Positions 1-64,000 of a stretch of DNA of 64,000 nt are shown here, piece by piece. The notes beneath the pieces were generated by a model that saw only the letters and a program-made list of their open reading frames with translations, was not told where the DNA came from and searched no databases. Made by a program: the position numbers and the translations under genes. The stretch's first letter is position 1. The number at the start of each line of letters is the position of its first letter. Source of the stretch: an uncultured Pelagibacteraceae bacterium (lineage in GTDB: Bacteria > Pseudomonadota > Alphaproteobacteria > Pelagibacterales > Pelagibacteraceae); the NCBI GenBank assembly GCA_902629575.1, contig CACORJ010000001.1:144271-208270 (forward strand), written 5' to 3'.

Positions 1-1477
1 TCAATATTTTCTTTTAGCAATCCTTCTTTTAGCATTAAGCCAAGATTATTTTTTGCTTGTCTCCAATGAGTATCTGCACTTTTATAAATAATATGTCTTA
101 AATCATTAAGTCTACCTGGTGTTTTTGGTTTATTATGTTTATTCCAATACTCTCTACTTTGACCGCCTTTCCAATTTTTTGTTGTAAAACCTAAAATTTC
201 AACTTTAACAGAGCAACGCTCTAGAGTTCTTGATAAAATATCTGCACATATTGCAGCAATTGTAATAGGTCGTCCACGCATTGATCCCGAATTGTCAATC
301 AAGAGAGTAACAATAGTATCTTTAAAATCTAAATCTTTTTCTTTCTTGAACGATAATGAGTTATAAGGATCCATTATTATTCTAGGAAGTTTGGAACTAT
401 CTAATAGACCTTCTTCAAGATCGAATTCCCAAGCTCTGTTTTGTTTTGCTAATAACTGCCTTTGTAATTTATTAGCAAGTTTTGTAACAATATCTTGAAA
501 ACCAATTAATTGTTGATCTAAAGTTTTTCTCAGTTTTGAAGACTCGTCCGAATTCTCTAAGTTTTCCGCCTTGATAATTTCATCATATTGAGATGTAAAA
601 ATTTTATATTCAATATTAATATCATTGATATTTTTTTTTTGAATAACTTGCTCGGATGTTTGTTGATTTTCATCAGTATCTACAAGTTGTTCATCTAATT
701 TATAGTCATCAATGCTATAATCTGAATCTAAACTAGCTTGATTTTCATCATCTTGATTTTGATCTTTTTGATCCTCATTTCCTTCCTGATCTTCATTTGA
801 TTGATTATTTTGATCAGACTCTTGATTTTCCTCTTTAGTTTCCTCATTATCCTCTGTTTGAAAAATATCCATTTCTTGTAATATTTTCGAGAATTTAGAG
901 CCGTAAGTATTCTGATCTTCAAAATTATCTTTCAAAAATTTAATGTGTTTTTTTATTGATTGATCAAATTCTTCTTCCCAAAAATTTAACATTTTTGAAC
1001 AAGTTAAACTTAGTTCAATATTATAAAAATTCTTAAGCATATAAAGTTCAAATGCCTCATTTATTGACACATCTTCTTTAGTTTTTAGTTGATCCTTTTT
1101 TTTACCATTTATTATATGGCTATAATTATCTTTGAGATTCTTATCGATTCCTTTAAGCATTTTGCAACCCAATTTTTCATATCTAGTTCTTTCCGCTATT
1201 GCATACAATGGTTTGCAGTTCGAATTCATTGGTATGTTTTTCTTATAAATATTATTATTTGAAAATTTCTTTTTTAAGGCTGCTGAGTCTGCGTCTGCTC
1301 TTGCTTTTACAAAGTCAAATTTGTTATTAAGTTCATCTAATTCAAATAAATCTGATTTTTTGGATTTTTTTTCTAATTCTGTTTTAATCCCATCATTTAA
1401 ATCCTCTGAAATAACCCTAATAGTAGAGGATAAAGCCTGTCTTAACTTTTCTTTGAAATTTATTTCTTTATTGCTCA
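1..1477 (-). CDS. cobT: CobT-like cobaltochelatase subunit / VWA-domain protein (C-terminus cut by window edge)
   Basis: Minus-strand ORF absent from the track because it runs off the window: [27 protein letters not shown]...; acidic Q/N/E/D-rich middle; [35 protein letters not shown] (MIDAS DxSxS); adjacent to cobS. Confidence 0.9.
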
Positions 1478-2452
1478 TTAAATTTGAATATTTACTAAAG
1501 ATTCTGGTAAATCTTCTCCAAAACATCTTTGATAATATTCTGCGATCGTATTTTTTTCCATATCATCGCATTTATTTAAAAAGGTAACTCTGAAAGCATA
1601 TCCTACATCTTTAAAAATTTTAGCATTGTCTGCCCAATGCAGTACGGTTCGAGGACTCATTACAGTTGATATATCTCCTGCTATAAAACCCTTTCTAGTT
1701 AAAGATGCAACTTTAATCATATTAGCAATTTTTTCCTTACCCTTTGGATTATCTAGACTTTTATTTTTTGCTATTATAATTTCCATTTCTTTTTCAAGAC
1801 TTAGATAATTTAAAGTTGTTACTATATTCCACCTGTCCATTTGACCTTGATTAATTTGTTGTGTACCATGATAAAGTCCAGTGGTATCCCCTAAGCCAAC
1901 TGTATTTGATGTTGCAAATAATCTAAAAAATTTGTTTTGCTTGAGAACTTTATTTTTATCTAAAAGAGTAAAGTTTCCTTCCGACTCCAATACTCTTTGA
2001 ATAACAAACATTACATCAGGCCTACCTGCATCATACTCATCAAATACTAATGCAACTGGATTCTGAATTGACCAAGGTAAAATTCCTTCATTAAATTCAG
2101 TTACTTGTTTTCCATCCTTAAGTACTATTGCATCTTTACCAATTAAATCTATTCGACTTATATGGCTGTCTAAGTTTACTCTAATGCAAGGCCAATTTAA
2201 TCTAGCTGCTATTTGCTCAATATGGGTTGATTTTCCCGTACCATGATATCCTTGTACCAAAACTCTTTTGTTGTAAGCGAAACCTGAGATAATAGCTAAT
2301 GTCGTATCGCGATCAAATTTATAACTTTTATCAATATCTGGTACATAATCATTTTTTTTTGAAAAGGCATCGATCTCCATATCTGAGTCAATACCGAAAG
2401 TTTGTTTTACAGAAATCTTTATATCAGGTTGTAAATTAAGTTCAGGTGTCAA
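1478..2452 (-). CDS. cobS: CobS-like AAA+ ATPase (MoxR type)
   Basis: Walker [14 protein letters not shown], Walker [11 protein letters not shown]; CobS-like length; next to cobT. Confidence 0.92.
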
Positions 2453-2969
2453 TTTTTTCTCTATAAGTATTTTTTAACTGCGTATAAGCTAAAGTGATTT
2501 GTTTAAGTTTTTCTTCATATTTTTTATTACCGGCATTTATATCTGGGTGAAATTTTTTAACAAGGATTTTAAATTTTTCTTGAATTTTTTGCCATTTTAA
2601 ACCTACCGAAACCCCCAAAATACTGAAGGCTTTAATATCTTTATGATCAAATTTAAATTGACGCATATGATTGTAATCAGATTTAAGTTTATCTTTATCT
2701 AACTCATCCCTGAGAGTGTTGTTCCATAAGACTTTGAAAAAATTGTCAGATGAGCTGAAGCTTTGAGTTGGCTTGTGCCAAATCATATCTGATTTTAAAA
2801 AATCAATCACTTGGTTATCATTCATACCAGCAAAATAATTCCAATTTTTATTAAATTCTTTTACGTGCTCCAAACAAAGCATACGATATTTCTTGCTATT
2901 ATCCTTCTCAACAGGAGCTTTATATTCACCTATTTCCTTACAATTATTCCAGTCACAAATATTTTTCAT
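2442..2969 (-). CDS. J-domain protein with N-terminal Cys-rich segment
   Basis: C-terminal KKFHPDINAGNKKYEEKLKQITLAYTQLK (HPD motif); N-terminal CDWNNCKEIG...CLEH; next to cobS as in other alphaproteobacteria. Confidence 0.85.
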   Translation of the reverse strand: MKNICDWNNCKEIGEYKAPVEKDNSKKYRMLCLEHVKEFNKNWNYFAGMNDNQVIDFLKSDMIWHKPTQSFSSSDNFFKVLWNNTLRDELDKDKLKSDYNHMRQFKFDHKDIKAFSILGVSVGLKWQKIQEKFKILVKKFHPDINAGNKKYEEKLKQITLAYTQLKNTYREKIDT

Positions 2970-2988
2970 GGTATAATAAACAACATTT

Positions 2989-3249
2989 ATGAATATAAAT
3001 GATTTAATTGCAATTATAAAAAAAAAATTAAATGAAGAAATTAAAATTGAACAAATTGATGTTCAAGACAAGACATTCCTTCATAAAAATCATCAAGGTT
3101 TTCAAGCAGGAAAATTTCATTTAAAAATTATTATTAATTCTAATGAGCTTAAAAGTCTCAATAAAATAAATAGCAACAAAAAAATTTATAAAGTTTTAGA
3201 AAAAGAAATGAGAGAATATATTCATTCGTTGCAAATTTTAATTAGCTAA
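2989..3249 (+). CDS. BolA family protein
   Basis: 86 aa; HQGFQAGKFHLKIIINSNELKSLNKINSNKKIYKVLEKEMREYIHSLQI resembles the BolA fold; divergent from the dnaJ-like gene. Confidence 0.8.
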   Translation: MNINDLIAIIKKKLNEEIKIEQIDVQDKTFLHKNHQGFQAGKFHLKIIINSNELKSLNKINSNKKIYKVLEKEMREYIHSLQILIS

Positions 3250-4344
3250 CTCTTTTTTTAAAAAAGTTTTTATTTCTAAACGAGTAAATTCTTTATTTAT
3301 TACAGTTGAGCCAATTTTTTTTAACAGTATTAAATTTATTTTATCTGAAGTATTCTTCTTATCTTTACTCATGAACTTTAAAATCAAGTTTAGATTTTTT
3401 GATAAAAAATATTTTCTAATATTATTTGGAAGTTTTGCATTACTAATATGATTTATTATTTTTTGATACTCACCTATTTTAATTAATTTTTTTTTTAGAC
3501 TAAATCTTAATGCCGTAGAGATACCTAATATGACAGCCTCACCATGGTTTAATTTCCTTGAATACCCTTGAGCAGCCTCATAAGCATGTGCAAAAGTATG
3601 CCCGAAGTTTAATATTTTCCTCTTATTTTTTTCTTTTTCATCTTTCTCAACTATCATTTTTTTTATCTTGCAACTTTCAAATATTGCTTTTTCAATAAAT
3701 GGACTTTTTAAATTCATAATGTTTGAGTAATTTTTATTTAAATACTCAAAAAAGATTTTATCTAAAATTAATGAATGTTTTAAAATTTCTCCGTATCCAC
3801 AAATTATTTCTCTTCTTGGTAACGACTTTAAAAATTCAGTATCACTAATAACTATCTTTGGTTGATAAAAACTCCCAATAAGATTTTTACCTTCACTTGT
3901 ATTAACACCTGTTTTGCCACCAATAGAAGAGTCCACCTGTGATAGCAAGGTTGTTGGAATATTTATTAATAACAAACCTCTTTTAAATAAACTTGATGCG
4001 AAGCCTCCAATATCACCAGTAATACCTCCGCCTATTGTTATTAAACTATCTGACCTTGAAAAATTATTGATTAGTAATATTTTCAAAATTTTATTCACAT
4101 TATCTAAATTTTTATTTTTTTCATTGGCATTGAAGATAAATTTAAATATCTTTTTTTTCTTTAATGATTTTGAGATTTTTGTAATCATTTTTGAAGGAAC
4201 CTTATTGTCAACTATTAATAGACACTTATGGAAGTTAATAGAGTTACTATCTAAGTAAGTATGTAAATTTTTAATAATATTTGAACCAATTATAATTGGG
4301 TAGTTTTCTAATTTTGTTTTTACATTTAATTCAATGTTTTTCAT
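3238..4344 (-). CDS. aroB: 3-dehydroquinate synthase
   Basis: GGGITGDIGGFASSLFKRG, NIPTTLLSQVDSSIGGKTGVN, GYGEILKHSLI, LNFGHTFAHAYE, LNHGEAV motifs. Confidence 0.96.
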   Translation of the reverse strand: MKNIELNVKTKLENYPIIIGSNIIKNLHTYLDSNSINFHKCLLIVDNKVPSKMITKISKSLKKKKIFKFIFNANEKNKNLDNVNKILKILLINNFSRSDSLITIGGGITGDIGGFASSLFKRGLLLINIPTTLLSQVDSSIGGKTGVNTSEGKNLIGSFYQPKIVISDTEFLKSLPRREIICGYGEILKHSLILDKIFFEYLNKNYSNIMNLKSPFIEKAIFESCKIKKMIVEKDEKEKNKRKILNFGHTFAHAYEAAQGYSRKLNHGEAVILGISTALRFSLKKKLIKIGEYQKIINHISNAKLPNNIRKYFLSKNLNLILKFMSKDKKNTSDKINLILLKKIGSTVINKEFTRLEIKTFLKKELAN

Positions 4345-4843
4345 ATATCTTTATTATTTTATCAACAATTTCACTTTTTGTAAGATTTTCACATTCAATT
4401 TTATACTTAGCTTTTGAATAAACAATTGACCGTTTTTTTATCAAATCAGCAAGCTCATTTCTCGTTGACTTAAATGCAATTGGTCTATTTTGATTGTTTT
4501 TTATTCTTTTTATTAAAGTTACCATATCCCAATTAAGCCAAAAAGAAATATGTTTTTCTAAAATCTCTTTTTTAATTTTGTTATTTAAAAAACCTCCTCC
4601 TCCTAGAGAGATGACTGAATTATTTTTTTTCAAATATTCTAATGTAATGAATTCTTCAATTTCTCTAAAGTATTTCTCACCTTTAATTTCAAATATTTTT
4701 GAAATCGACAATCCTAGACGTTTTTCAATCTCTTTATCTACATCAACAAAGTCAATTTTTAATTTTTTTGATACGATTAAACCTATAGATGTTTTACCAG
4801 AACCCATCATACCTAAAAAAACTAAATTTTCTTTTGATTTCAT
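4331..4843 (-). CDS. aroK: shikimate kinase
   Basis: MKSKENLVFLGMMGSGKTSIG P-loop; DVDKEIEKRLGLSISKIFEIKGEKYFREIE; SLGGG. Start placed at 4843; the track's longer start is probably not used. Confidence 0.93.
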   Translation of the reverse strand: MKSKENLVFLGMMGSGKTSIGLIVSKKLKIDFVDVDKEIEKRLGLSISKIFEIKGEKYFREIEEFITLEYLKKNNSVISLGGGGFLNNKIKKEILEKHISFWLNWDMVTLIKRIKNNQNRPIAFKSTRNELADLIKKRSIVYSKAKYKIECENLTKSEIVDKIIKIYEKH

Positions 4844-4900
4844 AAGTTTCTGTATTGAAAAAACACAAATATGTCTTAATTTAATTTTAATCAACGTTAT

Positions 4901-5080
4901 ATGCAATTTATAAGAAACTCAAGTTCCCGTAAAGGCGCTACAGGTTTAATAATAAAATTAACCTTTCTTTTAATTTTATTTCTTGGAGCAATATTTTTAT
5001 TAGGAAAAGTGGATTTTCCAGCACCAAAAAAAGAAATAGAAAAAATCATCTCTAATGAAAATTTTAAAATTGTTAAATAA
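4901..5080 (+). CDS. small single-pass membrane protein, 59 aa
   Basis: Below the track threshold: MQFIRNSSSRKGATGLIIKLTFLLILFLGAIFLLGKVDFPAPKKEIEKIISNENFKIVK*; clear hydrophobic segment; its 3' end overlaps the next CDS by 26 nt. Confidence 0.65.
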   Translation: MQFIRNSSSRKGATGLIIKLTFLLILFLGAIFLLGKVDFPAPKKEIEKIISNENFKIVK

Positions 5081-6827
5081 ATATTATTTATCAATTATTT
5101 TATTAACTCTTTTTGTCAATTTGAATGTAAAAGCCGAAGATAAACCAATTGATATATGGAATATAGAACAAAAGGAAATAGAGGGAAATAATTCAACTAA
5201 TAAGAAAAAAATTGAAAAAATTGAAAACGAACAAACATCACAATCTAGTGTCTACAATTTACAATCTCAAGAGGAATTAAATAAAGTTCTAGTAGAGTCT
5301 TCAGTCAATTCTCAGGAAATAAAAATTATAGGTCTTTATGATCCTGAGGATTACAGTTTAAAAATTGATATGTGGTCAAATTCTAATGGTGATCAATTAA
5401 AATATCTTTTTTCAAATTTATCAAAAATTCAATTATCAAATGATGCTACAGAATTAATGAACATAGCTTTATTAACTAATTCATATCATCCTGATATAAA
5501 TATGAAAAAAAATGAATTTTTAAAAATCAAATCTGATTGGTTAATCAAAATTAATGATAGAGAGCTGATTGAGGAATATTTACTTAAAAATCAAATACTT
5601 AATTTACATCCTGAACTAACTAGATTCTTGGTAGATCAGTATTTATCAGAATCAAATATTGAAAAAGCGTGTGATTTGTTTTTCAAGAACAACGAAGTTA
5701 TTGAAAATGAATACTTATCGAAGTTTAATCTTTATTGCCTAATAAATGCTGGCAGATCAGATGAAGCACAATTAATTTTTGATTTGAAAAAAGAACTTGG
5801 TTTTAATGATGAATATTTTGAAAATAAAATAAATTATTTATTTGGATACAGCAATGAACCTAATTTAGAGATTTCAGAAAATTCTATTTTAGACTTTCAT
5901 TTAGCACATAGAACAAATGTAGATTTTATTTTTGAACCAAAAACAAACACTAGTCCACTAATATGGAGGTATTTATCAACTTCTAATTTATTATATAAAA
6001 TTGATGAAATTGATATTTTAGAAATAGATAAGATTTTATTAATTGAGAAGGCCACTCATGATAAAAATTATCCTGAGAGTGATTTATTTTCTTTATATAA
6101 AAGATTTCAGTTCAATATAAATCAACTTTTAAATGCTCTAGAACTTTATAAATCTTTATCAAATGTTGAGGCTAGAGCATTAATTTATCAAAAAATATTA
6201 TTAGAGTCAGACGATAAAAAAAAAATAGAACTCCTTAAAATTTTGAAAGATTTATTTAAAAAAGATGGTTATGAAAATGCTTTTGATAAGGAATTAATAA
6301 AATTTTTAGATGAAATAAATCCTGAAGAGGTTCCATCAAATTTCACAACATTTTATAATGATAATTTATTTGATGAATCAAAAAAGAAAAATAATATAAA
6401 ATTTAATAAAGATATACTGCATCAATCAAAAATAGTGAACTATTTTAATGGAGATTTCGCTAATTCTAAAATTGAAAAAGATTTAAATAATTTTTTGAAA
6501 AAAATAAAAAAAAACAAGAAATATTTTCTATCTAAAAAAGATATTATTTTAATTGAGTCAATTAAATCAGATGGTATTAAAATTTCAAAAAAATACGATG
6601 ATCTATATGATATAAATGATTTTGATATACCCACAGATATTCAGGTAATGATAAATAACAAAGAGATTGGCTTAACACTATTGAGAATAATTGAAGTAAT
6701 TGGTCAAGACGATCTCGAAGCATTAGATGAAGATACTATTTATTTCATAATTAGTGCCCTTAATCAATTAGATATCGATTATATTAGAAATAAGATTTTA
6801 TTAAAAGTTCTTCCTTTAAAAGTTTAG
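5055..6827 (+). CDS. uncharacterised exported protein with N-terminal signal sequence
   Basis: N-terminus MKILKLLNKYYLSIILLTLFVNLNVKAEDK reads as a signal peptide; long helical remainder; no family recognised. Confidence 0.7.
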   Translation: MKILKLLNKYYLSIILLTLFVNLNVKAEDKPIDIWNIEQKEIEGNNSTNKKKIEKIENEQTSQSSVYNLQSQEELNKVLVESSVNSQEIKIIGLYDPEDYSLKIDMWSNSNGDQLKYLFSNLSKIQLSNDATELMNIALLTNSYHPDINMKKNEFLKIKSDWLIKINDRELIEEYLLKNQILNLHPELTRFLVDQYLSESNIEKACDLFFKNNEVIENEYLSKFNLYCLINAGRSDEAQLIFDLKKELGFNDEYFENKINYLFGYSNEPNLEISENSILDFHLAHRTNVDFIFEPKTNTSPLIWRYLSTSNLLYKIDEIDILEIDKILLIEKATHDKNYPESDLFSLYKRFQFNINQLLNALELYKSLSNVEARALIYQKILLESDDKKKIELLKILKDLFKKDGYENAFDKELIKFLDEINPEEVPSNFTTFYNDNLFDESKKKNNIKFNKDILHQSKIVNYFNGDFANSKIEKDLNNFLKKIKKNKKYFLSKKDIILIESIKSDGIKISKKYDDLYDINDFDIPTDIQVMINNKEIGLTLLRIIEVIGQDDLEALDEDTIYFIISALNQLDIDYIRNKILLKVLPLKV

Positions 6828-6849
6828 AAATTAGTTTATCAATTTAATC

Positions 6850-7374
6850 ATGAGTATAAGAGATATAATAACTGTCCCAGACCAAATATTAAAAAAAATT
6901 TCAGAACCTTTAGATAAAGTAGGTTTAAATGAAAAAAAACTTGTAAATGATTTATTTGAGACTATGTATAAATCAAACGGCATTGGTCTTGCAGCAGTTC
7001 AAGTTGGTATACTCAAAAGAGTTTTGGTTGTCGATGTTTCATCGAAAGAAAATGAGAGGAATCCAATGTGCCTAATAAATCCCACAATAAAAAGTTTAAG
7101 TAATGAAATGTCTTTGTATGAAGAGGGCTGTTTATCTATTCCAGATACTTTTATTGAAATACAAAGACCAAAATCTTGCAAAATAGAGTATTTAGATATT
7201 AATGGGAAAATTAAGATAGAAGAGTTTAGTGGCCTTCTTTCAACTTGTATTCAGCATGAAATTAATCACTTGGATGGAAAATTGATTATTGACCACCTTT
7301 CTAAATTAAAAAAAGAGATGATAATTAAGAAAATTTCTAAAATAAAAAAAAATCCTGACAGAGTAATAGTGTAA
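6850..7374 (+). CDS. def: peptide deformylase
   Basis: GIGLAAVQVGI, EEGCLSIP, QHEINHLDG motifs. Confidence 0.96.
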   Translation: MSIRDIITVPDQILKKISEPLDKVGLNEKKLVNDLFETMYKSNGIGLAAVQVGILKRVLVVDVSSKENERNPMCLINPTIKSLSNEMSLYEEGCLSIPDTFIEIQRPKSCKIEYLDINGKIKIEEFSGLLSTCIQHEINHLDGKLIIDHLSKLKKEMIIKKISKIKKNPDRVIV

Positions 7375-7375
7375 T

Positions 7376-8308
7376 ATGTCTACAAAAATTATTTTTATGG
7401 GTACGCCTTTATTTTCTGTACCAGTTTTGAAATCCTTATATCAAAATGGCTTTCCGGTAACTTTAGTTTATACACAACCTCCACAAAAATCACACCGTGG
7501 ACAAAAAATTAATAAATCTCCTATCCAAGGTATATCCGAAACTTTAAATATTGATTTTAGATCACCTCAGAGTTTAAAAAATAATAAAGAGGAGTACGAT
7601 TTTTTGAAAAGTTTAAATGCAGATTTAGCGGTTGTTGTAGCTTATGGACAAATAATTCCAGAAAATTTTTTAAATTTAACGAAAAAAGGATTTATTAATG
7701 TTCATGCCTCTATTCTTCCCTCTTGGCGAGGCGCAGCTCCAATACAGAGGTCAATTATGAATTTAGATAAAGAGACAGGAATTAGCATTATGAAAATGAA
7801 TGAAAAATTAGATAGCGGACCTGTAAGTAATATTTACAAAATAAAATTAGATCAGAGTCTTAATGCACAAGAAATATCAGATAAACTCTCACTTTTAGCT
7901 GCTGAAAAAATTTTAGACAACGTAGATGATATATTAGAAAATAAAGTAAAATTTGTAGAGCAAGATCATACAAGAGCAACTTATGCAAATAAAATTGATA
8001 AAAATGAGGGTAAAATTGATTGGAGTGAAGAAGCCTCAAAAATTATTGGTAAGGTTAATGGTTTATTCCCAACACCAGGTGCTTTTTTTAATTTAAAGGG
8101 AGAAAGATATAAAGTTTTAAAGGCAGAGAAAGGCAGCGGTGTTGGTAAAATTGGAGAAGTTGTTTCAGATAAATTAGAAATAGTTTGCGGAAAAAATCAA
8201 TCTATTAAAATTCTTGAAATTCAAAGAGAAGGAAAAAAATCTCAAAAAATTAGCGAGTTTATACTTGGATCTAATATTAAAAAAGGAACAATAATTCCAA
8301 ATGTTTAA
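7376..8308 (+). CDS. fmt: methionyl-tRNA formyltransferase
   Basis: IIFMGTPLFSVPVL, NVHASILPSWRGAAPIQRSI, MNEKLDSGPV; directly after def. Confidence 0.96.
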   Translation: MSTKIIFMGTPLFSVPVLKSLYQNGFPVTLVYTQPPQKSHRGQKINKSPIQGISETLNIDFRSPQSLKNNKEEYDFLKSLNADLAVVVAYGQIIPENFLNLTKKGFINVHASILPSWRGAAPIQRSIMNLDKETGISIMKMNEKLDSGPVSNIYKIKLDQSLNAQEISDKLSLLAAEKILDNVDDILENKVKFVEQDHTRATYANKIDKNEGKIDWSEEASKIIGKVNGLFPTPGAFFNLKGERYKVLKAEKGSGVGKIGEVVSDKLEIVCGKNQSIKILEIQREGKKSQKISEFILGSNIKKGTIIPNV

Positions 8309-9041
8309 ATATCAAATATTAGTAGAGTATGTAGGAACTGATTTTAGAGGCTGGCAAGTTCAAAAAAGAGGAAAAACTGTCCAAGGACTTATTCAAGAAA
8401 AAATTTCTACATTACTAAAAGAAAAAATTGATTTAATAGGCTCAGGAAGAACAGATACTGGTGTACATGCTATTGAGCAATCTGCACATTTTGTATGTAA
8501 GTCAAGAATTTCTAATTTAGATAAATTTTTAAAATCTATAAATCATTTTCTGAAAAAAGATTTAGTATCAGTTATTAAAATAAAAAAAAAAAATAAAAAT
8601 TTTCATTCAAGATTTTCTGCAAAAATGAGAATATATAAGTATATAATCATAAATCGTGCTAGTACACCAGTTTTAGACCATAAAAGGGCATGGCATATTA
8701 TAAAAGATTTAGATTTGGATATAATGAAAAAAGCAGCAAAAAAATTAGAAGGTACAAAAGATTTTTCTACCTTTAGAGCTTCTAGCTGTAGAGCTAAAAG
8801 TCCAATAAAAACTATCGAGTCTGTTAAAATTAAATATAATAGTCATAAAATAGAAATTGTGTTTAAATCTAAATCATTTTTACAACAACAAGTTCGTTCT
8901 ATGGTTGGGTGTCTCAAATATGTAGGTGAAAAAAAATGGAGTTTGAAGAATTTTGAAAGTATTATGAATTCAAAAAAAAGAGTTTTGTGTGCACCACCAG
9001 CTCCACCAGAGGGTTTATATTTAACTAGGGTTATTTATTAA
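8301..9041 (+). CDS. truA: tRNA pseudouridine(38-40) synthase
   Basis: YVGTDFRGWQVQ, GSGRTDTGVHA catalytic motif. Confidence 0.96.
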   Translation: MFKYQILVEYVGTDFRGWQVQKRGKTVQGLIQEKISTLLKEKIDLIGSGRTDTGVHAIEQSAHFVCKSRISNLDKFLKSINHFLKKDLVSVIKIKKKNKNFHSRFSAKMRIYKYIIINRASTPVLDHKRAWHIIKDLDLDIMKKAAKKLEGTKDFSTFRASSCRAKSPIKTIESVKIKYNSHKIEIVFKSKSFLQQQVRSMVGCLKYVGEKKWSLKNFESIMNSKKRVLCAPPAPPEGLYLTRVIY

Positions 9042-9512
9042 TTTCTTTTTATTGCCCATGGCAAATTTTTTATTAATTCTCCATCTTGACTCGGCTCTAA
9101 CAATATAACCGCAGCAATTTTTAGAATTACATTTACAAGGAAACTGTTTAAAATCTTCGTCATAACCAAAACCGTAATCGCATGTGAATTCCTCACCTTT
9201 TTTTATATCTCTTATTGCTGTTACCCAAACTTTAAGACCTTTGCCATTATAATCACAATTATTATCACATGAGTGGTTAATTAATCCTGCAATGTTCCAC
9301 GAAAAATCCCCGTCAAGTGTATATCTTCTATTAAGTGTGAATAAATAAATTGGTTTTTTATTATCAAATTTATCAGACTCCTCAACTTCTTTGTTTGTAA
9401 TAATTTTCCCAACATAATTTATTATCTTTGTCCCTTCTTTAATATCTCGTGTTGCATAAAGACCTCTTCCTTTATTATCTATTTCTGATTTTTTAATCTT
9501 ATATAATTTCAT
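9021..9512 (-). CDS. SET-domain lysine methyltransferase-like protein
   Basis: GRGLYATRDIKEGTKI, GLINHSCDNNCDY, GEEFTCDYGF and post-SET CKCNSKNCCGYI. Confidence 0.9.
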   Translation of the reverse strand: MKLYKIKKSEIDNKGRGLYATRDIKEGTKIINYVGKIITNKEVEESDKFDNKKPIYLFTLNRRYTLDGDFSWNIAGLINHSCDNNCDYNGKGLKVWVTAIRDIKKGEEFTCDYGFGYDEDFKQFPCKCNSKNCCGYIVRAESRWRINKKFAMGNKKKLINNPS

Positions 9513-9542
9513 ATAACTTAATTGTAATTAGTTTGATTTTAA

Positions 9543-10466
9543 TTAATTAAATTCAACAAGTGCATTAACATGTTCATTTGCACTTTCTGCAAGAGCATTT
9601 AAATCATATCCACCCTCTAAGATTGATAAAACCTTACCTTTTGTAAATTTATTAGTTGCTGATAGAGCCCTTTTAGTTATCTCATAAAAATCCTTAGAAT
9701 TTAATTGAAACTGGGCTAAAGGATCATCTTTGTGTGCATCAAAACCTGCTGAGAATATTAAAAAGTCAGGTTTATACTCAATTAATCTATCCAAAACTCT
9801 ATCAAATGCATTAAAGTATTTTTCTGAATTTGTGCCTGCAGGCAAAGGAATATTAAGTGAATTATTGAAATCACCTTTATCTTTATCTGTACCCCCACCG
9901 GGATAAAAAGGATATTGATGAGTTGATATGTATAATGAATTTTTATTTCTTCTCATAACATCGTAATTTCCATTACCCCAATGCACATCAAAATCAACAC
10001 AGGCAACTTTTTTATACTTATATTTACTAGTCAAATAATTTGTTGCAATGCCAGCATTTGACAAACAACAAAATCCCATTGCTTTATCTTTTTCTGCATG
10101 ATGTCCAGGTGGTCTTGATAAACAGAATGCATTTTTGAATTCATTTTTTTCTATTCCATCTATTGCCTTTATTGTTGCTCCTGCTGCTTCAAAAACTGCT
10201 TTCTTGCTACCTGGTGATATGACGGTATCTCCATCTAAAAATTTAAGTCCTTTTAGAGGAAAAGAATTTTCAAGATTATCTAAGTAATTTTTTGAGTGGG
10301 TCATAGCCAATATATCATAGGGAACAATATCTGGTTTTTCCCAAATTAAATCTTTTCTAATTTTTAATTGATTTTTAATTGTTATAACTCTTTTTGGTTG
10401 CTCAGGATGACCATCTCCAGTTATATGTTTCTCATAATTATCTGAATTTATAATTGCAGTTTTCAT
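9543..10466 (-). CDS. histone deacetylase / acetylpolyamine amidohydrolase family protein
   Basis: SRPPGHHAEKDKAMGFCCLSNAGIA, VDFDVHWGNGN, STHQYPFYPGGG, SAGFDAHKDDPLA, LEGGYDL. Confidence 0.93.
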   Translation of the reverse strand: MKTAIINSDNYEKHITGDGHPEQPKRVITIKNQLKIRKDLIWEKPDIVPYDILAMTHSKNYLDNLENSFPLKGLKFLDGDTVISPGSKKAVFEAAGATIKAIDGIEKNEFKNAFCLSRPPGHHAEKDKAMGFCCLSNAGIATNYLTSKYKYKKVACVDFDVHWGNGNYDVMRRNKNSLYISTHQYPFYPGGGTDKDKGDFNNSLNIPLPAGTNSEKYFNAFDRVLDRLIEYKPDFLIFSAGFDAHKDDPLAQFQLNSKDFYEITKRALSATNKFTKGKVLSILEGGYDLNALAESANEHVNALVEFN

Positions 10467-11620
10467 TAAAAATAGTTTTGTAAAATATTTTCATAAATTT
10501 TTGTTAAAGCTTTTAGGTCTTTTAATGATACTGACTCATCCACTTTATGCATATTTTTACCTACTAAGCCAAATTCTAGGCACGGGGAGATTTTTCGAAT
10601 AAATCTTGCATCTGAAGTCCCCCCAGTTGTTGAGAGTTTTGGTTTTATTTTTGTAATTCTTTTTATAATTTTTTGTATCATTAAAGTTGTGCTATTTTTT
10701 TTTGTTAAAAAGGCTTCTCCTGATACTGAATAATTTACTTTGTACTTAGAATTATTTTTTTTACATTTTCTTTGAAAAATTTTATTTAGTTTTTTTTTAA
10801 TGGAATCTGATGAATGCTTATTATTAAATCTTATATTAAAAGTTGCTTCCGCTGTTTGTGGAATAACGTTGTCTGCATTATTGTCAATATTGATTCTAGT
10901 TATCTCTAAATTAGATGGTTGAAAGTTTTTTGTTCCTCTATCAAATTTTATTTTTTTTAGTTCGTTTAGAATCTCTACAATAGTTGTTGAAGGATTGTTT
11001 GCGCGATGAGGATACGCCACATGCCCCTGCACTCCTTTAACAATAATATTTCCAGTTATGCTACCTCTCCGCCCTATTTTTATCATTTCTCCTAATCTAT
11101 TTGGATTAGTCGGTTCACCAACTAAACAAAAGTTTATTTTTTCTCTCTTTTTTTTTAAATAATTTACCACTTTTTTTGTTCCATTTACCGCATCTCCTTC
11201 CTCATCTCCTGTAATTAGAAAACTTATAGATCCATTAAATTTTTTATTTTTTGATATAAAAACACTTACAGCTGTCACGAATGCTGCTATTGAACTCTTC
11301 ATATCATTTGCACCTCTTCCTATTAAATGACCTTTTTTGACTAGTGGTTTAAAAGGATTTACTGACCAGTCTTTGATACTTCCTGGAGGTACAACATCTA
11401 AGTGACCAGCAAAACAAAAATTCGGTTTTTTATTTCCTAATCTTGCATACAAGTTTTTAACTGGTTTAAAATTTTTTTCTTTAAACTCAATAATTTCTGT
11501 TTCAAAACCTAATTTTTTTAATTTTTTTTCTAAAAATTTCATTACTCCAGAATCAATGGGTGTTATTGATGGGAATTTAATTAGCTCTTTAGCTAACTTA
11601 ACCTCATTAAAAATTATCAT
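10466..11620 (-). CDS. dapE: succinyl-diaminopimelate desuccinylase
   Basis: FAGHLDVVPPG, GRGANDMKSSIAAF, TGDEEGDAVNGT, TTGGTSDARF; next to dapD. Confidence 0.95.
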   Translation of the reverse strand: MIIFNEVKLAKELIKFPSITPIDSGVMKFLEKKLKKLGFETEIIEFKEKNFKPVKNLYARLGNKKPNFCFAGHLDVVPPGSIKDWSVNPFKPLVKKGHLIGRGANDMKSSIAAFVTAVSVFISKNKKFNGSISFLITGDEEGDAVNGTKKVVNYLKKKREKINFCLVGEPTNPNRLGEMIKIGRRGSITGNIIVKGVQGHVAYPHRANNPSTTIVEILNELKKIKFDRGTKNFQPSNLEITRINIDNNADNVIPQTAEATFNIRFNNKHSSDSIKKKLNKIFQRKCKKNNSKYKVNYSVSGEAFLTKKNSTTLMIQKIIKRITKIKPKLSTTGGTSDARFIRKISPCLEFGLVGKNMHKVDESVSLKDLKALTKIYENILQNYF

Positions 11621-11624
11621 TAGA

Positions 11625-12452
11625 TTATTCCCTTAACAGATCGTTTACAGATGTTTTTGATCTTGTTTTTTCATCAACTTGTTTAATTATTACTGCGCAA
11701 TATAAAGATGGTTTTGAATTATCTTTTTTATCTGGTAATGAACCGGGAACTACGACAGAATACGGAGGGATTTTACCATAAGATATTTTTCCTGTTTTTC
11801 TATCAACTATTTTAGTTGATTGACCAATATACATTCCCATACTTAAAACAGAACCTTCACCCACAATTACCCCTTCAACTACTTCAGACATTGCACCTAG
11901 AAAAACATTATCTTCAATTATTGTTGGTAGTGCTTGTGCGGGCTCTAGAACACCACCCACACCAGAGCCAGCGGATATATGACAGTTTTTTCCAATTTGT
12001 GAGCAACTTCCAGCTCTAGCGAAAGTATCAATCATTGTACCCTCGTCAATATATGCACCAATATTTACATAACATGGCATTAGAACAGCATTTTTTCCAA
12101 CAAAAGATCCTTTTCTAACTGGTGAATTAGGAACCATTCTAAAACCCGCCTTTTCATGATCTTCCTTTGACCAACCTGCTGTTTTGCCTTTAAGTAAATG
12201 AGATTTGTCATACCAACTACTGTATGGACCATTTAAATTTTCCATAGGGTAAATTCTAAAACTTAGCATAATTGCTTTTTTTAAATATTGATGTGTAATC
12301 CATTCTCCATTAATTTTTTCAGCAACACGAGATTTACCGTTATCTAGATCGCTAATTACTTGATTTATCGCATCTTTAAGTGATCTATCTGAATTTGGGT
12401 TTACTTTTTCTTTAATCTCCCAAGCATCATTTATAATTTTTTCTAAAGACAT
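11625..12452 (-). CDS. dapD: 2,3,4,5-tetrahydropyridine-2,6-dicarboxylate N-succinyltransferase
   Basis: Left-handed beta-helix hexapeptide region; MVPNSPVRKGSFVGKNAVLMPCYVNIGAYIDEGTMIDTFARAGSCSQIGKN. Confidence 0.96.
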   Translation of the reverse strand: MSLEKIINDAWEIKEKVNPNSDRSLKDAINQVISDLDNGKSRVAEKINGEWITHQYLKKAIMLSFRIYPMENLNGPYSSWYDKSHLLKGKTAGWSKEDHEKAGFRMVPNSPVRKGSFVGKNAVLMPCYVNIGAYIDEGTMIDTFARAGSCSQIGKNCHISAGSGVGGVLEPAQALPTIIEDNVFLGAMSEVVEGVIVGEGSVLSMGMYIGQSTKIVDRKTGKISYGKIPPYSVVVPGSLPDKKDNSKPSLYCAVIIKQVDEKTRSKTSVNDLLRE

Positions 12453-12455
12453 AAT

Positions 12456-13145
12456 TTATGTACTTTTTAATAACCTTATTTCTTTTAGAAATAAAGATAG
12501 ATTTTCAATTTTATGAGAAATATAATCTTTATCAGAATCTATCATTCCAAAATGTTCATCATTAATTAGCCAAACAGTTGTGCAGCCTCTTTTGTGGCCT
12601 ATACTAAGATTTTTGGCTATATCTTCAATGTAAATTGTCTCTTTGGGATTAATCCCAAATTTCTTTACCATTGCGTCAAATGTTTTAGCCTCTGGTTTAG
12701 GTACATAGTTAGCATCTTGAATATCAAATATTTTTTCTCTTCCAAATAAATCATATATTCCTAGATGAGTAAGAATATTTTCTGCATGATCTGCACTCCC
12801 ATTTGTAAAAATAAACTTTTCCATATTCAATTGTTCAAGTTCATTACGCATTATTTTATCTTCTTTCATAAATGTTAGGTCAATTGTGTGAACATATTTA
12901 AGAAATTCCTGTGGCGGTATTTTATGGTGTATCATAAGACCATTTAAACTTGTATTATATTTATAAAAATAATTTGTCTGAAGTTCTTTGGCTTCTTTAA
13001 TATTTATTTTGAGTCTTTCAGAAATAAATTTTGTCATTCTTTTTGATACCTGACCAAACACTTTTTCAAGAGAGTAATTATTATGTTTTCCATAACATAC
13101 TCCATCAAGATCTAATAAAAGGTAATTTTTATCTTTTAAACTCAT
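12456..13145 (-). CDS. HAD-family pyrimidine 5'-nucleotidase
   Basis: LLLDLDGVCYG, FTNGSADHAENILTHLGI, KPEAKTFDAMVKKFGI, YIEDIAKNL. Confidence 0.87.
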   Translation of the reverse strand: MSLKDKNYLLLDLDGVCYGKHNNYSLEKVFGQVSKRMTKFISERLKINIKEAKELQTNYFYKYNTSLNGLMIHHKIPPQEFLKYVHTIDLTFMKEDKIMRNELEQLNMEKFIFTNGSADHAENILTHLGIYDLFGREKIFDIQDANYVPKPEAKTFDAMVKKFGINPKETIYIEDIAKNLSIGHKRGCTTVWLINDEHFGMIDSDKDYISHKIENLSLFLKEIRLLKST

Positions 13146-14008
13146 TTTCTTATCAAAGTTCCAGACCCTTTATCTGAGAGTAATTCAAATAATACTGAGT
13201 GTTTTTTTCTACCATCAATGATTACTACACCCTTCACTCCATTTTTTGCTACATCAAGACAATTTTCAATTTTTGGAATCATTCCACCTGTAATTGTTTT
13301 ATTGTTTATTAATTGATCTATTTTTTCTGTATTTAACTCGGAAAATAACTTATTATCAGAATCTAAAACTCCTTCAACATCGCTAATAATAATTAATCTT
13401 CTAGCATTAATTGTTTTAGCAATCGCCCCTGCAGCGGTATCAGCATTAATATTATAAACTTTGTTATTTTTATCTAAGCCCAAAGGAGAGATTACTGGAA
13501 CTTTCTTTTCTTTTAAAATATTATCAATAACAGAACGATCAATTTTTGTTGGTATACCAACGTATCCTAATTTTTCATTCTCCTGAACTACTGATATTAT
13601 ATTATTTTCACCATTATTAATACTTACACATCTGCATTTATTTTTAATCAAAACAGTTGTTATTTCTTTATTAAAGCTAGTTAAAACTTTTTCTACAATA
13701 TTAATTGATTTTTCATCTGTTACTCTTAGACCATTAATGAATGAGCTCTCAATTCCATTAACTTTTAACTCATTTGATATTCTTTTCCCTCCTCCATGCA
13801 CCAAGATTGGAACCAAACCTATTTTATATAGTATTGAAATATCCTTTATAAAATCATTTAGTAAATTTTCTTTTTCTAAAATACTACCACCACATTTTAT
13901 GACAACATACTCACCATAATATTTTTGTAGGTATTTTTTAACTTCTTTGAAAGATGGACCTTTTTCAGGTAATATTTCTTTGATTTCTTGTTCTCTAATT
14001 TCTACCAT
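13142..14008 (-). CDS. argB: acetylglutamate kinase
   Basis: VIKCGGSIL, VHGGGKRISNEL, NINADTAAGAIA, TGGMIPKIENCLDVAKNGV. Confidence 0.96.
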   Translation of the reverse strand: MVEIREQEIKEILPEKGPSFKEVKKYLQKYYGEYVVIKCGGSILEKENLLNDFIKDISILYKIGLVPILVHGGGKRISNELKVNGIESSFINGLRVTDEKSINIVEKVLTSFNKEITTVLIKNKCRCVSINNGENNIISVVQENEKLGYVGIPTKIDRSVIDNILKEKKVPVISPLGLDKNNKVYNINADTAAGAIAKTINARRLIIISDVEGVLDSDNKLFSELNTEKIDQLINNKTITGGMIPKIENCLDVAKNGVKGVVIIDGRKKHSVLFELLSDKGSGTLIRK

Positions 14009-15687
14009 TAAGTCGAAGTTTTAACGGTAGTTCGTTTCATTATGAAGAGTTGTTGTGCCATTGTTAAAATATTATTAACAGTCCAGTAAATGACTAATCC
14101 TGCAGGGAAAGGAGCTAATATTACTGTTAAGAATAGAGGGAAGAACATAAATATTTTTGCCTGCATTGGATCAGTTGGAGCAGGATTTAATTTTTGTTGA
14201 ATCCACATAGAAACTCCCATTGCAACTGGCCATGCTCCTATTACTAAAAACGAGGGAACATCGAATGGAAGCAAGCCAAATAAATTAAATATAGATGTTG
14301 GATCACGTTCTGATAAATCTTGAATCCAACCATAGAATGGCATCTGCCTCATCTCAATAGTGACAAATAGCACTTTATATAATGCAAAGAAAACAGGAAT
14401 TTGAACTAATATCGGCAAACACCCTGACATAGGATTTACTTTCTCTTTCTTATAAAGGGCCATCATTTCTTGTTGAAGTTTCATCTTATCATTTTTGTGA
14501 AGTTCTTTTAAACGAACCATTTCAGGTTGAAGAACTTTCATTTTTGCCATGCTTCTGAATGAAAAGTTTGCTAAAGGAAAGAAAACTAATCGAATACAAA
14601 TTGTTATTGCGATAATAGCAAGGCCATAATTTCCTAGTAATTTAAAAAAATAGTCTATTCCATAAAACAAAGGTTTAGTTATAAAATATAGGAATCCCCA
14701 ATCTATAACTAAATCAAATTTATCAATATTTAATTTATCAGCATATCCATCAACGACATCAACTCTTTTGGCAGCAACTATGATTTGCATTTCATCCTCT
14801 ATTGATGATTTACCTCTAAGCTCTATAGGTTGAGTAGCAATATAATTAGCTCTAAATTTTTTCTTATAATCAAAAGTAATTTTAAATTCTCTATTTCTTG
14901 GAGGAATAATTGAACTTATCCAATATTTATCACCAATACCAAACCAACCTTTGTTAGCATTTTTGCTAAATTTTTTCTCAGAAATATCATCATAATCCTC
15001 CTCAAAAAGCTCACCATCAAGAGCTGCCAACATTCCTTCATGTAAAATATAAAAATTTGATAGTCCCTCGGGCACTTTATTTCTAATAATTTGTCCATAA
15101 GAATAAAAATCGAACTTTTTGTCAGTATTATTGATTACTTTTTGTTTTATTGTAAATAAAAACTTATCGTCTAATGAAATCTCTTTTTCAAATTTTATTC
15201 CTTGATTATTAGTCCAATTTAACTTTATTGGGTTTTTTTCCGTCAGTAGATTATTGCCATCAACTGACCACAAAGATTCTGAGTTTGGAATGTCTATATT
15301 TTTATCTGAAGTTACAAATCCACTTTCTATGTAATATCCATCTTCTATATTTCTTGGATTCAATAGTGTTACATTTTCATTACTTTTTAATTGAGTATTG
15401 TACTGTTTAAAGGTTAAGTCATCGATAACACCACCTTTTAATGCAATTGAACCCTTAATATTTTCGTTGTCAAAATTTACTCTTTCAATTTGATTTATTG
15501 CTTCGGTCCTAGAAATCTCTACAAAAGTTTCTTTTTGTTCTAAACTAGGGGTATCAGAATTTTGCTCTATTTTGTTTTTTTCCGAAACTTTTTTTGTTTG
15601 AGTTGGCTCAGGAACAAAAAATAGCGCATAAAGAACAATTACAGCTGCCGAAAGAGAAATTGCTGCGATTACATTTTTTGTATCCAT
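14008..15687 (-). CDS. yidC: membrane protein insertase YidC
   Basis: N-terminal TM, periplasmic domain, FPLANFSFRSMAKMKVLQPEM, NPMSGCLPILVQIPVFFALYKVL, IYWTVNNILTMAQQ. Confidence 0.97.
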   Translation of the reverse strand: MDTKNVIAAISLSAAVIVLYALFFVPEPTQTKKVSEKNKIEQNSDTPSLEQKETFVEISRTEAINQIERVNFDNENIKGSIALKGGVIDDLTFKQYNTQLKSNENVTLLNPRNIEDGYYIESGFVTSDKNIDIPNSESLWSVDGNNLLTEKNPIKLNWTNNQGIKFEKEISLDDKFLFTIKQKVINNTDKKFDFYSYGQIIRNKVPEGLSNFYILHEGMLAALDGELFEEDYDDISEKKFSKNANKGWFGIGDKYWISSIIPPRNREFKITFDYKKKFRANYIATQPIELRGKSSIEDEMQIIVAAKRVDVVDGYADKLNIDKFDLVIDWGFLYFITKPLFYGIDYFFKLLGNYGLAIIAITICIRLVFFPLANFSFRSMAKMKVLQPEMVRLKELHKNDKMKLQQEMMALYKKEKVNPMSGCLPILVQIPVFFALYKVLFVTIEMRQMPFYGWIQDLSERDPTSIFNLFGLLPFDVPSFLVIGAWPVAMGVSMWIQQKLNPAPTDPMQAKIFMFFPLFLTVILAPFPAGLVIYWTVNNILTMAQQLFIMKRTTVKTST

Positions 15688-15938
15688 TATTTTTTTTCTT
15701 TTATATTTCTATTAACAGGGTCAAAACCCTCACCACCACCAAGAAATTTTAATGGATGACACGAGCAGACTCTTCTAATTCCCATTTTAAGACCCTTAAA
15801 AAAACCAAACGTCTTCAAAGATTCTATACAATATTCAGAACAAGTCGGTAGATAACGACAGGAATGACCTAATAGAGGGCTAATTAAATACTTATATCCT
15901 TTTATGATATTTATTAAAATGATTGTGAAAATATTCAT
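15687..15938 (-). CDS. yidD: membrane protein insertion efficiency factor YidD
   Basis: GYKYLISPLLGHSCRYLPTCSEYCIESLKTFGFFKGLKMGIRRVCSCHPL. Confidence 0.96.
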   Translation of the reverse strand: MNIFTIILINIIKGYKYLISPLLGHSCRYLPTCSEYCIESLKTFGFFKGLKMGIRRVCSCHPLKFLGGGEGFDPVNRNIKEKK

Positions 15939-16279
15939 TAATTTATTCTTTCTAAATCTCGAAATAAGGTTTCTTTTATAATTGTATATTCATTATTTAG
16001 CATAGTTGGCTTAGCAATAACAAGATATGAATAATTATATTTTAAAGAAATTTTCTTTACACTATCATTTACTATATTTCTTAATCTTCTTTTGATCTTA
16101 TTTCTTTTTATCGCATTACCTAATTTTTTTTTTGCCACAAAGCTTATATTAAGTTTTTTGTTGTTCTTATTTTCTATTTCACCAAAAAAAATAGTCACAT
16201 ATTTATTAGAAATTTTTTTTTGTTTTAGAAGAGATTTAAATTCCTCATTTTTTGAAAGAGCAAGTATTTTGCTTTTCAT
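15938..16279 (-). CDS. rnpA: ribonuclease P protein component
   Basis: FVAKKKLGNAIKRNKIKRRLRNIVND; between yidD and rpmH. Confidence 0.93.
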   Translation of the reverse strand: MKSKILALSKNEEFKSLLKQKKISNKYVTIFFGEIENKNNKKLNISFVAKKKLGNAIKRNKIKRRLRNIVNDSVKKISLKYNYSYLVIAKPTMLNNEYTIIKETLFRDLERIN

Positions 16280-16289
16280 TGAAATTAGA

Positions 16290-16445
16290 TTATTTTCTTT
16301 TGACGGTTGATGAGACAGTCAAATTTTTTCTACCCCTAGCTCTTCTTCTTTTAAGTAGCTTTCGACCTCCTTTTGTCTTCATCTTTGATCGAAACCCATG
16401 TTTTTTTAATCTCTTCCCTTTTTTGGGCTGGTATGTTCTTTTCAT
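16290..16445 (-). CDS. rpmH: 50S ribosomal protein L34
   Basis: 51-aa ORF below the track cut-off: [52 protein letters not shown]34 signature; upstream of rnpA. Confidence 0.97.
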
Positions 16446-16536
16446 ATTTAATGGTTCTATTTTAATAAATTTGGCTCTTTATAATAATTAAATATATAAA
16501 TAGCAAATAGAAGATTTTATTATTAACATCAAAAAA

Positions 16537-17256
16537 ATGGAAAAAACAAAAAAAATTAAATTATTTATTGGTTTATTTTATATTTTTTTAGTCAGTCTAA
16601 TTCTATTTTTTTTATTTTCAAATTTTACATTTCAAGAAATAACAAGTTATGAGTTCATAAAAAATAATCAAAATCATATTAATGAGCTTAAAAAATCAAA
16701 TTTATTATTGTTAGCAATTTTTTTTATAATATTTTCAATATTATGGGTTTTTGCTGCTGGTTTCGGATCACCATTAGCTTTACTAGCAGGATTTATTTTT
16801 GGTAAATGGTTGGGGTTATTATTTGCTGTAATCGGTATGACAATTGGGGCATCTTTATTATATTCTTTTGCAAATTTCTTTTTAAAAGAAATGATTAAAG
16901 ATAGGTTTTTAAATAGGTTCAAAAGTCTGGAAGAAAAATTTAAAAAATCTGAGTTTGTATACTTATTAATTTATAGATTTATTGGGGGTATACCGTTTCA
17001 AATACAAAATATCTTGCCATGCATATTTAATGTGAAATTAAAAAATTTTTTTTGGTCAACTTTTCTTGGCATGATACCGTCGTTATTCTTGGTAATTTCA
17101 ATTGGTAGTGGTCTTGAAAAAATAATAAATCAAAATCTAGAGGCACCAACTATTCCTCAACTAATAACTTCACCATCAATATTTATTCCACTATGTGCGT
17201 TTTTTTTACTAATTGTGATTACAATTTTTTTAAGAAAAATTTTTTATAAACATTAA
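16537..17256 (+). CDS. TVP38/TMEM64 (VTT/DedA-like) membrane protein
   Basis: FAAGFGSPLALLAGFIFGKWLGLLFAVIGMTIGASLLYSFANFF...YRFIGGIPFQIQNILP; multiple TM segments. Confidence 0.85.
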   Translation: MEKTKKIKLFIGLFYIFLVSLILFFLFSNFTFQEITSYEFIKNNQNHINELKKSNLLLLAIFFIIFSILWVFAAGFGSPLALLAGFIFGKWLGLLFAVIGMTIGASLLYSFANFFLKEMIKDRFLNRFKSLEEKFKKSEFVYLLIYRFIGGIPFQIQNILPCIFNVKLKNFFWSTFLGMIPSLFLVISIGSGLEKIINQNLEAPTIPQLITSPSIFIPLCAFFLLIVITIFLRKIFYKH

Positions 17257-17258
17257 TT

Positions 17259-17332
17259 TGGTGCTCCCACCCTGTACTGACCAGGGAACTAGTCATTACC
17301 AATGACTTGTTATACCATTTAACTACAGGAGC
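17259..17332 (-). tRNA. tRNA-Thr(GGT) with atypical T-loop
   Basis: Minus strand GCTCCTG TA GTTA AATGGTA TAAC A AGTCA TTGGTAA TGACT AGTT CCCTG GTCAGTA CAGGG TGGGAGC A CCA; full cloverleaf, encoded CCA, anticodon GGT. Confidence 0.9.
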
Positions 17333-17433
17333 ATATAATAACAATTGTATTTCATTGATAATAAAGCATTTTTTTCAAATTATTGCCTTAATTTTTTTTG
17401 AAATATGGATTATAAAAAACATGAGGAATTTTT

Positions 17434-17631
17434 ATGGGTATTCATTACGATTATAAATCAACTAAAAGCGCTAAACTTATGGAGAAGCAAGCTAAAAGAG
17501 AAAAAAAACTTGCAGAAAAAAAAGCAAAAAGATTAGCTAAGGAAGGTTCAAAAAAGGAGACTAAAATCGAATCTTTAGACACATCAAAACCAATTACATT
17601 GGATTTTCTTACAAATCCAAATAAAGAATGA
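17434..17631 (+). CDS. small Lys-rich conserved-looking protein, 65 aa
   Basis: MGIHYDYKSTKSAKLMEKQAKREKKLAEKKAKRLAKEG...[14 protein letters not shown]; coupled (ATGA) to the next sORF. Confidence 0.65.
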   Translation: MGIHYDYKSTKSAKLMEKQAKREKKLAEKKAKRLAKEGSKKETKIESLDTSKPITLDFLTNPNKE

Positions 17632-17732
17632 CCATAAAACAAAAAAATGAGCGTTTAAGCTTAGCTTTAAAAAAGAATTTAAAAAAAAGAAAACTTTTTC
17701 AAAAAAAAATAAGAAAAAAAGTAAATAAATAA
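17628..17732 (+). CDS. 34-aa basic small protein between the 17434 ORF and dcd
   Basis: [38 protein letters not shown] overlap upstream, TAATG overlap with dcd downstream. Confidence 0.55.
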
Positions 17733-18286
17733 TGTCAGTTCTTTCAGACAAATGGATAAGAAAAATGTCTAAAGATGAGGGTATGATCACTCCCTTTGAA
17801 GAAAAACAAGTTAGAGGAGATAGTATTTCTTATGGTCTCTCTTCCTTTGGATACGATGCTAGAGTAGCTGATGAATTCAAAATATTTACAAATGTAAATT
17901 CTGAAATAGTAGATCCAAAAAATTTTAAACCTACTAATTTTGTAACAAAGAATGTAACAGAATGTGTTATTCCTCCTAATTCATTTGTTTTAGCTAGGAC
18001 TGTAGAAAAATTTAAAATTCCAAATGATGTTCTGGTAATATGTCTTGGAAAATCAACATATGCAAGATGTGGAATTATAGTGAACGTCACTCCCCTTGAG
18101 CCTGGTTGGGAGGGTTATGTGACTTTGGAATTTTCAAATACAACACCTTTACCTGCAAAAATTTATGCTAATGAGGGTGTTGCTCAATTTATTTTTTTAA
18201 AAGGAAATGAAAAACCCGAAGTATCTTATGCAGATCGAAATGGTAAATATATGGGGCAAACAGGTGTAACATTACCTAAAGTTTAA
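17732..18286 (+). CDS. dcd: dCTP deaminase
   Basis: [60 protein letters not shown]. Confidence 0.95.
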
Positions 18287-18288
18287 TC

Positions 18289-19548
18289 ATGCAGAAGCTA
18301 GAGGTCTTTGGGGCTAAGAAGCTAAAAGGACAAATAAAAATTTCAGGATCTAAGAACGCATCATTACCTATTATAGCAGCAACTCTATTATCAAATAAAA
18401 AAATTATTCTTAAGGAATTGCCTAAGGTTCGAGATATTGAAACCATGCTTTCTTTGTTAAAATCTCTTGGATCTCAGATAAAATTTAATAAAGATGGAAC
18501 TGAAATTGACAATTCTAAACAAAAAAAAAAGTTTGCATCTTATAATTTAGTTAAAACAATGAGGGCTGGAATTTTAGTTTTGGGTCCTCTTCTAGCTAAA
18601 TTTGGTTCAGCAAAGGTTTCATTACCAGGGGGCTGTGCAATAGGCTCTCGTCCAATTGACATTCATTTGAAAGCTTTTTCAAAATTAGGAGTGAGATATA
18701 AAATTGATCAAGGTTATGTAATCGCTAATGCTCCAAAGGGATTAAAAGGTAATAAAATTCATTTTTCAAAAGTCTCAGTAGGAGCAACTGAAAATTTAAT
18801 CATTGCAGCGACTCTAGCTAAAGGAACAACTTTGTTATCAAATTGTGCAATTGAACCAGAAATTTTAGATTTGGTAAATTTTTTAAAAAAATTGGGATGT
18901 AAAATTAAATGGATATCAAAAAGAACTATTGAGATCATCGGTGTAAATAAACTTAAAGAAATTTCTTACTCAGTCATGTTTGATAGAATAGAGGTTGGCA
19001 CTTATTTAGTAGCCGCTGCAATAACTCAAGGAAATCTTATGATTAAAAATGTTAAACCTGAAATTATTAGGACAGAAATTGATCTACTTAAAAAAACTGG
19101 AGCCAAGATAACTACAAAAAAAAATGAAATAAAAATTATTGGAAGTAAAAAAATTAAAAGTATGAAATTAAAAACAGCTCCTTATCCTGGTTTTCCAACT
19201 GATTTGCAAGCTCAAATTATGGTTTTATTATGTAAAGCTAATAATAATTCAATTATACAAGAAAATATTTTTGAAAATCGTTTTATGCATGTTGCCGAAT
19301 TAAATCGTATGGGTGCAAAAATTTCAATTCAAGGTAATAAAGCCCTAATAACAGGTAACACAAATTTTGCCCCAGCTGAGTTGATGGCTACTGATCTAAG
19401 AGCTTCAGTTTCATTAATTTTGGCAGCACTCACAGCTAATGGTAAATCAACTATAAATAGGATTTATCATCTCGACAGAGGCTATGAAAATATTGAAAAA
19501 AAGTTAAAAAAAGTTGGAGCAAAAATAAATAGAATAAAAAATGGATAA
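18289..19548 (+). CDS. murA: UDP-N-acetylglucosamine 1-carboxyvinyltransferase
   Basis: KLKGQIKISGSKNASLPIIAATLL, LPGGCAIGSRPIDIHL, PGFPTDLQAQ, RFMHVAELNRMGA. Confidence 0.97.
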   Translation: MQKLEVFGAKKLKGQIKISGSKNASLPIIAATLLSNKKIILKELPKVRDIETMLSLLKSLGSQIKFNKDGTEIDNSKQKKKFASYNLVKTMRAGILVLGPLLAKFGSAKVSLPGGCAIGSRPIDIHLKAFSKLGVRYKIDQGYVIANAPKGLKGNKIHFSKVSVGATENLIIAATLAKGTTLLSNCAIEPEILDLVNFLKKLGCKIKWISKRTIEIIGVNKLKEISYSVMFDRIEVGTYLVAAAITQGNLMIKNVKPEIIRTEIDLLKKTGAKITTKKNEIKIIGSKKIKSMKLKTAPYPGFPTDLQAQIMVLLCKANNNSIIQENIFENRFMHVAELNRMGAKISIQGNKALITGNTNFAPAELMATDLRASVSLILAALTANGKSTINRIYHLDRGYENIEKKLKKVGAKINRIKNG

Positions 19549-19942
19549 AAAATATCTAGCTAAAATTATAGCTACAGACAATGAAGGATTACAAATAATT
19601 TCAGCTTGTTGCGCAGGAGCAAAAGTAAAGATTTCTGATATAAAATTTTTGAGATCGAATAAGATTTTTTTATTGTCTATTGAAAGATCAAAGGTTGAAA
19701 CTGATCAAAAGGATAAAAAAATAAATAGTATATGTAAATTTGATTTTGTTGATAGGGTTAAATCTAAGAATATTGATCAAAATAAACAAAATTTAGTTTT
19801 AGAATTAATAGGGATTGATTATTTAAAAAATAAAGAAGATTATGAAATTAATTTAATATTTAATAATAATGCTCATATTTCTTTAATGACGGAAACGATT
19901 GAAGTAAGACTGGAAGATCAAAGTGAAATAAATACTAAATGA
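19541..19942 (+). CDS. DUF2948-like protein
   Basis: Size, position between murA and hisD, and pattern (IIATDNEGLQIISACCAGAKVKISDIKFL...) as in alphaproteobacterial DUF2948. Confidence 0.65.
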   Translation: MDKKYLAKIIATDNEGLQIISACCAGAKVKISDIKFLRSNKIFLLSIERSKVETDQKDKKINSICKFDFVDRVKSKNIDQNKQNLVLELIGIDYLKNKEDYEINLIFNNNAHISLMTETIEVRLEDQSEINTK

Positions 19943-21222
19943 AAATATTAAATAGTAATAAAAAATTTTTTGATAAAAAATTAGATAGGTTATTATCAAA
20001 TAGAAGAAAAAAAGTCAGTTTTAGTGCGGTTTCAGTTAAAAATATTATTAAAGATGTAAAAAAAAATGGAGATAATGCATTATTAAAATATGAAAAAAAA
20101 TTTAATAAAAATTCTGTTATCAGTCCATCCTCAGAACAAATATCAAAATTAATAAAAGGTTTGGATAAAAATGTAAAAAAAGCAGTTGATATTGCTTTCA
20201 ATCGTATTTTCAAATTTCATTCATTGCAGAAATTTAAAAATATATCATATAAAGATAGACTAAATAATAAGCTTGAATATAAATATTTGCCGATAGAGTC
20301 AGTTGGAATATATGTTCCGGGTTCAAGCGTTTCATATCCATCAAGTGTTTTGATGAACGCAATACCTGCACTAGTGGCGGGAGTTAAAAGAATTATTATG
20401 ATTAACCCAAGTTTTAAAGGAAAACTTAATCCTGCAGTTTTATATGCTGCGAGAAAGTGTAGAATTAAGGAAATATATTCAATTGGAGGTCCTTCTGCTA
20501 TTGCCGCAGCTGCTTATGGAACAAAAAAAATAAAACGAGTAAATAAAATTGTTGGTCCTGGAAATGCTTATGTTGCAGCTGCAAAGAAAGAAGTTTTTGG
20601 TGATGTTGGAATTGAAAGTATGACAGCAGGACCATCTGAGGTAACAATTGTTTGTGATAAATATTCGGATCCTGTTTGGATAGCGAGCGATTTAATTGCA
20701 CAGGCAGAGCATGATCCACTAGCACAATGTATTTTGATATCTAAAGACGAGAAATTAATTACAAAAGTAAAATTAGAAATATCTTTACAATTAAAAAAAA
20801 TACCAAGAGAGAAAATTGCAAGAAAGAGTATTACAACTAATGGGATCTTAATGTATGTAAATTCTGATAAAAAAATTACAGAAATAGTAAATAAGATTGC
20901 GCCGGAGCATTTAGAGCTTAATATTAAAAATTATAAATCATTACTTCCAAAAATATATAATGCTGGCTCGGTTTGCCTTGGTAAATATGCAATTATGGCA
21001 ATGACAGATTACAATATTGGATCTAATCACATCTTACCTACAAATGGTTCAGCAAAGTATTCTTCTGGAATAAGTGTTAATGAATTCTATAAAAGAATTT
21101 CTTACATAAAACTATCAAAAAAGGGTATTGAAAGTCTCGGGCCATCAGTTATAACTCTTGCAAATTATGAAGGCTTAGAAGGACATGCTTGTTCTGTAAA
21201 AAAAAGAATTTGGAGAAAATAA
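19939..21222 (+). CDS. hisD: histidinol dehydrogenase
   Basis: [72 protein letters not shown]. Confidence 0.97.
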
Positions 21223-21224
21223 AT

Positions 21225-21440
21225 TTGTCAAAACAAGATCTACTTGAATTTAAAGGTAAGGTAACAGACCTGTTACCAAATGCTATGTTTAGAGTTCAAT
21301 TAGAAAATGGTCATACTGTTACTGCACATACTGCAGGCAAACTTCGAAAAAACAGAATTAGAGTTCTGCAAGGTGATAATGTTACAGTAGAAATGACCCC
21401 TTATGATCTTACTAAAGGAAGAATAATCTTTAGAGGTTAA
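21225..21440 (+). CDS. infA: translation initiation factor IF-1 (probable TTG start)
   Basis: (M)[70 protein letters not shown]. The track's ATG at 21189 lies inside hisD; TTG at 21225 gives the normal IF-1 N-terminus. Confidence 0.94.
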
Positions 21441-21446
21441 TCTTAA

Positions 21447-21521
21447 GGCTGAGTAGCTCAGGAGTAGAGCAGAGCCCTGAAAAGGCTTGTGTCGGAGGTG
21501 CGAATCCTTCCTCAGCCACCA
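21447..21521 (+). tRNA. tRNA-Phe(GAA) with atypical D/T loops
   Basis: GGCTGAG TA GCTC AGGAGTA GAGC A GAGCC CTGAAAA GGCTT GTGTC GGAGG TGCGAAT CCTTC CTCAGCC A CCA. Confidence 0.94.
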
Positions 21522-21598
21522 CCACTTTCAACTTGAAATAATTTTTAAAAGAAATTAACTTTAAGTATTATAAATAACAAAAAGGACTAAGAAACAAG

Positions 21599-21811
21599 AT
21601 GAGTACATTACAGGGTAAAGTAAAATGGTTTAATGGTAAAAAAGGTTACGGTTTTATCGAAAGAGATGACAAAGAAAAAGATGCGTTCGTGCATGCTTCG
21701 GCAGTCAAAGCAGCAGGAATGAGATACTTAAATGAAGGTGATAAATTAGAGTTTACTCTAGAAGATGGTCCCAAAGGTCCTTCTGCAGTTAATCTTAAAA
21801 AATTAGACTAG
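21599..21811 (+). CDS. cold-shock protein (CspA family)
   Basis: [31 protein letters not shown] (RNP1/RNP2). Confidence 0.96.
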
Positions 21812-21830
21812 TATTTTTTAAAAAAAATTA

Positions 21831-21870
21831 AAAGGGCGTTATATCTATTAAAATTAGGTAAACGTCCTTT
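21831..21870 (+). other. 10-bp inverted repeat downstream of csp
   Basis: aaagggcgtt ... aacgtccttt (one G-T), 20-nt loop. Confidence 0.5.
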
Positions 21871-21877
21871 AGATTTT

Positions 21878-21901
21878 AAGGGTTGATTAAATCCTTTTTT
21901 T
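21878..21901 (+). terminator. probable rho-independent terminator after csp
   Basis: AAGGGTT-GATTA-AATCCTT stem-loop running into a 7-T tract. Confidence 0.65.
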
Positions 21902-21917
21902 GTCTAAAAGACTGTTC

Positions 21918-22019
21918 ATGATAAATAAAATGTCTAATAAGCTGTCAAATAAAAGTACTCAAAGATCCACTTTTAGAGGAACTAATATAGGTACGCACAG
22001 ATATTGGCATGCTAGCTAA
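21918..22019 (+). CDS. possible 33-aa small ORF in the csp/tRNA-His intergenic region
   Basis: MINKMSNKLSNKSTQRSTFRGTNIGTHRYWHAS*; stop codon lies in the loop of GCTAGC-TAAA-GCTAGC. Confidence 0.3.
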   Translation: MINKMSNKLSNKSTQRSTFRGTNIGTHRYWHAS

Positions 22020-22087
22020 AGCTAGCAATTAATTTTTATAATATAATTTTAAATCCACTAAAAATAATATAAAACCAAAAAGGATAT

Positions 22088-22161
22088 GCCTTGGTGGTGA
22101 AATAGCATCACGTCGGTTTGTGGATCCGAAGTCGTAGGAGCGTAACCTACCCAAGGTACCA
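22088..22161 (+). tRNA. tRNA-His(GTG), G1:U72, A73, no encoded G-1; atypical D/T loops
   Basis: GCCTTGG TG GTGA AATAGCA TCAC G TCGGT TTGTGGA TCCGA AGTC GTAGG AGCGTAA CCTAC CCAAGGT A CCA; base -1 is T. Confidence 0.93.
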
Positions 22162-22165
22162 AAAA

Positions 22166-23560
22166 ATGAATAAAGAAAATAAACTCAATCCATCCTTACC
22201 ATCTGGATTTGAAGATCGTTGGGGAAAAAAGCTAGTTTTAAAAAAACAGCTTTTACAAGTGATTGAAAAAAATTTTATAAAATTTGGGGCCGAACCTTTA
22301 GAAACCCCATCTTTTGAGATAAGTGAAAATATAGGATCTTTTCTAGCAGAAGATGAAGCTAATCCTATGTCTGATGTTTTTTTATTTAAAGATGGAGATA
22401 AAAATATTACTTTGAGATATGACTTATCTAGTCCGCTCGCGAGGTTTGTAGCTCAGAATAACCAAGAACTTCCAACAATTTACAAAAGATATGCTATTCA
22501 AAATGTTTTTAGAAATGAAAAACCTGGCAATGGAAGGTATAGAGAATTTCTTCAAGCTGACTTTGATATAATTGGCAATACCAATCCCGCACAATCAAAT
22601 GCTGAACTTTGCAATTTGATTTCAGCGACTTTATTAGAATGTGGTCTTAAAAAAGATCAATTTACTATTAATGTTAGTAATAGAAAAATTGTTCAAGGTT
22701 TGATTGACGAGCTTAATATTTCTTCTGAAAAACAAACAAAAGTGATTAGAGCAATTGATAAATTAGATAAACCTGGGTTTGGTTTATCAGGGGTCGAGGC
22801 TTTACTTAAAAAAGAGAGAAAAGATACTTCGGGTGCAATCACGAAAGGTGCAGATTTAAATGACGTTCAAGTGGAAAGAATTTTAGATTTTCTAAAAATA
22901 AAAGATCTAAAAAAATTAAAAGATAAGTTTACAAATCCACTATCTCAAGAGGGGATAAAAGAAATAGAGGACGTCTTCCAAATTCTTGGATTTGGAAAAT
23001 ATAAAAACCAAGTTCAAACAAATTTTACAATCGTGAGAGGCCTTGCTTATTATGATGGGTTTATCGTAGAGACAAATTTAAATTTTGAAGTAAAAAATAA
23101 TAAAAAAAAAGTAATTGATATAGGTAGTATTTGCTCAGGAGGTGCTTACGCAAAACTTATTTCAAGATTTAAGGGTGTAGATATACCAGGTACAGGAATT
23201 TCATTTGGAGTTGATCGATTATTGTTTGCATTAATGCAACTAGATCAAATAAAGATTAATGAACAAAAGCCAGTTCTAGTTTGTGTTATGGATGAAAAAT
23301 ATTTGAAAAATTACTATGAAATTTTAGAGCAATTAAAAGCTAACAATATCAGTGTTGAGATATTTTTAGACACAAAAAAGAATTTAGGAAAACAACTTAC
23401 TTACGCAAATAAACGTAAACTTGATCTTGCTATAATTTGTGGTGAAAATGAATTTAATGAAAACACAGTTACAATAAAAAACCTTAAAGGTATTAAGGGT
23501 GAAAACAATCAAACTATTCCAAAAGAAAATTTAGTTAATGAAATCAAAAAACTTATCTGA
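22166..23560 (+). CDS. hisS: histidyl-tRNA synthetase (alphaproteobacterial type)
   Basis: LPSGFEDRWGKKL, LRYDLSSPLARFVAQN, RNEKPGNGRYREFLQADFDIIG, GLAYYDGFIVE, GISFGVDRLLFAL. The track start (22118) lies in the tRNA; ATG 22166 is the first plausible start. Confidence 0.94.
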   Translation: MNKENKLNPSLPSGFEDRWGKKLVLKKQLLQVIEKNFIKFGAEPLETPSFEISENIGSFLAEDEANPMSDVFLFKDGDKNITLRYDLSSPLARFVAQNNQELPTIYKRYAIQNVFRNEKPGNGRYREFLQADFDIIGNTNPAQSNAELCNLISATLLECGLKKDQFTINVSNRKIVQGLIDELNISSEKQTKVIRAIDKLDKPGFGLSGVEALLKKERKDTSGAITKGADLNDVQVERILDFLKIKDLKKLKDKFTNPLSQEGIKEIEDVFQILGFGKYKNQVQTNFTIVRGLAYYDGFIVETNLNFEVKNNKKKVIDIGSICSGGAYAKLISRFKGVDIPGTGISFGVDRLLFALMQLDQIKINEQKPVLVCVMDEKYLKNYYEILEQLKANNISVEIFLDTKKNLGKQLTYANKRKLDLAIICGENEFNENTVTIKNLKGIKGENNQTIPKENLVNEIKKLI

Positions 23561-24584
23561 AAATATACTTAAATCAGTAAAGTCAAAAGGATTTAAGTTA
23601 ATAAATTTACCATCAGTAATAGAAGCCAATCACATTGTTCAAAGATCAGGTGAAAACTTTAGGAAATTTATATTTTCATTTATTGATCAAAATGGCAGTG
23701 AATTATGTTTAAGGCCAGATTTAACGATTGTATCGTGTTTAAGATATTTAGAGAACAATCTAAAAGGCAAAGAGAAAATATTTTATAGTGGTCAGGCTTA
23801 TAGAAAATCACAGAACAAAAAAGACTCTATTATTAGAAATCAAATCGGATTTGAGATTATTGGTTCTAAAAATGAAAAAAATGATGACAAAGAAATAATT
23901 AATACCTCTCTTAAATCTTTACAAAATCTAAAATATAGTTCTGGTACTTTAACAATTGGCAATATTGAAATTTTTAATCTTCTTATTTCAAAGTTAGATA
24001 TTCCGAAAAGATGGAAATTAAGGCTATCAAGACATTTTTGGAGAGAAAGTTATTTTAATGATCTTTTAAAAAGACTAGAAACTAACTCTGATGTTGATCC
24101 AACTATTGTTGAAGTTGATAAAAGACGCTACTTAAAGATGTTGAAAGATAATCAATCTAAAGTTGTTGCAGGGAGATCAATAAAAGAAATCTTAAAAAGA
24201 TTTGATCATAAGATAAAAGACCCAAGAAGAACAAATAAAGGTAAAAACGTTTCAAAAATAATTAAAGATTTTTTAAGAATAAAATGTCCAATAAATAAAG
24301 CAGCCAGTGAATTAAACAAATTTTTTAAGAAATATAAGATTAATCTTGCTGTAGATCAAAGATATTTTCCTTTGTCACAAAATAAAGTTTCGAAACTAAA
24401 TGTTATTTTTTCTGCCTCATTTGGAAGACAACTTGAATATTACACAGGAATGGTTTTTAGAATTGATATCAAATCAAATTTAAAAAATAAAAATGTTATT
24501 AATGGTGGAAGGTATGATCACTTAATCTCAGATCTTGGATCTAAAAAAGAGGTTCCAGCAGTTGGGGCTGCATTAAATATATGA
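23538..24584 (+). CDS. hisZ: HisZ-like ATP phosphoribosyltransferase regulatory subunit
   Basis: HisRS-like core: LCLRPDLTIVSCLRYL, GQAYRKSQNKKDSIIRNQIGFEIIG, FGRQLEYYTGMVFRI, NGGRYDHLI; between hisS and a short hisG. Confidence 0.88.
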   Translation: MKSKNLSENILKSVKSKGFKLINLPSVIEANHIVQRSGENFRKFIFSFIDQNGSELCLRPDLTIVSCLRYLENNLKGKEKIFYSGQAYRKSQNKKDSIIRNQIGFEIIGSKNEKNDDKEIINTSLKSLQNLKYSSGTLTIGNIEIFNLLISKLDIPKRWKLRLSRHFWRESYFNDLLKRLETNSDVDPTIVEVDKRRYLKMLKDNQSKVVAGRSIKEILKRFDHKIKDPRRTNKGKNVSKIIKDFLRIKCPINKAASELNKFFKKYKINLAVDQRYFPLSQNKVSKLNVIFSASFGRQLEYYTGMVFRIDIKSNLKNKNVINGGRYDHLISDLGSKKEVPAVGAALNI

Positions 24585-25273
24585 TGAATGATATCATAAA
24601 TGTTGGAATTCCTAGCAAAGGTAGACTTAGAAAAGATGTTTTAAATATCTTTAAAAAGAAGAAATTAAAACTTTTTTCTGAGAGAGGAGAAAGAGATTTG
24701 CTTGCATCAATTAAAGGTAAAAAGAATATTAAAATTATTTATTTACATGCGCGAGAAATTATTCAAAGATTAGGAGAGGGTTCTTTAGATTTTGGATTTT
24801 CTGGATTTGATTTATTTAAAGAGAGCGAAATTAATATTCAAAATAAAATTAGTGTCAGTAAAAAATATAATTTTGGTAAAGCAAAATTAGTTGTTGCTAT
24901 TCCTGATGAATGGATTGATGTACAAACGATTGCTGATTTAGAGGAAATAGCTTTTGAATTTAAAGATAAAAAAAAGAAAAGATTAAGAGTGGCAACAAAA
25001 TATCCTAACTTAACAAGAGAATTTTTGTTTTCTAAAGGAGTAACTCAATTTAAGTTAGTAAGCAGCTTAGGTGCAACAGAAGCTTATCCTTTCACAGAGT
25101 CTAGTGAGATTATTACAGATATAACTTCCACTGGAGAAACATTAAAAGCTAATAACTTAAGAATATTGAAAGATGGAGAAATATTAAAATCTGAAGCCTG
25201 TATGATGATTTCTAGATTATCTGTTAAAAAAAAAGCTTTGAAAAGTTTGACTAAATTACTTTCTAAGGATTAA
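24581..25273 (+). CDS. hisG: ATP phosphoribosyltransferase, short form
   Basis: VGIPSKGRLRKD, EGSLDFGFSGFDLF, RVATKYPNLTREF, EAYPFTESSEIITDITSTGETLKAN. Confidence 0.95.
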   Translation: MMNDIINVGIPSKGRLRKDVLNIFKKKKLKLFSERGERDLLASIKGKKNIKIIYLHAREIIQRLGEGSLDFGFSGFDLFKESEINIQNKISVSKKYNFGKAKLVVAIPDEWIDVQTIADLEEIAFEFKDKKKKRLRVATKYPNLTREFLFSKGVTQFKLVSSLGATEAYPFTESSEIITDITSTGETLKANNLRILKDGEILKSEACMMISRLSVKKKALKSLTKLLSKD

Positions 25274-25399
25274 ATCTTTCCAATAAATAAATTTAACCAA
25301 AAATTTACTAGTTATAAATAAATATATTCCTCAAATCGAAATATAGATAATAATTTTTTTCTTGTTTACATTAAATAAAAGGGGAATAATTACCTTACT

Positions 25400-26494
25400 A
25401 TGCAAGATTCGTTAATATATCTACTTTTGGCACTCATTATTGTGGTGATCTTCCTATTATTAAAACAAAGAAGAAATAAGGATGATCAAAACGAAAATAA
25501 AGAGGCTGAGGAAATAGCAAATTTAAAAACAGAAATTGTTACATTAAAAGATACCTTAAATAATACTATCAATACTTCGCTCGGTTCAATGTCAACTTCC
25601 TTTAACGCTCTTTCAACAGGAGTTACAAAGGATATGACTGAGGCCCTTACTAAAGTTGATGAGAAAGTTGGTAACTTTAATCAACAAGTACAATTATTAA
25701 ATCAAAGCCAAGAGGGAATTACTAAAATTTTAGCAGGTGTTAAAAAGTATGGAACATTAGCAGAGTATTCTTTAGATGCTTTAATTAAAGATTTATTACC
25801 CGCATCTCAATTTCAGACAAATGTAAAGATGAAAGAAGATACAAGTGAAAATGTAGAATTTGCAATCAAGCTTCAAGGAGATGTTTTAGTTCCAGTAGAT
25901 AGTCATTTTCCAGTAGAAAAATTTAAAGCAATCACAGATGCTTATGATGCAGATGATAAAAAAGCAGTTGCTGATGCTAGAACAAAATTAGCAAGTGCAT
26001 TTAAGACTAAGGCAAAAAGTGTAATGGAAAAATATATTGTTCCACCAAAAACAACTGATTTTGCAATAGTGTATGCGCCAACAGAAAGTCTTTATAAAGA
26101 ATTAACCGAATATCAGGATCCAAGCACTAAAGAATTATTAACCCAAGAATTAATGAAAAAATACAAAATAGTAATTTGTGGCCCTAATACTCTATCTGCT
26201 TATTTACAATCATTACATATGGGCTTTCAATCACTAAAAGTACAAAAAGGAGCAACAGAAATATATAACCATCTTAAAACTATCACTACTAGATTTGGAA
26301 AACATTTTGACAATATAATAACACTTAGAAAAAAATTAGAAGAGGCCATGAGTGTAGTAGATAAGTTTGGTACCGATGCAAGATCAATAAGCAGAACTCT
26401 AGAAAATATTAAAGATCCCGAGCAAGTTGAGAAAGCTGTACAAACAGAAAACGTAGAAAAATTTGTTGAAAGAAATAAACAGCTCAAAAATTAA
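25400..26494 (+). CDS. rmuC: DNA recombination protein RmuC
   Basis: N-terminal TM, coiled coil, then VPVDSHFPVEKFKAITDA and YIVPPKTTDFAIVYAPTESLYKEL, GPNTLSAYLQSLHMGFQSLKVQK. Confidence 0.93.
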   Translation: MQDSLIYLLLALIIVVIFLLLKQRRNKDDQNENKEAEEIANLKTEIVTLKDTLNNTINTSLGSMSTSFNALSTGVTKDMTEALTKVDEKVGNFNQQVQLLNQSQEGITKILAGVKKYGTLAEYSLDALIKDLLPASQFQTNVKMKEDTSENVEFAIKLQGDVLVPVDSHFPVEKFKAITDAYDADDKKAVADARTKLASAFKTKAKSVMEKYIVPPKTTDFAIVYAPTESLYKELTEYQDPSTKELLTQELMKKYKIVICGPNTLSAYLQSLHMGFQSLKVQKGATEIYNHLKTITTRFGKHFDNIITLRKKLEEAMSVVDKFGTDARSISRTLENIKDPEQVEKAVQTENVEKFVERNKQLKN

Positions 26495-26531
26495 TTTCTT
26501 TTTTCCAATAATACCGATTATAAGAAATCTC

Positions 26532-27218
26532 ATGCAGTGGAATAACAAATTTATTTATCCTAAATCTACAAGATCAATTGTACAAGGTTCAAGACATTAT
26601 TCAGTAAATGAGGAAAATCTTCCCTCTGTAACAACAATTTTAAAAGCAACCGAGTCTGAAGAAAAAAAAGCAAAATTAGCTGAATGGAAAAACAGAGTTG
26701 GCCATAAACAAGCTGAAATTATTTCAAGAGAAGCAACAAGTCGTGGAAGTTCTATGCACGATTATTTAGAAAAATTTTTACTTGGAAAATTAAACATGGA
26801 TTTACTTGGAGATAATACTCGTGAAAAAAAGATGGCTGATCAAATTATAGAAAACGGATTAAGAGATAAATTAAGTGAGATTTGGGGATGTGAAGCAACT
26901 TTATATTACCCAGGAAAATATGCAGGCGCTGCAGATTGTATTGGTATTTACGAAAACAAAGAAACAATCATAGATTTTAAACAAAGCAACAAACCAAAAA
27001 AAGATGAGTGGATTGATGATTATTATCTACAGTGTGCAGCATATTCATTAGCCCACAATAAAGTTCATGGTTCAAATATTACTCAAGTAGCAATCCTTCT
27101 ATGTACCAAGGACAATACTTTTCAAAGATTTATAATTGAGGGTGAAAGATTAATAAATTATCAAAATCAATTTATGGAAAAAGTTGAACAATTTTATTCA
27201 CAAAGGATGGTAAATTGA
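26532..27218 (+). CDS. PD-(D/E)XK exonuclease resembling MGME1 / T7-like phage exonucleases
   Basis: LPSVTTILKATESEEKKAKLAEWKNRVG, SRGSSMHDYLEKFLLG, YAGAADCIGIYENKETIIDFKQSNKPKK, YYLQCAAYSLAHN. Start at ATG 26532. Confidence 0.78.
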   Translation: MQWNNKFIYPKSTRSIVQGSRHYSVNEENLPSVTTILKATESEEKKAKLAEWKNRVGHKQAEIISREATSRGSSMHDYLEKFLLGKLNMDLLGDNTREKKMADQIIENGLRDKLSEIWGCEATLYYPGKYAGAADCIGIYENKETIIDFKQSNKPKKDEWIDDYYLQCAAYSLAHNKVHGSNITQVAILLCTKDNTFQRFIIEGERLINYQNQFMEKVEQFYSQRMVN

Positions 27219-28663
27219 ATTATGTAGTGTGGGACATAGAAACGGACTCGGCACAATTAGATTGGGCTACAATGATTGAGATTGGTGCTATTTTATTAGA
27301 TGAAAATTTTAATGAAAAAGAAAGATTTACAGCAAGATGCAGAATGCCACAAGACCGAGTTCCATCTGCGACCGCTTTATGTATTAATAAATCAAATGTT
27401 GATTTGATTACTAAAGGCAATTTAAGTCATTATCAAATGATTGCTCAAGTAGAAAAAAAATTCCGTGAATGGTCACCTGCAACATTTATGGGTTTTAGCT
27501 CGATCGGATTTGATGATGAAATTCTTAGGAGAGAGTTTTTTAAATCTTTAAGAAAACCATATTTGATTAACACAGAAGGTAATTCAAGGCATGATGCATT
27601 AAATATGATAAAAGCAGCATTTGCTGTTGATGAAAATGTTCTGAAAACTGAGCTTAATCCTAAAGGAAACAAATCTATGAAGCTAGAGTCGCTAGCAAGA
27701 CTTAATGGCTTTGATTCCTCGGGAGCGCATGGAGCTCTTTTCGATACTGAGTTAACTGTAAAGGTTTTAGGTTTATTGAAAAATAAACAACCTGATTTGT
27801 GGCACGAATACTTAAAGACTAAAAGTAAAGTTGTTGTTGAAAATTTAATAAAACAGGAAAAAATGTTTACGATTAATGAGAATTTTTTTGGTAAAAATTT
27901 TTTATTTTTGGTTGCACCTCTACACCCTAATTCATACATGCATCCAGTTTATAAATGGGGACAGGTAGTAAATTTATCGGCAAATATTGAAGAATTACAA
28001 AAACTTAATTATCAAGATTTGAAAAAAGAAATGAAAAAATCACCACGCTTTTATAAAACAATTAAATCTAATAAAGCACCAATAATTTTAGATAAAGGTT
28101 TAGGCTTGAAAGTGGATCCATATAAAAAAATTGGAATTAATTTGTTGAACAAAAGAGCAGAATTAATGAAATCAAATGAAAAATTTTCTCAGGATATATG
28201 TAATATTTTAAAAGAGGCAGCAGAAGAAAAAATGGAGACATCATCACAAGAAGATGTTGAGCCTGAAGAAACAATTTATTCTGGAGGTTTTGATACTTTC
28301 AATAAAGACATTCCATTATTTGAAAAATTTCACTCTTCAGAATGGAAAGAGCGATTGGCTTTGTTAGATAAGTTTAAAGATGACAGATTGGTAACCTTTG
28401 GCCATAGTCTAATATATAATGAGGCTCCAGAAATTTTACCAAAAGAAATTCATACAAAAATTAAAAGAAGAATTGCATCCAGAATACTCAGCACAAACAA
28501 AGAGAAATGGTGGACAGTTTCAGCTTTTTACTCAGAGTGTGATGAAATTAGAGAAAATGACGACAAAATGTTCTCATTTAAAACAGTAGATGAAAAACTT
28601 AAATTTCTTGATGGAATTAATGATTATGTCATGAATTTAGAGCAAAAATATTCTGATGCTTAG
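27215..28663 (+). CDS. sbcB: exodeoxyribonuclease I-like DEDDh exonuclease
   Basis: VVWDIETDSAQLDWATMIEIGAILLD, FMGFSSIGFDDEILRREFF, LARLNGFDSSGAHGALFDTELTVKVLGLL; ExoI-like C-terminus. Confidence 0.88.
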   Translation: MNYVVWDIETDSAQLDWATMIEIGAILLDENFNEKERFTARCRMPQDRVPSATALCINKSNVDLITKGNLSHYQMIAQVEKKFREWSPATFMGFSSIGFDDEILRREFFKSLRKPYLINTEGNSRHDALNMIKAAFAVDENVLKTELNPKGNKSMKLESLARLNGFDSSGAHGALFDTELTVKVLGLLKNKQPDLWHEYLKTKSKVVVENLIKQEKMFTINENFFGKNFLFLVAPLHPNSYMHPVYKWGQVVNLSANIEELQKLNYQDLKKEMKKSPRFYKTIKSNKAPIILDKGLGLKVDPYKKIGINLLNKRAELMKSNEKFSQDICNILKEAAEEKMETSSQEDVEPEETIYSGGFDTFNKDIPLFEKFHSSEWKERLALLDKFKDDRLVTFGHSLIYNEAPEILPKEIHTKIKRRIASRILSTNKEKWWTVSAFYSECDEIRENDDKMFSFKTVDEKLKFLDGINDYVMNLEQKYSDA

Positions 28664-28728
28664 TTGATAAATCCGAAAAGATTACTTTTGATCATTGAAT
28701 ATTCATTTGAATCAATTATATCCCTTAT

Positions 28729-29046
28729 ATGCTTATAGATTTTAAAGACGAAGATTTTGAAAATAAAATTAAAAATGAGGACGTATCAGTAATTCAATTT
28801 TCTGCTGCTTGGTGTGGTCCTTGCAAGGCTCTAAAGCCTGTAATGGATAAATTATCAGATGAATATAAAGACAAAGCTAGTTTTTATTACGCAGATATAG
28901 AAGATGGTGGAATTAACACTGGAAGTGCCGCAGGCATTAGGGGAGTACCTACTGTAATTGTCTATAAAAAAGGTGTTGAAGTAGATAGGAAAGTAGGCGG
29001 TGTTCCGGAGGGGCACATGAAGGAATTTTTAGAAAAAAATATCTAA
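28729..29046 (+). CDS. thioredoxin
   Basis: VIQFSAAWCGPCKALKPVMDKL; GVPTVIVYKKG. Confidence 0.93.
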   Translation: MLIDFKDEDFENKIKNEDVSVIQFSAAWCGPCKALKPVMDKLSDEYKDKASFYYADIEDGGINTGSAAGIRGVPTVIVYKKGVEVDRKVGGVPEGHMKEFLEKNI

Positions 29047-30311
29047 TTTAAATTCAGAACTTCACCAGCTAGATATAATGAGCCCGTTATTAAGACCAAG
29101 TCATTTTTTTTGACGGGAATTGATTTAATCGCTTCAAATATATTTTTTTTGTATTGAACATTTTTAAAGCCAATTAACTTATTACTTAAATCTTGCCCTC
29201 CAATCGAATTAGGTTGATTTGGTATATCAATAGTGGTCAAGCTCGTAATCTCTTTAAAGTAACTCATATACTCTTGATGATTTTTATTAGCCATCATTCC
29301 AATAATGATATGTTTATTACAATTTAAGCTCTCTAAGTAATCGTTTAAAACTTTCGCACCTAGAGGATTATGAGATCCATCTACTAATAATCTATTTTCT
29401 CTAAGCAAATCTTTTAATTTTCCCTCGAAGATTTCTTGTAGCCTTGCTATACTTTTAATTTTTGTGATACCATTTTTAATATGTTCATCATTTATATTAA
29501 ATTCTTTGACTACTCTTAGAGTTGCGATTGCTGTTGAAATATTTTCTAATTGGAACTGTCCATTTACATTTGGCCTCGGAAGTTTAATTCTTCCAGTTAT
29601 ATCTTCATAATAGAAGAAATTATTTTGATTCACTAAATAATTATAATCTTTACTAAAAAATAATTTATTGGACTTATTATTTTTTATTGTTGTTTCAATT
29701 TGTCTTGATGTTTTATTTGAACTTTGTTTTGCAACAATAATATTAGAATTAAGTAATTTTGAAGTTTTCTCAAAGATTATTTTTTCTATTGTTTGTTCGT
29801 TTTTAGGAAGCCAGTCTAAATGGTCTAAGCCTATTGAAGTAACTACGCTGGCCAAGTTTTGTTTAAGAATATTAGTTGCATCAAATCTATGGAAAAGTCC
29901 TGTCTCAATTAAATTTATATTATTAGGGTATTCTGCTGATTTATAAAAATATGCTGCTGTTAAAATTTCAAAAAATGTAATTGGTTGATTATCATTAGCT
30001 TTTTCAACCTGTTCTAAAAGATTAGATAATTCATTATCACTAAGCTCTTCGTTATTAAAAATAAATCGTTCATTAATTTTTTTAATATGTGGACTGGTAT
30101 AGATATTACAATTAATTCCTGCTTCTTTTAGAATCGCATACATTGCCTGAATCGTCGAATATTTACCATTAGTGCCAACTACAGAAATTGCTTTAATTTT
30201 ATCTTGAGGATTATCTAATTTTTTACAAAGATTTAATATTCGATCTAAGCTTAGATCAATTTCTTTAGGATGCAGCTTTTGTAAGCGACTGACTATCTTC
30301 TGGAGTTTCAT
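29043..30311 (-). CDS. folC: folylpolyglutamate / dihydrofolate synthase
   Basis: VVGTNGKYSTIQAMYAIL, TSPHIKKINERF, GLFHRFDATNIL, LLVDGSHNPLGAKVL. Confidence 0.93.
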   Translation of the reverse strand: MKLQKIVSRLQKLHPKEIDLSLDRILNLCKKLDNPQDKIKAISVVGTNGKYSTIQAMYAILKEAGINCNIYTSPHIKKINERFIFNNEELSDNELSNLLEQVEKANDNQPITFFEILTAAYFYKSAEYPNNINLIETGLFHRFDATNILKQNLASVVTSIGLDHLDWLPKNEQTIEKIIFEKTSKLLNSNIIVAKQSSNKTSRQIETTIKNNKSNKLFFSKDYNYLVNQNNFFYYEDITGRIKLPRPNVNGQFQLENISTAIATLRVVKEFNINDEHIKNGITKIKSIARLQEIFEGKLKDLLRENRLLVDGSHNPLGAKVLNDYLESLNCNKHIIIGMMANKNHQEYMSYFKEITSLTTIDIPNQPNSIGGQDLSNKLIGFKNVQYKKNIFEAIKSIPVKKNDLVLITGSLYLAGEVLNLN

Positions 30312-31194
30312 TTTCTTCAGTGCTTATAACAGAATTTTTCTTTAACAATATTGATAATAAAGTTCCAATTTTTTCAGATAAATCTTTTCTTTCAACTATT
30401 AAATCAACAAATCCTGTTTTCTGGACATATTCACTTGTTTGAAAGTTTTCCGGCAGTTCTTCTTTGACTGTTCCTTGTATAACTCTTTTTCCTGCAAAGG
30501 CTATTAGAGATCCTGGTTCAGCAATATGAATATCGCCTAACATTGCATAAGAAGCAGTTATTCCTCCAGCAGTGGGGTCAGTTATTAATACAAGATATGG
30601 AAGGTTATTATTCTTTAATTCATTAATAGCTAATGTTGTTCTAGTCATTTGAGATAGTGATATTAAACTTTCCATCATTCTCATCCCGCCACCTGCACTT
30701 ACACAAATAAATGGAGTTTGATTCTCAATAGCATGCTGAATTCCATATAAAAAAGCCTCACCCTCAGCCGAAGCCATTGAAGCACCTAAAAATTCGAAGT
30801 CAGATGCAACTGCTGTTACTTTAATATTATTAATATTTCCACAAGCAACTAACATTCCACACTCAAGACCAGTTTTTTTACGAGCACTTTTTAATCTATC
30901 TTTATATGTTTTTGAGTCTGTCCAGTTTAAAGGGTCATCTTTAGGAATTGGTGTTTTAAAAATTTCATAATTATCTTTCCCAAAAAGAATATCAAATCTT
31001 TGATTAGGCTTTATTCTATGATGTTTATTACAATCTGGGCAAACCCATAAATTTTTTTCTAAATCTTTTTTCAAAATTGGGCCTTTACAACATGAAGTCC
31101 AGTCGCTATTTGCTATCTCCTCCTTAGAGGCTCTTTTATGAATAGCAGTTTTTATTTTTTCACCTGCTTTAATTATTTTTGTAATCCAATTCAT
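30265..31194 (-). CDS. accD: acetyl-CoA carboxylase carboxyltransferase subunit beta
   Basis: LWVCPDCNKHHRIKPNQRFD, SAGGGMRMMESLISLSQM, LITDPTAGGITASYAMLGDIHIAEPGSLIAFAGKRVI. Confidence 0.96.
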   Translation of the reverse strand: MNWITKIIKAGEKIKTAIHKRASKEEIANSDWTSCCKGPILKKDLEKNLWVCPDCNKHHRIKPNQRFDILFGKDNYEIFKTPIPKDDPLNWTDSKTYKDRLKSARKKTGLECGMLVACGNINNIKVTAVASDFEFLGASMASAEGEAFLYGIQHAIENQTPFICVSAGGGMRMMESLISLSQMTRTTLAINELKNNNLPYLVLITDPTAGGITASYAMLGDIHIAEPGSLIAFAGKRVIQGTVKEELPENFQTSEYVQKTGFVDLIVERKDLSEKIGTLLSILLKKNSVISTEENETPEDSQSLTKAAS

Positions 31195-31991
31195 TTAATT
31201 TTATCTTTAAGTTTTTTAACAATACTAGTAACATTTGTGACAGCATTTTGTCCCCTTTTAATAGAATTAGTTATTTCCTTGCAAATTGCACTTCCAACAA
31301 CCAAACCGTCAGCTTTTTTGAGTGATTTTATTGTTTTTTCAGTAATTCCAAATCCAATTACCACATTTTTAGATTTCTTTTGGTTTTTAATTTTAAAATA
31401 TCGCTCCAATATTTTTTTAGAGGATACTTTTAATTTGCCTCCTGTAGTTGAAAGCATACTTATATAATAAACCATATCATGAGAGTCGTTGATTATTCTT
31501 TTCAATCTTAGCTTAGATGTAGTAGGTGAAACTAATTGAATAAAATTAATTCTATTTTTTTTACATTTTCTAGCAAAAGATTTATTTTCTGGATAAGGTA
31601 AATCAACAACTATCAATCCATCAATTTTTGACTTTTTACATTTTTCTAAAAATTTATTTTCATTGTATTGAAAAATCATATTGTAATAACCCATTAGTAT
31701 TATAGGTTTATTTTTTTTTATTTTTTTAAAGTCTTTAGCTATTGAAAATACATCATTAATTTTAATTCCATTTTTAATGGCTCTATAAGCGCTAGTTTGA
31801 ATTTGACCACCATCTGCAATAGGAGTATTGTGTGGAAAGCCTAGTTCACATATATCAGCATAATTAGAAATTGATTTTAAGATTTCTAAAGATTTTTTTT
31901 TAGTATCATCTCCAGCTACTGTGTAAGTAAGCAAAGCTGGTCTATTTTCTTTTTTAGCATTTTTAAAAGCACTGTTAATTAAAGAACTCAT
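31191..31991 (-). CDS. trpA: tryptophan synthase alpha chain
   Basis: ADICELGFPHNTPIADGGQIQ, LMGYYNMIFQY, DGLIVVDLPYPE, GFGITEKTI. Confidence 0.95.
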   Translation of the reverse strand: MSSLINSAFKNAKKENRPALLTYTVAGDDTKKKSLEILKSISNYADICELGFPHNTPIADGGQIQTSAYRAIKNGIKINDVFSIAKDFKKIKKNKPIILMGYYNMIFQYNENKFLEKCKKSKIDGLIVVDLPYPENKSFARKCKKNRINFIQLVSPTTSKLRLKRIINDSHDMVYYISMLSTTGGKLKVSSKKILERYFKIKNQKKSKNVVIGFGITEKTIKSLKKADGLVVGSAICKEITNSIKRGQNAVTNVTSIVKKLKDKIK

Positions 31992-33223
31992 TATTTTTTA
32001 CCTAATCTTTCCTTTAAAATATCTCTATCTTTTTTTGCATCACCACACGAATTAACAATTATAATTGTATCTTCGCTTAATTTAGGAGCAATTTTAATTG
32101 CTTCTGCAAATGCGTGACTTGGTTCCAAACTGGGATTCAAATTTTCATATTTAGTCACCATTTGATGAGCATTTAAAGCTTCTTCATCTGTTGCATAAGT
32201 ATATCTTGCTCTTTTAGTATCCTTCAAAAAACAGTGCATAGGACTTACACCAGGATAATCCAATCCAGCGCTTATAGATTCAGTCTCATTTATTTGTCCC
32301 TCTTTATTTTGGCATACATAAGAAGCTGCACCATGTAATATTCCAATTTTAGTTTTATTACTTAAAGGAGCTGCATGAAGTTTTGATTTTTGAGGTCCAC
32401 CTGCTTCAACACCTATTAATTCAATTTTTTTTTTATTATAGTCAATAAACTCACTCCAAAATCCATATGCTGAACTTCCACCCCCAACACAGTTAATTAA
32501 TTTTATTTTATTTGGAATATTTTTAAATTCAGATTTCAATTGTAATTTCAATTCTCTAGAAATTTGTGCTGTACTCCAGCCACAAATTTTAACAAATATA
32601 TTTGGACCAACAGTGCTTCCAACACACATATGAGTGTTATCACAATTTGATACCCAATATCTCATACATTCACTTACAGCATCAACTAACGTTTGGCTTC
32701 CAGAGTAAACAGGAACTATTTCGGCTCCATTTTTTCTAATTGCATTACAGTTAGGTTTTTGTCTTTTAATATCCCTTGCGCCCATGAATATTTTACATTT
32801 AAGGCCAAATTTTTTTGCAGCCATACTTAACATTTTTCCAGCATAACCAGCTCCAGTATCTCCAACTATATATTTTTTACCCATTTCCTTACAAATAAGA
32901 GCATGAACAGTTGCATTATATATTTTATGTGCGCCCCCATTTGCCTCAGAAACAACCTTTGCCCAAATTTGAGCACCACCTAGTTTTTTTGTTAAATTAT
33001 TAAGTTTTACAAACGAAGTAGGAGTTCCAATATAATTTTTGAAATAATAATCTCTTTTTTTTAGAAATTTTTTATTGTTTCTTAATTTTTTAAATTCATT
33101 TGTTAAATCTTCTACAGGTTTTTTTAAGGTTTCAGGAATAAAACTCCCCCCAAATTTACCGCCCCAAAAGCCATGTTGATCATGCTGATCAATTAATGGA
33201 ATCCCTTTTTTAAGTTTCATCAT
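31991..33223 (-). CDS. trpB: tryptophan synthase beta chain
   Basis: GGAHKIYNATVHA (PLP Lys), GDTGAGYAGKMLSMAAKKFGL, NCVGGGSSAYGFWSEFID. Confidence 0.97.
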   Translation of the reverse strand: MMKLKKGIPLIDQHDQHGFWGGKFGGSFIPETLKKPVEDLTNEFKKLRNNKKFLKKRDYYFKNYIGTPTSFVKLNNLTKKLGGAQIWAKVVSEANGGAHKIYNATVHALICKEMGKKYIVGDTGAGYAGKMLSMAAKKFGLKCKIFMGARDIKRQKPNCNAIRKNGAEIVPVYSGSQTLVDAVSECMRYWVSNCDNTHMCVGSTVGPNIFVKICGWSTAQISRELKLQLKSEFKNIPNKIKLINCVGGGSSAYGFWSEFIDYNKKKIELIGVEAGGPQKSKLHAAPLSNKTKIGILHGAASYVCQNKEGQINETESISAGLDYPGVSPMHCFLKDTKRARYTYATDEEALNAHQMVTKYENLNPSLEPSHAFAEAIKIAPKLSEDTIIIVNSCGDAKKDRDILKERLGKK

Positions 33224-33836
33224 GTGCCCGTTTCATCTTATTTAAAAATATATCTATTTTGGATTTATCCTTTAACCCAGAAGTTTCTAGACCCCCAGAT
33301 ATATCTATAATATCTGCTATTTCTTTATAATATTCAAGATGGTCATTTATCTGAATGTTACCAGCTATCATTAATGGTTTTTTTATCTTTATTTTTTTAA
33401 TAAGTTCATGATCGAAAGCCATACTTTTTTCATAGCCTTTACTATCAAACAAATAAATGTCAGTTACCTCAGAAAACAAATGATATTTTTGAACATCGCT
33501 TTCTTCTACTACAGTTAAAGCAGTTATAATCTTTCTATTATATTTTTCTCTAATTTTTTTGATTTCTTCAGGTGTGCAGTCATATATCTGGTAATAATCA
33601 AAAGGCATTTGTTTAATTTTTTCTAAAATTTCCTCGTCAGGCTTAACCAGTACTGCCACAAAATAAGATTTCTTTTTATCTAAAGTTAATAGTTCGTTTA
33701 ACTTCTCAACCTCAACATATCTTGAGCTTTTTTTATAATTGCAAATAAAACCAATAAACTTAGGTGGATATTTATGATTAATTATAAAACTTAGAGTATC
33801 GAGATCTGAAATCCCACAAATCTTACAACCTTTCAT
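33210..33836 (-). CDS. trpF: phosphoribosylanthranilate isomerase (divergent)
   Basis: CKICGISDLDTL, PKFIGFICNYKKSSRYV, MIAGNIQINDHL, IIDISGGLETSGLKD; next to trpB. Confidence 0.87.
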   Translation of the reverse strand: MKGCKICGISDLDTLSFIINHKYPPKFIGFICNYKKSSRYVEVEKLNELLTLDKKKSYFVAVLVKPDEEILEKIKQMPFDYYQIYDCTPEEIKKIREKYNRKIITALTVVEESDVQKYHLFSEVTDIYLFDSKGYEKSMAFDHELIKKIKIKKPLMIAGNIQINDHLEYYKEIADIIDISGGLETSGLKDKSKIDIFLNKMKRAHDET

Positions 33837-34507
33837 TAGGCTAAATGATTGATTAATGTTTGAATGTTTTTTTTTATGTTACCATTAGTAATTGGTCTTC
33901 CAATTACTAGCCAATCACTTCCATTTTTATATGCCTGTTTTGGCGTTAACACTCTTTTTTGATCATTTAATTTTGATTTGAATCTTATTCCGGGTGTTAT
34001 AATTTCTTTCTTAAATACTTTTCTAACTATTTTAACTTCTTGCGCACTACAAACAATGGCATCTAATTTTGCTTTATTTGCTAACATAGCTTGTTGGTAA
34101 ACTAACTTTTTAACATCTTTATTAAAACCAATTTCTTTAAGAGCTTTATTATCCAAAGACGTTAAAATTGTTACACCCACTAATCTAGTTCTGCCAGAAG
34201 CCTTCTTAGCTGCTTTTAAAGCCTCTAATCCTGAGTTGATATGTATGGTGCAATAATTAAATTTAAGATCTTTGATTGCCTTTATAGCTGAGGAGCAAGT
34301 ATTTGGTATATCTGAAAATTTGTAATCTCCAAAAGTTACTTGATTTTTTAATTTTGAAACAAACTTTCTGCCATTTTTTGAATTTAAAAACTCTAATCCA
34401 AACTTATAACCTATTTTTAATTTTGAAGTCTTTGATTTTTTAATTATCCCTTTTATTTTTGGTATATTTGTGCTGTCACAAGCTATAAATATTTTATTCT
34501 TTTTCAT
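33836..34507 (-). CDS. pyrF: orotidine-5'-phosphate decarboxylase
   Basis: FIACDSTN, VTFGDYKFSDIPNT (DxKxxD), ITPGIR, DWLVIGRPIT. Confidence 0.94.
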   Translation of the reverse strand: MKKNKIFIACDSTNIPKIKGIIKKSKTSKLKIGYKFGLEFLNSKNGRKFVSKLKNQVTFGDYKFSDIPNTCSSAIKAIKDLKFNYCTIHINSGLEALKAAKKASGRTRLVGVTILTSLDNKALKEIGFNKDVKKLVYQQAMLANKAKLDAIVCSAQEVKIVRKVFKKEIITPGIRFKSKLNDQKRVLTPKQAYKNGSDWLVIGRPITNGNIKKNIQTLINHLA

Positions 34508-34787
34508 TGTTTAATTTATTAAATAAGTCTTTAGCCATTTTAAAGTGAATTGTTTTTTTTTCAGGTGTATGAACTTTTTCACCTGTTTTCGGATTTCTTG
34601 AGATTCTTGCTTTTTGTATATTTGTGAAAAAAATTCCAAATCCTCTTAACTCTACTCTATCCCCACGTTTAAGGGATCTCTTAATTTCTCCAATTATAAT
34701 TTCAGTAAATTTTTTGAGATCTTTTTTTAAAAAATTTGGATAATTTTGGTAAATTTGTCTTAAGAGCTTTGATTTTACAATAGCCAA
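34494..34787 (-). CDS. ihfB: integration host factor subunit beta (HU/IHF family)
   Basis: KSLKRGDRVELRGFGIFFTNIQKARISRNPKTGEKVHTPEKKTIHFKMAKDL; next to rpsA. Confidence 0.92.
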   Translation of the reverse strand: MAIVKSKLLRQIYQNYPNFLKKDLKKFTEIIIGEIKRSLKRGDRVELRGFGIFFTNIQKARISRNPKTGEKVHTPEKKTIHFKMAKDLFNKLNNEKE

Positions 34788-34803
34788 TTTAATCTTCTTT
34801 AGT

Positions 34804-36531
34804 TTATTCCTTTTCCTCGTCTTTTTTCTTTAGATCTTCCGATAAAGATGAAAAAGGAAGATTTTTTCCAGACCCCTCTGACCCATATTTTTCTAAAGCC
34901 TCTTTCTTCTCAATTTCTTCAAGTAACTTTATACTTAGGACTACTTTTCTTTTATCTAAATCAAGCTCAGCTATTGCACAGTCTATTCTTTCACCACCAG
35001 TAAACCTTGAGGGCCTAGCATCAGCTGAATTAATTGCAATTTGAGATTTTTTAATTTGGAAATCCATTTCACAACCTTCAGGTCTTACGATTAACCCTTT
35101 GTTATCAGAAGCCATTATCTTAACAGTAACAGTTTGATTAACCTTTTTACCATTGAACCAGTCGAACGGATCTGGTTGAGTTTGTCTTAGCCCCACTCTT
35201 ATTTTTTGATCAGATACTTTGATTTCTAATACCTTTACTTTAATTTTATCACCTTTTTTATATTTAGTTAATTCTTCCTCACCGTTGTTTAAATAAGTCA
35301 AATCATTACAATGTAAAAATGCGTCAATATCTAAACCCCCTATTTTTACAAATAACGAATACTCGTTTTTATTAACAACTTCACCCTCTACTATTGAGCC
35401 AATTGGATATTTTTTTTCAAAAGTTTCGAAGGGATTTTCTTGGGTTAATCTATGAGATATAGCTACTCTTCGTTTCTCTTTATCTATTTCTGTAATAACA
35501 CAATTTATCTCATCTCCAACTTTAAACATTTTTTTTGCAGAAAGATTTTTTTTTGTCCAACTTAACTCGCTAGAGTGTAATAAGGTTGTCAATCCTGGTT
35601 CTAACTCACAAAAAGCACCAAAGTCCATAATTTTTACAACTTTAGCCTTATACATTTTATTTAATTCATAGTTTTCAATATGTTCGAAAGGGTCTGGAGA
35701 AAGCTGTTTTACAGAGCACCCAACTTGCAATTTTTCTTTATCTACCGATATAACTTTTAAATCATGTTTTTCACCAATATTGAAAACTTCATCAGGATGA
35801 TTTACCCTAGAATATGATATTTCTTGTAAATGAACTAACACATCAAGTTCATTATTAACGTTAAAAAAACATCCAAAAGAGCTATAACCTTTTACCTCAG
35901 CCCCTCTGATTATGTCTCCCACTTTATATTTCTCAATAATTTTTGCTTTATCTTCTTTTTTAAATGAAGAAATAATTTCTCTTCTTGAAACGCATGCATT
36001 CCCTCTTATCTTATCTAATTTTATCAACGCAAACTTTTGAGGTTCATTCATTAAATGACTAATATCCTTCAGAGGTTTATCGCTTATTTGAGAACCAGGT
36101 AAAAACATTAAAGAACCAGTATCAATATGTTCTACAATACAGCCACCTTTACACTTTGAGGTGATCTTTCCCATAATAGGTTCATTTTTTTCATATGCCT
36201 CAACTAATTTATCCCAACCTTTAATCTTTTGTGCTTTACTAGCTGAAACTAATACTTCGCCATTTCTATCTTCAATTTTTTCTAACAATACGGATATAGT
36301 CTCACCTATTTTAATTTTGTCACCTAAACCCATACTTTTTAATTCATTTATATCCAAGACTGGTTCACTTTTAAGTCCTTCAATAAATAAAAAGACAAAT
36401 TTTTCTGTGATTTTATTAATTTTACCTTCGATTATTTTTCCCTCTTCAATATTTACTTTTGAAAGTTGACTATTTAATAGTTTTTTAAATTCTTGTGAAG
36501 CTGGGTTACTTAAATCGTTATATATTTCCAT
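34804..36531 (-). CDS. rpsA: 30S ribosomal protein S1
   Basis: Multiple S1 repeats (VGDIIRGAEVKGYSSFGCFFNV, YKAKVVKIMDFGAFCELEPGLTTLLHSSELSW ...). Confidence 0.96.
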   Translation of the reverse strand: MEIYNDLSNPASQEFKKLLNSQLSKVNIEEGKIIEGKINKITEKFVFLFIEGLKSEPVLDINELKSMGLGDKIKIGETISVLLEKIEDRNGEVLVSASKAQKIKGWDKLVEAYEKNEPIMGKITSKCKGGCIVEHIDTGSLMFLPGSQISDKPLKDISHLMNEPQKFALIKLDKIRGNACVSRREIISSFKKEDKAKIIEKYKVGDIIRGAEVKGYSSFGCFFNVNNELDVLVHLQEISYSRVNHPDEVFNIGEKHDLKVISVDKEKLQVGCSVKQLSPDPFEHIENYELNKMYKAKVVKIMDFGAFCELEPGLTTLLHSSELSWTKKNLSAKKMFKVGDEINCVITEIDKEKRRVAISHRLTQENPFETFEKKYPIGSIVEGEVVNKNEYSLFVKIGGLDIDAFLHCNDLTYLNNGEEELTKYKKGDKIKVKVLEIKVSDQKIRVGLRQTQPDPFDWFNGKKVNQTVTVKIMASDNKGLIVRPEGCEMDFQIKKSQIAINSADARPSRFTGGERIDCAIAELDLDKRKVVLSIKLLEEIEKKEALEKYGSEGSGKNLPFSSLSEDLKKKDEEKE

Positions 36532-36694
36532 TAATTGTTTAATTTTAAATAGTTATTTTAAAACACGACCTTTTAGATAAATTTATCATTTAAATCAACA
36601 GAAAATCAAAAGTTTAAATATCTGATAATTCCTAATAATCTTATATTTTAGAGGTTTTTAAGCGCTTACTTACAATTAGAATATCAAAATTATC

Positions 36695-38011
36695 TTACTT
36701 TTTGACACTATTAATAGTTTTTAAAAAAGAGGGAAAAGAACTCTTGATCGAGTCTTTATCATGAATAGCCCAATTACCTCCAAATGATAGAGCTGCTATT
36801 ACACTTGTCATAAAAACTCTATGATCTTTAAGAAAATTTTTTATGATAATATTTTTATTTATTTTAAGGTTTGGATCTCCAAAAATTTTAATTGAATCAT
36901 GAGTTGTAATTGTTTTAACCCCAATTAATTTTAATATTTTTGAACCCCATTTAAGACGAGGACTTTCCTTTTTATTGAGTTCGGATAATCCTTTAAAATA
37001 AGATACCCCTTTTGCTTTTGCTGCAATTAAAAAAATTACCAGAAATTCATCTATAGCACTACTATTAAATTTCTTGGGACAGTTTATTGCTTTTAAATTT
37101 TTCGCACTTTCAACTATTAAATCTGCAATTTTCTCACCTTTATAAATATTTATCTTTTTAAAAGTAATTTTAACACCCATCATTTTTAATATTTTGATAA
37201 TTCCAATTCTTGATGGATTTATATTAACATTCTTAATTGTTAACTTTGATTCTTTTGATAAAGCTGTAAGTACTATAAAGAATGCACTTGAGCTTATATC
37301 TGAAGGTATTTTGTAGTCTAAAGAACTAATTTTTTTTATTCCTTTTATTTTAATAATATCATGATTTTTTTTTTGAATAACTGTAATTGGTATCTTTAAA
37401 TATCTAAAAAGTAACTCAGTATGATTTCTAGATTTTTTTGCTTTGATTAATGTCGTTCCATTGGTATTTAAAGCTGCGAGCATAATTGCACTTTTACATT
37501 GAGCAGATCCTCTATTTTCTATATAACTAATTGGTCTAGTTTTGTTTGTACCTTCAATCAAAACAGGAAGTTTTCCGTTTCTAGAAAAAATTTTTGCACC
37601 AAATTTTTTAAGAGGTTTTGTTATTCTTGAAAAATCTCTTTTTGACAAACTTTTATCGCCAATTATTTTAATTTTACCTTTTGAGTGTATTAAAAGACCA
37701 ATAATTAATCTGCCCAAAGTTCCAGAATTTCCAGCATCTAAAATGATTTCATTTTTATATCTGTAACCATTTATGCCCATTCCTATAATTGTACACCTGT
37801 TTTTTGACAATTTTATTTTAACACCTAATTTTCTTAAACATCGCAAAGTACTTAGTACATCGTCTGATTTTAAAATATTTGTTGCTGATGATTTACCAGT
37901 TGCCTGAGAAGCCAAAAGTGCCCATCTTATAGATAAACTTTTATCTCCCTCAATTTGTAAAGTTTTATTGAAGGGTTTAATCGCTTTATTAATCGAAAAA
38001 ATATTGCTCAT
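36695..38011 (-). CDS. aroA: 3-phosphoshikimate 1-carboxyvinyltransferase
   Basis: IEGDKSLSIRWALLAS, LDAGNSGTLGRLIIGLL, GSAQCKSAIMLAAL, DHRVFMTSVIAAL. Confidence 0.95.
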   Translation of the reverse strand: MSNIFSINKAIKPFNKTLQIEGDKSLSIRWALLASQATGKSSATNILKSDDVLSTLRCLRKLGVKIKLSKNRCTIIGMGINGYRYKNEIILDAGNSGTLGRLIIGLLIHSKGKIKIIGDKSLSKRDFSRITKPLKKFGAKIFSRNGKLPVLIEGTNKTRPISYIENRGSAQCKSAIMLAALNTNGTTLIKAKKSRNHTELLFRYLKIPITVIQKKNHDIIKIKGIKKISSLDYKIPSDISSSAFFIVLTALSKESKLTIKNVNINPSRIGIIKILKMMGVKITFKKINIYKGEKIADLIVESAKNLKAINCPKKFNSSAIDEFLVIFLIAAKAKGVSYFKGLSELNKKESPRLKWGSKILKLIGVKTITTHDSIKIFGDPNLKINKNIIIKNFLKDHRVFMTSVIAALSFGGNWAIHDKDSIKSSFPSFLKTINSVKK

Positions 38012-38020
38012 TAGTTGATG

Positions 38021-38797
38021 TTAGCTAATTTTAAAAGAATCACCAAAATATACATTTTTAGCATCAATATTTTGAATTAAATTTGAAGGAGTTCCCTCAG
38101 CAATTACTTTTCCGTTATGAATTATTGCTGCAGTATCTACACATGCCAACAAATCTCTAGCTTGGTGATCACATAAAATTATCGAGATATTATGAATACT
38201 TTGTAAGTCAACAATTATTTGTTGTAAAATTTTTATTGTAAGCACATCTAAGGCCGCAAAAGGTTCATCAAGTAAAAGAATTTTAGGCTCGGGTATTAAT
38301 GCAAGTGCAATGACTAATTTTTTTTTTTGACCACCTGATAGAACGTCAGCTTTAATATCTCTTATTTGATCTAACTCAAATTTAGAAATCAACGAATTTA
38401 TTTTTTCTTCTCTATAACTTAAATTATCAATTGTGATTTCCGCTATTGCTTTTAAATTTTCATAAACTGTTAAATCATGAAAGTAACCGCCATTTTGTGG
38501 AACAAAACCTATTTTATATTTAAGTGTTCGTTGATTAATTGGATAGTTGTTAATTTTTTCTGAATTAATTTTAATAGAACCGTAACTTGGAGATAGTAGT
38601 CCAATTATCAAATTAAATATTGTAGATTTTCCAACACCATTAGGCCCAAGCAGGCCTAAAATTTGACCATTACCAAGTTTTAAATCAAGGTTATCTAAAA
38701 TTATCTTTCTTCCAAATTTAAAAGATAGTTTTTCTAATTTTAAAATTTCGTTTTTATTACTAAAAGATTTAATTCTAAATTTTTTAATATTTGACAT
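38021..38797 (-). CDS. lptB: LPS export ABC transporter ATP-binding protein
   Basis: GLLGPNGVGKSTIFNLIIGLL, FVPQNGGYFHDLTVYENL, LSGGQKKKLVIALAL, LLLDEPFAALDVLT; next to lptC-like and kdsD genes. Confidence 0.92.
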   Translation of the reverse strand: MSNIKKFRIKSFSNKNEILKLEKLSFKFGRKIILDNLDLKLGNGQILGLLGPNGVGKSTIFNLIIGLLSPSYGSIKINSEKINNYPINQRTLKYKIGFVPQNGGYFHDLTVYENLKAIAEITIDNLSYREEKINSLISKFELDQIRDIKADVLSGGQKKKLVIALALIPEPKILLLDEPFAALDVLTIKILQQIIVDLQSIHNISIILCDHQARDLLACVDTAAIIHNGKVIAEGTPSNLIQNIDAKNVYFGDSFKIS

Positions 38798-38799
38798 AA

Positions 38800-39375
38800 C
38801 TAATTTTTTATAACCTCTATATTTTCATTCTCATTATCCATATATATAGTAACTCTCTTAGTTATTAAATTTAACAATATATTATCAGATTGAATTGTTC
38901 CGTCTAAACTTACATATCTAACATTTTCGAAAATTTTAACAGTATTATCTTGAAAGTTAATATCAATTTTATTAGAAAAAATTTTATTTTTCATATAATT
39001 GATCTGCACGTTTTTTCTAAATTTTGTGTTATAATTAGAGTTATTATATAAAGCTTCATCAGATCTTATAGTTAATGTTAAACCATTTTTGTCTATAAAT
39101 TTTGCTACAACTCCTTGCATTTTGACCAATTCTATTTCATTAATATACGTTAATTCACTAAAGTCAGACTTTATGATGTATAAGTTATTTTCTTCTAATT
39201 TTACCTCATACTTTAAATTTCTAATGATATTATTTTCTGTTTGTTCTTCCATTTGATCGGTTGGAACGTTATTATCAACTTTTTGTTTCTCATCATCAGA
39301 AAAATATATTTTCTGTAAAACAGAAATAGATATCAGTACAATGCTGAATAGAGTTATTTGAATAATTCTTTTCAT
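38800..39375 (-). CDS. lptC: LptC-like LPS export periplasmic/membrane-anchored protein
   Basis: N-terminal TM then LptC/OstA-like beta repeat pattern (VVAKFIDKNGLTLTIRSDEALYNNSNYNTKFRKNVQINY...); between lptB and kdsD. Confidence 0.78.
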   Translation of the reverse strand: MKRIIQITLFSIVLISISVLQKIYFSDDEKQKVDNNVPTDQMEEQTENNIIRNLKYEVKLEENNLYIIKSDFSELTYINEIELVKMQGVVAKFIDKNGLTLTIRSDEALYNNSNYNTKFRKNVQINYMKNKIFSNKIDINFQDNTVKIFENVRYVSLDGTIQSDNILLNLITKRVTIYMDNENENIEVIKN

Positions 39376-39382
39376 CAGTTTC

Positions 39383-40348
39383 TTATTTTATAGTATTAAG
39401 AAGATTATGGATGTGTATTACTCCAATAGTTTTTTTTCTATTTTCTTTACTATAAACACAGATATTTGTAATTTTTTTTTTGTTCATTAGATTAAGAACG
39501 TCAGTTGCTAATGTATTTTTTTCAACTATATATGGCTTTTTTGTCATGAATTTTTTTATTTTTAAATTATCAATGGTTTTTTTTGTTTGCATAAGTCTTT
39601 TTAAATCACCGTCAGTAAACACGCCGGCATTTAAACCTTCATCATTAGTGAGCACTAAAAAACCTAGTTTCTTTGAATTTAAAATTTTCAATGCTTTTTT
39701 CATAATTACATTTTGATTTACAAAAGGTATCCTATTTTTTGTTAACATAACATCCTGAGCTGTTTTCAATTTATTACCTAAGTTTCCTGCTGGGTGAAAT
39801 TTTTTGAAATCCATTTTTCCAAATTTCTTTTTTTCCATTGATGCAATCGATAATGCATCACCTAAACATAATTGAGCAGTTGTACTTGAAGTCGGAACGA
39901 TTCCAAATCCGGATTCTTTTACCTCTGGTATAAGTAATTTAATATTTGAGGATTTATAGAGAACTGAGTTTTTGTTAGATACTATTCCGATCAAAGTAAT
40001 TTTATTTGATTTTGCATATTTTATTATTTCTTTCAGCTCATTCGTATTTCCTGAATAACTTATTAATATTATCAAATCTTGGTTTGTAATTCTTCCTAGA
40101 TCACCGTGAGAACAATCATTTGCAGAAATTGAAAATGATGGAGTTCCGACTGAAGATAATGTAGAGGAAATTTTAGAAGCTATTTTTCCACTCTTACCCA
40201 CACCACATAAGATAACTTTTGATTTACAATTAGAAATTGCTTTTACAGCTTCATTGAAAGATTGATTTATTGAATTTTTTAATTTTTTTAAAGCTCTAAT
40301 TTGTAGGTCGATAACTTCATTACCAATTTCATTTATTTGTTTTTTCAT
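39383..40348 (-). CDS. kdsD: arabinose-5-phosphate isomerase (SIS + CBS domains)
   Basis: VILCGVGKSGKIASKISSTLSSVGTPSFSISANDCSHGDLG, VPTSSTTAQLCLGDALSIA, FHPAGNLG, CBS repeats. Confidence 0.95.
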   Translation of the reverse strand: MKKQINEIGNEVIDLQIRALKKLKNSINQSFNEAVKAISNCKSKVILCGVGKSGKIASKISSTLSSVGTPSFSISANDCSHGDLGRITNQDLIILISYSGNTNELKEIIKYAKSNKITLIGIVSNKNSVLYKSSNIKLLIPEVKESGFGIVPTSSTTAQLCLGDALSIASMEKKKFGKMDFKKFHPAGNLGNKLKTAQDVMLTKNRIPFVNQNVIMKKALKILNSKKLGFLVLTNDEGLNAGVFTDGDLKRLMQTKKTIDNLKIKKFMTKKPYIVEKNTLATDVLNLMNKKKITNICVYSKENRKKTIGVIHIHNLLNTIK

Positions 40349-40349
40349 T

Positions 40350-40961
40350 TTAATGTGACCAGATATCTTCTTTAAATAAGGCTAAATCAAGTTCAACTCT
40401 TGTTTTTAAAAATTTTAAACAATTTTGATAAAGTTCAATTCTGTTCTCTCTTTTTAAAATTTTATTTAATTCATCATGGATTTTATGAAGATACACAACA
40501 TCATTAGCACAATATTTAAGTTGAGCTGGAGTTAACTCCCCACCGAAATCTGAATTTTGAAATTGTTTACTTATATCAATATTAACAAATTCTTTTATAA
40601 GTGTTTTAAGAGAATGATTATCTGAATAAGATCTAGCCAATTTAGAAGCTATTTTTGTATCTAAGATATTATTAGTTTCAGTCTTGAGATAATATTTTAT
40701 GTGAGCTAAGTCAGCTCTACCATAATGAAAAATTTTAGTAATGTTTTTGTCCGATAGAATACTAACTAAGTTTGGAGCGCTGTAAGTCTCTCTATTAAGT
40801 TGAATTATATGTGCATCGGAGTTTCCAGACGATAATTGAATTAAACACAATGGGTCTCTTCTTACATTTAGACCCATAAATTCTCCATCTATCGCTATTA
40901 CATTGCCTAACTTATAATCATCTGGTAAATCAAATTTGTGAACTTTAATATCAATATTCAT
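40350..40961 (-). CDS. ribonuclease D-like 3'-5' exonuclease
   Basis: IAIDGEFMGLNVRRDPLCLIQLSSG, KIFHYGRADLAHIKYYL, LDTKIASKLAR, LKYCANDVVYLHKIHDEL (DEDD). Confidence 0.9.
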   Translation of the reverse strand: MNIDIKVHKFDLPDDYKLGNVIAIDGEFMGLNVRRDPLCLIQLSSGNSDAHIIQLNRETYSAPNLVSILSDKNITKIFHYGRADLAHIKYYLKTETNNILDTKIASKLARSYSDNHSLKTLIKEFVNIDISKQFQNSDFGGELTPAQLKYCANDVVYLHKIHDELNKILKRENRIELYQNCLKFLKTRVELDLALFKEDIWSH

Positions 40962-40978
40962 TTTAGAAATATATATAT

Positions 40979-41950
40979 ATGAAACCTAAAAATTGTCTAA
41001 TATTTGGTGGCAGCGGGCAGATAGGAAGGCACTTAATAAGAAAACTAACAAAAAATAATATTGCTGTCACAGTGGTGACACGTAACATACATCAAAAAAG
41101 TTATATAATTAAGACCCAAGGAAATGCTGGATATATAGAAATAGTTGAAGCAAATATCTATGATGAAGAAAAAATAAGGGAACTTTTCTCAAAAACAGAT
41201 TTATGTATAAACTTAGTAGGAATTTTATTCGAAAAAAAGAAAGGTAACACTTTCTACAATATTCACACCCTTTTCCCATCTTTATTGGCAAAATTAGCAA
41301 AAGAATTTAAACTTAAGAACTTCATTCATTTATCCGCACTTGGGATAAACGAGGCAAAAGATAGTGATTATGCAAAAAGTAAACTAGAGGCAGAAAAAAA
41401 TATTTTAGCAAATTTTCCGCTCTCAACAATATTAAGGCCTTCAGTTGTTTACTCAGTTGATGATAATTTCACTACATCATTTATGACTTTATTGAGTAGA
41501 TTACCTTTTTTTCCGCTGTACTACTCCGGACAAACTAAGTTTATGCCAATTCATTGTTCTGATTTAACCGAGATTATCTATCATGTAATTTCCAATAATA
41601 TTAACTCAAATATTATTGAGTGTGTTGGCCCAGAGATAATCACATTTAAAAATATCATCGAAAGGTTATTAATATCTATTGACAAAAAAAGAATTTTATT
41701 ACCTATGCCTCTTCCTTTAGCAACTTTATCTGCAAAAATATTTCAGCTTATGCCAAATCCTTTGCTTACGGAAGACCAATTAAGATTACTGAAATACGAT
41801 AATGTACTGACATATAAATATAAAAGTAATTTTGATTTAGGAGTTCCTAGCAAAAGAAATTTTGATGAGGAAGTAAAAAAATATTCTTATATGTGGCGCA
41901 AAGGTGGACAGTTTTCAACTGAAAAATATATTTCCAAAGAAAATAAGTAA
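40979..41950 (+). CDS. NAD(P)-binding epimerase-like protein, NDUFA9-like
   Basis: LIFGGSGQIGRHLIRKL, NFIHLSALGINEAKDSDYAKSKLEAEKNIL, STILRPSVVY. Confidence 0.85.
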   Translation: MKPKNCLIFGGSGQIGRHLIRKLTKNNIAVTVVTRNIHQKSYIIKTQGNAGYIEIVEANIYDEEKIRELFSKTDLCINLVGILFEKKKGNTFYNIHTLFPSLLAKLAKEFKLKNFIHLSALGINEAKDSDYAKSKLEAEKNILANFPLSTILRPSVVYSVDDNFTTSFMTLLSRLPFFPLYYSGQTKFMPIHCSDLTEIIYHVISNNINSNIIECVGPEIITFKNIIERLLISIDKKRILLPMPLPLATLSAKIFQLMPNPLLTEDQLRLLKYDNVLTYKYKSNFDLGVPSKRNFDEEVKKYSYMWRKGGQFSTEKYISKENK

Positions 41951-41962
41951 AGTTAAATTTGA

Positions 41963-42457
41963 TTAACCAGACTGAATTTTTTTTTCTATAAATTCTGGTA
42001 CTTCATCTTTATCCGATATTTCCTCTTTTTTACCCTTAGGTTGATAGGCATACAATAGATGAAGTTTACAATATGAAAAATCTTTTAATGAAGATCTACC
42101 ACAAAAATAAAAATTAGACTCATCAGGATGTCCAATTGGCCATTTACAAGAATTTTCGTCCAATTCCTCTAATTGTTTTGGATTTTCTGGTTCGAAATCT
42201 TTTTCAATTATCAAAGATTGAAATTTACTTTTTCTTCCTCTTTTAACTTTAACTCTACTATCTTTAATTGTAGCCTCAAAATTTTTATTTGTTGTTGCAG
42301 TTCTAGTTTTGATTTTGGCGGAGAGATTTAATCTATGAGCTTTTCCAATAACAGCATTTCTACTAATACCACCTATAATTTCTGCAATTTGACTTGCTGT
42401 ATTACCTTTCCCCCAAAGCTCTTTAAGTTTCGCAACTTTTTCTTCTGTCCAGCTCAT
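41963..42457 (-). CDS. gcrA: GcrA family cell-cycle regulator
   Basis: MSWTEEKVAKLKELWGKGNTASQIAEIIGGISRNAVIGKAHRLNLS; C-terminal CKWPIGHPDESNFYFCGRSSLKDFSYCKLH. Confidence 0.94.
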   Translation of the reverse strand: MSWTEEKVAKLKELWGKGNTASQIAEIIGGISRNAVIGKAHRLNLSAKIKTRTATTNKNFEATIKDSRVKVKRGRKSKFQSLIIEKDFEPENPKQLEELDENSCKWPIGHPDESNFYFCGRSSLKDFSYCKLHLLYAYQPKGKKEEISDKDEVPEFIEKKIQSG

Positions 42458-42647
42458 TTTTACAATATGTTGTATAAAAAATATTTATAAGTACAATATA
42501 ATGATAAATAAAACTAGTTAACAAGTAATTATTAAGACTTATCAACAATATTTAAATACTAAAAAAATAAAATATTACAATCGTTACTTGAATCTATTTA
42601 ATTTGTTTATAAGAGAATTGTGAAAAAAAAAAAATTTTAATTTATTT

Positions 42648-43811
42648 ATGAGTTTTTTGGCTAGTAATTATAAGAGAAGAAATTTATCTTTTAAAAAAGG
42701 TAAAGGGTCTTATTTGTTTTCTACAAGTGGGAAAAAATATCTTGATTTCTTAAGTGGTATAGCCGTTAATACTCTAGGTCATTCTAACCCAAGATTAATC
42801 AAAGCTTTAAATGCACAAGCAAAAAAAGTCTGGCATGTATCAAATTCTTTTCAAATACCTGAAGGTGAGATTTTAGCAAAAAAATTAGCAAAAAAAACTT
42901 TTGCTGATAAAGTGATATTTGTCAATTCCGGGGCAGAAGCTAACGAAACAGCAATTAAAATTGCTAGAAGATATTTTTATTCAATAGGAAAACCTTATAA
43001 AAACAGAATTTTATGTATAAAAAATTCATTTCATGGAAGAACATTAGCAAATATTTTTGCAAGTGGATCTAAAAAAATGACAGAAGGTTTTGGACCAAAA
43101 GTAAATGGTTTTGATCATTTTAATTATTCTGATTTAAATTCTTTAAGAAAAAAAGTTACGAAAAATACTGCGGGTATTTTTTTTGAAACAGCTATGGGTG
43201 AGTCTGGCATAAAAGTACATACAAAAAAATTTCTTAGAGAAGTAAAGAAAATTTGCATAGAAAAAAATATTCTTCTTATATTAGACGAAGTTCAGTGTGG
43301 AATAGGACGATCAGGGAAATTTTTTGCTTATGAATATGCAAAAGTAAAACCTGACATTGTACCAATAGCAAAAGGGATAGGAGGAGGTTTTCCAATCGGA
43401 GCTGTTTTAATGACAAAAAAAGTTTCAAATTGTATGGTTCCCGGAACACATGGAAGTACATATGGAGGAAATCCTTTAGCAATGGCCATCGGAAATGTTA
43501 TTATGGATGAAGTTTTTAAAAAAGGATTTTTAAATAATGTAAGAAAAAATTCTAAATATTTTCTAGGGAAATTAAATTCTTTAAAAAATAAATATCCAAA
43601 AATCATTAAAGAAATAAGAGGAATTGGACTTTTGATAGGAATTCAAGTTAGTGTAGATTTAGAGAATTTTATAAATAAGCTTACTCAGAATAAACTTCTA
43701 ACCATAAGAGCAGCTGAAAATGTTGTTAGAATATTACCTCCGCTTAATGTGAAAAAAAAAGAGATAGATATTGCTTTAAAGATTTTAAATAAGGTTTGTT
43801 CGGAATACTAA
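42648..43811 (+). CDS. argD: acetylornithine aminotransferase
   Basis: SGIAVNTLGHSNPRLI, VIFVNSGAEANETAIKIARRYF, NSFHGRTLA, LILDEVQCGIGRSG, PIAKGIGGGFPIGAVL. Confidence 0.95.
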   Translation: MSFLASNYKRRNLSFKKGKGSYLFSTSGKKYLDFLSGIAVNTLGHSNPRLIKALNAQAKKVWHVSNSFQIPEGEILAKKLAKKTFADKVIFVNSGAEANETAIKIARRYFYSIGKPYKNRILCIKNSFHGRTLANIFASGSKKMTEGFGPKVNGFDHFNYSDLNSLRKKVTKNTAGIFFETAMGESGIKVHTKKFLREVKKICIEKNILLILDEVQCGIGRSGKFFAYEYAKVKPDIVPIAKGIGGGFPIGAVLMTKKVSNCMVPGTHGSTYGGNPLAMAIGNVIMDEVFKKGFLNNVRKNSKYFLGKLNSLKNKYPKIIKEIRGIGLLIGIQVSVDLENFINKLTQNKLLTIRAAENVVRILPPLNVKKKEIDIALKILNKVCSEY

Positions 43812-43815
43812 TCTT

Positions 43816-44745
43816 ATGAAACATTTTGTAAATTTAAAAGATATACCTGTAAGAGATTTAAGAAAAATTTTACACGATGCAAAAAAAAGGAAGAAAAAAA
43901 GATCAAAATTAAATACTTTAATTCCAGATAAAGATGTCCCATTAAAAGGCAAACTATTAATCCAAATGTTTGAGAAATCAAGTTTAAGAACTAGATTGAG
44001 TTTTCATCTAGCTATTAAACAGCTTGGTGGTGGAACATTAACGCTTAGATCAAATGAGCTTCATTTGGGAGAGGGAGGAGAGACAATTGAGGATACTGCA
44101 AAAATTTTATCGGTTTTTGGTGATGGATTTATGTTAAGAACTGATAGTGATGAAAAAATAATAAATTTTAAGAAATATTTATCCATACCAATAATTAACG
44201 GTTTATCGCCGTCTTCTCATCCAACTCAGGTTTTATCAGATATATTTACAGTAGAGGAATTAAAAAAAAAACCTATTTCCAAACTAAATATAACTTGGAT
44301 TGGAGATTCTAATAATGTTCTAAATAGCTTAATTGTAGCATCTGTGAAGTTTTCTTTTCAGCTTAATATTGGTTGTCCAAAAAAATATAAGCCAAAAAAA
44401 TTTATTTTAGAGTGGGTTAAAAGTAAAAATAAAAAAGTAAATATTTTTTATGACGCAAAAAAAGCAGTGAAAAATGCTGACGTCATATTTTCTGATAAAG
44501 TGATATCTTTGAATGATCAAGTTAACAAAAAAAATAAAATTAAAGAATTTAAAAATTTTAAAGTCGATAGCAATTTAATTAGTTTTGCAAAAAAAAACTG
44601 TATATTTTTACATTGTTTACCAAGAGGTAGTGAGATAGATGACTCAGTTTTTAAAAGTGTTAAATCTAAAGTTTGGTTGCAAGCATTGAATAGAATTCAC
44701 GTGCAAAAAAGTATTTTATTGTATTGTTTTGGTAAATTAAGGTAA
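43816..44745 (+). CDS. argF: ornithine carbamoyltransferase
   Basis: MFEKSSLRTRLSFHLAIKQLGG, LSPSSHPTQVLSDIFTV, WIGDSNNVLNSLI, FLHCLPRG. Confidence 0.95.
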   Translation: MKHFVNLKDIPVRDLRKILHDAKKRKKKRSKLNTLIPDKDVPLKGKLLIQMFEKSSLRTRLSFHLAIKQLGGGTLTLRSNELHLGEGGETIEDTAKILSVFGDGFMLRTDSDEKIINFKKYLSIPIINGLSPSSHPTQVLSDIFTVEELKKKPISKLNITWIGDSNNVLNSLIVASVKFSFQLNIGCPKKYKPKKFILEWVKSKNKKVNIFYDAKKAVKNADVIFSDKVISLNDQVNKKNKIKEFKNFKVDSNLISFAKKNCIFLHCLPRGSEIDDSVFKSVKSKVWLQALNRIHVQKSILLYCFGKLR

Positions 44746-45276
44746 AGGTAAAGGATTATCCGAATTTTTGTTAAGATACTTTATTACCGAAGCTCTATCT
44801 TTCTCTTTTCTTAAACCAGCATAAGCCATTTTAGTTCCTTTGATCCATTTTGCTGGTTTGATTAAAAATCCATTTAATTCCTCAAAACTCCAATTTTTTT
44901 CATAAGCTGCTAGTGCTTTAGAATATTTGTAACCCTCAACTCCTCCAATTTTTCTTCCAACGACGTTATATAATGCTGGACCAATATTATTTTTTCCGCC
45001 TTTTACTATTGAGTGACAAGCTGCACATTTTTTAAAAATTTTTTCTCCAGAGGTCACATCGCCTAATGACATTAAAGCTGCAATATCCACTTTCTGTTCT
45101 TCCTTTTCCTCAGAGTCAGACGGAGTTATTGATGCTTGTTCTACATCCACTTTATAACCAGGCACCTCTGGTTTCTCAACATAAAATATTATATTTGATA
45201 GTTTACTTATGCCTATTACTAGTAGAGCAACCATAAGCACAGCAGCGATAATTTTGTTTAGTTCGAATGAGTCCAT
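44737..45276 (-). CDS. membrane-anchored c-type cytochrome
   Basis: N-terminal TM; KKCAACHSIVKGGKNNIGPALYNVVGRK; TKMAYAGL. Confidence 0.92.
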   Translation of the reverse strand: MDSFELNKIIAAVLMVALLVIGISKLSNIIFYVEKPEVPGYKVDVEQASITPSDSEEKEEQKVDIAALMSLGDVTSGEKIFKKCAACHSIVKGGKNNIGPALYNVVGRKIGGVEGYKYSKALAAYEKNWSFEELNGFLIKPAKWIKGTKMAYAGLRKEKDRASVIKYLNKNSDNPLPLP

Positions 45277-45379
45277 TTTTAAAAATTATTTAAATCTATA
45301 ACATTAAATTTTAAAAATTGCTTATATTTTGCTGTACAATTTTGCCCCTCTTATTAATCTAAACAAATATATAAAAACT

Positions 45380-46111
45380 ATGAAAACTTTAATAATTATA
45401 CCGTCAAGAATGTCCGCAGTTAGACTGCCTGGTAAACCACTACTTAAAATAAATGGTTTATCAATAATTTCTCATGTTTTCAAAAAAGCTGAAAGTGCAA
45501 AAATAGGTGAGGTGATTGTAGCTACCGAGGATCAAGAAATAATAGATGACGTAAAAAGTAATGGTGGAAATGCAGTATTAACCTCTAAAAACCACAAAAC
45601 TGGAACCGATAGAATTTTTGAGGCATTTAATATCCTAAATGAAAATAATATAGATTTTATAATGAACATTCAAGGTGATGAGCCAGACATTGACATAGAT
45701 GACATTAAAAATTTAGATACAAAAATGAAGTCTGGTATTTCGAAAATTGGGACACTAGCTGCTAAAATAAATAATGAAGAAATGTATCAGGATGAAAATT
45801 TAGTAAAAGTAAAAATTCAAGATCCATTTGAAAAAAATCCATTTCCTTGTGCAGAATATTTTATGAGAAAAATAAATAATAAAGATAATGTTTATCACCA
45901 TATTGGAATTTATTCTTACGAGGTTCGAACTCTTAAAAAATTTATATCATTTAGTCAGACAAAAAATGAATTAAAACATAATCTCGAACAATTAAGGGCT
46001 TTAGATAATGGTATAAACATAAATGTAATGCTTGCTAAAAAATCTCCAATAGGTATTGATACTCAAAAAGACTATCTGGCTATAAAAGAAATTATGAAGT
46101 ATAAAATTTAA
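45380..46111 (+). CDS. kdsB: 3-deoxy-manno-octulosonate cytidylyltransferase
   Basis: IIPSRMSAVRLPGKPLLKI, ATEDQEI, TGTDRIFEA, NIQGDEPDI, HIGIYSYE, LEQLRALDNG. Start at ATG 45380. Confidence 0.95.
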   Translation: MKTLIIIPSRMSAVRLPGKPLLKINGLSIISHVFKKAESAKIGEVIVATEDQEIIDDVKSNGGNAVLTSKNHKTGTDRIFEAFNILNENNIDFIMNIQGDEPDIDIDDIKNLDTKMKSGISKIGTLAAKINNEEMYQDENLVKVKIQDPFEKNPFPCAEYFMRKINNKDNVYHHIGIYSYEVRTLKKFISFSQTKNELKHNLEQLRALDNGININVMLAKKSPIGIDTQKDYLAIKEIMKYKI

Positions 46112-46941
46112 TGGGTAAAATTTTTTTTCAGGGCACTTTCGGTGCATACTCTCATCTCGCCTCTCTTTCTATTGATCCAAAGGCAGAAATTATTCCTTGC
46201 AAAACATTTGATGAATGTTTTTTGAATGCGTCAAATGAAAATAATGCGAAAATAGTAATTCCAGAGTCAAATAGAATAACTGGAAATATAGGTATAGAAT
46301 ATCTCATTTTTAAATATCGCTTGAATATTTATTCTGAGTATTTTCAAAAAATTGAGCATAACTTACTTGGCCAACCTGGTGCAAAGTTATCTGATATCAA
46401 GAATGTTTATTCTCACGCTCAGGCTTTATCTCAATGTTCTAAATTTATTAAATTAAATAAAATGAATGAACATGTCAGAGCAGATACTGCTGGTTCAGCA
46501 GAAATGATTTCAATTAGTAAAAAAAAAGATGAGGCTGCAATAGCTTCAACTTTAAGTGCTAAAACATATGGATTGGAAATAATTAAAAGGAACATTGAAA
46601 ACGAAAAAGGCAACTTAACAAGATTTTTAGTCATGGGAAAAGATTTATTACAACCTGTATTTGGAAAAAAAAAATATATCACATCTTTTTTATTCAAACT
46701 AAAAAGCAAACCTGCAGCACTCTATCAATCTTTAGGTGGTTTTGCTATTAATGGAGTTAATTTAACAAAACTTCAAAGTTATCCAGAAAAAAACTCTTTT
46801 GATTCATTCTTTTTTTTGTGCGATCTTGATGGACATATAGAGGAGCAAAAGGTTCAAAAATCTCTCGAGGAGTTAGGTTTACACTGTCAAGATTTTCATG
46901 TTCTAGGTGTTTTTGAGGCAGATCCTGTTAGAGAAAAATAA
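46111..46941 (+). CDS. pheA: prephenate dehydratase
   Basis: FFQGTFGAYSHLAS, PESNRITGNI, VYSHAQALSQC, ADTAGSAEMIS, NLTRFLVMG, ACT domain. Confidence 0.93.
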   Translation: MGKIFFQGTFGAYSHLASLSIDPKAEIIPCKTFDECFLNASNENNAKIVIPESNRITGNIGIEYLIFKYRLNIYSEYFQKIEHNLLGQPGAKLSDIKNVYSHAQALSQCSKFIKLNKMNEHVRADTAGSAEMISISKKKDEAAIASTLSAKTYGLEIIKRNIENEKGNLTRFLVMGKDLLQPVFGKKKYITSFLFKLKSKPAALYQSLGGFAINGVNLTKLQSYPEKNSFDSFFFLCDLDGHIEEQKVQKSLEELGLHCQDFHVLGVFEADPVREK

Positions 46942-46987
46942 AAATCTTTTCTTGTAGATTAGAAAATAATACTGCTATAATAGCTCT

Positions 46988-47071
46988 GGAGGCTAGAGGT
47001 GAATGCTGCTTTAACCCGATCAGATCTTAACAGAAGCAGTCGTAGAGACAGTTATTCAGGTTCTAGTCTCC
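46988..47071 (+). ncRNA. ffs: signal recognition particle RNA (4.5S, small bacterial type)
   Basis: Conserved core GATCAGATCTTAACAGAAGCAGTC aligns with GGTCAGGTCCGGAAGGAAGCAGCC; ends ggaggctaga/tctagtctcc pair; lies just upstream of dnaX. Confidence 0.9.
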
Positions 47072-47085
47072 TAAAATAAACAAAA

Positions 47086-48735
47086 ATGAACAAACATTCA
47101 AAAGTTTTAGCACTTAAATATAGGCCACAAACCTTTGATGATCTTATTGGTCAAGATATTGTGAGTGAAACTATAAAAAATTCAATACTAGCAAATAAGG
47201 TGCCGAATGCATATCTTTTTACAGGAATAAGGGGGATTGGTAAAACAACAATAGCAAGAATTGTAGCAAAATCTTTGAATTGTATAAATGGAATTGAAAA
47301 TTTATGTAAAGAGAACTTGTGTAATAATTGTGAGTCTATTGCCAATTCAAGTCATATAGATGTTTTAGAAATGGACGCTGCAAGTAAAACAGGAGTTGAT
47401 GATGTAAGAGATTTAATTGAATTTTCAAAATATGGCCCAACATCATCGAAATATAAGATTTATATTATTGATGAAGTACATATGTTAAGCAAACAGGCGT
47501 TTAATGCACTTTTAAAAACTTTAGAAGAACCACCTGAATATCTAAAATTTATATTTGCAACAACTGAAATTAACAAAATTCCAATTACAGTGTTATCGAG
47601 ATGTCAAAGATTTGATTTATCGAGGATTAAATCAAATGAATTATTTGATTTTATAAAAAAAATTAAAAATAAAGAAAATGGTAATGCTAATGATGACTCT
47701 TTAAGATTAATTGTAAAAATTTCAGAGGGGTCCGTTAGAGATGCACTTTCGTTACTGGATAGAGCTTTACTAAGTTTAGAAGATGGAAAAGAATTAGACT
47801 TAATTTCAGCACAAAAAATATTCGGTTATTTTGATAAGTCACAATTAATAGATTTATTTAGTTTAATTTTAGTTGGTGACGAAAATAAGGTTATAGATAA
47901 TTATAGAAAAATTTATGATCAGGGAGTCGAACCAAAAGTTTTTATAAATGATTTTTTAGAAATCTTATATTATTTTAAAAATATTAATCTTCTAACTCTT
48001 GAAAGCACCAATTTTTCACTTAATGATGAAGAATTTAACAAAATCAAAAAATTGTCAAATAACATAGATAGCGAAGTTTTGATTCTGTTTTGGCAATTTA
48101 CAATTAAAACTTTAGGAGAATTAGATATTGTTTCCAATCAAAATATTTCAATTGAAATGTTTTTATTAAGATTAATTCATCTTAAAAATCTAAAATTAGA
48201 AAATAAAATGGATAATGAGAAAATTAATATCAATGAAAAAGAAAATCAAAAAGATAATTCACCTAACATAGTGAATAAAAAAACAATTGATCAAATTAAA
48301 AATGTTGCTCAAGAAAAAAAGGCTAAACCGCAAAATCAAATTGAGACAAAGGCATCAAATGAAATAAAGATTAAATCTTTCAATGATTTATTAAGAATAT
48401 GCAATGATAAAAAAGAAATGAGATTAAAGTATGAATTAGAAAAAAATGTTAATTTAGTAAAATTTGAAAATGGAAGAATTGAAATTTCTTTTAATGATAA
48501 TTTGGATAAAAACTTCGTTAAGAATCTTTCATCAAAGTTATTAGAGTGGACCAAGCATAGGTGGATAATAACTCTTACTAAAAGTGAGGGAGAGATGTCA
48601 ATTAAAGATCAAGAAAAAATCAAACAAAAAGAATTAATAAATAATGCAAAAAAATCTAAAATATATAGAGACATGGTAAGATATTTTTCTGATGCAGAGT
48701 TGGTCGATGTTAAAACTTTCAAAAGTGATGAATGA
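47086..48735 (+). CDS. dnaX: DNA polymerase III subunits gamma/tau
   Basis: LALKYRPQTFDDLIGQ, YLFTGIRGIGKTTIARI, LEMDAASKTGVDDVRDLIE, YIIDEVHMLSKQAFNALLKTLEEPP. Confidence 0.97.
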   Translation: MNKHSKVLALKYRPQTFDDLIGQDIVSETIKNSILANKVPNAYLFTGIRGIGKTTIARIVAKSLNCINGIENLCKENLCNNCESIANSSHIDVLEMDAASKTGVDDVRDLIEFSKYGPTSSKYKIYIIDEVHMLSKQAFNALLKTLEEPPEYLKFIFATTEINKIPITVLSRCQRFDLSRIKSNELFDFIKKIKNKENGNANDDSLRLIVKISEGSVRDALSLLDRALLSLEDGKELDLISAQKIFGYFDKSQLIDLFSLILVGDENKVIDNYRKIYDQGVEPKVFINDFLEILYYFKNINLLTLESTNFSLNDEEFNKIKKLSNNIDSEVLILFWQFTIKTLGELDIVSNQNISIEMFLLRLIHLKNLKLENKMDNEKININEKENQKDNSPNIVNKKTIDQIKNVAQEKKAKPQNQIETKASNEIKIKSFNDLLRICNDKKEMRLKYELEKNVNLVKFENGRIEISFNDNLDKNFVKNLSSKLLEWTKHRWIITLTKSEGEMSIKDQEKIKQKELINNAKKSKIYRDMVRYFSDAELVDVKTFKSDE

Positions 48736-49058
48736 TAATTATGACTGATTTTACTAAAATATTAGATAAAGCAAAAGAACTTGAAGCGAAAATGAAAGAG
48801 AGTCATGAAAAAATAAAAAGTATAAGAGTGCAGGGAACCTCAGGATCAAACGCTGTTAAGGTAACATTAGATGGAGAAGGCGAGATGCAAAAAATAGAAA
48901 TTTCCGACGAAATTTTGAAAGAAAATAAAACTATTATTGAGGATTTGATAGTGGCAGCTCATAACAATGCAAAAATACTACTCAAGTCGAAAACTTCAGA
49001 AGAAATATCAAAAGCTACAGGCGGTCTTGGTATCCCTGGTTTTAAATGGCCACTATAG
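48732..49058 (+). CDS. YbaB/EbfC family nucleoid-associated protein
   Basis: 108 aa between dnaX and recR; VKVTLDGEGEMQKIEISDEIL; GLGIPGFKWPL. Confidence 0.93.
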   Translation: MIIMTDFTKILDKAKELEAKMKESHEKIKSIRVQGTSGSNAVKVTLDGEGEMQKIEISDEILKENKTIIEDLIVAAHNNAKILLKSKTSEEISKATGGLGIPGFKWPL

Positions 49059-49658
49059 TTGATGCAAAATATTCAAGAAATTGAGGATTTAATAAAATTA
49101 ATTTCAAAATTGCCAGGCCTAGGACCGAAATCTGCGAAAAGAATAATTTTAAAACTTATTAATAATAGAGATGAAATAATAAAACCAATGGCTAATACTT
49201 TGGCCCAAGTGTATAAAAATGTTATGCGCTGTAACTCCTGTGGCTCATTAAAATCAAATATAGAGGGATGTTTTAATTGCGAAAATATAAAGGAAAAATT
49301 AAACAAAATTTGTGTTGTTGAGGATATAGCAGATCAATGGTCTATTGAAAATTCAAATATATTTAAAGGTTACTTTCATATTCTTGGTGGTACAATTTCA
49401 TCAGCAGGGATCAAAAAAGAAAATCTTTTGATAAATTCACTGGTTGAAAGAGTAGTTAAAGATAAAATTGAAGAAGTTATTTTAGCTACAAGTGCAACAG
49501 TAGAGGGTCAAACCACAGCATATTATATTCAAGATAGTTTGAGAAAAACTAATGTTAAAATTACAAAATTAGCGCAAGGTTTACCAGTAGGTGGAGAGAT
49601 AGAAAGTTTAGATGATGGAACTCTATTTTCTGCATTTAAAAATCGTTCAAATATCTAA
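49059..49658 (+). CDS. recR: recombination protein RecR
   Basis: LPGLGPKSAKRI, CNSCGSLKSNIEGCFNC, CVVEDIADQW, YFHILGGTISSAGI, GLPVGGEIESLDDGTL. Confidence 0.96.
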   Translation: MMQNIQEIEDLIKLISKLPGLGPKSAKRIILKLINNRDEIIKPMANTLAQVYKNVMRCNSCGSLKSNIEGCFNCENIKEKLNKICVVEDIADQWSIENSNIFKGYFHILGGTISSAGIKKENLLINSLVERVVKDKIEEVILATSATVEGQTTAYYIQDSLRKTNVKITKLAQGLPVGGEIESLDDGTLFSAFKNRSNI

Positions 49659-49660
49659 CA

Positions 49661-51817
49661 TCAAACTGATTTAACTTTTTCTCTATTTAAATGCAGAAGA
49701 GGCTCTGTGTAACCAGATGGTTGTTCTTTTCCTTTGAAGATTAAATCACAAGCAGTTTGAAAAGAAATGGAATTTTCAAAGTTATCACTCATTCTTTGAT
49801 AATTTTTATCACCTTTATTTTGATCATCAACTACTTTTGCCATATCTTTCATTATTTCAATAACTTGTATTTTAGTTGTTATCCCATGATGTAACCAATT
49901 CGCTATATGTTGAGATGAAATTCTTAAGGTTGCTCTATCTTCCATCAATCCAATGTTGTTTATATCGGGAACCTTAGAGCATCCAACACCTTGATCCACC
50001 CACCTTACGACATAACCAAGTAATGTTTGAGCAGAATTAGAAATTTCCTTATTAATCTCATCTATAGACCAATTCGGTCTATCAGCAATCGGTATTGTTA
50101 ATAGATCATCTAATTTCGAAGGGGTTCTTGATTGAATTTCTTTCTGTTTTTTAAATATATTTATTTCATGATAGTGAAGTGCATGCAGAGCTGCAGCAGT
50201 GGGGGATGGAACCCACGCGCAGTTAGCACCTGCTTTTAAGTGAACTGTTTTTTGATCCAGCATATCTTTCATTCTATCTGGCATTGCCCACATTCCTTTT
50301 CCAATCTGTGCCTTTCCTGAAAAACCACATTTTATTCCAACATCAACATTATTATTCTCATATGCTTCAATCCATTTAGATGATTTCATATCGCCTTTTT
50401 TAATCATTGGCCCAGCTTCCATAGATGTATGTATTTCATCTCCAGTTCTATCGAGGAATCCTGTATTAATAAAAAAAACTCTATTTTTTAGAGTTCTAAT
50501 ACATTCTTTAAGATTAACTGATGTTCTTCTTTCCTCATCCATGATACCAATCTTACAAGTATATTTTTTTAAATTTAAAACCTCTTCTACTTTTGAGAAT
50601 ATTAAATCTGTAAAAGCTGTCTCATCAGGACCATGCATCTTAGGTTTGACAATATAAATAGACCCTGTTCTTGAGTTACCTCTTTTTTTTAAATCATGTA
50701 ATGCTGCTGCCGTAGTAATAAATGCATCCATTATACCCTCTGGAATCTCACTTTCATCTTTTAATAGTATTGATGAATTCGTCATTAAGTGTCCAACATT
50801 TCTGTTTAGTAACAAACTTCGACCATGTAATTTTAATCCTTTTCCATCCCTTGAAATATAGCTTCTGTTTGGATTTAACTTTCTTTCAAAAGTTTTGCCT
50901 TCCTTTTCAAATCGGCTTTTTAAATCACCTTTCATCAGGCCAAGCCAGTTTCTATAACATAATATCTTATCCTCTGCATCGACTGCTGCAACACTGTCTT
51001 CATTATCACATATAGTTGATACTGCAGACTCTAAGATGATGTCGCTTATACCAGCGTGATCTTGCTGCGCACTAAATGCTCTAGGATTTTTCAAAATTTC
51101 AATATGTAGATTATTATTTTTAAGGATAATTGCCGAGGGATTATCTACCTCGCCTCGATGTCCAATAAATTTATTTTCATCTTTTAAGTTTGTGACATCA
51201 ATTCCTTTTAATAGTTTTAGCTTTCCTTCTTGAATTGCTATCCCTGTAATTTTTTTCCAGCTGAAATCAGTTAGAGCAAAGTATTTATCTAAAAACTCTC
51301 TTCCATATTTGATTACAAACTCACCTCTCTCAGGGTCATATCTTTGAGAAGCACTATCTTCAGATTCTTCAATTGCATCAGTTCCATATAGGCTGTCGTA
51401 CAAACTCATCCATCTTGCATTAGCAGCATTTAATGCATATCTAGCATTCATTATCGGAACAACTAATTGAGGGCCTGCGATTTTTGCTATTTCATCGTCA
51501 ATATTTTCTGTTTCAATGTTAAAATCCTCACCTTGTTTTTTTAAATACCCAATCTCTAATAAAAACTCTTTATATGCATCAAGAATAATATTATTACCTA
51601 TATTTTTTTTATGCCAATCATCAATTTTTTTTTGAAATTCATCTCTGATTTTAAGTAATTCTTTATTTTTAGGTGCTAACTCGTTGACTGCTTTGTCGAA
51701 ACCAGCCCAAAAGTTGTCTGGTTTAATTTCAGTACCCTTTAAAAGTTCATTATTTACAAATTCAAGAAGTTCATTTGAAACTTTAAGGCTATTAATTTTA
51801 GTATATTTTTTTTGCAT
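49661..51817 (-). CDS. glcB: malate synthase G
   Basis: 718 aa; [105 protein letters not shown]. Confidence 0.97.
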
Positions 51818-51830
51818 ATCACCTCTTGTT

Positions 51831-51978
51831 ACCCCATCTGTATTTAGGCCTGAGAGTTTTTGCTCCTTCGGCGGAAATTTATCACTTTCCAGAGTGTTAT
51901 GCTTTGTCGGTCCATTTACCTGAGAGTTTCCGGGGTGGTTGCTCCTTCGGTGCTAAACTATTAGTCTCTCCCAACGAG
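51831..51978 (-). promoter_or_regulatory. tandem glycine riboswitch upstream of malate synthase
   Basis: Minus strand: GGGAGAGAC...GCACCGAAGGAGCAACCACCCCGGAAACTCTCAGGTAAATGGACCG ... CTCTGGAAAGTG...CCGCCGAAGGAGCAAAAACTCTCAGGCCTAAATACAGATGGGG; two aptamers, 13 nt before the glcB ATG. Confidence 0.95.
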
Positions 51979-52072
51979 TTAAATCTACTTGTAATTATTA
52001 TGTTGTCAAATAATTATTAAAACTACAACATTTTATTGCCTTTTTTAATACATAAGTAATATTCTAAGTAGA

Positions 52073-53173
52073 ATGAAAAATTATCTTAATTTTGAAAATG
52101 ACATCAAAAATTTAGAGGGAGAACTGGAAAAGCTTAAAGATCCCTACAACCAAGAAGGCCTTTCTGAGGTCGATACTAATAAAATTTCTCAAACACAAGA
52201 AGAAATCGATTTAAAACTTAAAGAAATTTACTCTAATCTTGATCCTTGGCAAACGACTATGGTAGCAAGACATGAAGATAGGCCAAAATCAAAATTTTTT
52301 ATTGATAACTTGTTTGATGAATTTATTTCTTTATCAGGTGATAGATATTATGGAGAAGATAAATCAGTAATTGCTGGACTTGCTAAATTAGAAGGACAAT
52401 CTGTTTTAGTAATAGGTCAAGAAAAAGGTGAAAACCTAGAAACCAGAATTGAAAGAAATTTTGGCATGATGAGACCTGAAGGTTACAGAAAAACTATTCG
52501 ACTAATGGAGTTAGCAGACAAATTTAAAATTCCAATATTATCTTTTATTGATACGCCCGGGGCATATCCAGGTGTTGGAGCAGAGGAAAGAGGACAAGCA
52601 GAGGCTATAGCAAAGTCCATAGAGTGTTCTATGAAAGTAAAAGTGCCAACTATAGCAATTATAATTGGTGAGGGAGGTTCAGGAGGAGCGATTGCGTTAG
52701 CCTCCTCTAGTAAAGTTATAATGTTAGAAAATGCTATATACTCTGTAATATCTCCTGAGGGATGCGCAACGATATTATGGAGGGATCCTAAAAAAATGCT
52801 TGATGCTGCAAAAGCCATGAAACTATCGGCAAAAGATCTTTTAGAACTAAAAGTTATTGATGAGATAATTCCCGAACCTTTAGGAGGAGCTCATAGAGAC
52901 AGAAATTTAATACTTAATAGTGTGAAAGATTCTGTTATTAAAAATTTAAAATCATTTAAAAACATGACCTCTGGAGAAATTTTAGATCAAAGAAAAAATA
53001 AATTTCTAAAGATTGGAAGAGGAAAGGGTTTTATAAGTAATTCTGAGAGTCTTAGTTTACAAGAAAATAAAAAAAATATTATTTTTAATTTTTCTTTTCA
53101 AGATAAAAAATATATTTATTTGCTTGGAGGTCTGGTCTTATCATTAGTAGCTTTAATGTTTATTTTTTTATAA
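52073..53173 (+). CDS. accA: acetyl-CoA carboxylase carboxyltransferase subunit alpha with C-terminal TM segment
   Basis: FIDTPGAYPGVGAEERGQAEAIAKSI, IIGEGGSGGAIALASS, YSVISPEGCATILWRD; C-terminus KKYIYLLGGLVLSLVALMFIFL. Confidence 0.96.
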   Translation: MKNYLNFENDIKNLEGELEKLKDPYNQEGLSEVDTNKISQTQEEIDLKLKEIYSNLDPWQTTMVARHEDRPKSKFFIDNLFDEFISLSGDRYYGEDKSVIAGLAKLEGQSVLVIGQEKGENLETRIERNFGMMRPEGYRKTIRLMELADKFKIPILSFIDTPGAYPGVGAEERGQAEAIAKSIECSMKVKVPTIAIIIGEGGSGGAIALASSSKVIMLENAIYSVISPEGCATILWRDPKKMLDAAKAMKLSAKDLLELKVIDEIIPEPLGGAHRDRNLILNSVKDSVIKNLKSFKNMTSGEILDQRKNKFLKIGRGKGFISNSESLSLQENKKNIIFNFSFQDKKYIYLLGGLVLSLVALMFIFL

Positions 53174-55711
53174 AGCGCCACAACAATGTTTATATTTTTT
53201 TCCTGAATTACAAATGCAAGGCTCATTTCTTCCAATTTTTTTGCTTTTATAACTTTGATCTTTTTTATTAATATTTTCTGTTAGATCATTTTTAGTTTGT
53301 TCAACAATCTTTAAGTTCATTAATACCGTAATATAATCAAATTTTAACTTTTCTAACAAACTAGAAAATAAATCAAATGCTTCTTTTTTATATTCAATTA
53401 AAGGATCTCTTTGACCATATGATCTTAAACCAACGACTTGTCTCAATTGTTCCAGATATTGTATATGTGATTTCCAATTAAAATCTATTGATTGTAACAA
53501 TATTCTTTTTTCTATTTCTTTAGATTGATCTTCACCTAAAATCTTTATTCTTTCTAACCTATTAAGATTAAACTGATTTTGTATTCTTTTTTTAAAATCC
53601 TTATCATCAAGAGATGTGATTTCTGTAAATAATTTTTCTTCTAAACTTTTTCCCATAAGTGATTTTAATTTTATTTCAAAATCGTTACTTTTAGGATTAG
53701 CTAATTTTTGAATTTTTAATTTTATCAAATCATCCAAGATTTCATTTAAAAAATCTTCTGAATAAAGAAAAATTTGATTACTATTCATTGCATTATCTCT
53801 TTGAGAAAAAATAACATGTCTTTGATCGTTTAAAACATTATCAAACTTGATAAGTGTTTTTCTGATATCAAAGTTTCTAGCTTCAACTTTTTGTTGAGCC
53901 CTTTCTAAAGCTTTATTAATCCAAGGATGATCAATACTTTCTCCATCTTTTAGACCTAGTTTTTGAAGAATATTATTCATGGACTCAGATCCAAATATTC
54001 TCATTAAGTCATCTTCTAGACTTACATAAAATATTGAACTTCCTTCATCTCCTTGTCTACCAGACCTTCCTCTTGCTTGATTATCAACTCTTCTAGACTC
54101 CATTCTTTCTGTACCAATTACAAATAAGCCACCCAGAGATTTAATTTTTTCTTTTTCTATTTTTAACTCTTCTTCTGGAATAGAACCTTTTTTTCCACCT
54201 AGTTGTATGTCAACTCCACGTCCTGAAATACTTGTAGTTATTATTACTGATCCTTTTTTACCGGCATTAGAAATAATCTCAGCTTCATTTTCATGATTTT
54301 TAGCATTTAGAATTACATGCTTAATTTTTTCTTTATTTAAAAGCTTCGAGTATATCTCAGATTTATTGATGCTTGATGTAAAAACTAATAAAGGCTGACC
54401 AATCTGATTACATTCTTTAATTTTTTTGATTATTGCAAAATTCTTTTCCTCTTCAGTTCTAAATATCTGATCATTAAAATCATTACGTATCATAGGATTG
54501 TTGGTTGGAATGACGACCACAGGTAAATTATAAATTTCATAAAATTCCTCTGACTCAGTTGCCGCAGTTCCAGTGCAACCAGAAATTTTTTTATATAGTT
54601 TAAAATAATTTTGATATGTAATAGATGCTAATGTTTGATTTTCTGCTTGAATTTCAATTTTTTCTTTTGCTTCTAAAGCTTGATGAAGTCCATCACCAAA
54701 ACGTCTACCTTCAAGAATTCTTCCAGTTAATTCGTCAATAATTTTTAAGCTATTATCTTTGATAATATAATCTTTACCTTTTTCAAATAAATGATTTGCT
54801 TTTAAAGCCTGATTAACGTGATGAACTAAAGCTAAATTTTGTGGATCATAAAAATTATTATTTTTAAGTATTCCTGCATTTGAAAAAATTTTTTCAACAC
54901 TATTAATGCCTTCATTAGTAAGTAAAATATTTTTATCTTTTTCATCTATCTCAAAGTCTTTTTTACTTAGTTGTTTCACCAGTCTATCAATAGCTAAATA
55001 TTGATTTGTTTTGTCCTCTGCTGCTCCTGAAATCACTAAGGGCGTTCTTGCTTCATCAATTAAACATGAGTCAATTTCATCGACGATGGAATAATTATGC
55101 TCTCTTTGTACTTTCTCATGTTTTGAGTATTTCATATTATCTCTTAAATAGTCAAAGCCTAACTCGCTATTTGTTGCATAAGTGATATCACAATCGTAAT
55201 TCTTCTTTCTCTCAAAATCATTTTGATCATTATTTATGTATCCTGAAGTTAATCCCAAAAGATTATAAATTTGACCCATGTCAAGTGAATCTCTTTTAGC
55301 TAAATAGTCATTTACAGTCACAACATGAACACCCTTTCCCTCCAGTGAGTTTAAGTAAGCTGATAATGCAATTGTTAATGTTTTTCCTTCACCCGTTCTC
55401 ATCTCAGCAATCTTGTTTTCATGAAGAACAATGCCGCCAATTAACTGAACGTCATAGTGACGTTCATTTCTAGACCTTTTAGAGGCTTCCCTAACTAAAG
55501 CAAAAGCATCAGGAAGAATTTGATCTAATGTTTCACCATTTTTAACTCTATTTTTTAATTCTTCTGTTTTTTTTGGAAAGTCCTCAATTTTAAGAATTTT
55601 ATATTTTTCCTCTAATAAATTTATATTTTTTACAGTTTTGCTAATTCTATCTAGTTCTTTCTGGTTTCCAGATTTGATAAATTTAGTTATATAGTTTAAA
55701 GGATTAAACAT
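53168..55711 (-). CDS. secA: preprotein translocase subunit SecA
   Basis: MRTGEGKTLTIALSAYLN, VDEIDSCLIDEARTPLVISG, GRGVDIQLGG, RGRSGRQGDEGSS; C-terminal GRNEPCICNSGKKYKHCCG. Confidence 0.98.
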   Translation of the reverse strand: MFNPLNYITKFIKSGNQKELDRISKTVKNINLLEEKYKILKIEDFPKKTEELKNRVKNGETLDQILPDAFALVREASKRSRNERHYDVQLIGGIVLHENKIAEMRTGEGKTLTIALSAYLNSLEGKGVHVVTVNDYLAKRDSLDMGQIYNLLGLTSGYINNDQNDFERKKNYDCDITYATNSELGFDYLRDNMKYSKHEKVQREHNYSIVDEIDSCLIDEARTPLVISGAAEDKTNQYLAIDRLVKQLSKKDFEIDEKDKNILLTNEGINSVEKIFSNAGILKNNNFYDPQNLALVHHVNQALKANHLFEKGKDYIIKDNSLKIIDELTGRILEGRRFGDGLHQALEAKEKIEIQAENQTLASITYQNYFKLYKKISGCTGTAATESEEFYEIYNLPVVVIPTNNPMIRNDFNDQIFRTEEEKNFAIIKKIKECNQIGQPLLVFTSSINKSEIYSKLLNKEKIKHVILNAKNHENEAEIISNAGKKGSVIITTSISGRGVDIQLGGKKGSIPEEELKIEKEKIKSLGGLFVIGTERMESRRVDNQARGRSGRQGDEGSSIFYVSLEDDLMRIFGSESMNNILQKLGLKDGESIDHPWINKALERAQQKVEARNFDIRKTLIKFDNVLNDQRHVIFSQRDNAMNSNQIFLYSEDFLNEILDDLIKLKIQKLANPKSNDFEIKLKSLMGKSLEEKLFTEITSLDDKDFKKRIQNQFNLNRLERIKILGEDQSKEIEKRILLQSIDFNWKSHIQYLEQLRQVVGLRSYGQRDPLIEYKKEAFDLFSSLLEKLKFDYITVLMNLKIVEQTKNDLTENINKKDQSYKSKKIGRNEPCICNSGKKYKHCCGAL

Positions 55712-55764
55712 TATTTTTTGATATATTGTTTTAATATAAGTATAAAATAGTCATTTTAAACAGT

Positions 55765-57066
55765 ATGGGAATAAATATACCGAATTTTTTATCTTCGAAA
55801 TCAAAAAATCGAAAAATGATTGATTTTCAGGATCTAGACCACTTGGACGGTTTGTCAATATCTGCTGTTAGTGCAAATTTATATAATTCTAATAGAGATG
55901 ATTTGGTTATGTTTTATTTTAGAGATGGTGCAAATCACGCCTCTATTTATACACAATCTAAAATTTTATCAGAAAATATAAAATGGAATTTAAGCCAAAA
56001 GCCTAAGAAAATTTATTCTTTAGTAGTGAACACTAGGAATGCTAATTCTTTTACTGGAGAACAAGGTTTTAAAAGTTTGCAAAATATTGCAGATACGATC
56101 TCTAAAGAGCTAAATGAAAAACAAAAAAATGATGAGGAAAATCCAGTTAAGATTAAACCGAAAAATATCTTGTTTGGCTGTACAGGGACTATAGGAGAGA
56201 CATTTCCATTTGAGAAAATTAACTCAAAAATTCCAGATCTTATTAAAAATATCAAATATACGCAAAATAAACTAATTTGGATGAAAGCTGCTCTTGGAAT
56301 AATGACTACAGATACTCGACCCAAAATGGCTATGGAAGAATGTTTTATTGGTAAAACTTTAGTAAAAATTTATGGAATTGCAAAAGGCTCGGGAATGATA
56401 TCCCCAAATATGGCAACAACTCTAGGCTATATTTTTACAGATGCAGACCTTCCAAACGATATACTAAAAAAATTATTAAAAAAAAATATTGAAAATACAT
56501 TTAATGCAATAAGTTGTGATGGTGATACTAGCACTAATGATATGGTTACAATTTTTTCAACGGGTAAAACTAACCATATTAAGATAAATAGTTTTACGGA
56601 TAAAAGATTAAATGATTTTGATCAGTCACTAAATAAAGTTTTATTAAATTTAGCAAAAAGAATTGTAGCAGATGGAGAAGGAGCAACTAAATTTATAACA
56701 ATAAATGTTTTTGACACGAAATCCGAATTAGATGCAAAAAAAATTGCTTTTTCAATTGCTAATTCTCCATTAGTTAAAACAGCTATATCTGGTGAGGATC
56801 CTAATTGGGGTAGAGTGATTATGGCGATCGGTAAATCAGATACTCAGATTATAGTAAATAAATTATCAATAAGATTTGGTAACATAAATGTAGTCCATAA
56901 AGGAAAATTACATAATTCATACAATGAGACTGATGCTGCGCAATATATGAAAAATGCTGATATTGAAATTAATGTAAATGTTGGGACTGGAAACAAAAAC
57001 TTTACTGTATATACTATGGATTTTACAAAAAAATATATAGAAATTAATGCAGACTACAGAAGTTAA
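55765..57066 (+). CDS. argJ: glutamate N-acetyltransferase / amino-acid N-acetyltransferase
   Basis: VVNTRNANSFTGEQG, IGETFPFEKI, MATTLGYIFTDA, SCDGDTSTNDMV, GEGATKFI, GEDPNWGRVIMAIGKS. Confidence 0.94.
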   Translation: MGINIPNFLSSKSKNRKMIDFQDLDHLDGLSISAVSANLYNSNRDDLVMFYFRDGANHASIYTQSKILSENIKWNLSQKPKKIYSLVVNTRNANSFTGEQGFKSLQNIADTISKELNEKQKNDEENPVKIKPKNILFGCTGTIGETFPFEKINSKIPDLIKNIKYTQNKLIWMKAALGIMTTDTRPKMAMEECFIGKTLVKIYGIAKGSGMISPNMATTLGYIFTDADLPNDILKKLLKKNIENTFNAISCDGDTSTNDMVTIFSTGKTNHIKINSFTDKRLNDFDQSLNKVLLNLAKRIVADGEGATKFITINVFDTKSELDAKKIAFSIANSPLVKTAISGEDPNWGRVIMAIGKSDTQIIVNKLSIRFGNINVVHKGKLHNSYNETDAAQYMKNADIEINVNVGTGNKNFTVYTMDFTKKYIEINADYRS

Positions 57067-57104
57067 TATATTGAATTTTATAAAATGACCACCATATCAG
57101 CTTA

Positions 57105-57533
57105 ATGATAAAGTATAGTTTAGTATGTAAAGATTGTGAATTAATTTTCGAAAGTTGGTTTTCAAGCTCAAAAGAATATGAAAAATTGAAAAAGAAAAAT
57201 TTCTTGAATTGTCACAGTTGTAATTCATTACGCATAGAAAAAAATTTAATGGCGCCAAGCTTAGTAAGCAAGAGTTCTAATTCGGAAATTAGTAAAAATA
57301 TAGAAAAATTTAATAGCATCAAAAAAACAATTTCTGAATATCAAAAATTTATTAAAAATAATTTTGAGTATGTTGGTAAAAATTTTGCCTATGAAGCGAG
57401 ATCTATACATTATGGTGGAAAAAAAAAAAAGAAAGGTATCTACGGCACAGCTTCAAAACAAGATTTAAAAGAGCTGAAAGAAGAGGGAATTAACACGCAA
57501 ATGATTCCTTGGGTAGAAGATAAAAATAACTAA
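57105..57533 (+). CDS. DUF1178 family protein
   Basis: MIKYSLVCKDCELIFESWFSSSKEYEKLKKKNFLNCHSCNS; FAYEARSIHYGGKKKKKGIYGTAS. Confidence 0.87.
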   Translation: MIKYSLVCKDCELIFESWFSSSKEYEKLKKKNFLNCHSCNSLRIEKNLMAPSLVSKSSNSEISKNIEKFNSIKKTISEYQKFIKNNFEYVGKNFAYEARSIHYGGKKKKKGIYGTASKQDLKELKEEGINTQMIPWVEDKNN

Positions 57534-58261
57534 TTCTTGATAAATTTAGCAATGTAATTTACTGATTTATCTTCACTAATACTCCATTGATCTGTCAATA
57601 TATTAAATTTCATTCCATCAACTTTATCTAAATTCAAATTATTTTTTTTTTGTAAAGATATTAGTTCCTCTGGTTTTAAAAACTTTTCCCATTCATGAGT
57701 TCCAATTGGTAACCAACGTAAAACATATTCCGCACCAATTATGCCAAAAATATATGATTTTAGAGTTTTATTTAACGTTGCAACAAACATTATGCCATTT
57801 TTTTTTAAGAGTTTACCACATGAACCCAAAAAAAAATCTACATCATTGACGTGCTCTACAATTTCCATATTTAAAATAACATCAAATTTTTCATTTGTTT
57901 CTAGTTTTTCTGGTGATGAACATAAATATCTTATTTTAAGATTATTTTTTTTTGAATGAAGTTTTGCAACTTTAATATTTTTTTCTGATGCATCAATTCC
58001 TGTAACATCAGCACCAAGTCTACACATTGGTTCAGATAATAAACCTCCTCCACAACCTATATCCAAAATTTTAATATTTTTTAATGGAGATTTTGATTTT
58101 TTCAATTTGAACGTTTCAATTATATTTTCTTTAATATAGGAAATTCTAATAGGATTAAATTTGTGTAAAGGTTTGAATTTACCCTCAGGATCCCACCATT
58201 CCTCTGCAATTTTAGAAAATTTTTCAATTTCCTTAGAATTTATTGTATTCAAAGTATTCAT
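57530..58261 (-). CDS. ubiG: ubiquinone biosynthesis O-methyltransferase
   Basis: FSKIAEEWWDPEGKFKPLHKFNPIRISYI, ILDIGCGGGLLSEPMCRLGADVTGIDASEKNI, THEWEKFLKPEEL. Confidence 0.95.
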   Translation of the reverse strand: MNTLNTINSKEIEKFSKIAEEWWDPEGKFKPLHKFNPIRISYIKENIIETFKLKKSKSPLKNIKILDIGCGGGLLSEPMCRLGADVTGIDASEKNIKVAKLHSKKNNLKIRYLCSSPEKLETNEKFDVILNMEIVEHVNDVDFFLGSCGKLLKKNGIMFVATLNKTLKSYIFGIIGAEYVLRWLPIGTHEWEKFLKPEELISLQKKNNLNLDKVDGMKFNILTDQWSISEDKSVNYIAKFIKN

Positions 58262-58330
58262 TTATTTGACATAACAATTAAGATGCATTTTATCAAATAT
58301 TAATTAAATTAAGCTTTTTTATAAAAAACG

Positions 58331-59548
58331 ATGAAGACAATAGTACTTAAATTTGGTGGAACTTCTGTAGGATCTATAGAGAGAATTAAAAAAGTCACAA
58401 AAATCATTTTAAAATATAAAAAAAAAAAGAATAGAGTTATCGTGGTGTCCTCTGCAATGAGTGGAGTAACTAATGAATTGATAAAAAAATCAAAATTGAT
58501 AAGTGGAAATTTTGATAAGGCAGAGTACGATGCTCTTGTATCTACTGGGGAACAAGCAGCATGTGCTTTAATTGCTGGAAGACTAAATCATTCAGGCTTT
58601 AAAGCAAGGTCATGGATGTCTTGGCAAGTGCCAATTATTACAAAAGGTCCTCATAATAGCTCTAGAATAGAAAAAGTTTTTCTGAGAAATTTACTAAAAT
58701 ATTTAAGATCTGGTGGAATTCCTGTGATAACTGGTTTTCAAGGAATAAATAATCTTAATAGAATTACTACGATTGGAAGAAGTGGATCAGATGCTTCTGC
58801 TATAATGATTGCTAAGTTTTTTAAAGCCGATGAGTGTATAATATATACTGATGTTGAAGGAGTTTATACAACTGATCCACGGATCAATAAAAAAGCAAAA
58901 AAGATAAAAAAAATTGAGTATGATGAAATGTTAGAAATGTCCTCATTAGGATCTAAAGTAATGCAACCCACATCGGTCCAGGATGCTAAAATTAACGATA
59001 TAGAAATTAGGGTTAAATCTTCGTTCACTAATAAATCGGGGACATTAATTACAAAAAAATTTAAAAAGAAAAATATTAATAATGAGATAATAACAGGGAT
59101 TTCTTTTACAAAAAATGATGCAAAAATTACTATAGCAGGTGTAAAGGATAAACCAGGAGTAGCAGCATATATATTTGAACCATTATCTAAAAATTTTATT
59201 AATGTAGATATGGTTGTTCAAAATATTTCATTAGATGGAAAGGAAACAGACTTAACATTTACAATAAGATCTGAGGATGTCAAAAAGACTGAGAAAATAA
59301 TCAGAGAAAATAAAAATATATCATTTAGAAAGTTATCTTTTGACACGAACTTAGCTAAAATATCGATTATTGGCGTAGGAATGATTACAACTCCAGGAAT
59401 AACTTATAGAATGTTTAAAGCGTTAGCTTCAAAGAAAATAAATATAATGGTAATATCAACTTCTGAAATAAAAATTTCTGTTTTAATTTCATCAAGTTTA
59501 TTAAAGAAAGCTGTAGCTGTTTTGCATAATGAATTTAATTTAGATTGA
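58331..59548 (+). CDS. lysC: aspartate kinase
   Basis: VLKFGGTSVGSIERIKKV, ALVSTGEQAACALIAGRL, TTIGRSGSDASAIMIA, IYTDVEGVYTTDPR; two ACT domains. Confidence 0.96.
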   Translation: MKTIVLKFGGTSVGSIERIKKVTKIILKYKKKKNRVIVVSSAMSGVTNELIKKSKLISGNFDKAEYDALVSTGEQAACALIAGRLNHSGFKARSWMSWQVPIITKGPHNSSRIEKVFLRNLLKYLRSGGIPVITGFQGINNLNRITTIGRSGSDASAIMIAKFFKADECIIYTDVEGVYTTDPRINKKAKKIKKIEYDEMLEMSSLGSKVMQPTSVQDAKINDIEIRVKSSFTNKSGTLITKKFKKKNINNEIITGISFTKNDAKITIAGVKDKPGVAAYIFEPLSKNFINVDMVVQNISLDGKETDLTFTIRSEDVKKTEKIIRENKNISFRKLSFDTNLAKISIIGVGMITTPGITYRMFKALASKKINIMVISTSEIKISVLISSSLLKKAVAVLHNEFNLD

Positions 59549-59551
59549 AAT

Positions 59552-60649
59552 ATGAACATTAGACCTTTTAGAGAAATTAAACGGAGAAAAACTAGAGTAA
59601 TAAGTGTCGGAAACATAAAAATTGGTGGTGATAATCCCATATCTGTTCAATCAATGACTAACACGTTAACCACAGATATTAGAGCCACTATAAATCAAAT
59701 AAATGACATTGCAAAAGAAGGTGCTGATATTGTAAGAGTTTCTTGTCCAGATAAAGATTCTACATTCGCACTCAAAGAAATTGTAAAACACGTTCCATTA
59801 CCAATAGTAGCAGATATCCATTTCCATTATAAAAGAGCAATTGAAGCTGCAGAGAACGGAGCAAAATGTTTAAGAATTAATCCTGGCAATATAGGTGATA
59901 AGAAAAAGATTTATGAAGTTTTAAGTGCCGCAAAAAATAATAATTGTTCGGTAAGAATAGGTGTTAATGCTGGATCTTTAGAAAGAGATATATTAGAAAA
60001 ATTTAAAGAGCCATGTCCTGAGGCTTTAGTAGAAAGTGCGCTTAGAAATATTAAAATTTTAGAGGATCAAGATTTTTTTAATTTTAAGGTAAGTGTTAAA
60101 TCTTCAGATGTTTTCTTGTCAATTGCTGCATATCGTCAACTTTCAAAAGTAACCGATTATCCTTTACACCTTGGAATTACTGAAGCGGGAAGTTTTGTTT
60201 CGGGAAGCATTAAATCATCAATAGGCCTAGGATCTCTTTTAATGGATGGTATAGGCGACACTATAAGAATTTCCTTATCAGACGACCCACCACAAGAAAT
60301 AAAGATTGGTAATGAAATTTTAAAATCGTTAAATTTAAGAAATAGAGGAGTAAAAATCATATCTTGTCCTTCATGTGCAAGACAAGCTTTTAAAGTTATA
60401 GATACAGTGAAAATTCTTGAAGAAAAATTATCTCACATCAAAACACCAGTCACTTTATCTATTATTGGATGTGTTGTTAATGGTCCTGGAGAGGCAGCTA
60501 TGACAGATATTGGTATTACAGGGGGTGGGAAAGGTAATAATATGCTCTATTTATCAGGTATTCAATCCAAAAAGGTTTTAACCGATGATATAATTGAAAA
60601 AGTTGTATACGAGGTTGAAAAAAAAGCGTCCGAATTAGAAAATAAATAA
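59552..60649 (+). CDS. ispG: 4-hydroxy-3-methylbut-2-enyl diphosphate synthase
   Basis: [65 protein letters not shown]. Confidence 0.96.
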
Positions 60650-61723
60650 ATGATCCCATTAAAAACAATTGAAGACCTTATAGGTAAGCATTCATTATTA
60701 GAAAAAGAATTATCTTCAGGATCTACTGATAAAAAAAATTTTGCAGAAAAGTCAAAAGAATATTCTGACCTTAATGAGATTATAGATAATGCCAAAAGGT
60801 ATGTGTCTTTTGATAGTAATAAAATAGAGCTTCAAAAAATTCTCGATGATAAAAATTCAGACGAGGAGCTTAGGAAAATGGCAGAAGCAGAATTAACAGA
60901 TCTTAATATTGAGAATGAAAAAAATGAAAAAAGATTAAAATTATTTTTATTACCCAAAGATGAAGCAGATCAAAAAAATGCTATTATAGAAATTAGAGCT
61001 GGTACTGGAGGATTAGAGGCAAGTTTATTTGCTGCTGACTTATTCAAGATGTATGAAAAAGTAAGTCATAAAAAGAAATGGTCTGTAGAATTAATTTCTA
61101 TTTCTAGAAGTGAAGCTGGTGGTTTAAAAGAAGTAATTGCATCGATAAAAGGTAAAAATATTTATTCAACTCTAAAATATGAAAGTGGTGTCCACAGAGT
61201 TCAAAGAGTCCCCGACACTGAGACACAAGGAAGAGTTCATACCTCTGCAGCAACCGTTGCAGTTTTACCAGAAGCAGAGGAAGTTGATTTAAAGATTAAT
61301 GAAACAGATTTAAGAATAGATGTTTTTCGAGCAGGCGGTCCTGGAGGGCAGTCAGTTAATACAACTGACAGTGCAGTAAGAATTACACATATTCCAACTG
61401 GTATATCAGTATCTCAGCAAGATGAGAAGTCTCAACATAAAAATAAAGCTAAAGGTTTAAAAATCTTAAGAGCACGGTTGTATGAATTAGAGAGATCTAG
61501 AATAGATCAAGAGAGATCTAAAGATAGAAAAAACAAAATAGGAACAGGAGATAGATCTGAAAGAATAAGAACTTATAATTTTCCTCAAGGAAGGGTAACT
61601 GACCATAGAATTAATCTTACAATTCATAAATTAGAGGAATTTTTGGAAGGAGAGGCTTTTGATGAAATGATTGAGTCTTTAACTTTACAAGCACAAGAAG
61701 AAAGTCTTAATAATTTAATTTAA
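60650..61723 (+). CDS. prfA: peptide chain release factor 1
   Basis: [72 protein letters not shown] (GGQ). Confidence 0.97.
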
Positions 61724-61731
61724 TTATCGCC

Positions 61732-62574
61732 ATGGAAATAGAAATAGCTTTTAAAAATGCATATCAAAAACTTAAAAATAATAAGATTAAATCTGCATCA
61801 ATTGATAGCGAAATTTTATTATCAAAAGCTATTAATAAAAGTAGAGAATTTATAATTTTAAACTCTAAATATAATATTTCTAATGACGAGTATGTAAGAT
61901 ATGAAGAAATGATAAATCAACGGCTAAGAGGAAAACCTATATCTTACTTAACAGGTAAAAAGTTTTTTTGGAAATATGAATTTTTTATTAACGAAGATGT
62001 ATTAATTCCTCGACCTGACTCTGAAATAATTATAGAAGAAGTATTAAGAATTTATAAAAAAAAAAAGAAAATAAACTTTCTTGATATAGGATTTGGTTCA
62101 GGATCCATTTTAATCTCAATACTTAAGGAAAGAAATGATTTCAGAGCAACAGGTATTGATATTAGTAGTGGTGCACTAAAAGTATGTAAAATCAATGTAA
62201 ATAAATTATGTGTTTCTAATAGGGTAAAATTAATTAAATCAGATATTGACAAATTCTTTATTGGGAAATATGATTTAATAATATCTAATCCTCCTTATAT
62301 AAAAAAATTAGATTTAAAGTATTTGGATAAAGATATAATAAACTTTGAGCCAGAAATTGCTCTTAACGGTGGATTAGATGGTATATCAGAAATCAGAAAA
62401 ATTATTAAAAAGTCATCTGAACTGATTAAAAATGGTGGAAAATTAATTTTAGAAATTGCATATAACCAAAAAAAAGAGGTTAAAAAATTATTAAAAAATA
62501 ATAGCTTTTATGTTAATTCGGTTGTTAAAGATCTTGCGAATAACGATCGATGTATAATCAGCACTAAGATATAA
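61732..62574 (+). CDS. prmC: release factor glutamine methyltransferase
   Basis: PISYLTGKKFFWKYEFFINEDVLIPRPDSE, FLDIGFGSGSILIS, LIISNPPYI; follows prfA. Confidence 0.95.
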   Translation: MEIEIAFKNAYQKLKNNKIKSASIDSEILLSKAINKSREFIILNSKYNISNDEYVRYEEMINQRLRGKPISYLTGKKFFWKYEFFINEDVLIPRPDSEIIIEEVLRIYKKKKKINFLDIGFGSGSILISILKERNDFRATGIDISSGALKVCKINVNKLCVSNRVKLIKSDIDKFFIGKYDLIISNPPYIKKLDLKYLDKDIINFEPEIALNGGLDGISEIRKIIKKSSELIKNGGKLILEIAYNQKKEVKKLLKNNSFYVNSVVKDLANNDRCIISTKI

Positions 62575-62583
62575 AGATTACTT

Positions 62584-63021
62584 ATGGTTACATTTAGAAA
62601 TAACAATAATAGAAGAAATAGTTATAGAAGAAATGACCGAAATTTTAAATCAAATGGTGATAGACCTAAATACGGAGCAAATTTCTCAAGTAATGATAAT
62701 TTTCAAAGAAAGATACCTGGTAGAAATAATCACAACGCCTCAAAACTAATCGAAAAATACAATAATTTAGCAAGAGAGGCTTTATCGACTGGTGACAAGA
62801 TTCTTTCAGAAAATTACTTTCAACATGCAGATCATTTTACAAGAATTTTAAGTGATCAAGAAAATTTTAGAAAATCAAAAATTTCTACGGAAACTAATGA
62901 AAATAAGAATGTTAATGTGGATAATGTAGTTGATGAAAATTTAAGTGAAGAAAAATTAAAAGAAAAAATTGTAAAAAATAAAGATGAGGAAATTGAAACT
63001 AAATTTGTTATCTCAAAATAA
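62584..63021 (+). CDS. DUF4167-domain RNA-binding-like protein
   Basis: Arg/Asn-rich N-terminus then LIEKYNNLAREALSTGDKILSENYFQHADHFTRIL; follows prmC as in other alphaproteobacteria. Confidence 0.85.
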   Translation: MVTFRNNNNRRNSYRRNDRNFKSNGDRPKYGANFSSNDNFQRKIPGRNNHNASKLIEKYNNLAREALSTGDKILSENYFQHADHFTRILSDQENFRKSKISTETNENKNVNVDNVVDENLSEEKLKEKIVKNKDEEIETKFVISK

Positions 63022-63996
63022 CTAATTTATTCCAATTATTTTTTCAGATTTTAATACATCTAGCTTTATTTTTTTGGTCTCAAATATTTTTCTCTCTTCT
63101 CCTTTAAGGATCTTACCAGATGGTAATTTAAGAGTCTGAGAATTAACTTTTTTACCATTTATAATAACCTCATAATGTAGGTGTGGACCAGTAGACTTTC
63201 CTGTTGAGCCAACATAACCTATTGTTTGACCTTGCTTAACTCTAACTCCCTTTTTTATTCCTTTCGCAAACTTAGACATATGGGCATATACAGTTTGATA
63301 AGTTGAATTGTGTTTAATAACTACACAATTACCTCCACCTCCACACCACCCTGCTTTTTTAATCGTTCCTGATCCAGAGGCCATAATCGGAGTGCCCATT
63401 GGAGCAGCAAAATCTGTTCCTCTATGCATTTTATTAAAACCATCGATTGGATGTTTTCTCATTCCAAAGGGTGAAGATAGTCTTGCACCATTGATAGGTG
63501 TTTTCATAAGAGCTTTTTTTATGCTTCTACCATTTTCATCATAGTGACCGTTGCTACCCTCTTTATCAAAATAATAAAGAGTATTATCCTCTCCGCCTAA
63601 AATCAAATTTGCAAATAATATATTTCCTGTTTCAATTACTTTTTCATTTTCATTTATAAAAATTTCATACATAATTTGAAATCTATCTTTTTTCTTAATA
63701 TCTCTTTGAAAATCTATTTGAAAACCGTAAATACTTGCTAGTTCTATAATAGTATTCACCGGAATTTTTCTATCGATTGCAGACTTATATAAACTTTGAA
63801 GAATTATATTTTCTTGATAAATTATTTTTTTATCTAATTTTGTTAAAATTATTTCTTGATTAAAATTATTTTCCTCGTCATTTTTTGTTAAAAGAATTCT
63901 TTCTTTATTAGAAACTTGAAATATGAAATCTTTGATGTTGTTATTGGATTGATTAATAGTAAGGTATATTTTTTGATTAGTATTTAATCTATTCAA
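63022..63996 (-). CDS. M23-family (LysM/lysostaphin-like) peptidase; N-terminus may be cut by the window end
   Basis: GARLSSPFGMRKHPIDGFNKMHRGTDFAAPMGTPIMASGSGTI, YAHMSKFAKG, GSTGKSTGPHLHYEV. Confidence 0.92.
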   Translation of the reverse strand: MNRLNTNQKIYLTINQSNNNIKDFIFQVSNKERILLTKNDEENNFNQEIILTKLDKKIIYQENIILQSLYKSAIDRKIPVNTIIELASIYGFQIDFQRDIKKKDRFQIMYEIFINENEKVIETGNILFANLILGGEDNTLYYFDKEGSNGHYDENGRSIKKALMKTPINGARLSSPFGMRKHPIDGFNKMHRGTDFAAPMGTPIMASGSGTIKKAGWCGGGGNCVVIKHNSTYQTVYAHMSKFAKGIKKGVRVKQGQTIGYVGSTGKSTGPHLHYEVIINGKKVNSQTLKLPSGKILKGEERKIFETKKIKLDVLKSEKIIGIN

Positions 63997-64000
63997 ATTT

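Follow-up and report, generated by a model that had tools for sequence, protein, structure and literature searches.

SAR11 bacteria rank among the ocean's most abundant cells, and a common view holds that their gene regulation is limited. In Escherichia coli, the thrS operator places a tRNA-like structure beside the start codon of a synthetase gene, and in animal mitochondria excision of tRNAs from longer transcripts (tRNA punctuation) sets the 5' ends of nearly leaderless mRNAs. Histidine leader peptides are classical in gammaproteobacteria (PMC9413887) and have been predicted in bacilli ahead of hisZ and of a hisS paralogue, where they were reported to be dissimilar in sequence to the proteobacterial leaders (PMC2965389). 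According to the accessible text of two papers on Pelagibacter, the unusual identity of SAR11 tRNA-His (A73 and no G-1) is already known, and that text makes no mention of a linkage between tRNA-His and hisS, of their spacing or of a leader (PMC3937112, PMC4284800). A survey of structured RNAs in Pelagibacter mentions neither hisS nor leader peptides, and a SAR11 hisS leader is described neither in Rfam nor in the literature that we found; one reason why such a leader may have escaped notice is that the survey dropped tRNA-containing intergenic regions from its table (PMC2704228).

We analysed a 64,000-nt stretch of DNA (the window) from an uncultured Pelagibacteraceae bacterium (assembly GCA_902629575.1, contig CACORJ010000001.1, positions 144,271 to 208,270), in which a short His-codon ORF and its hairpin lie between cspA and the tRNA-His gene that heads a tRNA-His-hisS-hisZ-hisG unit. 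From sequence comparison, we consider it likely that this ORF and hairpin form a histidine leader-peptide attenuator controlling the whole unit, and that excision of the tRNA leaves a hisS mRNA with a leader of about 4 nt. The locus is laid out as follows.

21883-21910, + strand: candidate leader promoter P1 (TTGATT, 16 nt, TAAAAG), 7 nt ahead of the leader ATG
21918-22019, + strand: leader ORF of 33 amino acids, MINKMSNKLSNKSTQRSTFRGTNIGTHRYWHAS and a stop codon, with His codons at 21996-21998 and 22008-22010; its homologous position and His-containing end recur family-wide
22010-22027, + strand: terminator-like hairpin TGCTAGC-TAAA-GCTAGCA, then ATTAATTTTT; conserved stem with compensatory changes and a T-enriched tail
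22068-22073, + strand: putative second promoter P2, represented by a candidate -10 element (TATAAA) that lies 14 nt ahead of tRNA-His
22088-22161, + strand: tRNA-His (GUG), Rfam tRNA model 48.3 bits; the sole copy found, in orthologous position across the family
22162-22165, + strand: spacer AAAA from the CCA to the hisS start codon, 4 nt and conserved in length
22166-23560, + strand: hisS, histidine--tRNA ligase (TIGR00442, 341 bits, above cut-off)
23538-24584, + strand: hisZ, ATP phosphoribosyltransferase regulatory subunit (NF008953, 397 bits, above cut-off), overlapping the end of hisS
24581-25273, + strand: hisG, ATP phosphoribosyltransferase (TIGR00070, 180 bits, above cut-off), with a 4-nt overlap with hisZ

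The leader ORF and its hairpin had been overlooked in the first-pass annotation of this DNA. The window's leader ends in THRYWHAS, and His-bearing ends were found at all Pelagibacteraceae loci with enough upstream sequence, in forms such as HRHHFHAG, THRNCFHS and HTHHHTHAKH. All 63 distinct leaders of the family, many of them from close relatives and hence not independent counts, carry at least two His in their last 14 codons, compared with 3.8% of dinucleotide shuffles; in a reverse-strand control, 1 of 63 did so. The amino acid encoded by the last His codon is invariant and only its third base varies (CAT in 58, CAC in 5; n = 63). A candidate short ORF with regulatory His codons ahead of histidine-related genes, the arrangement expected of an attenuator, is present in 63 of 63 cases, and certain leaders, the window's among them, contain just two such codons.

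The end of this ORF runs into the hairpin. In the window, the last His codon supplies with its third base the first nucleotide of the hairpin's 5' arm, and across all 63 distinct leaders the arm starts 1-3 nt past the first base of the final His codon and the stem measures 6-8 bp. Folding of the hairpin yields a mean z of -2.5 over the same 63 leaders, and two-sided compensatory changes are evident among the stems (AUAGCC/GGCUAU, AUGGCU/AGCCAU, GCUGGC/GCUAGC and CGCAAGC/GCUUGCG). The tail 3' of the hairpin holds 7.1 T per 12 positions versus a background of 4.3; because the stem is short and the T-run is interrupted, termination at this site may be weak. Folding from the last His codon onward disclosed no alternative antiterminator hairpin of the kind seen in enterobacterial his attenuators, and the geometry suggests that the ribosome would occlude the hairpin directly rather than act through an antiterminator. 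The Rfam His_leader model (RF00514) found nothing in 21200-22700 at E values up to 10 and had no hit at the gathering threshold in four related loci, and the T-box model matched neither the window locus (21200-22700) nor the four related loci. A T-box or other known RNA family was accordingly rejected as the identity of the leader region, there being no Rfam match.

A similar leader stands before the same genes in the sister family, where hisS-hisZ-hisG is directly preceded, at 24 of 25 loci, by an HHHxH-type leader and a hairpin with no tRNA-His; one example, MFKFKHHHYHI, has a 9-bp hairpin after it. The sister-family leader (L146, L374-L403), itself absent from Rfam, has a conserved tail past the hairpin, for example CAATAACCCCTTTTT. 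At two sister-family loci examined (L146 and L147), tRNA-His and tRNA-Phe form a pair at a greater distance upstream, past an opposite-strand gene. None of 35 alphaproteobacterial genomes sampled outside the order has a tRNA adjoining hisS upstream, and the single His-rich ORF found upstream of hisS among them is distant and chance-like. The simplest history would be that the hisS leader is older within the order and that tRNA-His moved between leader and hisS in an ancestor of the Pelagibacteraceae.

The junction between tRNA-His and hisS is tight. The tRNA-His CCA ends at 22161 and the hisS ATG follows 4 nt later at 22166, exactly where the first-pass annotation had placed them, and the conservation of the short spacing in SAR11, which it named as a point to check, is borne out. 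Among the 121 Pelagibacteraceae loci with a parsable encoded CCA, the spacer is exactly 4 nt in 99, and the nearest ATG lies 3-6 nt from the CCA in 120, the exception being G022 with 27 nt. Variable long spacers in close relatives had been named in advance as evidence against the first-pass proposal; long spacers do occur, in G022 and in G263 (read after the 121-locus count), the spacing being 3-6 nt nearly everywhere else. In both genomes (L126 and L414, respectively), the spacer of about 27-33 nt carries a possible hairpin of its own. At three further loci (L127, L129 and L131), tRNA-His lacks an encoded CCA and the hisS ATG still lies 8-9 nt after A73. The same tRNA-His precedes hisS in those genomes of the genus whose hisS upstream region could be read, as well as at 80 named Pelagibacteraceae loci, and the order of leader, tRNA-His, short spacer and hisS is common to four further genera of the family, five in all. 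Judged by this recurrence, the arrangement is far beyond chance, and a hisS promoter of its own would not fit after tRNA-His. That cutting out the tRNA would yield a practically leaderless hisS mRNA, as had been proposed at the outset, follows naturally from a 4-nt spacer.

Candidate promoters flank the leader on both sides. Nearly all leaders are preceded by promoter-like TTGAAT or TTGCAT together with TAAAAG or TATTTA, and a P1-type TTG with the same spacing occurs in 88 of 90 distinct segments upstream of the leader. For P2, a TATAAAA-like block lies at a near-fixed distance of about 8-15 nt from tRNA-His in 58 distinct sequences, with no recognisable -35. Because a simple sigma-70 scan near tRNA-His gave no convincing promoter, P1 and P2 are proposed here from comparison; a literature search returned no usable SAR11 start-site maps. 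Lying 3' of the hairpin, the promoter-like TATAAA block could make expression of tRNA-His and hisS independent of the leader.

From these features we infer the following course of events. RNA polymerase starting at P1 would transcribe the short leader ORF. When His-tRNA-His is ample, the translating ribosome would pass the final His codons, the fused hairpin would form and transcription would stop before tRNA-His. When His-tRNA-His is scarce, the ribosome would stall at the last His codon and cover the 5' arm of the hairpin, so that polymerase reads on and more tRNA-His, HisRS, HisZ and HisG are made. Basal expression would probably come from P2, a weak second promoter before tRNA-His. The tRNA would then be cut from the transcript and hisS translated from a leader of about 4 nt without a Shine-Dalgarno (SD) sequence; on the uncut transcript, ribosome loading should be hindered because only some 4 nt separate tRNA-His from the AUG. 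An RNase E/G gene is present in the genome, and family models for RNase Z gave weak matches that fall below the cut-off.

A broader reading is tentative, and we would put it at somewhat under an even chance: across this dominant marine family, these elements may form a closed charging loop in which the leader senses charged tRNA-His, the attenuated transcript starts with tRNA-His and HisRS becomes translatable only after excision, so that one switch sets tRNA, synthetase and histidine synthesis. Such wiring, if true, would be unusual, as the sensed molecule would also be the first product and would be controlled together with its own synthetase.

The best-surviving competitor to attenuation, which we nonetheless regard as unlikely, is that streamlining alone accounts for the locus: tRNA-His and hisS would be packed together and cotranscribed from the tRNA promoter, and the leader and hairpin would be a separate, complete unit that stops short of the tRNA promoter and has no control over it. 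The conserved TATAAA block ahead of tRNA-His fits such an account, as does the abutment of ORFs on tRNAs elsewhere. In the source genome, an ORF begins 3-14 nt after 9 of 28 tRNAs, and in 30 of 30 genomes tRNA-Gln lies just upstream of cca, the CCA-adding enzyme gene, the gap being 3 nt in 27 genomes and 4 nt in the other 3 (loci L310-L339, plus L024; cca identity confirmed by family model). Similarly, tRNA-Leu(UAG) sits 5-16 nt ahead of the trigger factor gene tig. Against this account stands the leader: a His-codon ORF with a fused hairpin beside hisS-hisZ-hisG has no obvious use except controlling that unit, and the sister family carries a leader of the same kind directly before hisS with no tRNA between. 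We therefore continue to favour attenuation of the tRNA-His-hisS-hisZ-hisG unit. The tRNA-abutting layout as such is general in compact SAR11 genomes and provides no evidence that HisRS binds its own leader.

That last possibility, raised by the first-pass annotation, holds that HisRS represses translation of its own mRNA by binding the tRNA leader before this is processed, in the manner of thrS, with an SD sequence hidden in the acceptor stem; we consider it highly improbable. A real HisRS ligand does lie immediately 5' of the start codon, where a folded tRNA would be expected to hinder ribosome loading, and we confirmed an AAGG in the acceptor stem at 22153-22156, 9 nt before the ATG. However, this motif changes to AGGG, CGGG, AAAG or CGTG in relatives, and SD-like words precede 7 of the 62 window genes tested versus 8 of 62 at a background position; with this variation at the site and this absence of enrichment, a sequestered SD is not supported. 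A thrS-type operator is a tRNA mimic that overlaps a conserved ribosome-binding site, whereas the SD-like sequence here varies and the element is the tRNA itself, swapped repeatedly; the same layout also stands before unrelated, non-synthetase genes. Feedback through charged tRNA-His at the leader is simpler and better supported than a HisRS operator.

The element has the cloverleaf, GUG anticodon and identity elements of a genuine tRNA-His. In the window, G1 is at 22088, A73 at 22158 and the encoded CCA at 22159-22161; the Rfam tRNA model scores 48.3 bits over 22088-22158, and the identity elements comprise G1.U72, A73 and the CCA, with no G-1:C73. The family holds 26 distinct tRNA-His sequences with at least 16 acceptor stems, and G1.U72 and A73 are kept in all 26. 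Mapped on a quick HisRS tree, tRNA type changes at least 25 times, a rough count owing to recombination and weak branches. The tRNA-His body at the hisS position has been replaced many times within the Pelagibacteraceae. ARAGORN, run on the window, missed the tRNA-His at 22088 because canonical residues are absent from its loops: G18 from the D-loop (AATAGCA) and T54-T55 from the T-loop (AGCGTAA). The idea that this is a tRNA mimic or a decayed tRNA, with the true tRNA-His elsewhere, is scarcely credible: it would account for the ARAGORN miss and the absent G18, T54 and T55, but no further tRNA-His was found across the source genome (assembly 89.5% complete), the complete single-contig relative G012 has exactly one, at the hisS-adjoining position, and the elbow residues change in concert (A18 with G55, A54 with T58), as they also do in other tRNAs.

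The elbow of these tRNAs is rewired. An A18/G55 pair replaces G18/U55 with perfect covariation across the 26 distinct tRNA-His sequences, and in the AGCGTAA T-loops positions 54 and 58 are swapped (A,T in place of T,A). A18/G55 recurs in tRNA-Val(GAC) (L008), which also shares the A54/T58 change, and in tRNA-Phe (window 21447-21521). A tRNA-Thr(GGT) at 17259-17332 on the - strand of the window has an odd T-loop, GTCAGTA, and a normal D-loop GG.

Set against described systems, the predicted leader would be a new, previously undescribed variant of his-operon attenuation. Like the gammaproteobacterial hisL attenuator (RF00514), it combines a short His-codon ORF with a hairpin before histidine genes and would follow the same charged-tRNA-His logic. 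Unlike hisL, it has no Rfam match; its His codons are fewer and scattered, its hairpin is joined directly to the last His codon, no additional antiterminator structure was found, and it precedes hisS-hisZ-hisG with tRNA-His as the first gene. The leaders predicted in bacilli similarly assign a His leader peptide to hisS-family genes, but they belong to Firmicutes, and a tRNA gene between leader and synthetase was not described for them (PMC2965389). With the RRCH-type tRNA-His/HisRS pair of SAR11, as it appears in the accessible text of its two reports (PMC3937112, PMC4284800), the locus shares A73 and the lack of an encoded G-1:C73. As in the thrS operator, a tRNA-like structure adjoins the start codon of a synthetase; here, however, the structure is a functional, sole-copy tRNA, repeatedly swapped, with no conserved SD to sequester. 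The locus would be a bacterial example of nearly leaderless mRNAs created by tRNA excision, with hisS, cca and tig as candidates. As in mitochondrial tRNA punctuation, excision would define the mRNA 5' end, whereas the SAR11 case is bacterial, concerns a minority of genes and is coupled to an upstream attenuator candidate.
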